37,127 nt of DNA from a virus. A program made the translations under genes and the position numbers. Within the stretch, counting starts at the first letter, position 1. Every line of letters begins with the position of its first letter. Under the pieces are notes generated by a model that did no database searches, was not told where the DNA came from, and worked only from the letters and a program-made list of their open reading frames with translations. Positions 1 through 37,127 of this stretch are shown here, in pieces. The stretch spans positions 1-37,127 of IMG/VR virus record IMGVR_UViG_3300030107_002931. The stretch is one strand, 5' to 3'.

Positions 1-954
1 TATAATAATTCAGCCAAAGCAATAAAAGGACAATATGTTGTTGCTGCTTCATGGGCATCTGGAGGAAATTTAAATACTGCTAGAGGTAGACTAGCTTTAT
101 CTTCAGCAGGAACACAAACAGCAGGTTTATGTATTGGAGGCTTTGTTCCAGATACTAAAACAGGTAACACAGAAGAATACAATGGTTCATCTTGGACAGA
201 ATCAGGAGATTTGAACACTCAAAGATATTGGTTAGGTGCTTGTGGAACTCAAACAGCAGGATTAGGTTTTGGTGGATATACACTTCCAGGTCAAACTGTT
301 AATACAGAAGAATATAATGGTTCATCCTGGACAGAATCAGGAAATTTAGCTTCAGTAAGATATGGACACGATGGTTGTGGTACTCAAACTGCTGCCGTTT
401 CAATGGGAGCTGGTACTTATAGTGTTCCAGAAGGTTTTGCCAGAAGTGGCGTTGTAGAAGAATATGATGGATCTAGTTGGACAGCTGGAAATCCTATAGC
501 ACCTGCTTTAACACCTTCCCCACAAAGTGGAGGAGGAAGTTGGGCATGTGTTGGAACTCAAACAGCTGGTTTAACTATTGGTGGAGCTACACCAGGTGTA
601 GCTGCTATGACTCAATGTCTTGAATATGATGGAACTAATTTTGCAAATGGAGGAGCACTTCCATCTGGAATTTTAAATGGTCAAGGCGGAGGAATACAAA
701 CATCTGCTTTTATCTGTGGGGGACAAAATCCTGCAGTAGGATCATATTTTCCAGCTACTCATCTTTACGATGGTTCATCTTGGTCAACTAGTCCAGCTAC
801 TTTAGCAACTGGTACCCAAAACGGAAGTGGTGCAGGAACTACAACGGCAGGAATAACATTTGGTGGTTTTAAACCAGGCTCTCCTGCTTATGTAAATGAA
901 ACACAAGAATTTACTGGAGAGGTTATAAACACAAACACATTTGATGTATCATGA
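1..954 (+). CDS. Kelch-like beta-propeller protein, C-terminal part (5' end outside window)
   Basis: The reading frame is open from base 1, so the start lies upstream. The visible 317 residues are a row of about 50-residue repeats of the form GTQTAGL..GG....EEYDGSSWT..GNLNTAR. I count six such W/F-centred units before a closing EEFTGE strand, which fits one six-bladed propeller, the second half of the architecture seen in the next paralogue. This is likely a virion surface (fibre or receptor-binding) protein; that role is inferred from repeat type and position in a tail module, not from a catalytic motif. The stop overlaps the next ATG (ATGA). The repeat resembles kelch/galactose-oxidase propellers, but the family assignment is by pattern only. 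Confidence 0.85.
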   Translation, partial: YNNSAKAIKGQYVVAASWASGGNLNTARGRLALSSAGTQTAGLCIGGFVPDTKTGNTEEYNGSSWTESGDLNTQRYWLGACGTQTAGLGFGGYTLPGQTVNTEEYNGSSWTESGNLASVRYGHDGCGTQTAAVSMGAGTYSVPEGFARSGVVEEYDGSSWTAGNPIAPALTPSPQSGGGSWACVGTQTAGLTIGGATPGVAAMTQCLEYDGTNFANGGALPSGILNGQGGGIQTSAFICGGQNPAVGSYFPATHLYDGSSWSTSPATLATGTQNGSGAGTTTAGITFGGFKPGSPAYVNETQEFTGEVINTNTFDVS

Positions 955-2783
955 CGGAATATAGAAATATTAAAGGAAAAAGAGTTAAGTTTGCTACTTC
1001 TGATTTATCTAATGCAGATGCAGAAGGACAAATATTTTGGAGCGATTCATCAGCTGAATTTAAAGTAGGTGTAGCTACTGCTGCTTGGTCATCTAGTGCT
1101 CCTATTCTTACTGCAAGATATAATCAAGCATCTGGATCAACACCTATTACAGCAGGCGTAACTTTTGGAGGTTTTGTTACTCCAGGTCCTGGTCCTAATC
1201 ACGCAGATACAAATTTAACAGAAGAATATGATGGCACTGGATGGGCTAGCGGTGGAAATATGAACACTGCAAGATCACAATTTAATGGATTTGGTACTCA
1301 AACAACGGCTGTAGGTGCTGGTGGATATATTAATGGAAGTGGTGATACTGCAGTTGTTGAAGAATATAATGGTTCTAGTTGGACTGAAGTCACTAATATA
1401 CCTGCTGCTAGAAGAGGTCAAGCTGGTTTTGGAACTTTAACTGCTGGAGTTATTGTAGCAGGTGTTCCAAATTCAAATGTAACATTAGAATATGATGGAA
1501 CTAATTGGACAGCTGGTAATAATATAGGAACTGGAATGGATAGGACTGGAGGTGCTGGAGCTGGAACTTTAACTGCTGGTATAGTAGCTTCTGGAGATAC
1601 TACAGAATCTTTTACATACGATGGAACTAATTGGACAGATGTTGGCACAACAAACGTGCCACATGATGGAGGTCACGATACAGGATTACAAACTGCTGCT
1701 GTTATTACATCAGGTTTTCCAGCTCCTCAATCACCAGCTACTACTACTGCAACAGAATTATATGATGGAACCTCTTTTACAACTTCAGCGACTGTAGCAA
1801 CAGGACGTTATGGTGCATCTAGAGGTGGGGCATCTGGTAAAACGGCATTTATAGCTGGAGGAGATATAAACCCAGGGACTCAATCAATAACAGAAGAATT
1901 TAATATAACATCTATGACCGTTACAGCAGGAGCATGGGCTAGTGGTGGAAACATGGCCAATGCAAGAAGAAATCATGGTGGAGCGGGAATACAAACTGCT
2001 GCATTAGCTTTTGGAGGTTTTGCAGGTAGTCCACCAACTAATTTAGCTCACTCAGAGGAATACGATGGTAGTTCTTGGTCAGAAGGAAGTAATATAAATA
2101 CAGCAAGAAGAGGACCAGAAGGATTTGGAACTCAAACTGCTGGTGTAGCAAACGGAGGTTTTCCACCTCCAGGAAGTGTAACAGAAGAATATGATGGATC
2201 TAGTTGGACATCTGTAAATGCTTCAAATACAGCGAGATTAAATATGTTTGGAACAGCAGGAACATTAACTGCTGGTTTAATTTTTTCTGGCAGTGCATCA
2301 GTTAATACTGAATCATACGATGGAACTAATTGGACTGAAGTTGCAAATTTAAGTACAGCAGTAGGTAATTCAAGTGGAACAGGTACACAAACTGCCGCAC
2401 TTTGTAGCGGAGGAGATGCATCAGGAACATTACAAACAGCAACAGAAGAATGGGATGGTTCTGCATGGACTTCTGGTGGAGCTTTAAATACAGCAGTTCA
2501 ACAACATGGTACTTTTGGACCTTCATCAAACGCATTTTCTTGTGGAGGAAATCAGCCAACAGTAACAGGACAAGTAGAAAATTATAATGGAACTTCTTGG
2601 GCTACTGGTATAAGCATGACCACTGCAAGAGATAGCCATGCGTGTGTTGGAGCAACTTCGCCCGCTGTAGCAGGTTTAGTTGGTGGCGGATTTCCCGGTT
2701 CAACGCCTGCTGGTGTTAATACTACTGAAGAATTTACAGGAGAAACAACAGCGTTAAATTTAAAGACTATAACAGATAGTTGA
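951..2783 (+). CDS. Double-propeller kelch-like phage fibre protein
   Basis: A 610-residue protein. Residues 1 to about 40 form a non-repeat head (EYRNIKGKRVKFATSD...GQIFWSDSS) shared with the paralogue at 3148. The rest is two sets of six W/F-centred repeats, separated near residue 320 by EEFNITSMTVTAGAW and each closed by an EEF strand, so I read it as two six-bladed beta-propellers. The start overlaps the stop of the previous paralogue. No signal peptide, membrane segment or catalytic motif is visible. It is probably a tail-fibre or receptor-binding component, with the N-terminal head as the likely attachment domain. The function is inferred from context; a non-virion adhesin is possible. 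Confidence 0.85.
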   Translation: MTEYRNIKGKRVKFATSDLSNADAEGQIFWSDSSAEFKVGVATAAWSSSAPILTARYNQASGSTPITAGVTFGGFVTPGPGPNHADTNLTEEYDGTGWASGGNMNTARSQFNGFGTQTTAVGAGGYINGSGDTAVVEEYNGSSWTEVTNIPAARRGQAGFGTLTAGVIVAGVPNSNVTLEYDGTNWTAGNNIGTGMDRTGGAGAGTLTAGIVASGDTTESFTYDGTNWTDVGTTNVPHDGGHDTGLQTAAVITSGFPAPQSPATTTATELYDGTSFTTSATVATGRYGASRGGASGKTAFIAGGDINPGTQSITEEFNITSMTVTAGAWASGGNMANARRNHGGAGIQTAALAFGGFAGSPPTNLAHSEEYDGSSWSEGSNINTARRGPEGFGTQTAGVANGGFPPPGSVTEEYDGSSWTSVNASNTARLNMFGTAGTLTAGLIFSGSASVNTESYDGTNWTEVANLSTAVGNSSGTGTQTAALCSGGDASGTLQTATEEWDGSAWTSGGALNTAVQQHGTFGPSSNAFSCGGNQPTVTGQVENYNGTSWATGISMTTARDSHACVGATSPAVAGLVGGGFPGSTPAGVNTTEEFTGETTALNLKTITDS

Positions 2784-2820
2784 TTTATGATATTATTAAT
2801 ATATAAAGTAAAAAAGGAGG
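2780..2820 (+). promoter_or_regulatory. Very strong Shine-Dalgarno with a weak promoter candidate
   Basis: The 43-base gap after the second propeller gene ends in AAAAAGGAGG (2811-2820), the best ribosome-binding site in the window, six bases before the ATG at 2827. Upstream, TTGATT (2780-2785) and TATAAA (2802-2807) sit 16 bases apart, a possible sigma70-type promoter. A start from it would leave only about a dozen untranslated bases, so the promoter is a weak call. The ribosome-binding site is the solid part. Confidence 0.4.
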
Positions 2821-2826
2821 TTTAAT

Positions 2827-3138
2827 ATGGCACTATTTATGTATGGAACTGCTACTAACACTGGAAAAGGATTTTTTACTCATCAAGATAGATTAAAATT
2901 CTTTTTAAGAAATTACAATGGTCATGATGGTTCAAAACATGTCGATGTTTGGGTTATTGGTAATAATGAAAATGGAGCATTATGGTTGGCTGAAAAAAAT
3001 GGAGTTGAAAAAACTAAAACAGAAGCACAGAATTTAGTTAATGCATCAACTACTTTAGCACAAAATGCTTACGATTCTATGTCTGCAGAAGAAAAAGCTT
3101 TGCATGGACCAAGACCGACAGCTATTACACTTCCTTAA
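2827..3138 (+). CDS. Small phage protein of unknown function in the fibre locus
   Basis: A 103-residue soluble protein with no signal peptide or membrane segment. It is led by the strong AAAAAGGAGG site. Sequence features include an acidic/basic mixed centre (NNENGALWLAEKNGVEKTKTEAQNL is split by charged helices) and a Pro-ending tail. It lies between two large propeller genes, nine bases before the third, so it may be a fibre chaperone, connector or small virion protein. That is inference from position; I do not recognise the family. Confidence 0.8.
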   Translation: MALFMYGTATNTGKGFFTHQDRLKFFLRNYNGHDGSKHVDVWVIGNNENGALWLAEKNGVEKTKTEAQNLVNASTTLAQNAYDSMSAEEKALHGPRPTAITLP

Positions 3139-3147
3139 AGGAATTAA

Positions 3148-4974
3148 ATGTCTACATATCAGGAAATAAAAGGATTAAAAATTAAGTATCTTAGTTCTGA
3201 TACTTCAGGAGATAGATTAATAGAAGGTGAAATTTTTTATAATTCTACTGATTTTAAAATTAAATCTCACGTATCTACTGTTGCATGGCATGCTTCTGGT
3301 CCTTTACTTACTGCAAGAGGTCTTGCAGGTAGTGGAGGAACTCAAACAGCTGGTTTTGTTGCAGGTGGATTTGGTACAGCAGAAACAGCTATAACAGAAG
3401 AGTATGACGGATCAGGTTATGCTAATGGTGGAAGTATAAATACTGCTAGATATCAGATGGGAGGACTAGGTACACAAACTGCAGGTTTAATTATGGGTGG
3501 ATTTGATCCCCCAAGTGTTGCAATTGCAGAAGAGTATGATGGTTCATCCTGGACAGAGTCTGGGGATTTAAATATAGCAAGAAGAGCATCACACGGAACA
3601 GCAGGAACTCAAACAGCTGGATTAGTTTATGGAGGTTACAGAGATATTACACCAACTCCTAATGGAGCAATGAACAGTACTGAATCTTATAATGGAACTT
3701 CGTGGACAAACGAACCAGCTTTGAATACTGCAGTTTGGGGCAATGCTGGAGATGGAGTACAAACAGCTGCTTTATCTGCGGGCGGACCTCCTGCACAAAC
3801 AGAAATTTATGATGGTTCTTCTTGGACAACTGCTCCAAATTTAAACACAGCAAGATTATATCCTGGAGCAGCAGGTACAACAACTTCAATGGCAATTTTT
3901 TCAGGGACTACAGATGGTGGTGATGGTGGTCTTTCAAATGCAACAGAATTATTTAATGGCACGAGTTGGACAGAAACTGCAAACTTAGCAACTCCAAGTA
4001 GGCATCCAGGTATGGCAGGAATAACAACCGCAGCTGTTCGTATGGGCGGCTATGGTCCAGCGGCGAAAGGAAATACAGAAGAACTTAGTATAAGTATGAC
4101 AGCGACAACTGCTGGTGCTTGGACAAATGGACCTAACATGGCAACTGCAAGACAACTTATAGGTGGTTCTGGAACTGGTCCTACAGATGCTTTGGCTTTT
4201 GGTGGAGATACAGGACCTGCTAGAGTTACCACTACAGAAGAATATAATGGATCATCTTGGAGTAGTGGTGGAAGTATGGCCACAGGAAGATCTGCATTAG
4301 GATCTGCAAGATTAGCACCACAAACAGCTGCACTTGGTTTTGCTGGATATCCGGATACAAATAAGACAGAAGAATATAATGGATCATCTTGGAGTGAAGG
4401 TGGAGATTATCCTTCATCTACTTCTGGTTTTCAAGGTGGTGGTGGAACTCAAACAGCTGCTTTAGGTGGTGGAAATAATAGTACAAGTGTTTTTGAATAC
4501 GATGGATCTAACTGGACTTCAGGAGGAAATTATCCTTTAGGAGCATATTATGTTTCTATTACAGGATCACAAACAGCTGCTATAGCTGCTGGAGGTGGAA
4601 GTGGAGGATCGTATGTAGCAAACGCAGCTGAATATAACGGATCATCTTGGACGGCTACTGCAAACTATCCATTTTCTGTTGGAAGAATGCCTGGTGCAGG
4701 ACCACAAACAGCAGCTGTTTTTGCTGGTGGTTATACAAACACTGGACCAACTGATATTTTTTATAGTACATGTAATAGGTATGATGGCACAAGTTTTTCT
4801 AGTATAACAGCATTAAACACTGCTACATCATCAGGCGCAGCATCAGGATCAGTATCAGCAGGTTTAACTTTTGGAGGAGGTTATGGTCCCGGTTTTAATG
4901 AATCTAATAAAACACAAATTTATACTGACGAAACAACTGCAGCAAGAGCAGTTAAAACAATTGACTTTGATTAA
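3148..4974 (+). CDS. Double-propeller kelch-like phage fibre protein, third paralogue
   Basis: A 608-residue protein with the same plan as the gene at 951: a short head (TYQEIKGLKIKYLSSDTSG...GEIFYNSTDFKIK), six repeats, a linker (EELSISMTATTAGAW) near residue 310, six more repeats, then a closing strand. The repeat core is GTQTAGL..GG...EEYDGSSW. Heads of the two paralogues align (IKG.K.K...SD......GEIF), while the repeats vary most at loop positions between the conserved strands. The ribosome-binding site is AAAGG just before the start. Likely a receptor-binding or fibre protein; the specificity is unknown. Confidence 0.85.
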   Translation: MSTYQEIKGLKIKYLSSDTSGDRLIEGEIFYNSTDFKIKSHVSTVAWHASGPLLTARGLAGSGGTQTAGFVAGGFGTAETAITEEYDGSGYANGGSINTARYQMGGLGTQTAGLIMGGFDPPSVAIAEEYDGSSWTESGDLNIARRASHGTAGTQTAGLVYGGYRDITPTPNGAMNSTESYNGTSWTNEPALNTAVWGNAGDGVQTAALSAGGPPAQTEIYDGSSWTTAPNLNTARLYPGAAGTTTSMAIFSGTTDGGDGGLSNATELFNGTSWTETANLATPSRHPGMAGITTAAVRMGGYGPAAKGNTEELSISMTATTAGAWTNGPNMATARQLIGGSGTGPTDALAFGGDTGPARVTTTEEYNGSSWSSGGSMATGRSALGSARLAPQTAALGFAGYPDTNKTEEYNGSSWSEGGDYPSSTSGFQGGGGTQTAALGGGNNSTSVFEYDGSNWTSGGNYPLGAYYVSITGSQTAAIAAGGGSGGSYVANAAEYNGSSWTATANYPFSVGRMPGAGPQTAAVFAGGYTNTGPTDIFYSTCNRYDGTSFSSITALNTATSSGAASGSVSAGLTFGGGYGPGFNESNKTQIYTDETTAARAVKTIDFD

Positions 4975-5011
4975 TTAATAGTTATATTAGAAAGTAAATG
5001 AAAGGACTACT

Positions 5012-5695
5012 ATGACTGATAAAAGAAATATAAAAGCATTAATAGAAAAAGAAGCACCAAATCTTAATAATCTTCTAGAGCCAGAAGAAGTTAAATTATT
5101 TAAAGGCTTAACTGAAGAACTTAGAGATACTTGGACTAAAAAACAAATGTTTAGAACGGAAACTGAAATGCAATTTTCTGTCTTAAACGATGCAAAGTAT
5201 CCAACAAAAGCCGCTAAATATTGGCAATGTGTTAGAGAGCAAAATGTGTTTTTAGAAAATTTAATGTCTTTATCTTTTGAGTATAGAAGAGCAGAAGTCA
5301 AACAAAAAAGGCTAGAACAAAGATTAGAAAAAGAAGAAGATCCTTTAAAAAAAGAATTACTACAAATTGATATAGATGAAAAAATATATAGTAAAGCAAA
5401 CATGCAATTAGTTGCAAGAGATAGAATGAGGGAAATTAAATTGTGGTCTAACTTTAAAAAGAAATTTGATGATGGTTCTTTTGATACTAAAGATGTTAAT
5501 ACGCACCAATTAAATTCTTACCATTTAACAATGAAAAATAAGGCAGAAACATTAACATCTGGTTCAAGTCAACCAGAAGTATTTAATGTATTAGGTCAAC
5601 TACAATCTATTGAAAGAATAAAGAAAGAACTTGGTCAATTAGAACATGATAAGAAAGATAAACTTACACACGAACTTGGAGCAAAATCAGAATAA
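5012..5695 (+). CDS. Helical/coiled-coil phage protein of unknown function
   Basis: A 227-residue protein dominated by charged helices. Residues about 85-130 (LSFEYRRAEVKQKRLEQRLEKEEDP...) and 190-225 look like coiled coil, and the chain ends in Lys/Glu/Asp-rich sequence. No signal peptide, membrane segment or enzyme motif is seen. It follows the propeller genes after a 37-base gap with AAAGGA before the ATG, and its end overlaps the sulfotransferase start by about 50 bases. Proteins of this look are common in marine phages in my recollection, but I cannot give a function; a structural or chaperone role is a guess. Confidence 0.8.
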   Translation: MTDKRNIKALIEKEAPNLNNLLEPEEVKLFKGLTEELRDTWTKKQMFRTETEMQFSVLNDAKYPTKAAKYWQCVREQNVFLENLMSLSFEYRRAEVKQKRLEQRLEKEEDPLKKELLQIDIDEKIYSKANMQLVARDRMREIKLWSNFKKKFDDGSFDTKDVNTHQLNSYHLTMKNKAETLTSGSSQPEVFNVLGQLQSIERIKKELGQLEHDKKDKLTHELGAKSE

Positions 5696-6464
5696 AAAAC
5701 TTTTCTTTTTAGTTGCAATGCCAAGGTCCGGTAATACTTTGTTTGCGTCTATTATGAATCAAAATCCTGAGATAGCAGCAACACCAAATTCTATTACATT
5801 AGAAATAATAAAAGACCTACATTTGTTAAAAGAAACAGATGTTTTTAAAAATTATCCAGATTATAGATCTTTAGATAATGTATTAGATTCTGTTTTTGTA
5901 AATTACTACAGAGAATGGCCACAAAAATATATTATAGATCGTGGACCCGTAATGACTACAGGTAATTTTGCTTTAATAAAAAAACATTTTAAAAAACCAT
6001 TTAAATGTGTTGTTATCCTTAGAGATTTGATGGATGTATTAGCAAGTTATATGAAATGGTATACAAAAAATTCTGACGCATTTCCTAATAAACATAATTT
6101 TAAAAATGATGATGAAAAATTATCTATGCTTATGAATAGCGATGGTGCTATTGCTAAAGATTTAGAAGCAATTAAAAATGCTTTTAACTATCCCGAAATA
6201 TGTCATTTTGTAAAATATGATAATTTAGTAAATAATCCTGAAGAAGAAATAAATAAAATATATGCTTTTTTTAATATACCTTATTTTAAACATAGTTTTT
6301 TTAATTTAAATCAAGTCATGGTTAATGGTATGGAATATAATGATAGTATTGTTGGTAAAAATATGCATACTATAAAAACAAATGAAATTAAGAAAGAGTA
6401 TAATCCTTACATTGAAAAAATTCCAAAAAGAATAAAAGATAAATATGGACACATTAAATTTTAG
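5646..6464 (+). CDS. Sulfotransferase-family protein
   Basis: The N-terminal strand and loop FFLVAMPRSGNTLF (about residues 20-33) match the 5'-phosphosulfate loop of PAPS-dependent sulfotransferases (PRSGTTL type). The later CVVILRDLMDVLASYM matches the 3'-phosphate site (RDPxDxxxSxY), with Leu-Met in place of the usual Pro. At 272 residues the length suits a compact sulfotransferase domain. It would move sulfate from PAPS to a hydroxyl or amine; the acceptor cannot be read from sequence. The start at 5646 gives a 50-base overlap with the upstream gene; an in-frame TTG at 5676 is an alternative that keeps the whole domain. Its place beside oxygenases and fibre genes suggests modification of virion proteins or host surface glycans (inference). 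Confidence 0.8.
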   Translation: MIRKINLHTNLEQNQNKKLFFLVAMPRSGNTLFASIMNQNPEIAATPNSITLEIIKDLHLLKETDVFKNYPDYRSLDNVLDSVFVNYYREWPQKYIIDRGPVMTTGNFALIKKHFKKPFKCVVILRDLMDVLASYMKWYTKNSDAFPNKHNFKNDDEKLSMLMNSDGAIAKDLEAIKNAFNYPEICHFVKYDNLVNNPEEEINKIYAFFNIPYFKHSFFNLNQVMVNGMEYNDSIVGKNMHTIKTNEIKKEYNPYIEKIPKRIKDKYGHIKF

Positions 6465-7101
6465 GTTTGTATTTTTAGGTCAATCAGTTTTAAAATATGA
6501 AGTTCCGTTAGATGTATATAATATTATAAACCATATATACGAAACAAAAAAACATGAACTACCTCCAGCTAATAAACAACTAGTTGGTAAAATAGTTAAT
6601 GAACATAGTTTATTTTATAATGGAAATGATACATCAAAAATTAATCGTCATAGTTATTTGCCTCAAAACGTTTTTCAATGGTTTCAAAAAACAATGCATC
6701 ATTATTTAGATTGGAATAAAATAAAAGGATATAAAACTCATTTAAATTCTATATGGATTAATGAAATGAAAGCTAATGAATACAATCCAGTCCACATTCA
6801 TCAAGGATCTTTGTATACAGGTTTGTCATCTGTTATGGTTTTAAAATTACCAAAAAATACTGGTATTGAATATTCAGCAGAGCAAAAACCCATGAACGGA
6901 CAATTACAAATAATGGGAAATTCATCAGGTCAATTTGCAAATGCTGATTATGGTCCTGAATTAAAAGAAAGAAATTTTTATGTTTTTCCATATGATGTAA
7001 GGCATTGCGTATATCCATTTAACAGTAGTACAGATATAAGGCGTACACTTTCATGTAACATGGACGTAGAATATAACCCAATTTTAAATAGGAGTGCTTA
7101 A
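6445..7101 (+). CDS. Putative 2OG-Fe(II) oxygenase (HxH-type)
   Basis: A 218-residue protein resembling the double-stranded beta-helix oxygenases that use 2-oxoglutarate and Fe(II). Candidate metal ligands are H117 and H119 (NPVHIHQGSLYTG) and H187 (VFPYDVRHCVYPF). R199/R200 (TDIRRTLSCNMD) is the candidate 2OG-binding arginine. The fingerprint parallels the neighbour at 7679, whose version is MPHLHP..FSG...FPAWLWH...RISVSFN. The gene overlaps the sulfotransferase by 20 bases and shares a base with the next start. Substrate unknown. Hydroxylation of protein side chains or a small metabolite are both possible; the assignment rests on motif pattern. Confidence 0.7.
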   Translation: MDTLNFRFVFLGQSVLKYEVPLDVYNIINHIYETKKHELPPANKQLVGKIVNEHSLFYNGNDTSKINRHSYLPQNVFQWFQKTMHHYLDWNKIKGYKTHLNSIWINEMKANEYNPVHIHQGSLYTGLSSVMVLKLPKNTGIEYSAEQKPMNGQLQIMGNSSGQFANADYGPELKERNFYVFPYDVRHCVYPFNSSTDIRRTLSCNMDVEYNPILNRSA

Positions 7102-7682
7102 TGATAATAACGGAACCAAAATGGAAAAGTTGGATAGTTGAAACAACTAAACCTTTATTTAACCCAGATCAATGTCGAATGATTATTGATTGTGGTAGAA
7201 GACAAGAACCACAAAAGGCACAAGTAGGCATGGGTAAACCTGGTGGAGGATTAGATACAGATAAAAGAGTTACTACTATTAGTTGGATTCCTTTTAAAGA
7301 AATGCCAGAAATGTACGACCAAATAAATAATTTTATTCAAAAAGCAAACCTAAATCATTTTGGATTTGAAGATGTTAGAATAACAGAAATGGCACAGTTC
7401 ACAGAATATCCAGAAGGTGGTTTTTATGATTGGCATATGGATACTGATGTAAACATGACACACGAACCACCTGTAAGAAAAATATCTATGACATTATTAT
7501 TAAATCATCCATCAGAATTTGAGGGAGGTGATTTAGAATTAATGTCTCGAGGGAAATTTAAAAAACTTGAACAAGGTCATGCAATGATTTTTGCATCTTT
7601 TTTAAATCATAGAGTAGCGCCTGTGACAAGGGGTGTTAGACAATCTCTTGTTATGTGGTTTGGAGGTACACCTTTTAAATGA
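7101..7682 (+). CDS. 2OG-Fe(II) oxygenase, prolyl-4-hydroxylase/PiuC-like
   Basis: A clear 193-residue 2OG-Fe(II) oxygenase. The facial triad is H112-x-D114 (FYDWHMDTD) and H170 (FLNHRVAPV), with R180 (GVRQSLVMWF) placed to bind 2-oxoglutarate. The EGGDLEL segment between them is typical of the prolyl hydroxylase/PKHD group. The reaction couples oxidative decarboxylation of 2OG to substrate hydroxylation; the substrate is not predictable here. The start overlaps the previous stop (TAATG) and the end overlaps the next start (ATGA), so it sits in one tight transcription unit with the sulfotransferase and three other oxygenase-like genes. Confidence 0.88.
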   Translation: MIITEPKWKSWIVETTKPLFNPDQCRMIIDCGRRQEPQKAQVGMGKPGGGLDTDKRVTTISWIPFKEMPEMYDQINNFIQKANLNHFGFEDVRITEMAQFTEYPEGGFYDWHMDTDVNMTHEPPVRKISMTLLLNHPSEFEGGDLELMSRGKFKKLEQGHAMIFASFLNHRVAPVTRGVRQSLVMWFGGTPFK

Positions 7683-8257
7683 TAATAGAAAAGTTTTTTC
7701 CAACAATTGTTTACGGTAAAGATGTACAATTAGATAATAATCAATTAGCAAGAGATATTATTAATTGGTCTAATCAAGATAAAGGCGTATCTAAAACAAA
7801 TTATAAAGGTTGGCATTCAACAACAGACATGGCTATTAAACCAGAGTATTCACAACTAGTATCTGAATTAAATATAATGCAAAAAGAAATATATGATAAT
7901 GAACATATAGATAGACATGCAAAGTTAGGTAATATGTGGGCTAATATAAACCCACCGGGTAGTATGAATATGCCTCATTTACATCCTAATGCGTTATTTT
8001 CTGGAGCATACTATATTAAAACTCCACTTAATTCTGGTAGATTAAAAGTAATAGATCCAAGACCAGGTGTACAGACAATGATGCCGGTTAGAAAATCGGG
8101 AAATCCTGGTAAAGATTTTTGGAGAGAAATACATATAGAAGCAGTGTCAGGTAGGATTATTATGTTTCCTGCATGGTTATGGCATTCAGTAGAAGAAAAT
8201 AAATCAAATGATATACGAATATCAGTAAGTTTTAATTTTATACAAGATGGCTTTTAA
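7679..8257 (+). CDS. 2OG-Fe(II) oxygenase of the TIGR02466-like type
   Basis: A 192-residue protein with the fingerprint HxHPxxxxSGxYY (H100, H102), a DPRPG turn, then IIMFPAWLWHSV (H169) and R180-ISVSFNF. This matches my recollection of the TIGR02466 putative 2OG-Fe(II) oxygenases common in marine phages and their hosts. The function is presumed oxidation of an unknown substrate. The ATG overlaps the stop of the previous oxygenase (ATGA), and the 3' end overlaps the next gene by 11 bases. All expected motif residues are present, so it is likely an active enzyme rather than a remnant. Confidence 0.85.
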   Translation: MIIEKFFPTIVYGKDVQLDNNQLARDIINWSNQDKGVSKTNYKGWHSTTDMAIKPEYSQLVSELNIMQKEIYDNEHIDRHAKLGNMWANINPPGSMNMPHLHPNALFSGAYYIKTPLNSGRLKVIDPRPGVQTMMPVRKSGNPGKDFWREIHIEAVSGRIIMFPAWLWHSVEENKSNDIRISVSFNFIQDGF

Positions 8258-8894
8258 TAAATATCAAGTAATAAGAAATGCAGTTAACTATGAATTAGCT
8301 AATTTTATATTTAATTATTTCCTTCTTAAACGTGACGCAGTTGCTTGGATGTATCAAAATAATATAACTTATGATACTGGATTACTAGGCACCTGGACGG
8401 ATAAACAAATTCCCAACACATACTCTCATTATGCTGATCCTGTAATGGAGACTTTGTTAATGAAAGTATTACCAAAAATGCAACAAGAAACAGGACTAGA
8501 ATTAATACCAACTTATTCATATGCAAGATTATATAAAAAAGGAGATGAATTAAAAAGACATAAAGATAGACCTAGTTGTGAAATATCAACTACTATTCAT
8601 TTAGGCGGTGATCTTTGGCCTATATTTATCGATGGTACGGGGGCTGACAACGTCATAGATGAGTATAAGAACATACATAAACCCAATGCACCCAAAGGTA
8701 CTAAAGTCTTGCTTGAAGTAGGCGATATGTTAGTATATAGTGGATGTGAATTAGAGCATTGGAGAGAACCTTTAGAAGGTAATACTTGCGCTCAAGTATT
8801 TCTTCATTATAACCATGTAAATGGTCCTTTTGCTGAAAAAAATAGGTTTGACAAAAGGCCAATGTTAGGTATTCCACCAATAAGGAATATATAA
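8247..8894 (+). CDS. 2OG-Fe(II) oxygenase-like protein, phage type
   Basis: A 215-residue protein with an H105-x-D107 pair (RHKDRPSCEISTTIHLGG), a distal H171 (ELEHWREPL) and a C-terminal QVFLHYNHVNG strand. This is the layout of a 2OG-Fe(II) oxygenase seen in many marine phages. Odd point: at the position where the family usually has the 2OG-binding Arg or Lys, about 12 residues after the distal His, there is Gln183 (CAQVFLHY). R173 may replace it, or the co-substrate may differ. It is the fourth and last member of the oxygenase run and is followed by a 14-base gap before the tail protein gene. Confidence 0.78.
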   Translation: MAFNKYQVIRNAVNYELANFIFNYFLLKRDAVAWMYQNNITYDTGLLGTWTDKQIPNTYSHYADPVMETLLMKVLPKMQQETGLELIPTYSYARLYKKGDELKRHKDRPSCEISTTIHLGGDLWPIFIDGTGADNVIDEYKNIHKPNAPKGTKVLLEVGDMLVYSGCELEHWREPLEGNTCAQVFLHYNHVNGPFAEKNRFDKRPMLGIPPIRNI

Positions 8895-8908
8895 TATAAT
8901 GGTTATGT

Positions 8909-11071
8909 ATGTTACAAAAATTAAGATTTCAACCAGGTTTTAATAAACAAGTTACAGCAACTGGTGGCGAAGGCCAATGGGTTAGCGGTGACTATGTTCG
9001 TTTTAGATATGGTTCACCTGAAAAAATAGGTGGTTGGGCACAATTAGGGGATGTAACTTTAACTGGTAGAACCGTAGCCATGCACCAATTTGTTAATTCA
9101 GATGGTATTAAATATTCAGCATTAGGTACAAACAGAATTTTATATGTATATTCAGGAGGAGCTTTTTATGACATTACTCCTATTAAAGCTACAACAACAT
9201 TAACAAGTGCTTTTACTACGACAAATGGTGATGCAACTGTTACGTTAACATTTTCATCTGCTCATAATATTAAAAAATACGACATTATTTATTTAGATAA
9301 TTTTTCTACAATTACTAATTCTAATTTTTCTGATGATGATTTTGATGATAAAACTTTTATGGTAACATCAATTCCAACTTCTACAACACTTACTATTGAA
9401 ATGGGATCAAATGAATCAGGATCAGGAGCAAGTACTTCCGGCGGTATAAGAGTACAACACTATTATTCAGTGGGACCTTCAGTTGAAGCGTCAGCCGCTG
9501 GTTGGGGACTAGGACTTTGGGGTGGTACTGTAGCTGGAGAAGTTTTTGATACTTTAGATGGAGCATTAACTTCAGGATCATCAAGCATTGTTGTTGATGA
9601 TTCTTCAGGTTTCCCTGCTTCAGGAACAGTTTTAATAAATGATGAAAAAATTGCTTATACAACAAATACTACAGGAACAGGAACTTTATCAGGATTAACA
9701 AGAGGATCAGATAACACTACAGCTGCTTCACACAGTGATGGAGCAACAGTAACTGATGCTTCTGAATATACTAAGTGGGGTGCATCGCAAACAGGTGATA
9801 TTATCACGGCTCCTGGACTTTGGACCTTGGATAATTATGGAAATAAATTAATTGCAACTATAACAGATGGTGCAACTTTTCAATGGGATTCAAACGCAAC
9901 GAATGCTACTTCTACAAGAGCAACCATTCTTGCTAATTGTCCTACTGCATCAACACAAACATTAGTATCTACTCCTGATAGACACTTAGTTTGTTTTGGA
10001 ACAGAAACTACAATTGGTACAACTAGCACACAAGACGATATGTATATTAGATGGTCAGATCAAGAATCAATTGATGCAACAACTTCTTGGACTCCTTCCG
10101 CAATCAATACTGCTGGTACACAAAGACTGGCCGATGGAACACGGATCGTTGCAGCTTTAAGAGGTCGAGACGCTATTTATGTTTGGACTGATACATCTTT
10201 ATTTATTATGAGATTTGTTGGTGCTCCTTTTACATTTTCATTTCAACAAGTTGGAACTAACTGTGGATTGATTGGAAAGAATGCAGCCGTTGAAGTTGAT
10301 GGTTCTGCTTATTGGATGTCAGAAAATGGTTTTTTTAGATATACTGGTAAACTAGAATCTTTAGCATGTTTAGTTGAAGATTATGTTTATGATGATATTA
10401 ACACAGTTCCTAAAAATCATGTTTATGCAGGGTTAAATAATTTGTTTGGAGAAGTTACATGGTTTTATCCTGGTAGTGGTGCTTCCTCTAATAATAGATC
10501 AGTTACTTATAACTTTATGGATTCAACACCGGAGCGACCAGTATGGACTACAAGTTCATTGGCTCGTTCTACTTGGGCAGATTCATCTATATTTGGTAAA
10601 CCACATGGAACAGAGTATGATTCAAGTGCTACAAGTGATGCAACCGTTGGTAATACTGATGGTGTTACAACATATTTTGAACATGAAACAGGACAAGATC
10701 AAATTAAAGGTGGAACAAGAAGTGCTATTACAGCAAACATTCAATCAGGAGATTTTGATATATCTGTAGGTCAAGGTGGTGGAGCAGACTTAAGAGGTGA
10801 TGGTGATTATATGATGAAAATTAGAAGAGTGCTTCCAGACTTTTTAACTCAAACTGGTAATGCAAGAATTACATTAAACTTAAAAAATTATCCAACAGAC
10901 TCGCAAACAAGTTCTTCACTTGGACCTTTTACAACAACGACTACTACAAATAAAATAGACACACGTGCAAGAGCAAGAGCGATAGCTTTAAAGATAGATA
11001 ACACAGGACAAAAACAACATTGGAAACTAGGTACGTTTAGACTAGATATACAAGCGGATGGGAGAAGATAA
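8909..11071 (+). CDS. Large phage tail/connector structural protein
   Basis: A 720-residue beta-rich protein. The start LRFQPGFNKQ...GQWVSGDYVRFRYGSPEKIGGW resembles the opening of tail hub or stabilisation proteins of podovirus-like phages. Thr/Ser/Gly-rich strand repeats follow, including an inserted module near residues 210-285 (SSSIVVDDSSGFPASGTVLIN...GLTRGSD), and the protein closes with a basic segment, WKLGTFRLDIQADGRR. There is no signal peptide or coiled coil. It opens the structural block and overlaps the next gene (TAATG). A P22 gp10-like hub or T7 gp12-like tubular role is my best guess from order and fold type; neither is proven. Confidence 0.75.
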   Translation: MLQKLRFQPGFNKQVTATGGEGQWVSGDYVRFRYGSPEKIGGWAQLGDVTLTGRTVAMHQFVNSDGIKYSALGTNRILYVYSGGAFYDITPIKATTTLTSAFTTTNGDATVTLTFSSAHNIKKYDIIYLDNFSTITNSNFSDDDFDDKTFMVTSIPTSTTLTIEMGSNESGSGASTSGGIRVQHYYSVGPSVEASAAGWGLGLWGGTVAGEVFDTLDGALTSGSSSIVVDDSSGFPASGTVLINDEKIAYTTNTTGTGTLSGLTRGSDNTTAASHSDGATVTDASEYTKWGASQTGDIITAPGLWTLDNYGNKLIATITDGATFQWDSNATNATSTRATILANCPTASTQTLVSTPDRHLVCFGTETTIGTTSTQDDMYIRWSDQESIDATTSWTPSAINTAGTQRLADGTRIVAALRGRDAIYVWTDTSLFIMRFVGAPFTFSFQQVGTNCGLIGKNAAVEVDGSAYWMSENGFFRYTGKLESLACLVEDYVYDDINTVPKNHVYAGLNNLFGEVTWFYPGSGASSNNRSVTYNFMDSTPERPVWTTSSLARSTWADSSIFGKPHGTEYDSSATSDATVGNTDGVTTYFEHETGQDQIKGGTRSAITANIQSGDFDISVGQGGGADLRGDGDYMMKIRRVLPDFLTQTGNARITLNLKNYPTDSQTSSSLGPFTTTTTTNKIDTRARARAIALKIDNTGQKQHWKLGTFRLDIQADGRR

Positions 11072-11979
11072 TGCCTGTTAAGATAGTTAATAAAGAACCA
11101 GTAGAATATTATTCAAATTTAGAAGGATCACTAGATTCGTCTTTACCATTAAATCAACAATTTTTAAAAGACTGGAATGTAAATCAAAATATTACACCAG
11201 TAAATTTGAATCAACCACGTAGTCATGCAGAAACATTTTTAGACTTATACAAAAATTCCCCTACTACAAGAGATTATAATATTAATGTTAATGCTGATTT
11301 AGCTAATAGAATTTCAGGAGGAATACGAAGTGTGCCTGTTATAGGTGGTGCCTTATCAACAATGGCAGATGTTGCAATGCCCGCAGCTGCTTTTATTGGA
11401 AGTCCTTTTTACGATACAATACAAGGAGCTTATAGAGGAATTACAGATCCTGATAAAAGTGTTTGGCAAGCTATTAAAGATGAAAATATAGGATCAACAA
11501 TGTGGGAAAGAATGTTAGGGGCGTCTGCACCATTGTCAAAACGTTTATCAAATTGGAAAGATGATTTTAGTACATATGGTAAGGCTTTTGCAGGTGATTA
11601 TATACAGAATTCTAAAATTCAACAATTCAAACAACAACAAATAATGAATCGAAGAAAACAACAAATGCAAAAAACGATTCGACAAGCAGAAGCAGCAGAA
11701 GCAGCTAAAAAGAAAATTACTACAGGGGGGTCACCAAGTATAACTCAAACAAGAAAACATAAAACACCAGGTGGTGGCGGTTATGGACCACATAAAAAAA
11801 CTAAAAAAACTAAAAAATGGACTGCACCTCAACAAACAGGCGGCGGTGGAAATATACACGCCGGTGGCCAAAAAAGTAGTAAAACTTCAGCCCCGCAAAG
11901 AGATTATAGTAGGCATAGTGCATATGGTTTAAAACAGGGTGGACTTGTAAACTTTTACAAATACGGAGGCTTTGTTTAA
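11071..11979 (+). CDS. Probable virion protein with basic Gly/Gln-rich tail
   Basis: A 302-residue protein of unknown family. An N-terminal acidic/aromatic part is followed by a hydrophobic helix-like stretch around residues 88-110 (IRSVPVIGGALSTMADVAMPAAAFIG), then an amphipathic region. From about residue 180 it is a strongly basic tail rich in Lys, Gln and Gly (KKTKKTKKW, TGGGGNIHAGGQ). It ends in GLKQGGLVNFYKYGGFV, which echoes the Gly-aromatic peptides in the virion proteins at 12714 and 16075. A membrane-contacting or DNA-contacting ejection protein would fit (inference). It is coupled to its neighbours by TAATG overlaps at both ends. Confidence 0.7.
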   Translation: MPVKIVNKEPVEYYSNLEGSLDSSLPLNQQFLKDWNVNQNITPVNLNQPRSHAETFLDLYKNSPTTRDYNINVNADLANRISGGIRSVPVIGGALSTMADVAMPAAAFIGSPFYDTIQGAYRGITDPDKSVWQAIKDENIGSTMWERMLGASAPLSKRLSNWKDDFSTYGKAFAGDYIQNSKIQQFKQQQIMNRRKQQMQKTIRQAEAAEAAKKKITTGGSPSITQTRKHKTPGGGGYGPHKKTKKTKKWTAPQQTGGGGNIHAGGQKSSKTSAPQRDYSRHSAYGLKQGGLVNFYKYGGFV

Positions 11980-12134
11980 TGGGCATAGAAATTAAAGGAA
12001 AAAGTCGTAGACTATTAACTCCAGAAGAGGTTTTACAAAAGTTAAAAGATACTGATCCAGATAAAGAACTTAGAAAAAAAGGTAAATTACCACCTTTAAA
12101 AATATATAACAAAAATAATAAAAAAAATGGCTAG
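11979..12134 (+). CDS. 51-residue basic microprotein
   Basis: The ATG overlaps the previous stop (TAATG) and the frame runs 51 codons to TAG. The product starts MGIEIKGKSRRLLTPEEVLQ and is highly basic (about a third Lys or Arg), with a predicted short helix in the middle and a Lys/Asn-rich end. The tight start-stop coupling on both sides and the lack of any other frame in this segment support a real gene. Function unknown; it sits among virion genes. Confidence 0.6.
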   Translation: MGIEIKGKSRRLLTPEEVLQKLKDTDPDKELRKKGKLPPLKIYNKNNKKNG

Positions 12135-12291
12135 AATTGTACAATCATTAACTCAACCTTTAGAAAAATACGATCAACAAATACAACAGTCATTTGTTAG
12201 AGATGTTGATAGTATAGTACAAAAATTAAACACATCATATCAACAAGAATTAAAAGAAGAGGCGGAAGCGGAAGCTTTCTTTTTTGGATAA
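12127..12291 (+). CDS. 54-residue acidic helical microprotein
   Basis: It starts inside the last codons of the previous microgene (8-base overlap) and ends in TAATG shared with the next gene. The product (MARIVQSLTQPLEKYDQQIQ...) looks like a single amphipathic helix or short coiled coil ending in an Ala/Glu repeat and FFFG. The perfect coupling between two other genes supports it. Function unknown; it could be a small scaffold-like or virion accessory protein. Confidence 0.6.
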   Translation: MARIVQSLTQPLEKYDQQIQQSFVRDVDSIVQKLNTSYQQELKEEAEAEAFFFG

Positions 12292-12632
12292 TGGCTAATA
12301 CATTTGTAAATAAAAAAAAGGATTTAACTAGTAACAGTGCTACTACATTATACACTGTGCCTAGTGCGACAACTGCTGTTATAAAATCAATACTCGTATC
12401 TGAAGACTCAGGTAATGCTGATACTATAACAGTAACTGTAACTGATACAGATGAGGCTGTATTTAGTCTTTTTAAGACTAAATCTATATCAGCTAATGGA
12501 ACAACCGAATTACTGTCTGCACCTTTAGTGGCTCAGGAAAGTGAGATTATTAAAGTAACTGCAGCAACCGCAAATAGACTACATGTGGTCTTATCTGCGC
12601 TCGAAATTAAACCTAGAGAAGTTACATCATAG
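12291..12632 (+). CDS. Small beta-rich phage structural protein
   Basis: A 113-residue protein of alternating Thr/Val/Ser strands (TLYTVPSATTAVIKSILVSEDSGNADTITVTV split across two sheets), with no signal peptide or catalytic motif. It looks like a beta-sandwich of the sort found in decoration, head-fibre or tail accessory proteins of marine phages; the position among virion genes agrees. The exact role is not known. It ends the first structural run; an 81-base gap with a promoter candidate follows. Confidence 0.72.
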   Translation: MANTFVNKKKDLTSNSATTLYTVPSATTAVIKSILVSEDSGNADTITVTVTDTDEAVFSLFKTKSISANGTTELLSAPLVAQESEIIKVTAATANRLHVVLSALEIKPREVTS

Positions 12633-12634
12633 GC

Positions 12635-12663
12635 TTGATTTACGTACAAAAAACAAGTATTAT
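12635..12663 (+). promoter_or_regulatory. Candidate sigma70-type promoter before the ejection-type genes
   Basis: The 81-base gap 12633-12713 holds TTGATT (12635-12640) and TATTAT (12658-12663) separated by exactly 17 bases, each one mismatch or two from consensus. A start near 12670 would give a leader of about 45 bases for the gene at 12714. A CAGG/CCTG mini-hairpin lies in that leader. No Shine-Dalgarno is evident before the ATG. In an AT-rich genome chance matches are common, so this is a moderate call. Confidence 0.4.
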
Positions 12664-12713
12664 TATAAACCCAGGTGAAATTCCTGCCTTTTAAAATTAA
12701 CATATAAAAAATT

Positions 12714-14846
12714 ATGGCTATAGATTATAACGCAGGAATAACATCGATTGACTCAGGTGCACCAGATATAAAATATACAGGTGACGAAGGACCAAAATCT
12801 CCACAAGAAGAAATGCAAATTGCAGGTAGAGAATACAATCGTGTTTTAGAAATTCTTGAAAAAGTTAGAGAAAATATACCTCTATCGGAAGAAGAAAAAG
12901 AGGAGTTGCAAGGTTTAATAAAAACTCTTACAGCGAAAGGAGTTCCTGTTGAACAACTAATGGGCAAAGAGCAAAATAGAGAAGGCATTATGCAAATGGC
13001 TTCTGATGACACTAACGAAAGAGCGTTAGAGCAAATATTTGAACAACTTCTAGAAGAAGGTTTTTCTCCAGAAGAAGCTGCTATCAAAGCTAGAGAAATG
13101 TTTGATCAAAGAGCCATGGCTACTGGTGGGAGAGTTGGATATGCTGGTGGACAATTAGTTAAACCAGGACCAGGGAGACCTGGTTATCGTGGTGGTGCGG
13201 CTTATGATAGAGATGAGAAAGGTAGATCAACAGCATCAAAATCTGAAAGAGGAGAAGGGCCCACTCATAGTCAAAGAGACACTGTTAAAGATGAAAGCAG
13301 AAGGCAACAAAGACAAACAACTTTGCCTTCATATGCAGATGAAATGGATGTTAAAGAACAATACAGACTTGGTAATGAAATTAAAGTTGGTAGTGTTATA
13401 GATCCTGTTGATCGTTCAAAAGTTGCTGAAGGTTCTGACTGGGCTGAAAGAAAAAATGCAATAGAAGAGTTTGCAGCTACAAGACCAGAGGTAACAGGTC
13501 CATGGTGGGCTCAAGGTCTTCAAGGTTTTTCAGATTGGACAACTGAAAGAAATAGAAGATGGTTTGCTGACAATGTTTTAAGAGCAGGAAAATTAGGTTA
13601 TGGTTATGGAGATATAGACGAAGATTTTGATTTAGAAGCAGCTTATCAAAAATACATGGCAGATAGAATGGCTGGTAAAATAGATGCAATGGGTAACCCT
13701 AATCCTGGATATGGAAGAGATGATGACCGAGCTAGTATGACACAAGTAGGAACTGATCCAACACCAGATCCAACACCAGATCCAGATCCAGATCCAACAA
13801 TTCCTATTGATCCAGTTACAGGATTAAATTTAACAAATCAATATCATATACCAGGTGCATCAAATTTTTATTCTAACTTACCTGCATCAATGTTTGATCC
13901 AGCAACTGATATGTTAACATTAGCAGATGGTGGTAGAGCAAGATACGCTGGCGGTGGAATAGCAGATTTAAGACAAGGATACTTCTTAGGTAAACTTGTT
14001 AAAGGAATTACAAAACCTTTTAAAGGTTTAACTAAAGGTGTTAAAAAATTTATGAAAAGCCCAGCAGGGAAAGTAGCTATGCTGGCAGCATTAGGTTATG
14101 GAACAGGTATGTTTGGTAGTCAAACTGGAGGAAATTTTTTAAGTAAAATGATAGGAACAGGATCACTTCCCCCTAGCAAAGGATTAGGTACTGATACAGG
14201 CTGGCTAGGAAAAGCATTATTAAAACCAGATGCTACTAGTTGGTCTCTTGGAAATATAAGTCCTTGGAAAGCTATTAGTGCTGCTTCAACAATCGGTGGT
14301 TTGTACACGGCTATGGCTGGAGATAAAGAAGAAATGCCCGAGTGGTTAAAAAGATGGTACGCAGAGAAAGCAGCAGCTGATGCAGAGTTTGCACCTATAG
14401 GAAACCCAGAAAATTGGGAATCAATTAGATTTGCTGATGGCGGAAGAATTGGATATGCTGGTGGTGGTTATAATGATGATGAGGAAGAAGACCATAGATC
14501 AGCTGCATTGTCAGCTATGTATGGAATGAGAAGAAGGGCTCAAGAAGGTGGGCTCATGGACCTTGGTGGTATGGAAAAAGATTATAGAAACGAAGGTGGC
14601 TTTGTACCAATAGGTGGTGAAGAAAGAGCCGATGATGTTCCTGCAAGACTAAGTAAAAACGAATTTGTATTTACAGCCGATGCTGTAAGAAATGCCGGAG
14701 GTGGAGACATCGACAAAGGCGCAGAAATTATGGAAAATGTTATGGAAAATTTAGAAAATGGTGGTAATATATCTGAAGAATCTCAAGGATTAGAAGGAGC
14801 AAGAAATATGTTTGCTACTGCACAAAGATTAGAAGGAGTAATGTAA
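12714..14846 (+). CDS. Large virion-associated protein with GGRxGYAGG motifs
   Basis: A 710-residue multi-part protein. Residues 30-135 are acidic helices (EEEKEELQGLIKTL, LEEGFSPEEAAIKAREMF). A Gly-rich ATGGRVGYAGG peptide follows at about 136-146, then a charged linker. A Pro-Asp repeat (TPDPTPDPDPDPT) lies near 350. Further copies of the peptide occur at 404-415 (ADGGRARYAGGG) and 574-585 (ADGGRIGYAGGG), with a hydrophobic segment near 450-475. The C-terminus has DDVPARLSKNEFVFTADAVR, a motif I associate with phage tail or tape-measure-like proteins. Probable internal or tail protein delivered with DNA; inference only. It overlaps the next gene (TAATG). Confidence 0.72.
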   Translation: MAIDYNAGITSIDSGAPDIKYTGDEGPKSPQEEMQIAGREYNRVLEILEKVRENIPLSEEEKEELQGLIKTLTAKGVPVEQLMGKEQNREGIMQMASDDTNERALEQIFEQLLEEGFSPEEAAIKAREMFDQRAMATGGRVGYAGGQLVKPGPGRPGYRGGAAYDRDEKGRSTASKSERGEGPTHSQRDTVKDESRRQQRQTTLPSYADEMDVKEQYRLGNEIKVGSVIDPVDRSKVAEGSDWAERKNAIEEFAATRPEVTGPWWAQGLQGFSDWTTERNRRWFADNVLRAGKLGYGYGDIDEDFDLEAAYQKYMADRMAGKIDAMGNPNPGYGRDDDRASMTQVGTDPTPDPTPDPDPDPTIPIDPVTGLNLTNQYHIPGASNFYSNLPASMFDPATDMLTLADGGRARYAGGGIADLRQGYFLGKLVKGITKPFKGLTKGVKKFMKSPAGKVAMLAALGYGTGMFGSQTGGNFLSKMIGTGSLPPSKGLGTDTGWLGKALLKPDATSWSLGNISPWKAISAASTIGGLYTAMAGDKEEMPEWLKRWYAEKAAADAEFAPIGNPENWESIRFADGGRIGYAGGGYNDDEEEDHRSAALSAMYGMRRRAQEGGLMDLGGMEKDYRNEGGFVPIGGEERADDVPARLSKNEFVFTADAVRNAGGGDIDKGAEIMENVMENLENGGNISEESQGLEGARNMFATAQRLEGVM

Positions 14847-16075
14847 TGGCTGTAACCGAATCACGAGCACTGTATAACCCAAAAGTAGAAGCTTTAGCTG
14901 AACAGTACGCTTCGGCTATGGGTCAAAGAGCCGCAAAACCATTTACGGCTGCAGATATTACAGCAATGGCTCCACAAGTTGCGCCGCAAACAAAGTTGCA
15001 ACAACAAGCAACGCAAGAAGCTGGAACAGGTATAGGTGCTTATCAACCCTATGTTATGTCAGCTGCGTCAGGTTTAGGTGCTGCAGGTACACAATTAACA
15101 GGAGCACAAGCAGGTTTAGGTGCTATTGGAACTCAATATGCTGATCCAACAGTACAAGGAATACAAGGAGCACAACAAACATTAGGAACAGCAGGAACAG
15201 ATTTAACAGGAGCACAAACTGCAATGGCTGGAGTTTCTCCATACATTACAGAAGCTGCAGGGCTAACTGGAACTGGAGCAGGAACGGGAGCAGGATCAAT
15301 TGCTTCTTATATGTCTCCTTACCAACAACAAGTCATAGATACATCATTAGCAGAATTCGATAAGCAAGCAGCTATGAGACAACAACAAATTTCAGATCAA
15401 GCTGTAGCACTTGGTGGTTTTGGCGGCGGTCGTGAAGGTGTTATGCAAGCAGAATACCAAACAGGATCAGATAGAAATAGAGCAGCATTACAAGCACAAT
15501 TATTACAACAAGGATTTGGTCAAGCACAAGCTGCAAGACAAGCTGACATGGCATCAAGATTGGGTATCGGTCAAGCACAATCTGGATATGCACAAGGTTT
15601 AGCGGGCATGGCTGGACAAAGAGCAGGACTAGCTGGTCAACAAGGAGCTTTGGCACAAGGATATTTACAACCAGGACAACTGATGGCTGGCGTTGCAGGT
15701 CAACAAGCAGGAATGGCTGGACAAAGAGCACAGCTTGCACAACAACAATTAGGTATAGCAGGAGCCGAACAAGGGTTCCGAGGAGCAGATGTTTCAAGAC
15801 TGGGTCAAGTGGGCGCAATGGACCAAGCTTTTGCACAAGCAAACATAGATGCACAAAGAGAAAAAGCAAGAATGGGATTATACGAACCATACGAAAGACT
15901 TGGTTTCTTAGGATCTGGTTTATCTGGATTAATGCAAGGTATGGGACCACAATATCAATTTGCTACTCAACCAAACCCTAGTCCATTAGCAACAGCTCTT
16001 GGAATAGGAGCCACTGGTGCAGGAATATATAAAATGTTAGGACAAGGTGCAGCAGGATTTTCAGGAGCATCATAA
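14846..16075 (+). CDS. Gln/Gly/Ala-rich probable internal virion protein
   Basis: A 409-residue protein of low complexity (Gln, Gly and Ala dominate). The recognisable core at about residues 150-210 is YMSPYQQQVIDTSLAEFDKQ then QQISDQAVALGGFGGGREGV, a pattern I know from many podovirus-like phages next to DNA-ejection proteins. It is followed by helical repeats with GQAQ and AGMAGQRA units and a hydrophobic end (ALGIGATGAGIYKMLG). The composition and neighbours point to a capsid-internal or tail-assembled ejection protein, an inference. It is coupled by TAATG at both ends. Confidence 0.72.
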   Translation: MAVTESRALYNPKVEALAEQYASAMGQRAAKPFTAADITAMAPQVAPQTKLQQQATQEAGTGIGAYQPYVMSAASGLGAAGTQLTGAQAGLGAIGTQYADPTVQGIQGAQQTLGTAGTDLTGAQTAMAGVSPYITEAAGLTGTGAGTGAGSIASYMSPYQQQVIDTSLAEFDKQAAMRQQQISDQAVALGGFGGGREGVMQAEYQTGSDRNRAALQAQLLQQGFGQAQAARQADMASRLGIGQAQSGYAQGLAGMAGQRAGLAGQQGALAQGYLQPGQLMAGVAGQQAGMAGQRAQLAQQQLGIAGAEQGFRGADVSRLGQVGAMDQAFAQANIDAQREKARMGLYEPYERLGFLGSGLSGLMQGMGPQYQFATQPNPSPLATALGIGATGAGIYKMLGQGAAGFSGAS

Positions 16076-17274
16076 TGAATAGAATATTAAGAAGACCAAT
16101 GTTTAGAACTGGTGGAAGCGCTGAAGGAATTACTTCAGGGTTATCAAGACAACCATTAAATAAGGGTGGTGGAGCCGATGTACAACTTATTTCATCACAA
16201 CCTTGGTTTAAAAGTCAAGTAGCAAATTTAAGTAACACAGGTAACACAGGTAACACAGGTAACACAGGTAATAAATCTAAAATTTTTTCTGGTTCGGGAA
16301 CTCCTGAATTTTTTATTGATTTAGGTTTAGATTTATTAACAAGACCAAAATCAGGAAATATATTTCAACAAGTTGGGGCTTCTGCAAAAGAACCTTTTGA
16401 AAAATGGAAAGCTAATAGAGCATTCCAAGAACAAAAACAATGGATGCAAGAAGACAGAGATTGGAAAAGAAAAGCACACATGGAAAAAATGACAATGGAA
16501 AAAGATAAAATGACACAAGCACAAAAAATAGCTCAACAAGAATTAGATCTAAAGAGAGGTGAGTTATCATATGAAAAAATTAGGGACGAAGCAGATCGTA
16601 AACTTCAAGAACAGATAGCAGAGATGGAAACTAAAGGTAAACAGCAATGGCTTGTAGAAGAAATTGAAAAACACTGGGACGCAAAAATAGCAGCAGCACC
16701 TCCTGGAGAACGTGAAAGACTTGAAGCATTAAAAGCAGAAGATAGATATAAAGCTTTACAAGGTTATGATGTTTCTGACAAAATGGCAATCTTAAGAAAT
16801 ACAAGAGCATTTGAAGAAGCTACTGAGCTTGCTAGAGCGGAACTTGGAGCTATAATAAATCCTGCCACAGGCAAACCTTGGAGCAGAAAAGATAAAGGTT
16901 ATTCGGAAAGAATTATAGAAATAACTAACAGATATTTAAGACAACTTGCTGACTTTCTTGACGAAGATAAAACTTATGCTACTGGAGGAAGAGTAGGTTA
17001 TCAAGGTGGTGGTATGTCGTTACCTAGTGCAGCACCAGTATCGATGCAAGCAGCAGAATCCACGGACCAAGGAACAACAAATGAAATTAATATTTCTTAT
17101 GAACAATTAAGAGATAGACTACCTCCTGAAATTACTGATGATATAGTTTTATTACTTTCTCAAAGTTATGAAGCATTCGCTGACTTTGCAGAAATTCAGA
17201 CTCAGGCGGATGTAAATGAATTCAATACAAAATATAACGTTCAATTATTCCTGCCGAAACAAGCGGAGGCCTAA
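16075..17274 (+). CDS. Probable virion protein with coiled coil and GGRVGYQGGG peptide
   Basis: A 399-residue protein. It starts MNRILRRPMFRTGGSAEGITSGL, a basic Gly-rich leader I have seen on marine phage virion proteins. An Asn-Thr-Gly tandem repeat at residues 54-65 is followed by a long charged coiled coil (about 110-215: KWKANRAFQEQKQWMQEDRDW...). An ATGGRVGYQGGG peptide lies at about 302-313, and a short acidic domain ends the chain. It has no membrane segment. It lies between two ejection-type genes and overlaps both by TAATG. Function inferred as internal virion or ejection accessory. Confidence 0.7.
   Translation: MNRILRRPMFRTGGSAEGITSGLSRQPLNKGGGADVQLISSQPWFKSQVANLSNTGNTGNTGNTGNKSKIFSGSGTPEFFIDLGLDLLTRPKSGNIFQQVGASAKEPFEKWKANRAFQEQKQWMQEDRDWKRKAHMEKMTMEKDKMTQAQKIAQQELDLKRGELSYEKIRDEADRKLQEQIAEMETKGKQQWLVEEIEKHWDAKIAAAPPGERERLEALKAEDRYKALQGYDVSDKMAILRNTRAFEEATELARAELGAIINPATGKPWSRKDKGYSERIIEITNRYLRQLADFLDEDKTYATGGRVGYQGGGMSLPSAAPVSMQAAESTDQGTTNEINISYEQLRDRLPPEITDDIVLLLSQSYEAFADFAEIQTQADVNEFNTKYNVQLFLPKQAEA
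16234..16269 (+). repeat. Four-copy 9-base coding tandem repeat
   Basis: AACACAGGT is repeated four times exactly, encoding (Asn-Thr-Gly)4, followed by a partial diverged copy (AATAAA). The repeat unit keeps frame, so slippage would change linker length in steps of three residues without breaking the gene at 16075. Confidence 0.9.
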
Positions 17275-20200
17275 TGGGCGAAAAAGCTTATTCATATTAT
17301 GATTCTTTGCCATCAAAGTTTGATGATAAAGACACCATCGATACAATTAAATTTCATTTAAGTCGAAACAACGAAAAAGAACCTAAGCATAAAGCAAAGA
17401 AAAAAGTTTTTAATCCTTTCTCTTTATTATTAGTTGATCCCACACTAGCTCCAACTATGTGGATGAAAAAAGCTAAATACAATAAAAAAATTAAAGAAGG
17501 TAAATTAGATCAAATAACTGATGACGAAAGATTACTTTTTGAAAGTAAAGTTGATACTAATAAAGGACCTTTTGAAAGATACAGTATTAAAAAATTAATA
17601 CCTAGAGATAAAAGGGAAGAAGTTGACTATGTATCAGACATAGCAACAGGTGCAGTTATTGGTCCACCATTAGCTGTTAAATCATTAACAGAGTTATTAA
17701 CTATAGGTGCAGACCATGCTTTTGATTCTAATTATACAGAAAAATTAGATGGTTTAACTAGAAAATTTTTAGAATACTCAGGTGAACCAGAAACTTTAGC
17801 AGGTGAAATTACTCAACTTGGTACTCAATTTGCAGTGCCAATGAAAATAACTGACAAAGTTATAAGAAATATACCAAACGCTATTAAGTGGTTTAAAAAT
17901 AGAACTTTATTCATGAACAATGCTAAACTTGCAAATAGGCATAGATTTATTCAATCATCAGCAGGTCTTGCTCAAAGAATGGGAACTGGAGCTTTATCAT
18001 TAGGAGCTACAGACTTTTTAATATCGGGTGGTGAAAGAAAATTAGATCCTATTTTTTATGAAAGAACTAAGGAAGAAGGGAAAACAGGTAAAGAGCTTGC
18101 GGCTGCTAGACTTTCAAATAAAATTAAATTTGGAAAAGAAGGAGCTATAATAGGATTAGGTTTTCCATTAATAGGAAAAGCACTTGGTCTTGGAGTTAGA
18201 GGTGTAGGTTATGGAGTCGGTGTAACTTATGATACACTTGGTAGAGTTGTTAATCCTTTAATTACACCAGTGCTAAAAGGTTTAGCAGCGGACCCTATAT
18301 TTTTACCTTCAATTGCTAAAGCAATAAGAGGAAATGCAGATGTAATTTTTAATCAATTTGGAACTAGATTACTTTTAACTGGATGGGGTGGAAAATTTAG
18401 AACTAAACAATGGACTCAACAGCTTCCTCCTTATGAACAATGGAAAAGGTTTACTGTTGATAATGTAGACTCAGTAAAATCAGGTTTAAAAAAAATAGAC
18501 AATGCTATTTCTTGGATTAGATCAGCGGGTAAAAATACAGCAGAAGCAGCTTTTATAAAAAGTTCTGCAAATAGAGAAATCAGGGCTTCAGGAAAAAGAA
18601 TTCAAGAATTATTAAAAAGTATAGAAAATAAATCATATAGTTTAGCTAAAGGTTTTGAAAGCACATACAATTCTAATAAAACTTCTCCTTCTTTAATGAA
18701 TAAATATTTAGATGAAGTATTAGAAGTGTTGGAAAACAAAAGAAAATTATCAAATTTACCAAAAATTTTACAGCCTACTGTTAAAGATTTAAAAGAACAG
18801 ATTACTAAAATAAATAAAGTATTTAATAGATATGTCCCTGATGACGACAGCTTTGCTCATGCATTAAACTCTGGAACAAAAAGTTATATTAAAAAATCTT
18901 TTGCTTTTTTAAATAATCCTAATTATTCAATGCCATCTACCAATCCTATTTTTATTAAAGCCGCTAAGTTTGCAGAAAATCTTATTAAAAGCGATAAAAA
19001 TTTAATTGATGAAGCAGTAATGGCAGCGGGAAAAGGAGTTAGTAAATCAAAAGCTATTAAAGACTATTCTAATTTAATGATGAGGCAAATTTTAGATTTA
19101 GGAAAAGTTGACAATAGAAATCCATTTGAAGTACTTAGAAAAGTTGGGGAAAGATTAAACCTAGATGGATTTTTAAAAGAAGGTGAAGAATTACCAGCAG
19201 CTATTAATAAATTATTAGGACAAGAAAGAAATTTAAGAAATAACGTTTTGTTTACTACAGCAAGTATGATGAGTGCTGTTGCTAATAAACAAGCATATGA
19301 CACTCTTGCAAGAATAATGTTAAAACAAGGACAAGTATTTAGAACTGCCGCTGAAGCGCGAGCAGCAAAACAAACAATAGATGTAGTTCAAATAGGAAGA
19401 ATTGATGGTATGTCTGGTTTAAGAACTGATTTAAGTAAATTATATACTGATGCTCAAACAGCTAAAGTATTAAAAAGTAATAGAGGACCTCTTGATATTT
19501 TAGCAGAAATTCCAGGATACGCTACTTTTCTTCAATTTAAAGCTGGAGTACAGTGGGGTAAAACAGTTGGTTCACCTGCTACTGGATCAAGAAACTTTGT
19601 AACTGCAGCAGACTTTGCTTTAATAAGAGGATTAATTGGGGGCAGATCTTCAGTAACTAATGCAGTTAAAATGCAGATAGACGACATATATAATTCAGGT
19701 AAATTATCTGGTTCAGCTGAACAAAGACTTTTGGATAGTATTGAAGAAGGAATTAAGTATGGTGCATTAGATGAAAACATAGTGGTAACTGAATTAAGAC
19801 AATTGCTTGCTGCTACTCAAAAAGGAAAAACAATTAACTCGTTTGATGGTATGATTAAAGAGGCTGGTAATGCACGGATCGTGGAACTTATGGGTAAACT
19901 ATACGCAGGTGGTGACCATGTATGGAAATGGTATGGTTATAATTGGTATAAATCTTTTTTAAAAGATTATGCAAGAAACGATATTAAAAGAATGCAAAAT
20001 TGGTTTAGTAAAGTAGCCAATAGAGAATTAGATTTATTAAATACTGATGGTAGTAAAAAAACTTTAGATGAAATTATTAAAGAAGCTTCTGCATATTATG
20101 TAAGAAACACTATGCCTACTTATAGTAAAGTGCCTGATATAATTAAAGGAATAAGAAACCTTCCACTTGGAAATTTCGTAGCTTTTCCAGCAGAAACTCT

Positions 20201-21602
20201 AAGAACTTCATTTAATGTAATGAATATATCTACTAAAGAAATTTTGTCCGGAGATCCAATTTTAAGAGAAATGGGATATAGAGGTTTGTTTGGATTGTTT
20301 ACTACGCAAAGTGCAAAAGCAATAGCTATTAAAAAACTATATGGATCTATAACAGGTTTAACAGAAGATATTATGGAAGAATATCAAGCAAATTTAGCTC
20401 CAGGATATCAAAGAAATTCACAGTTATTAGCTATTACTAAAGCTGTAGAAGGTAAATTTAAAATGGTAGATCTTTCTACTGTCCTTCCATATGATTATGT
20501 ACGAAGACCTTGGGAAGCAATAAACAATCTTATTGAACAAAAAAAATTAAAGAATTTAGATACAAGTGATGTTATGTGGAAATTTTTTACAGACGAAGGA
20601 GGACCTATAAGAGAATTCTTTGATCCTTTTATCTCTACACCAATTGGATTAGAAGCTATCCAGGATTCAATTAGAGGATATACTAAAACAGGAAAGAAAA
20701 TTTTTAGTGAATTAGATTCTGATGAAACTAAGAATGCTAAAAGATGGGAACATTTATATAAATCATTAGAACCAGGAGCTGTTACAACTCTAAGACAATT
20801 GTTTTCTGCGTACACAGGCACACCTTACAAAGGAAGAGTGTATGATGCACAGGATGTACTAATGGGTTTAGCAACTGGAATTAAACCATATGATGTAGAC
20901 GTAAATAAGACTATAGATTTTTTAATTAGTGATTACACCAAAATTAGATCAAAAGCTTTTGATGCAAGTATTATGTATAGAAAAGAAACAAGTAATGAAA
21001 ATAATGAAATTGAAAATGACTTTATTAGAATACAAAGAAATGCTTGGAGAGAGCAAAGAAGAATTTATCAAGCTTTTAAAACAGCTGAAAAATTTGATGT
21101 AGATTATTACAGTATTAAAAAAGAATTAAAAGCAAGAGGTATATCATTTAAAGATGTTAGAAAAATTTTAAATGGTGACTTTGATCCTCTTCCTTTTAGT
21201 GAAGACAGATTTAAAAATAAACTTAAAGAAGTAGAGGAAGATAATGACGAATTTAATAAAGGTAAAAAAAGACAAAGAATATTTAATAGAGATTCTTTTT
21301 ATCCTAAATATGAGTTAAAAGATATTTTAAGAGATTTAAAATATCAAAGATTAGATGAACCTTTTTTCTATGATAAAATTAAAGCACCTACAATACCAGT
21401 TAATACTCAAACAAGTATGGTGATGCCTGATAAAACAACAGCATTAACAAAAAATATTGAAACACCACCATTACCATTAACATCTATGCCTAATAAAAAA
21501 TTAGTGGCAAGTTTACCACAAACTAATTTACAAACAGGCTTGACACGTACGGAAAGTGCTTTACTATCACCAAGTGAACAGGTAATTGCAAGGAGAACGT
21601 AA
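17274..21602 (+). CDS. Giant internal virion/DNA-ejection-type protein
   Basis: At 1442 residues this is the largest gene here. A charged N-terminus leads to several hydrophobic Gly-rich stretches (about 285-335: IIGLGFPLIGKALGLGVRG...VGYGVGVTYDTLG), which could insert in a membrane. Long Lys/Asn-rich helical regions follow. Near residue 960 is LPLGNFVAFPAETLRTSFN, a motif I associate with the large internal protein of marine podovirus-like phages. The C-terminus carries a Pro-rich stretch and GLTRTESALLSPSEQ. No lytic transglycosylase motif is evident at the N-terminus, unlike T7 gp16. The likely role is as part of the ejected channel guiding DNA through the envelope (inference). It shares TAATG with the lysis gene at 21602. 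Confidence 0.72.
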   Translation: MGEKAYSYYDSLPSKFDDKDTIDTIKFHLSRNNEKEPKHKAKKKVFNPFSLLLVDPTLAPTMWMKKAKYNKKIKEGKLDQITDDERLLFESKVDTNKGPFERYSIKKLIPRDKREEVDYVSDIATGAVIGPPLAVKSLTELLTIGADHAFDSNYTEKLDGLTRKFLEYSGEPETLAGEITQLGTQFAVPMKITDKVIRNIPNAIKWFKNRTLFMNNAKLANRHRFIQSSAGLAQRMGTGALSLGATDFLISGGERKLDPIFYERTKEEGKTGKELAAARLSNKIKFGKEGAIIGLGFPLIGKALGLGVRGVGYGVGVTYDTLGRVVNPLITPVLKGLAADPIFLPSIAKAIRGNADVIFNQFGTRLLLTGWGGKFRTKQWTQQLPPYEQWKRFTVDNVDSVKSGLKKIDNAISWIRSAGKNTAEAAFIKSSANREIRASGKRIQELLKSIENKSYSLAKGFESTYNSNKTSPSLMNKYLDEVLEVLENKRKLSNLPKILQPTVKDLKEQITKINKVFNRYVPDDDSFAHALNSGTKSYIKKSFAFLNNPNYSMPSTNPIFIKAAKFAENLIKSDKNLIDEAVMAAGKGVSKSKAIKDYSNLMMRQILDLGKVDNRNPFEVLRKVGERLNLDGFLKEGEELPAAINKLLGQERNLRNNVLFTTASMMSAVANKQAYDTLARIMLKQGQVFRTAAEARAAKQTIDVVQIGRIDGMSGLRTDLSKLYTDAQTAKVLKSNRGPLDILAEIPGYATFLQFKAGVQWGKTVGSPATGSRNFVTAADFALIRGLIGGRSSVTNAVKMQIDDIYNSGKLSGSAEQRLLDSIEEGIKYGALDENIVVTELRQLLAATQKGKTINSFDGMIKEAGNARIVELMGKLYAGGDHVWKWYGYNWYKSFLKDYARNDIKRMQNWFSKVANRELDLLNTDGSKKTLDEIIKEASAYYVRNTMPTYSKVPDIIKGIRNLPLGNFVAFPAETLRTSFNVMNISTKEILSGDPILREMGYRGLFGLFTTQSAKAIAIKKLYGSITGLTEDIMEEYQANLAPGYQRNSQLLAITKAVEGKFKMVDLSTVLPYDYVRRPWEAINNLIEQKKLKNLDTSDVMWKFFTDEGGPIREFFDPFISTPIGLEAIQDSIRGYTKTGKKIFSELDSDETKNAKRWEHLYKSLEPGAVTTLRQLFSAYTGTPYKGRVYDAQDVLMGLATGIKPYDVDVNKTIDFLISDYTKIRSKAFDASIMYRKETSNENNEIENDFIRIQRNAWREQRRIYQAFKTAEKFDVDYYSIKKELKARGISFKDVRKILNGDFDPLPFSEDRFKNKLKEVEEDNDEFNKGKKRQRIFNRDSFYPKYELKDILRDLKYQRLDEPFFYDKIKAPTIPVNTQTSMVMPDKTTALTKNIETPPLPLTSMPNKKLVASLPQTNLQTGLTRTESALLSPSEQVIARRT

Positions 21603-21979
21603 TGTCAAAAAAACCAATGAACATAAGCGAGGAAGCCGCTGTACAAATGCCGATGAAAACGGTTGCTAGTTTAATTTTACTCGTCGCAGCTGGCGTGTTC
21701 GCTTATACCGAGCTGACGGCAAGGTTGGTATCGTTGGAGACGTCGCGTGAGCTAATGCAAGCTGATCTCTTAAATGCGTCGGACCAGAAGCCGGTCGATC
21801 AGGAGCAATTTATGTTAATTGAAAGTTTATTTTCTGACGTGGAAAAATTAATTACAAATCAAGAACAGAATATGACTAACAAAGTCAATATAGAATTTTT
21901 AAAAACACAATTAGAAAAAGCTTTAGATGATGTCGAAGAATTAAAAGATAAAGTTAGACAAAATGGAGGTGCACATTGA
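21602..21979 (+). CDS. Membrane-anchored coiled-coil lysis protein (holin/spanin-like), copy 1
   Basis: A 125-residue protein with a cytosolic leader (ISEEAAVQMPMKTVAS), one transmembrane helix at about 22-40 (LILLVAAGVFAYTELTA) and a C-terminal coiled coil (NIEFLKTQLEKALDDVEELKDK). It heads a lysis cassette with the endolysin three genes downstream, so a holin or inner-membrane spanin role is likely. It is paralogous to the gene at 36139: AAVQMPMKTVASLI is identical. The 5' half is markedly GC-richer than neighbouring genes. AAGGAG precedes the start. The stop overlaps the TTG start of the next gene. Confidence 0.75.
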   Translation: MSKKPMNISEEAAVQMPMKTVASLILLVAAGVFAYTELTARLVSLETSRELMQADLLNASDQKPVDQEQFMLIESLFSDVEKLITNQEQNMTNKVNIEFLKTQLEKALDDVEELKDKVRQNGGAH

Positions 21980-22194
21980 CAGAATTAGTAGTGGCTTTAC
22001 TTATGATTATACAAGGAGAAATTAAGGAAGCGCGTATCCAGACAACAATGTCTGAATGTTTGAAAGGCGCTCGTGTTGCTAAACGTGGGTTAAAATCAAA
22101 TAGCAATGTTAAGTATCAGTGTATAAAATCTATGGCGGAATTAGAGTCAAATATTGATGGATCTTTATCTATTAAAAAACTTATATTGGAATAA
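21976..22194 (+). CDS. Conserved small lysis-cassette protein, copy 1
   Basis: A 72-residue protein with a short hydrophobic N-terminus (TELVVALLMIIQGEIKEARIQ), two Cys (positions about 28 and 49) and a conserved end, KSIKKLILE in the paralogue and SIKKLILE here. The only start that fits is TTG, overlapping the previous stop as TTGA; the paralogue at 36549 uses ATG. GGAGG lies just upstream. The Cys pair and hydrophobic start could suit an exported or membrane-tethered protein such as a spanin partner, but no lipobox is visible. Function unknown. Confidence 0.7.
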   Translation: MTELVVALLMIIQGEIKEARIQTTMSECLKGARVAKRGLKSNSNVKYQCIKSMAELESNIDGSLSIKKLILE

Positions 22195-22196
22195 TC

Positions 22197-22388
22197 ATGA
22201 CAAAACAAAACGCATTACAACGAATAGATTCACACGAAAAGTTATGCAGAATTATGCAGAAACAAACACACGAAAGAATTTCTAGAATAAAAAAACAAAT
22301 TGATAGGATTGAAAGTATTTTATTAGTATCTGTAGGAGCATTGATTACAGGTATGTCATATGTTATATTTACTTTAGCAACAAAATAA
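22197..22388 (+). CDS. XhlA-like small membrane protein
   Basis: A 63-residue protein: an N-terminal charged helix (HEKLCRIMQKQTHERISRIKKQIDRIES) followed by one C-terminal transmembrane helix (ILLVSVGALITGMSYVIFTL). This coil-then-helix plan matches the XhlA/hemolysin-like family that works with holin and endolysin in cell lysis. It lies between the second cassette gene and the endolysin and is absent from the second cassette, which makes it either a regulator of copy 1 or a recent insertion. The assignment is by topology and context. Confidence 0.65.
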   Translation: MTKQNALQRIDSHEKLCRIMQKQTHERISRIKKQIDRIESILLVSVGALITGMSYVIFTLATK

Positions 22389-22403
22389 AAGGTAGGAGGA
22401 AAC

Positions 22404-22889
22404 ATGCAGCTATCAAAACATTTTAAACTTGAAGAGATGACCAAGAGTATGACGGCCACTCGAAAAGGAATAGACAACTCACCTGGATCAGGTGACATTA
22501 AAAACTTAGAAAACGTATGCTACGAGATATTAGAACCAGCTCGTGCACATTTTGACCGCCCAATTACGGTGACCTCGGGCTACCGCAGCGAGGCGTTGTG
22601 TGAAGCGATCGGCAGCAAAAAAACGTCGCAACATGCTAAGGGCCAGGCGGTTGATTTTGAAATTGCAGGCGTACCAAACATTAAGATTGCTTACTGGCTA
22701 CAAAACAACGTAGACTTTGATCAATTAATTTTAGAATTTTATAACCCTGATGATCCAGCAGGTGGCTGGGTACACGTGTCTTACAATGAACAGGGTGCTA
22801 ATAGAAAACAAGTATTAACCTACGACGGAAAATCTTACGAGAACGGCCTTCCAGAGATGAAGTGGGAAGGAGGAAAAGTAAAAGGATGA
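22404..22889 (+). CDS. M15-family peptidase endolysin, copy 1
   Basis: A 161-residue Peptidase_M15_3-type (D-Ala-D-Ala carboxypeptidase/endolysin) domain. The zinc ligands are H77 and D84 (SQHAKGQAVD) and H124 (GWVHVSY), with the supporting SGYRS motif at 58-62. It should cleave peptidoglycan peptide bonds at the end of infection. No signal peptide is present, so release needs a holin; candidates are immediately upstream. The ribosome-binding site GGAGG precedes the ATG at a 15-base gap. The copy at 36771 differs at only residues 22, 52 and 56 over the 119 residues available. Confidence 0.92.
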   Translation: MQLSKHFKLEEMTKSMTATRKGIDNSPGSGDIKNLENVCYEILEPARAHFDRPITVTSGYRSEALCEAIGSKKTSQHAKGQAVDFEIAGVPNIKIAYWLQNNVDFDQLILEFYNPDDPAGGWVHVSYNEQGANRKQVLTYDGKSYENGLPEMKWEGGKVKG

Positions 22890-23065
22890 TAGACTTTATT
22901 AAAAAAATATTTGCTAAATTATTTGGTGTTAAAAAAGAAGAGAAAGATCCTCATCTAGAATTGTATGAGGAGGTACCTGAACCTGAAATCAAAGTTTTAG
23001 TGCCATGTGAGAATCATGGAACTTACGCTAACCGTTGCAAAAGTTGTAGAGAAGTCAATATATAA
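22886..23065 (+). CDS. Small basic/acidic protein with Cys/His cluster
   Basis: A 59-residue protein starting at the ATGA overlap with the endolysin (an upstream in-frame ATG at 22862 lacks support; AAGGAGG at 22867-22873 points to 22886). The N-terminus is a basic amphipathic helix (MIDFIKKIFAKLFGVKKEE), the middle is acidic, and the end carries C..H......C..C (PCENHGTYANRCKSC), a possible zinc-binding knuckle. The amphipathic helix might bind membrane. It is the last rightward gene of lysis cassette 1. Function unknown. Confidence 0.65.
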   Translation: MIDFIKKIFAKLFGVKKEEKDPHLELYEEVPEPEIKVLVPCENHGTYANRCKSCREVNI

Positions 23066-23070
23066 AATTT

Positions 23071-23100
23071 GCGCGCGCTACGCGTACGATCCTACGTTTT
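23071..23100. other. GC-rich convergent gene junction
   Basis: The 34 bases between the convergent genes are strikingly GC-rich for this genome: GCGCGCGCTACGCGTACGAT then CCTACG and TTTT. Short self-complementary words (GCGCGC, ACGCGT, CGTACG) and a 4-bp CGTA/TACG stem before TTTT could fold, but no convincing long terminator stem is present. This is where rightward lysis and leftward helicase transcription meet, so a termination or collision role is plausible. Confidence 0.4.
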
Positions 23101-23423
23101 CATGGAGATATTTTAAACTCTAAACCAATAACTATTCCTTTATTACCGTTAGATTCTAAAGCTGGCGCAACAAACCAATTATTTTTTTTATATCTTAACA
23201 TAGGGATTAAATTTGAATGTGTATAACCAGTGACTAAACCTAATTCAAAATTATTATGTTCTATTCCTATATAAGAAGATATTCTATGTTCACTATTATA
23301 GTAAATTCCAGAAATTAACTCATTTTTTTGACATCGAGCATGCGGGTGGTAACTATTATAATCTCCTTCTAAGCCTAAATGAAGAGAAGTTGCAAATAGT
23401 ATAGATAAACAAGTGTTTATCAT
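23100..23423 (-). CDS. Small exported, possibly outer-membrane, phage protein
   Basis: A 107-residue product from the ATG that overlaps the helicase stop (ATGA); a TTG six bases earlier is possible. It starts with a short hydrophobic signal-like segment (MINTCLSILFATSLHLG), then GDYNSYHPHARCQ and alternating strands with aromatic residues (GIYYNSEHRISSYIGIEH, ELGLVTGYTHS), ending IVIGLEFKISP. The even strand pattern and terminal aromatic-hydrophobic residues suggest a small beta-barrel or lipid-facing protein. It may alter the host envelope early in infection (inference). It is co-transcribed with the helicase. Confidence 0.65.
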   Translation of the reverse strand: MINTCLSILFATSLHLGLEGDYNSYHPHARCQKNELISGIYYNSEHRISSYIGIEHNNFELGLVTGYTHSNLIPMLRYKKNNWFVAPALESNGNKGIVIGLEFKISP

Positions 23424-24850
23424 ATCCAAGCTTTTAAATCTTCACCAAGAACCTGGGACGCTATATTAATTTTAGCACGAAGAGCCTTAACAATTTTTTC
23501 ATCAACTGTATCTTCAGCAATAATATCAACATAAGTTACATTTTTCTTTTGACCAATTCTATGTGCTCTGTCCTCTGATTGTAATCTTTTTTCTAGATCA
23601 TACCCATTAGAGTAGTAAATCACAGTATTGGCCGCAGTAAGAGTTATTCCATAGCCCCCGGTTTGTGGAGTTCCTACTAAAAATCTGCATTTTGGATCAT
23701 TTTGAAATTTACGAATGTTATCTTGTCTTTTATCTTGTGGCGTGAGCCCATAATAGTCAACAATGGAACTTGGACCATGGACCTTAACAACTTCTTTAAT
23801 TATATTATTTATATCAAATTGGTAATGTGCCCATATAATAGCTTTTCCTTCCATTTCAGATAATACATCCATTAATTCTGTAATTCTGTTATTAGCTATA
23901 GGCTGCGTGCTACCATCATCTGCGGTAAAATGACCACAAGTAATTTGATGTAATCTCATCAATTGAGTTAACACAGTCATAGTTGAAGTTACTTTACCAT
24001 TTAAATGTGCAATGGCTTGTTCTTTCATTTGACTGTATATTTTTCTTTGATCAGTAGACAAAGAAATTTGTCTTTTAGTCCAATTTTTTTCTGGTAAATC
24101 TAAGCAATCTTCTTTTAATACCCTATAAGAAAATACCTTTAATAAATCAGACAATTCACCCAAATTTTTAAATTTATCTACTACTTGTATTGATCTTCCT
24201 CTTATATTTAAAGTTTTCATTTCTGCATATCTATTTCTAAAAGAATAATAAGAAGCAAAGTTCAATAACCACGGATCAAGGAACTCACATTGACTATATA
24301 AATCTAGTGGGTTTTTTGTAACAGGAGAGCCTGTCATTATTCTTTTATATTTAGCAAATTCTGAAAGTTTAATAATATTCTTTGTTCTTTTGGCAGATGG
24401 GTTTTTAATAGTTGTAGATTCATCTATTGCCATCATAGCTTTGTGAGAATTTAAAAACTTAAAAGCAAAATCTACACCTTTACCTGTAGATAAAGCTTCA
24501 ACATTCATAACTAATACATGAAGAGCTGTTTCTATTTTAAATAAAGAATCTAATTTTTCTTGTTGACCTTTATTTATATTTGCCTGCCATAATACTGACA
24601 CATTTTCAATATGATCTGGTAAATGAGTAGGTAATTCCTGCTCATACCAAGTTTTAATTACACCTTTAGGTGCAATAATTAAAACACTGTCTATTTTACC
24701 CTTATCGTAAAGCATAGCAGCATTATCTATTAATACCTTAGTTTTACCTGTACCCATTTCCATAAAATAGGCAAAAGTTTCTTTATTCCATGACTTTTCT
24801 AAAGCAGTCATTTGATGCTTATATGGTTTTGTCTTAAATTTATATTTCAT
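23420..24850 (-). CDS. SNF2-family superfamily 2 helicase/ATPase
   Basis: A 476-residue protein with full SF2/SNF2 motifs: Walker A MGTGKT (32-37), motif II DEST (143-146), motif III MTGSP (172-176), and motifs V-VI GTPQTGGYGITL and QSEDRAHRIGQ (424-434). Such phage SNF2 proteins are ATP-driven DNA translocases; they may act in replication, recombination or displacing bound proteins. It is the first leftward gene, starting 17-19 bases from the predicted start of the palindromic divergent promoter. GAAAGAAG lies upstream as a weak ribosome-binding site. The length is near the minimum for the core domain, with no extra domains. Confidence 0.93.
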   Translation of the reverse strand: MKYKFKTKPYKHQMTALEKSWNKETFAYFMEMGTGKTKVLIDNAAMLYDKGKIDSVLIIAPKGVIKTWYEQELPTHLPDHIENVSVLWQANINKGQQEKLDSLFKIETALHVLVMNVEALSTGKGVDFAFKFLNSHKAMMAIDESTTIKNPSAKRTKNIIKLSEFAKYKRIMTGSPVTKNPLDLYSQCEFLDPWLLNFASYYSFRNRYAEMKTLNIRGRSIQVVDKFKNLGELSDLLKVFSYRVLKEDCLDLPEKNWTKRQISLSTDQRKIYSQMKEQAIAHLNGKVTSTMTVLTQLMRLHQITCGHFTADDGSTQPIANNRITELMDVLSEMEGKAIIWAHYQFDINNIIKEVVKVHGPSSIVDYYGLTPQDKRQDNIRKFQNDPKCRFLVGTPQTGGYGITLTAANTVIYYSNGYDLEKRLQSEDRAHRIGQKKNVTYVDIIAEDTVDEKIVKALRAKINIASQVLGEDLKAWI

Positions 24851-24868
24851 AATTTTTCTTCTTTCTAG

Positions 24869-24902
24869 TTGACAATATAATCTTTAGCACCTATATTGTC
24901 AA
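24869..24902. promoter_or_regulatory. Symmetric palindromic divergent promoter
   Basis: TTGACAATATA (24869-24879) and TATATTGTCAA (24892-24902) form a perfect 11-bp inverted repeat with a 12-base spacer. Rightward: -35 TTGACA (24869-24874), 17-base spacer, -10 TATATT (24892-24897), predicted start about 24904, gene ATG at 24924. Leftward, the mirror image gives TTGACA, 17 bases, TATATT, predicted start about 24867, gene ATG at 24850. Each arm therefore serves as -35 for one direction and -10 for the other, so polymerase should bind only one way at a time. The arms could equally be a repressor operator. Confidence 0.85.
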
Positions 24903-24923
24903 GCATGAAAGAAAAAATAAAGT

Positions 24924-25310
24924 ATGAGATACGAAGATATAAGTAATAAAATAAAAACAGATCCAATTGTTTATGTTATTCAAGAAATACCTGGAACACA
25001 AGCAGGCAATCCTAAAATAAATATTATAGGTGCTTCGCATTTTGGCAAAATGAAATTTTTGCTCCCGGAATTTTCTCAAATAATATTTTCTCCTGGTCCT
25101 TTAATTTTTAAATTAAGACAAAATTTAAAAAATTTTAAAGAAGGAGATTTTTTATTATTGACAGGTGACCCTGCTATAATTGGTGTTGCATGCTCTATAG
25201 TTTCTGACATTACAAATGGTAAATACAATCTATTAAAATGGGATAAACAAGAAAGAAAATATTATCCTATTGAAATTAACTTATACGAGAAAGGAGAAAT
25301 TGATGATTGA
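24924..25310 (+). CDS. Conserved phage early protein of unknown function
   Basis: A 128-residue soluble protein, first gene of the rightward replication block, about 20 bases from the predicted promoter start. It looks alpha/beta: INIIGASHFGKMKFLLPEFSQIIF, then KEGDFLLLTGDPAIIGVACSIVSD. No nucleotide-binding or metal motif is clear. Its place at the head of the early operon suggests a regulatory or replication-start role, but I do not recognise the family. The stop lies just inside the next gene (ATGATTGA). Confidence 0.75.
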   Translation: MRYEDISNKIKTDPIVYVIQEIPGTQAGNPKINIIGASHFGKMKFLLPEFSQIIFSPGPLIFKLRQNLKNFKEGDFLLLTGDPAIIGVACSIVSDITNGKYNLLKWDKQERKYYPIEINLYEKGEIDD

Positions 25311-25851
25311 TTTTGAAAAAGACCAACAAAACACAATGAAGAAGACTGATAATATTCAGTCACTTGCAGATCAAGTTGAGAAGTTAGAAAAACTACAGTC
25401 TAGACTTGAACTACAAGAAGAAAATATCAAGAATACGAAAAAAGAATTAGATCGTTTATCTGGGGAGGTTATTCCAACCATGATGGCTGAGATGGGTTTA
25501 TCTCATCTTAAACTTATGGATGGTTCTTCAGTAGACGTTAAGCCTTTTTATAGCGCAACTATTACAAATGCGAATAGAGAAAAGGCTCTCAACTGGCTTC
25601 GTAATAATGGACTAGGAGATATAATCAAAAATGAGATATCCGTATCTTTTGGTCGCAACGAAGAAAACAAGGCAGCTGATTATGCTTCCCTTGCACAAGA
25701 GCGTGGGTTTCAGCCGACACAAAAGATGAAGGTTGAACCCATGACTCTAAAAGCGTTAGTCCGTGAGCGTATTGAGGCAGGTAAAGACATGCCAACGGAA
25801 CTTTTCAACATATTTGTTGGAAATAAAACTACAATAAAAAGGAAACAATAA
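25303..25851 (+). CDS. Conserved phage protein with N-terminal coiled coil
   Basis: The chosen start is the ATG at 25303, six bases after AAGGAGA (25291-25297); a longer frame from a TTG at 25270 has no such site. The 182-residue product has a coiled coil at about 15-55 (LADQVEKLEKLQSRLELQEE) and a mixed domain with DGSSVDVKPFYSATIT, NREKALNWLRNNG and PMTLKALVRERIEAGKD. I recall relatives in many T7-like and marine phages without a known function. It sits between two replication-block genes, so a replication or recombination accessory role is likely (inference). Confidence 0.75.
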   Translation: MIDFEKDQQNTMKKTDNIQSLADQVEKLEKLQSRLELQEENIKNTKKELDRLSGEVIPTMMAEMGLSHLKLMDGSSVDVKPFYSATITNANREKALNWLRNNGLGDIIKNEISVSFGRNEENKAADYASLAQERGFQPTQKMKVEPMTLKALVRERIEAGKDMPTELFNIFVGNKTTIKRKQ

Positions 25852-25853
25852 AC

Positions 25854-26600
25854 ATGAACCAAGTAGCAGAAAAAAAAGAAGGAGCATTAGCAACGAATAT
25901 ATTTGAAGCTGATGCTGATAAAGGTGCTCAAAACATATCGCAAGAAGATCTTGCGTTGCCTTTCTTAAAAGTTTTGGGACAACTATCTCCAGAAGTAAAT
26001 AAAAGAGATGGTAAATATGTCGAGGGCGCAGAACCCGGCAAAATAATAAATACTGTTTCTAATGAACTGTATAACGACATTAATGTCTTACCAGTTTTTT
26101 ATAAAAGACAGTATGTAGAATGGCAAGATCGTGGACAAAGCACTGGTGCTCCAGTTGCAATTCACGAGGCAGACAGTGATATCATCAGTACAACTACTCG
26201 TGATAAATCTTTCAAAGATAGATTACCAAATGGTAACTATTTAGAAAACACTGCTAACCATTTTGTAATACTGTTAGGCAGTAGCCCAACAACAGCTTTG
26301 ATTTCTATGAAAGCTACTCAATTAAAAGTGAGTAGAAAATGGAACTCAATGATGATGGGTATTAAGATGCAGGGTAAAAACGGATTATTTACTCCGCCAA
26401 CATATAGCCACATTTTTAATCTAAAGACTGTTCAGATGTCTAATGACAAAGGAACATGGTTTGGATGGGATGTATCTAAAGTTGGTCCTGTAACTGACAA
26501 ATCAATCTATGATATCGCTAAAAACTTTGCTGAAAGAGTAGGAAAAGGTGAAGTACAAGCGAAGCATGGTACAGAGGAAAACTCTAATACACCATACTAA
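25854..26600 (+). CDS. Conserved phage replication-block protein, possibly ssDNA-binding
   Basis: A 248-residue protein. Recognisable parts are EDLALPFLKVLGQLSPEV near residue 33, GKIINTVSNELY, and a central beta-rich domain (NHFVILLGSSPTTALISMKATQLKVSRKWNSMM is split into strands) ending in aromatic-rich WFGWDVSKVG. The C-terminus is flexible and polar and ends ENSNTPY, like the ESAPY end of the downstream primase. The position between early genes and primase, and the domain look, suggest a single-strand-binding protein, but this is inference. AAAGGA precedes the start. A terminator hairpin follows at once. Confidence 0.7.
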   Translation: MNQVAEKKEGALATNIFEADADKGAQNISQEDLALPFLKVLGQLSPEVNKRDGKYVEGAEPGKIINTVSNELYNDINVLPVFYKRQYVEWQDRGQSTGAPVAIHEADSDIISTTTRDKSFKDRLPNGNYLENTANHFVILLGSSPTTALISMKATQLKVSRKWNSMMMGIKMQGKNGLFTPPTYSHIFNLKTVQMSNDKGTWFGWDVSKVGPVTDKSIYDIAKNFAERVGKGEVQAKHGTEENSNTPY

Positions 26601-26613
26601 TCGAATCCTAGGT

Positions 26614-26651
26614 AGTGGGCGTCTAAGCGAGAGTGGATACGCCCACTTTTT
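26614..26651 (+). terminator. Intrinsic terminator/attenuator hairpin before the primase
   Basis: A perfect 9-bp stem, AGTGGGCGT (26614-26622) with ACGCCCACT (26639-26647), encloses a 16-base loop and is followed by a T run that ends at 26651. It lies 14 bases after the stop of the previous gene and only three bases before the primase ATG at 26655. Partial read-through would step down expression of the primase, helicase and polymerase genes relative to the gene upstream. Confidence 0.85.
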
Positions 26652-26654
26652 AAT

Positions 26655-28229
26655 ATGATTGAAAAGTTTAAAAAAATATTTTCGGGATTAGAAGAAAGAT
26701 TTGGATACCACGTTTTAGATTCTACCAATGGTGATGGTAAAAAATCTGGGGTATCTTTTACATCTTCTTATGCACATACAGATGAGATGTGGAAAGCTCA
26801 TTTAGAAGGAATTAAATTTTCCGTAAAAACAAAAAATAAAACTATAGAGGCAGACAGTTTAGGGTTATGTCCAATAAAAAGTGATAGCACGTGTCTTTGG
26901 GGTGCTATAGATTTAGATGATTACAAACCAGACGTAAAAGAATTATTTAAAAAAATAAAAAGTATTAATGTACCGTTTATACCTTTTAAATCTAAAAGCG
27001 GAGGAATTCATTTATATATTTTTTTAACAGAACCTGTGAAAGCTTTATTATTAAGAGAAAAACTACATAGTATTAAAAATATATTTGGAGATTGTAAACC
27101 AGATAAAATTTTTCCTGTGCAAAAATATTTAAATTTAGATAAAGGTTCTGCAGGAAGTTGGATAAATTTACCTTATCATGATGCAAAGAAAACGGTACGG
27201 TATATGATAAAGGAGGATGGCAGTCCGGCCACAATTGAAGAGTTCTTTGAACACTACGAAAGAAATAAAGTAACTCCAGAAAAACTTAAAAAACTAAAAT
27301 CAAACATAGACGAAGGCGACTCAGGAGATTGGTTCCAAGATGGACCACCTTGCATGCAAGCTCTTGCAAAATTTGGAATACAACGAAGTCAAAGGAATGA
27401 AGTTCTTTTGGATATGACAAGATATGTTAAGCAAAGATATCCTGAAGAATGGAAAAAGCAAACTCATAAATATAATGAAAAGTTTTTTGAACCTATTGGA
27501 AAAGGTATGGGATATGATGAAGTTGGAAACGTTATAGGATCAAGAGAGAAAAGAGATTATAAATATAGATGTGATCAAGATTGGTTAAAAACTTATTGTA
27601 ATAGAGAAGAATGTATAAAAAGAAAATTTGGGGTAGGTGGAGGAGCCACAACCGAAGTTGTTTTAGGTCCTCTTTCTTTTGTTAAATCTACACCAAAGAT
27701 GTGGTATCTTGGTTTTAATGGAGATGAAGTTAGACTTAACTCTAAAGAATTACTTAGGCAAGATTTAGCTAGAGAAGCAGCTACAGAACAAACTGGAAAA
27801 ACTCCAAAGAAAACAAAAAATTGGGATGAACAAATTAGATTACTTCAAGAAAAAGCAACACCAATAGATGCTCCAGAAGAAAGTCAACCTAATGTTCAAC
27901 TTAAATCTTATTTAGAAACATTTTGTTTTAATCTAAGACAAACTACTAAAAAGAAACAATTACTATTTAATAGACCTTATTTTGAAGAAGGAAAAGTAAG
28001 ATTTATATTTAATGGTTTTTATAAGTATTTAAAAACTAATGATTGGTCTACAGGAGAAGATATTACACACCAAATGCTTAAGAAGATGAAAGGGGTTAGT
28101 AGAGAAAAATTTCATATAGAGGAAAATGTAAAAAAATGGGTTTATGTTTTAGATATAGAAGACTTTAAAAATAAAGAAATAGAACATGAAGATATTGATT
28201 TTGGTCAAGAAGAAAGCGCTCCATACTAA
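26655..28229 (+). CDS. AEP/PrimPol-type DNA primase
   Basis: A 524-residue protein. The N-terminal domain has the archaeo-eukaryotic primase signature: metal-binding AIDLDDY (84-90, D86 and D88), then SKSGGIHLYIFL (about 113-124) with the basic/His nucleotide-binding motif. EMWKAHLEGIK and SLGLCPIKSDSTCLWG before it resemble the TOTE/PrimPol subgroup. A Cys cluster (CDQDWLKTYCNREEC) near 310-325 may bind zinc, and the C-terminal half may be a helicase-contact region. It ends acidic (DFGQEESAPY). It should make primers for the family A polymerase. No Shine-Dalgarno is seen; the hairpin abuts the ATG. Confidence 0.85.
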   Translation: MIEKFKKIFSGLEERFGYHVLDSTNGDGKKSGVSFTSSYAHTDEMWKAHLEGIKFSVKTKNKTIEADSLGLCPIKSDSTCLWGAIDLDDYKPDVKELFKKIKSINVPFIPFKSKSGGIHLYIFLTEPVKALLLREKLHSIKNIFGDCKPDKIFPVQKYLNLDKGSAGSWINLPYHDAKKTVRYMIKEDGSPATIEEFFEHYERNKVTPEKLKKLKSNIDEGDSGDWFQDGPPCMQALAKFGIQRSQRNEVLLDMTRYVKQRYPEEWKKQTHKYNEKFFEPIGKGMGYDEVGNVIGSREKRDYKYRCDQDWLKTYCNREECIKRKFGVGGGATTEVVLGPLSFVKSTPKMWYLGFNGDEVRLNSKELLRQDLAREAATEQTGKTPKKTKNWDEQIRLLQEKATPIDAPEESQPNVQLKSYLETFCFNLRQTTKKKQLLFNRPYFEEGKVRFIFNGFYKYLKTNDWSTGEDITHQMLKKMKGVSREKFHIEENVKKWVYVLDIEDFKNKEIEHEDIDFGQEESAPY

Positions 28230-29935
28230 TGGATAAATTTTATAAGCAAAGATATAAAATACTTGGAGGTCCAGGGTGTGGAAAAACCACTGAAATAATG
28301 AAAATTTTAAGTAATTATTTTAAAGCTGGTTTGCAACCAAGTCAAGTTTTAATGATTGGTTTTGCTAGAGCAACTAAGGATAGATTGCAAGAAAAAGTTA
28401 TCAAAGATTTAAAATTTTCAGAAAAACAATCAGAAAGTATAAAAACTATTCACAAATATTGTTTTGATTTACTACCTGGGAAAGATGTTTTTAACTCTAG
28501 AGCAAAAAGAGAATTTAAAAAAAAATTAAAAACTGATCCAGACAACTGGGTTATGTTAGATACACCTAAAGACAAAGAGGATGAAGATTTTGCTATGTGG
28601 TCAGCCGAAGAAGACAAGAAATTACATGAGATATTTCAATTAATTGGTTTTGCAAGACACTCTAGGAAAAAATCTATAGAAGATATATTAAAATTTCACG
28701 GAGACCATAAAGATTATAAATTTGCTAAGATTCAACAATACGAAATTAAATATTGTTTTAAAAATTATAACAATTTTAAAAAACATAACAACATGATTGA
28801 CTTTGAAGATATGTTAGAAGAAGTTTTAGTAGATAATATTATATTTCCGGAATACAAAGTAGTAATGATAGATGAGGTTCAAGACTTAACCCCTCTTGAA
28901 TGGAAAGTTATATCTAAAATAGGTCGTAGAACTGAAGAGATGTATCTAGTTGGAGATGATGATCAAGCTATTTATGGTTGGAAAGGATCTAATGTAAAAA
29001 TTTTTCAAAAATGGCCATGTAAAAAGGAAAATATACGAAGACTACCTAAAAGTTATAGGCTTCCTATTAAAGTATACAACTTAGCACAAGAAATAGTAGG
29101 AGATATAAACAATAGGTTAGGAAATGATTATAAACCAGCCAAAGATATTGAAGGTATTGTATCTTCTTTTTATAGCACTGAAGAAATGGATGGCATATTA
29201 AATGTAAACTCGAATGCAATTCTATGTGCGAGAGGGTGGCTTCAATGTAAACCTTATGTAAGATATTTAAAAGAAAGAGGACTGCTTTGGAAAGAAAAAT
29301 CTAAAAGTCAAGAACATATGGGTTCTTTTGTGTCAAGCTTCCCTGACAAATACCAAAAAATACTAAAAAGTTGGAATATGTTGCAAAATGGACACGGTAT
29401 TAAGGGAAAATATTTAATGGAAATTATTAAATATTTTAAAAGAGGTTTAGTTAGACACGGAAAAAAAGAAGCTCTTACTGATTTAAATACCTGCCCTGAA
29501 GAATTTAAAGATAAAAATATGTTTTTTAATTACAAAGATATGAAAGAAAAATATTTTATATTGGCTGATATAAATAAATCTTGGTTTAATGTATTTAATT
29601 TTAACACAACAAGAAAAAAAGATAAAAATCAACCTAACGCAATATTTGATGACGACGAGGATTTTAATAATTATTTAAAAGTGTGCTATGAAAATGATTC
29701 TACTTTATCTAAAACAGATATAATTGTATCTACTATTCATGGTGTTAAGGGAATGGAAAAAGATAAGGTTATTTTAAATAGTGATTGGGGATTTTCTTAT
29801 AATAATTTTAGAAGTGGAATAGTTGAAAAAGAAGATGAAGAACTTAGAACTTGCTATGTTGGAGTAACTAGAGCTAAAGAAGAGCTTCATATAATGACCC
29901 TTGGACATAAAAATAATTTTGATTATTTAAGATGA
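28229..29935 (+). CDS. UvrD/Rep-like superfamily 1 DNA helicase
   Basis: A 568-residue SF1A helicase with the full motif set: Walker A GGPGCGKTT (13-21), IGFARATKDRL (motif Ia), DEVQD (215-219, motif II), GDDDQAIYGWKGS (242-254, motif III), STIHGVKGMEKDKVI (motif V) and CYVGVTRAKEELHI (motif VI). It would unwind DNA 3' to 5' in phage replication or recombination. It is smaller than UvrD (about 720), mainly by reduced 1B/2B domains. TAATG couples it to the primase, so the pair likely work together at the fork. No DnaB/gp4-type helicase is seen in the window. Confidence 0.93.
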   Translation: MDKFYKQRYKILGGPGCGKTTEIMKILSNYFKAGLQPSQVLMIGFARATKDRLQEKVIKDLKFSEKQSESIKTIHKYCFDLLPGKDVFNSRAKREFKKKLKTDPDNWVMLDTPKDKEDEDFAMWSAEEDKKLHEIFQLIGFARHSRKKSIEDILKFHGDHKDYKFAKIQQYEIKYCFKNYNNFKKHNNMIDFEDMLEEVLVDNIIFPEYKVVMIDEVQDLTPLEWKVISKIGRRTEEMYLVGDDDQAIYGWKGSNVKIFQKWPCKKENIRRLPKSYRLPIKVYNLAQEIVGDINNRLGNDYKPAKDIEGIVSSFYSTEEMDGILNVNSNAILCARGWLQCKPYVRYLKERGLLWKEKSKSQEHMGSFVSSFPDKYQKILKSWNMLQNGHGIKGKYLMEIIKYFKRGLVRHGKKEALTDLNTCPEEFKDKNMFFNYKDMKEKYFILADINKSWFNVFNFNTTRKKDKNQPNAIFDDDEDFNNYLKVCYENDSTLSKTDIIVSTIHGVKGMEKDKVILNSDWGFSYNNFRSGIVEKEDEELRTCYVGVTRAKEELHIMTLGHKNNFDYLR

Positions 29936-30003
29936 GCGAAGAAGAATTTTATAGATTTATAATGAGAATGGAAAGAGAACTTTATGGAGAAGAAGATGAG
30001 TGA
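29932..30003 (+). CDS. 23-residue coupled microORF
   Basis: ATG overlaps the helicase stop (ATGA) and 23 codons (MSEEEFYRFIMRMERELYGEE...) run to a TGA inside the start of the DUF3310 gene. The peptide is an acidic amphipathic helix. It may be a true microprotein or mainly a device that carries ribosomes from the helicase gene to the next start. Evidence is coupling only. Confidence 0.4.
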   Translation: MSEEEFYRFIMRMERELYGEEDE

Positions 30004-30265
30004 TGAAATATATAAAAAACAAGTCGGTGGGACCCACTATAAATCTATGGCAATTCAACCTTCAGAATTTATTAACAGAAATAATATTCCGTTTGCAGAA
30101 GGCAACGCAATTAAATATTTATGTCGCCACAAACAAAAAAATCAAAAAGAAGATTTGTTAAAAGCAAAACATTATATTGACATGGCTATCGATAGAGACT
30201 ATCCTGAAGAAGTGAAAGAAGAAATAAAAAAAACTAAAAATTTTTGGGGGATAATTGAGAAATAA
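29996..30265 (+). CDS. DUF3310 family protein
   Basis: The start at 29996 follows GGAG by five to six bases and gives MSDEIYKKQVGGTHYKSMAIQ, the canonical opening of the DUF3310 family (also listed as nucleotide-kinase-like in phages); an ATG 12 bases earlier is possible. The 89-residue length is typical, and the core AEGNAIKYLCRHKQKN..DLLKAKHYIDM is intact. It is widespread in phages near replication genes. The proposed nucleotide metabolism role is not established. It overlaps both flanking microgenes. Confidence 0.85.
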   Translation: MSDEIYKKQVGGTHYKSMAIQPSEFINRNNIPFAEGNAIKYLCRHKQKNQKEDLLKAKHYIDMAIDRDYPEEVKEEIKKTKNFWGIIEK

Positions 30266-30416
30266 GATTTTAACTATTCATGCTGAATGGTTAAAACAAA
30301 ATGGATATCCACATGAAAATTGTATTAAACAATCTTATCCTGAAAATGATTTTAGAGATAAAAAAGGTAAAAAAAGATTAATTAGAAACAAACAAGGGAG
30401 ATTTATAAAATTATGA
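30255..30416 (+). CDS. 53-residue basic microprotein (TTG start)
   Basis: This fills the 147-base space between DUF3310 and the polymerase. A TTG at 30255 inside the end of DUF3310 opens a 53-codon frame (RNKILTIHAEWLKQNGYPHE...), which ends in an ATGA overlap with the polymerase start. The product is basic, especially the C-terminus (DKKGKKRLIRNKQGRFIKL), so nucleic-acid binding is possible. The perfect coupling to the polymerase start supports reality; the TTG start makes it a moderate call. Confidence 0.55.
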   Translation: MRNKILTIHAEWLKQNGYPHENCIKQSYPENDFRDKKGKKRLIRNKQGRFIKL

Positions 30417-32341
30417 TACAGAGACCTTTATTTTCGCCACAAGTTGAATGGACACCACCGGAGGAATTTCCAGATTTATCAAAGTATGATGAAATAGCAA
30501 TAGACTTTGAAACAAAAGATCCAGATTTAAAAACAAAAGGATCAGCTTCCGTAAGAGGTATAGGAGATGTTGTAGGTATAGCGGTAGCGGTTAAGGACTT
30601 TTGTGGTTATTATCCAATTGCTCATGAAACAGGGCCCAATATGAATCGTAAACAGGTTCTAGGTTGGTTTGCAGATGTACTAAAAACTCCTGCAGATAAA
30701 ATATTTCACAACGCCATGTATGATATATTATGGATTAAAAGATTAGGGCTCACGGTCCACGGAACAGTGGTAGATACAATGACAGTGGCTTCACTTGTTA
30801 ATGAAAATAGATTTAGATATGATTTAAATTCAGTTGGAGCAGAATATACAGGGATGACTAAAAATGAATCTGCTTTAAATGCTGCAGCCAAAGAATGGGG
30901 ACTAGACCCTAAAGCTGAAATGTACAAATTGCCAGCGATGTACGTTGGAGAATATGCTGAAAAAGATGCTGAGTTGACATTGGCGTTATGGCAAGAGTTA
31001 AAAAAAGAAATAGAGCATCAAGAACTTCATTCAATTGTCTCATTAGAACAAAGGGTTTTCCCTTGCCTAGTAGATATGAAATGGAAAGGTGTTAGAGTAA
31101 ATTTAAACCAACTAGAAATTTTAGAAAAAAAATTAAAAACAACTTATTCTGATTGTGTTGAAAGAGTTAAAAAAGCAACAGGTATTTTTCCAGAAATATG
31201 GGCAGCAAAAAGTATTGCTAAAGTTTGTGATGAATTAGGAATTAAATATGAAAGAACAGAGAAAACAAATGCTCCCTCTTTTACTAAAAATTATTTATCT
31301 AAACATAAAAATCCTGTTATTAGAAGTATTGCTGCTGCAAGGCAGGCTGACAAATTAAGAAATACTTTTTTAGAATCTATAAAAAATTATGTTGTTAATG
31401 GTAGAATACATGCTGATATTCACCAATTAAAAGGTGACCAAGGAGGAACGGTAACTGGTAGATTAAGTTATTCACATCCTAATTTACAACAACTGCCTAA
31501 CTACACTAATATAGGTATGGGAATAAGGTCTATATTTATACCTGAGGAAGGTTGTGAATGGGGTTGTTTTGACTACTCACAACAAGAGCCAAGACTGGTA
31601 GTACATTTTGCTTTAAGAACACCTGGTATTACAGGGGTAAGTGAGATTGCTGAAAAATATCATAAAGGTGTGGAAAAAACATTACACAAAAATTTAAAAA
31701 TACGTAAAGATCAAGACTTTCATCAAATAGTTGCTGACATTGCAGACATTGATAGAAGTGATGCAAAAACAATTAATCTTGGTTTATTTTATGGAATGGG
31801 TCAAGCAAAGCTACAAGCACAATTAGGTATAAATGATGAAAATGAAGCTAAAGAATTATTAGCAAGATATCACCGTAGCGTTCCTTTTGTTAAACAATTA
31901 ATTAAAAGCGTCATGGATAGAGCCCAAAGAAAAGGAAGAGTAAGAACTTTATTGGGAAGAGCATGCAGGTTTGATATGTGGGAACCAAATCAATTTGGTA
32001 TGCATAAACCCCTTACATTTCAGCAAGCTTGTGATGAGATTGGTATAGGAAATATTAAAAGAGCTTTTACCTATAAAGCTTTAAATAAACTTATACAAGG
32101 ATCTGCTGCTGACATGACAAAGCAAGCAATGGTTAATTTATACGAAGAAGGTATCACTCCAATGATTCAACTACATGATGAATTAGATATTTCAGTTAAG
32201 GATGAGGCTCAAAGTAAAAAAATTATAGACATAATGGAAAATGCAGTGCCCCTTGAAATACCTAATAAAGTAGACTATGAAAATGGATCAAATTGGGGTA
32301 GTATAGATAAAGAAAATGAAGTAAATGAAAACTTCTTTTAA
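30413..32341 (+). CDS. Family A DNA polymerase with 3'-5' exonuclease
   Basis: A 642-residue replicative polymerase of the Pol I/T7 gp5 type. Exonuclease residues are D31 and E33 (AIDFET), D104 (HNAMYD) and YAEKD (181-185). Polymerase motif A is CFDYSQQEPR with D387, motif B is AKTINLGLFYGMG near 451-463, and motif C is QLHDEL near 586-591. There is no 5' nuclease domain, as usual in phages. The residue matching E. coli Pol I Phe762 is Leu (INLGLFYG), a variant linked in viral surveys to slower or more accurate replication. It is coupled to the upstream microgene by ATGA. Confidence 0.95.
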   Translation: MIQRPLFSPQVEWTPPEEFPDLSKYDEIAIDFETKDPDLKTKGSASVRGIGDVVGIAVAVKDFCGYYPIAHETGPNMNRKQVLGWFADVLKTPADKIFHNAMYDILWIKRLGLTVHGTVVDTMTVASLVNENRFRYDLNSVGAEYTGMTKNESALNAAAKEWGLDPKAEMYKLPAMYVGEYAEKDAELTLALWQELKKEIEHQELHSIVSLEQRVFPCLVDMKWKGVRVNLNQLEILEKKLKTTYSDCVERVKKATGIFPEIWAAKSIAKVCDELGIKYERTEKTNAPSFTKNYLSKHKNPVIRSIAAARQADKLRNTFLESIKNYVVNGRIHADIHQLKGDQGGTVTGRLSYSHPNLQQLPNYTNIGMGIRSIFIPEEGCEWGCFDYSQQEPRLVVHFALRTPGITGVSEIAEKYHKGVEKTLHKNLKIRKDQDFHQIVADIADIDRSDAKTINLGLFYGMGQAKLQAQLGINDENEAKELLARYHRSVPFVKQLIKSVMDRAQRKGRVRTLLGRACRFDMWEPNQFGMHKPLTFQQACDEIGIGNIKRAFTYKALNKLIQGSAADMTKQAMVNLYEEGITPMIQLHDELDISVKDEAQSKKIIDIMENAVPLEIPNKVDYENGSNWGSIDKENEVNENFF

Positions 32342-32355
32342 AAACGGAGGGAACT

Positions 32356-32472
32356 ATGGAAAAAGTTACAAAAGCAGTTAAGGAAATATGGAACTTAGCT
32401 ATAAGCAACAAGAAGGCTACAATTGTAGCTATAGTTGCTATAATTGTAGTAGTACATTTAGTTACTAACTAA
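32356..32472 (+). CDS. 38-residue single-span membrane peptide
   Basis: A 38-codon gene led by GGAGGG five bases before the ATG. A short basic amphipathic start (MEKVTKAVKEIWNLAISNKK) is followed by one very hydrophobic helix (ATIVAIVAIIVVVHLV). The positive residues before the helix predict N-in topology. It resembles other phage single-span peptides of unknown role; holin-like or membrane-sensing functions are possible. It begins the block of membrane and exported proteins after the polymerase. Confidence 0.7.
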   Translation: MEKVTKAVKEIWNLAISNKKATIVAIVAIIVVVHLVTN

Positions 32473-32480
32473 TATGTCTT

Positions 32481-33131
32481 ATGGCCTATTTAAATGCAAA
32501 TATCCCTGTGATGTATTCACAGATCAGGAGAGAATATCTCTATGATCTTAAAGATCATTATGGAGAAGTTGAAGATTGTATTATATTTGGCCTGGCAAGC
32601 ATTACAGGACGTCCTATATTATTCCATGCTATTATGGAAAATGGTGCAATATTTTACCGCTTACCAATTAGCGCGTTTATTCAACGGGGTTTCGAAGTCA
32701 AAGACGTACCACGAAGACGACTTGATGAACTTCAGCTTTGGAATTGTTTTAGCTATTATCCTGCTATTACTTCTTATGATATTCTAGACGGCCAATCTGG
32801 CAAATATTTTGGAAAAGATAAGAAATTACACCCTGGGGCGTACCTTTTTACAGTTGACTGGGCGCACCCAGAGAGTAATATAGTAGACACTGATCATTCA
32901 GAAATTTCGCACGAACATAAATGCGCACACATTTTCGCTCTAGAAGATGGAAATTATGCAGCACAACCAAACAATAGAATCCTTTGGGATATACCATCTT
33001 TTACAGTTAAAGATGAAATACCTGATTGGAAAGTGCAAACTTCAGAGTGGAATGTGGAAGACACTCGTAAATGGAAAACGGAAGATACCGATAGGTTCTT
33101 TTATAACATTGAGGAAAAAAAAGATGAGTAA
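32481..33131 (+). CDS. Conserved phage protein of unknown function
   Basis: A 216-residue soluble protein starting MAYLNANIPVMYSQIRREYL. The first 130 residues look like a compact mixed fold (CIIFGLASITGRPILFHAIMENGAIFYRLPI is broken into strands and turns), then TVDWAHPESN and an acidic, Trp-rich C-terminal third (PDWKVQTSEWNVEDTRKW). No catalytic motif is evident. I recall close look-alikes in marine phages with no assigned role. It overlaps the next Cys-rich gene by eight bases (ATGAGTAA). Confidence 0.78.
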   Translation: MAYLNANIPVMYSQIRREYLYDLKDHYGEVEDCIIFGLASITGRPILFHAIMENGAIFYRLPISAFIQRGFEVKDVPRRRLDELQLWNCFSYYPAITSYDILDGQSGKYFGKDKKLHPGAYLFTVDWAHPESNIVDTDHSEISHEHKCAHIFALEDGNYAAQPNNRILWDIPSFTVKDEIPDWKVQTSEWNVEDTRKWKTEDTDRFFYNIEEKKDE

Positions 33132-33273
33132 ATGTTCAAAATGTTGTCATGACTGTCATTGCGATGGAGATCTGCACGCAGATGAGTACGGCATTTGCAC
33201 TTGTGAAAATTGTGAATGTAAATCTAAAGCAGAAGATAAAAGTTATGAGGATGAAGTAAAATATGATGGGTAG
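33124..33273 (+). CDS. 49-residue Cys-rich microprotein
   Basis: Starts at ATG 33124 inside the previous stop (ATGAGTAA). Nine Cys and three His fall in the first 32 residues (C4, C7, C8, C11, C13, C25, C27, C30, C32), enough for one or two zinc sites of the CxxC type, followed by an acidic tail. The absence of a signal peptide suggests it stays in the cytosol, where zinc binding is more likely than disulfides. Zinc ribbon regulators or metal-storage peptides are possible. The end overlaps the next frame's alternative start at 33263. Confidence 0.65.
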   Translation: MSKCSKCCHDCHCDGDLHADEYGICTCENCECKSKAEDKSYEDEVKYDG

Positions 33274-33277
33274 GATT

Positions 33278-33982
33278 ATGAATTATTATTTTACAGGTAT
33301 ATTAGTTGTTTTATTATGTTTGTTAGCATGGATAGGACCAGCTTATCCAGGTTCAACACAGACAAATACTTCAGGCTCTAATACAGCAATTGAAGGCGGT
33401 TATACTTCAACTGCTACAACTACTTATGAATCAGGTTCTACAAGCACATCTACTACAACAAACACAACAAATTCAGATATAAAATCTGCACCACCATCAG
33501 CCGCGGCGCCTTCATATAATAGTATGACCCAGGATGTTTGTGCCGTAGGAGCTTCCGCAGGTATACAAACATTTGGTGTAGGTGTATCTGGGGGTAAACA
33601 TTTTATAGATGAAAATTGTGAAAGATTAAAATTGGCTAGAATATTAAATGACTTTGGAATGAAAGTAGCAGCAGTAGCTATACTTTGTCAAGACGAAAGA
33701 GTATTTGAATCTATGATTCAAGCAGGCACTCCTTGTCCTATTGATGGTAAAATTGGTAAAGATGCTTTAGCATTATGGACTAAGTATGAACAGGAAAGAC
33801 CTGATTATGATGTGTATGTTAAACGTATGAAAAAAAGAGAAAAGAAAAACAAAGAAATTGAAGCACAAACTCAAAAAGAATTTGAAGAAGCAGAAGCTGC
33901 TGCAATGGAACAAAAACTTTTAGAAGAAGCTAAAAAAAATAAGAAACTAAAAGATAACATAGATCTTAAAAACAATAAATGA
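33278..33982 (+). CDS. Exported phage protein with conserved Cys domain and coiled tail
   Basis: The start at 33278 gives MNYYFTGILVVLLCLLAWIGPAYPG, a clear signal sequence; an ATG at 33263 would only lengthen it by five residues. A Ser/Thr-rich linker follows, then a domain with VCAVGASAGIQTFGVGVSGG, ENCERLKLARILNDFGMKVAAVAILCQD and AGTPCPIDGK. I have met this domain in several phage groups; the function is unknown. The C-terminal 60 residues are Lys/Glu/Ala-rich coiled coil. Four Cys in the domain could form periplasmic disulfides. The stop is shared with a nested small frame. Confidence 0.75.
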   Translation: MNYYFTGILVVLLCLLAWIGPAYPGSTQTNTSGSNTAIEGGYTSTATTTYESGSTSTSTTTNTTNSDIKSAPPSAAAPSYNSMTQDVCAVGASAGIQTFGVGVSGGKHFIDENCERLKLARILNDFGMKVAAVAILCQDERVFESMIQAGTPCPIDGKIGKDALALWTKYEQERPDYDVYVKRMKKREKKNKEIEAQTQKEFEEAEAAAMEQKLLEEAKKNKKLKDNIDLKNNK

Positions 33983-34092
33983 TTTGGTTAACGATAATGA
34001 TAATAGGAGCGGGATATGCGATTTATCGTATTAATAAGTTTGCTGATGATGTCAATCCTTACAACTTCAGCAGAAGAGATAACGACAGGTAA
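33979..34092 (+). CDS. 37-residue membrane microORF overlapping the next gene
   Basis: ATGA coupling to the previous stop opens a 37-codon frame whose product has one hydrophobic helix (IWLTIMIIGAGYAIYRI) and a charged end (NFSRRDNDR). It runs into the gene at 34016 in another frame for 77 bases, an arrangement like nested spanin pairs. It may be chance, since the overlapped stretch also encodes a signal peptide. Support is start coupling and topology only. Confidence 0.35.
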   Translation: MIWLTIMIIGAGYAIYRINKFADDVNPYNFSRRDNDR

Positions 34093-35809
34093 TTTACTTC
34101 CCAATGCAGGAGATGGAGTAGACTGGAATTCCAGTTCTACAGATCAAATTAATCCTGGAAGCTCTGGTTATGTTTCTAATGGCTCTGATTTAAATGGTTT
34201 TACCGTTACTTGTCCAACTTCTCAATCTAATTGTGGTTATAAACACAACGTAGGTGGAGATTTTGAAGTTACGGGTACAGCTACATTATCTAAAGACAAC
34301 ATTGCTTTAACTAACAACACTCGTACTCAAGAAATGTTAGACAATGGTATTACTCTTAACAATTATATAGACATTGCAAACTGTGACCACGAAGCTGGGA
34401 ACTGTGAAGGAGATAGTGGAAATACAGATTCTCATACAATTACAATTAAATTAAAAGATTCAAGTGGTGTAGTACTATCTACAACAACTCAAACAAGAAT
34501 AGATATAGATGGTTTTAAAGGAAACTGTAATGGTTATCCAACATCTTCTTCTGCGGGTGTGTCAGCTAATTGTGGTCAATACAACGATAAAGTTATTTAT
34601 AATAACCATGGATCTAACAAAGTAGATTGGTCCTGGAGTGGTACTGATAATAATACAGGTACAGCAAGTAGGGGTGGACCAAATTTATTAGGTGCAAAAC
34701 TTACAATGACCTATGATAATACTGTATTAGACACAGAAACTTCAACAGCTTTAGATAATGTTGAAGAAGATTTAGGTGATTTAAACGAGCAAGTATTTGA
34801 TGACGTACAAGAATTCTTTTTTGAAGAAGAAACTTTTACTTTTAATGAAGAACCTCAATTTGAAATGGAAATGCCAATGGAAATGGAAACATTTGCATTT
34901 ACGGAAGAGTTTATTGAAGAATTTTTTATGGAAATGGAAGAAGAATTTTTTACAGAAGAAAACATGTCATTTGAAGATGGCCCAATGATTGTATTTGCAG
35001 ATGAAGAAATGATGGAGGAAATTTATGAAGAATCAAACGAAATCGTTGCAACATTCTTACCGGTGGTTTCTGAAGAAGAGAAATTTTCATCAGAGGAATC
35101 ATTCGTTAAATCAGATGGACCCATATTTATGGAATCAACCGAGGACGGAGAAGGATTTAGTACAGAGACATTTAAAGAAGAAGAAATGATAAAAGAAGAA
35201 CCACAAATGATAAAAGAAACATTTAAAGAAGAAGAAGTAGTAGAAGAAAAAACTACTGAAATGGAAAAAGAAGAAGTAATAGAAGAAGAAAATACTGAAA
35301 TGACTAAAGAAGAAGCTGTTGAAAAAGAACCTACTAAAATGGTAAAAGCAACTAATGAAGAAAAAAAAGAAGAAGTTAAAGAAGAGAAACCTACTAGCGA
35401 AGCTCCTAAGAAGTCCACTGTTCAAACTAAGAAGCTTACCAAACAAGAAAAAATACAACAGAAAAAAGCTATTGTTAAAAATCTTGCCAGAATAATGGAT
35501 AAAGTTGACAAGGATATTAAAGATATTTCTAAAAATTTAGCTGTTAAAAATATAATAAAAATGGAAGCAATGACAAGTGAACAAGCGTCATTAAATACAT
35601 ATTCAAATACACAGTTTTATAAGCCAAAAAACATATATTTAGAGCAATTACCTATATTTGACAGTAGATTAATATATGCAGATAAGAGCCTTGCAACTTA
35701 CATTCAAAATGATAAGATGGAAATCAAAGCAAGAAAACTTGGAGAACTTAATCTTAAGAAGCAACAGCTTTTGTATGAATTGGAGATGTTAAAAAATGGG
35801 CAAACTTAA
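34016..35809 (+). CDS. Large exported protein with Phe/Met/Glu-rich segment
   Basis: A 597-residue protein with a signal peptide (MRFIVLISLLMMSILTTSA, cleavage about residue 19) and AGGAG eight bases before the ATG. Residues 20-240 are a Gly/Asn/Thr-rich beta domain with six Cys (66, 73, 123, 130, 171, 186) in three near pairs. Residues 265-345 alternate Phe/Met with Glu (FFFEEETFTF, EMEMPMEMETF). Residues 384-460 are Glu/Lys repeats. The last 130 residues are basic and helical (KQEKIQQKKAIVKNLAR). I know no characterised homologue. Likely periplasmic or surface-exposed in the infected cell. It overlaps the next gene by 14 bases. Confidence 0.8.
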   Translation: MRFIVLISLLMMSILTTSAEEITTGNLLPNAGDGVDWNSSSTDQINPGSSGYVSNGSDLNGFTVTCPTSQSNCGYKHNVGGDFEVTGTATLSKDNIALTNNTRTQEMLDNGITLNNYIDIANCDHEAGNCEGDSGNTDSHTITIKLKDSSGVVLSTTTQTRIDIDGFKGNCNGYPTSSSAGVSANCGQYNDKVIYNNHGSNKVDWSWSGTDNNTGTASRGGPNLLGAKLTMTYDNTVLDTETSTALDNVEEDLGDLNEQVFDDVQEFFFEEETFTFNEEPQFEMEMPMEMETFAFTEEFIEEFFMEMEEEFFTEENMSFEDGPMIVFADEEMMEEIYEESNEIVATFLPVVSEEEKFSSEESFVKSDGPIFMESTEDGEGFSTETFKEEEMIKEEPQMIKETFKEEEVVEEKTTEMEKEEVIEEENTEMTKEEAVEKEPTKMVKATNEEKKEEVKEEKPTSEAPKKSTVQTKKLTKQEKIQQKKAIVKNLARIMDKVDKDIKDISKNLAVKNIIKMEAMTSEQASLNTYSNTQFYKPKNIYLEQLPIFDSRLIYADKSLATYIQNDKMEIKARKLGELNLKKQQLLYELEMLKNGQT

Positions 35810-36137
35810 AGATCAACTCGCAGGAATAGCAGCTTTGATTGCAGCCATTGTTGCAATCGGTGGCGGTTTTGTTAAATATGGCGAAATTGTGACTAAACTA
35901 GATGCAATAGAAGGTGCAAGTGGTGGTAAAGATTGGTCTGCAGAAATAGCTGTATTAGAAGAAAAAGTTAATGCATTAGAAAATGTAGATACATCACACA
36001 GTCATAAATTAGTAGAACATGAGCATGATGATGAGCATGGTCACACAGAATATTTAATTAATAAAAAAGAAATTGAATTATTAAAAGTTCAAATAGAAGA
36101 GATTAAGGTTAAAGCTACCAATCCACTAGCAAACTAA
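35796..36137 (+). CDS. Membrane coiled-coil protein with His cluster
   Basis: A 113-residue protein: an N-terminal hydrophobic helix (LAGIAALIAAIVAIGGGFV, about 8-26), then coiled coil, and at 68-83 six His in 16 residues (SHSHKLVEHEHDDEHGH) with acidic neighbours, a likely metal-binding loop. A second coil follows. It directly precedes lysis cassette 2 (one base gap), so a holin-like or spanin-like role is possible, with metal as a candidate control. The His cluster also recalls iron-binding HxH motifs in tail tips, but no beta-helix is present. Confidence 0.7.
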   Translation: MGKLKDQLAGIAALIAAIVAIGGGFVKYGEIVTKLDAIEGASGGKDWSAEIAVLEEKVNALENVDTSHSHKLVEHEHDDEHGHTEYLINKKEIELLKVQIEEIKVKATNPLAN

Positions 36138-36138
36138 A

Positions 36139-36552
36139 ATGGCACTAAAAATTTCAGAACAAGCGGCAGTGCAAATGCCAATGAAGACGGTAGCGTCCCT
36201 AATCGCGCTGGTTGCGATTGGAACCTGGGCTTACTTTGGTGTAATTGAGACGCAAAACAGACTTCAAACTCAGGTTGAATTAATGTCTAAAGATTTAATT
36301 GAGAACACAGAGTTTAGAATCAAATGGCCGCGGGGCCAACTTGGGTCGCTTCCCGCAGATTCCGAGCAATTTATGATGATCGAGGATTTATATAAGACCA
36401 CCGATAAGTTAAATGCACACATAGAATCTATGGCGTTGAACAAAGTTAATATAGAATTTTTAACAAAACAAATGGACAAAGTTTTAACTGATATAGAAAA
36501 ATTAAAAGATGCATCTAGAGAGATGAAATATACAAATGGAGGTCATCAATGA
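36139..36552 (+). CDS. Membrane-anchored coiled-coil lysis protein (holin/spanin-like), copy 2
   Basis: A 137-residue paralogue of the gene at 21602: identical AAVQMPMKTVASLI leader, transmembrane helix at about 18-38 (ASLIALVAIGTWAYFGVIET), then a coil ending NKVNIEFLTKQMDKVL. The middle differs: FRIKWPRGQLGSLPADSEQFMMIEDLY replaces the copy 1 segment before the shared EQFM.IE. The DNA of the leader and of the WPRGQLGSLP segment is GC-rich against its surroundings. It overlaps the next gene (ATGA). Probable lysis function by association with the endolysin. Confidence 0.75.
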   Translation: MALKISEQAAVQMPMKTVASLIALVAIGTWAYFGVIETQNRLQTQVELMSKDLIENTEFRIKWPRGQLGSLPADSEQFMMIEDLYKTTDKLNAHIESMALNKVNIEFLTKQMDKVLTDIEKLKDASREMKYTNGGHQ

Positions 36553-36761
36553 TAGAGACAGTGGTCGCCCTTCTTATGTTCGTAGGAGCAGAAATTAAGG
36601 AACACAGAATACAGCCAGATGGAATGGCCCAATGCTTACGCGGAAAAAGACACGCAGAGAGACAATACTCACCAAATGTAACTTACAAATGCATTAAGAG
36701 TAAGGCTGAAACTGAAATTTACATGGGTGAAAAGTCTATTAAAAAATTAATATTAGAGTAA
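36549..36761 (+). CDS. Conserved small lysis-cassette protein, copy 2
   Basis: A 70-residue paralogue of the gene at 21976, here with an ATG start (ATGA overlap). Shared features are the hydrophobic start (IETVVALLMFVGAEIKEHRIQ), two Cys (CLRGKR and YKCIKSKAE) and the end SIKKLILE. The conserved KSIKKLILE and Cys spacing argue for a real, selected protein with a defined fold. Function unknown; it accompanies the membrane protein and the endolysin in both cassettes. Confidence 0.72.
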   Translation: MIETVVALLMFVGAEIKEHRIQPDGMAQCLRGKRHAERQYSPNVTYKCIKSKAETEIYMGEKSIKKLILE

Positions 36762-36770
36762 GGGGAAAAT

Positions 36771-37127
36771 ATGCAATTAAGTAAACACTTTAAACTTGAA
36801 GAAATGACTAAGTCAATGACCGCAACGCGGAAAAACATTGATAATTCGCCTGGATCAGGTGACATTAAAAATTTAGAAAATGTATGCTACGAAATATTAG
36901 AACCAGCTCGTGCACACTTTGACAAACCAATTACAATTACCAGCGGGTATCGTAGTGAGGCGTTGTGTGAAGCGATCGGCAGCAAAAAGACGTCGCAGCA
37001 TGCAAAAGGCCAGGCGGTTGACTTTGAAATAGCAGGGGTACCAAATATTAAGATTGCTTACTGGCTACAAAATAACGTTGATTTTGATCAACTTATACTA
37101 GAATTTTATAACCCAGACGATCCAGCA
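36771..37127 (+). CDS. M15-family peptidase endolysin, copy 2 (3' end outside window)
   Basis: The first 119 residues of a second M15 endolysin, led by AGGGGA. SGYRS and the zinc motif SQHAKGQAVD are intact; the last zinc His (WVHVSY in copy 1) lies just beyond the window. By eye it differs from copy 1 only at residues 22 (Gly to Asn), 52 (Arg to Lys) and 56 (Val to Ile). The near identity of protein against many silent DNA differences indicates purifying selection on both copies. Confidence 0.9.
   Translation, partial: MQLSKHFKLEEMTKSMTATRKNIDNSPGSGDIKNLENVCYEILEPARAHFDKPITITSGYRSEALCEAIGSKKTSQHAKGQAVDFEIAGVPNIKIAYWLQNNVDFDQLILEFYNPDDPA

Follow-up and report, generated by a model that had tools for sequence, protein, structure and literature searches.

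The window, by which we mean the whole stretch of viral DNA analysed here (37,127 nucleotides), has Pelagibacter phage HTVC027P and phage 023Pt_psg01 as its nearest named phages and is therefore regarded as a fragment of an HTVC023P/027P-type pelagiphage. HTVC027P lacks an RNA polymerase of its own and reportedly uses the host enzyme throughout (PMC12753301, a study that included RNA-seq). In the window, a leftward transcript carrying a SNF2-family helicase gene and a rightward replication operon starting with gp1 diverge from a short inverted repeat (Table 1). Two pairs of paralogues were seen elsewhere: adjacent genes of about 610 aa at 951-2783 and 3148-4974 (38% identical; both carry recurrent 'GG...EEY.GSSW' motifs and may encode fibre or kelch-like proteins), and small genes at 21602-21979 and 36139-36552 (47% identical, phrog_20984), the first after the late genes and the second near the right end of the window.

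Table 1. Features at the helicase/gp1 junction of the window and at the second site in relatives.
Feature	Position	Strand	Remarks
Small ORF overlapping helicase 3' end, probably co-transcribed	23100..23423	-	no family above cut-off
SNF2-family DEAD/DEAH helicase, leftward transcript	23420..24850	-	
CTTTC flank (GAAAG read toward helicase), conserved	24861..24865	.	relatives
Helicase transcription start, predicted	24866..24867	-	inferred from -10 position; leader ~16-17 nt
Mirror-symmetric bidirectional promoter (predicted), 34 bp	24869..24902	.	repeat arms, promoter scan, shuffles, recurrence at junction
gp1 promoter -35 TTGACA	24869..24874	+	24874 doubles as helicase -10 position 6
Helicase promoter -10 TATATT (read 24879 to 24874)	24874..24879	-	relatives: TATCTT, TATGTT, TATTCT
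gp1 promoter -10 TATATT	24892..24897	+	24897 doubles as helicase -35 position 6
Helicase promoter -35 TTGACA (read 24902 to 24897)	24897..24902	-	promoter scan
gp1 transcription start, predicted	24904..24905	+	inferred from -10 position
Leftover ATG at relatives' gp1 start site, 13-codon frame out of register with gp1	24905..24946	+	
GAAAG flank beside gp1, conserved	24907..24911	.	relatives
gp1, first replication-operon gene, Pam3 gp32-like	24924..25310	+	
Remaining replication operon: Pam3 gp33-/gp34-like, primase, DNA helicase, DUF3310, DNA polymerase A	25303..32341	+	
Second mirror-symmetric divergent promoter, predicted	L604:1506-1539, L605:1593-1626, L615:1501-1534		terminase small subunit/small divergent gene

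The symmetric element in the window

The inverted repeat consists of the arms TTGACAATATA (24869-24879) and TATATTGTCAA (24892-24902) separated by a 12-nt spacer. TTGACA-N17-TATATT can be read on the (+) strand at 24869/24897 and on the (-) strand at 24902/24874 within the same 34 bp, and the base pairs 24874 and 24897 are each the final base of one -35 and of the opposite -10. The original prediction had described this palindrome, its 12-base spacer and the TTGACA/17/TATATT arrangement on both strands, all confirmed here by the sequence and a promoter scan, and the gene starts (24924 for gp1, 24850 for the helicase) agree with it. Scored against the E. coli sigma70 consensus, which may not be that of SAR11, both directions match 11 of 12 hexamer positions with an N17 spacer, inside the 16-18 bp spacing of sigma70-type hexamers, and they rank as the top two among 77 promoter-like matches in the right-hand 20 kb. 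The observation exceeds chance: a pair of promoters of at least 11/12 on one 34 bp occurs once in the window and in none of 300 dinucleotide shuffles, and the shuffle mean for pairs of at least 10/12 was 0.003. Perfect 11-bp inverted repeats were observed three times in the window versus 0.47 expected, and such a repeat taken alone is poor evidence. No further exact copies of the arms were found elsewhere in the window, and near-matches were rarer than expected.

Recurrence and start codon spacing in relatives

The original prediction proposed to look for the palindrome in related phages, and it is indeed kept: the exact 22-base arm pattern is present in at least 119 IMG/VR viral contigs and, among the matches listed, lies at the helicase/gp1 junction in all 119, with CTTTC/GAAAG outside the arms and a variable spacer. 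Three length classes (33, 34 and 37 bp) occur among relatives at this junction. The psg01 group retains TTGACA...TGTCAA at 37 bp with a poorly defined gp1 -10, and the HTVC023P group lacks a gp1 homologue and arranges the junction differently, with AGGAGG leaders. Additional matches to a loose pattern in the records G013 and G009 look like chance (the G013 context was examined). The conserved GAAAG was rejected as a Shine-Dalgarno sequence, as it is too near and abuts the helicase ATG in many 37-bp relatives; both flanks persist in HTVC027P-type relatives and partly in phage DSL-LC04, though the arms are lost there. A sigma-factor annotation in DSL-LC04 (85 aa) was set aside, being without Pfam confirmation.

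The HTVC027P-type relatives, a sister group, have kept the junction but neither of the 34-bp arms. A helicase promoter TTGACT-N17-TATATA together with a gp1 promoter TTTACT-N18-TATA(A/T/G)T or a near variant was found in 39 of the 40 distinct GTCAATG-bearing junctions, with overlapping -10s and a predicted start-to-start distance of 21 bp. The predicted two-way promoter thus persists at this junction with its overlap, in an altered geometry. Relatives that lose an arm and keep both operons had been named in advance as counting against the promoter pair; the HTVC027P-type phages do lack the arms, yet they retain an overlapping divergent promoter. The exact palindrome is dispensable by this comparison, and what persists seems to be the overlap of the two directions.

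In two near-complete relatives (G001 and G002) and in the contig G011, a like element of 34 bp separates the gene for the terminase small subunit from a small gene that runs the other way. This second copy is non-homologous; the start codons on its two sides lie 1-4 nt beyond the arms, and both mRNAs would be leaderless if those promoters are used.

At the helicase/gp1 junction, 7 nt separate the -10 from the in-frame gp1 ATG in 105 of 108 distinct 34-bp contexts. The spacing is 7 nt in 26 and 8 nt in three of the 33-bp contexts with a TATATT gp1 -10 (n=29), and 6 nt in 31/33 of the 37-bp contexts. From the 34- to the 37-bp class the GTCAA-to-ATG distance changes by 3 nt and the -10 moves along with the ATG, which places the predicted transcription start at the A of the ATG and would yield a leaderless mRNA. 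Judging from the -10-to-ATG spacing, the gp1 mRNA is probably leaderless in most relatives. The window is an exception, unlike 104 of the 108 contexts, in that gp1 starts at 24924, 26 nt past the -10, apparently because the leader has changed slightly in length. The ATG at 24905, which the original prediction missed, occupies the gp1 start position of nearly all relatives.

Promoter rules, mirror symmetry and competing readings

Arm variation was followed in searches with one arm fixed and the other free. Left-arm variants (TTGACAAGATA, -ACATA and -GAATA) change the helicase -10 to TATCTT, TATGTT and TATTCT, and right-arm variants give a gp1 -10 of TATAGT. Nearly all variants retain TTGACA and TA---T, at sequence level a sigma70 signature, while the mirror symmetry is mostly broken. 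TTGACA is present in 83/83 distinct 33/34-bp contexts outside the exact-pattern set; the constancy of TTGAC/GTCAA is partly by construction, as the extraction pattern required both. In the helicase- and gp3-based sets, TTGAC/GTCAA is absent in only 8 of 112 loci. The gp1 -10 is TATATT or TATAGT in 34/35 of the 34-bp contexts, and in this class the left arm varies solely at -10 positions 4-5 and the right arm chiefly at position 5. Constraint on the -35 and on -10 positions 1, 2 and 6 is seen in the 34-bp class and not in the B/B 33-bp class, which carries TATATG at both -10s (position 6 lost) and keeps perfect symmetry; hybrid elements with one arm of each kind exist. Many 37-bp elements have the off-consensus helicase -10 TATATA. 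On a tree of 162 helicase sequences, the helicase -10 changed at least 28 times versus at least 12 times for the gp1 -10. Single-arm changes were mostly uncompensated, both in the variant searches, where the fixed arm limits the comparison, and on the tree. Of 26 aligned elements, 14 have lost the 8/27 pairing and none compensates for it, a count biased by the fact that most rows were fetched with one arm fixed, so that compensation could hardly appear.

The substitution pattern is more that of two promoters than of a strict dyad, and the palindrome would be mainly the look of two overlapping consensus promoters and not a separate dyad site. Two overlapping divergent sigma70-type promoters, as first proposed, are thereby borne out at the sequence level by conservation of the junction and by substitutions that obey -35/-10 rules. 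Against two promoters stand the TATATG of both B/B -10s, the off-consensus helicase -10 of the 37-bp classes and the poorly defined gp1 -10 of the psg01 type.

The original prediction also saw an ideal dimeric operator in the palindrome, and the near-perfect dyad of the type A and B/B elements could be bound by a dimeric regulator, of phage or host origin, that silences the two directions together. The best evidence for such an extra dyad-binding protein is that left and right B states are correlated on the tree, agreeing in about 5/8 independent pairs and never being opposite (median p 0.06), and some 37-bp relatives (e.g. L196) contain an inner 18-bp perfect dyad, ATATAAACATGTTTATAT. Among 257 Gb of cellular genomes the exact pattern had six matches, none titled SAR11, which speaks against the operator reading; two of the six lie just upstream of XRE-M78 (HTH_3 + Peptidase_M78) genes, so the sequence could in principle serve such a regulator. 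These two sites (L601:486-519 and L603:2516-2549, in Spirochaetota and Ignavibacteriae genomes) may be auto-operators. Like the phage element they precede a gene start, and their arms and spacer length are identical to it, but they are cellular and directly adjoin only a rightward gene, whereas the phages have no recognisable intact XRE protein. Profile searches of 20 related records, several fragments included, found no HTH_3/HTH_17 protein in 19, and the only Cro/CI-type trace among the 20 is a partial HTH_3 match with an internal stop (G008 C1:37143-37223). The geometry differs moreover between relatives and between the two sites of G001, which has no single operator geometry because its helicase site belongs to the 37-bp class and its terminase-side site spans 34 bp. 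The mostly uncompensated single-arm changes and the lack of an intact Cro/CI-type repressor in these records thus weaken the operator claim, the double-arm class that keeps the dyad still speaks for it, and we consider an additional operator function unlikely.

It is less probable still that only one direction works, presumably that of gp1, with the other symmetry functionless and the helicase transcribed otherwise. The slower change of the gp1 -10 and the off-consensus helicase -10 of the 37-bp classes would agree with this, but the 33/34-bp classes preserve the helicase-facing TTGACA (in part because the search pattern demanded it) and the HTVC027P group retains TTGACT-N17-TATATA for the helicase in 39/40 junctions. 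Chance, or a hairpin in DNA or RNA acting as a terminator or replication signal instead of a promoter, is very improbable: perfect 11-bp repeats are not rare in this AT-rich window, but the element recurs at one junction, has neither a GC-rich stem nor a T tract, and shows the uncompensated breaks at the 8/27 pair, mostly in rows with one arm fixed by the search.

A putative bidirectional promoter and its relation to known systems

The element is likely to be a bidirectional promoter in which two near-consensus sigma70-type promoters overlap reciprocally and are bound by the host polymerase. Each arm would provide the -35 of one promoter and, with one base pair in common, the -10 of the other. 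The host sigma70 holoenzyme would bind in one of two orientations, and the orientation would decide between rightward transcription of the replication operon and leftward transcription of the SNF2 helicase. Because the promoters overlap, two polymerases are expected to exclude each other sterically, as also expected from earlier results with promoters of this kind (PMC12825309). In that paper the basal activity of five E. coli bidirectional promoters was not high enough for competition, and interference set in when activity was increased; the near-consensus hexamers found here would place the phage element in the interfering regime. More tentatively, the divider or switch suggested by the original prediction might be a stochastic divider, in which near-consensus promoters on one 34 bp compete at high activity and produce at least one leaderless mRNA, the design having arisen separately at the terminase junction; we regard this extended scenario as possible but rather doubtful.

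Published prokaryotic bidirectional promoters have a pseudo-symmetric -10 common to both directions and starts typically 10, 18 or 23 bp apart (Warman et al. 2026, PMC12825309, which refers to Warman et al. 2021 for them; PMC10268837). By analogy, the phage element resembles them in its short symmetric sequence with sigma70-type elements on both strands, its predicted divergent mRNAs and the presumed binding of polymerase in a single orientation. It differs in that the -35s of the window overlap the opposite -10s while the -10s do not overlap each other, in that the predicted starts are 37-39 bp apart, and in that both promoters are near consensus. Overlapping -10s with starts about 10-23 bp apart are found in the HTVC027P-type relatives and not in the window.

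Lambda PR/PRM and Tn10 tetA/tetR are overlapping back-to-back divergent promoters built around a known repressor. As in these systems, the divergent promoters in the window are close and mutual interference is possible; unlike in these systems, no repressor was identified, and the 34-bp dyad and the core promoter elements occupy exactly the same bases. The exact geometry is not described in the literature searched, which took in few subscription journals. The element would be an uncommonly exact version of a promoter type already known, not a new type.

Bidirectional promoters have been called ubiquitous yet hardly studied (PMC12825309). The junction described here offers a strong-consensus, naturally symmetric pair with at least three geometries at a homologous junction and an independent second site, in HTVC023P/027P-type phages of the ocean bacterium SAR11, a group that is very common and abundant in the sea. 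Its natural variants are ready-made mutants for the study of polymerase competition, -10 tolerance and leaderless starts, and the element would supply a host-type promoter to a phage group in which the member studied has no RNA polymerase gene.
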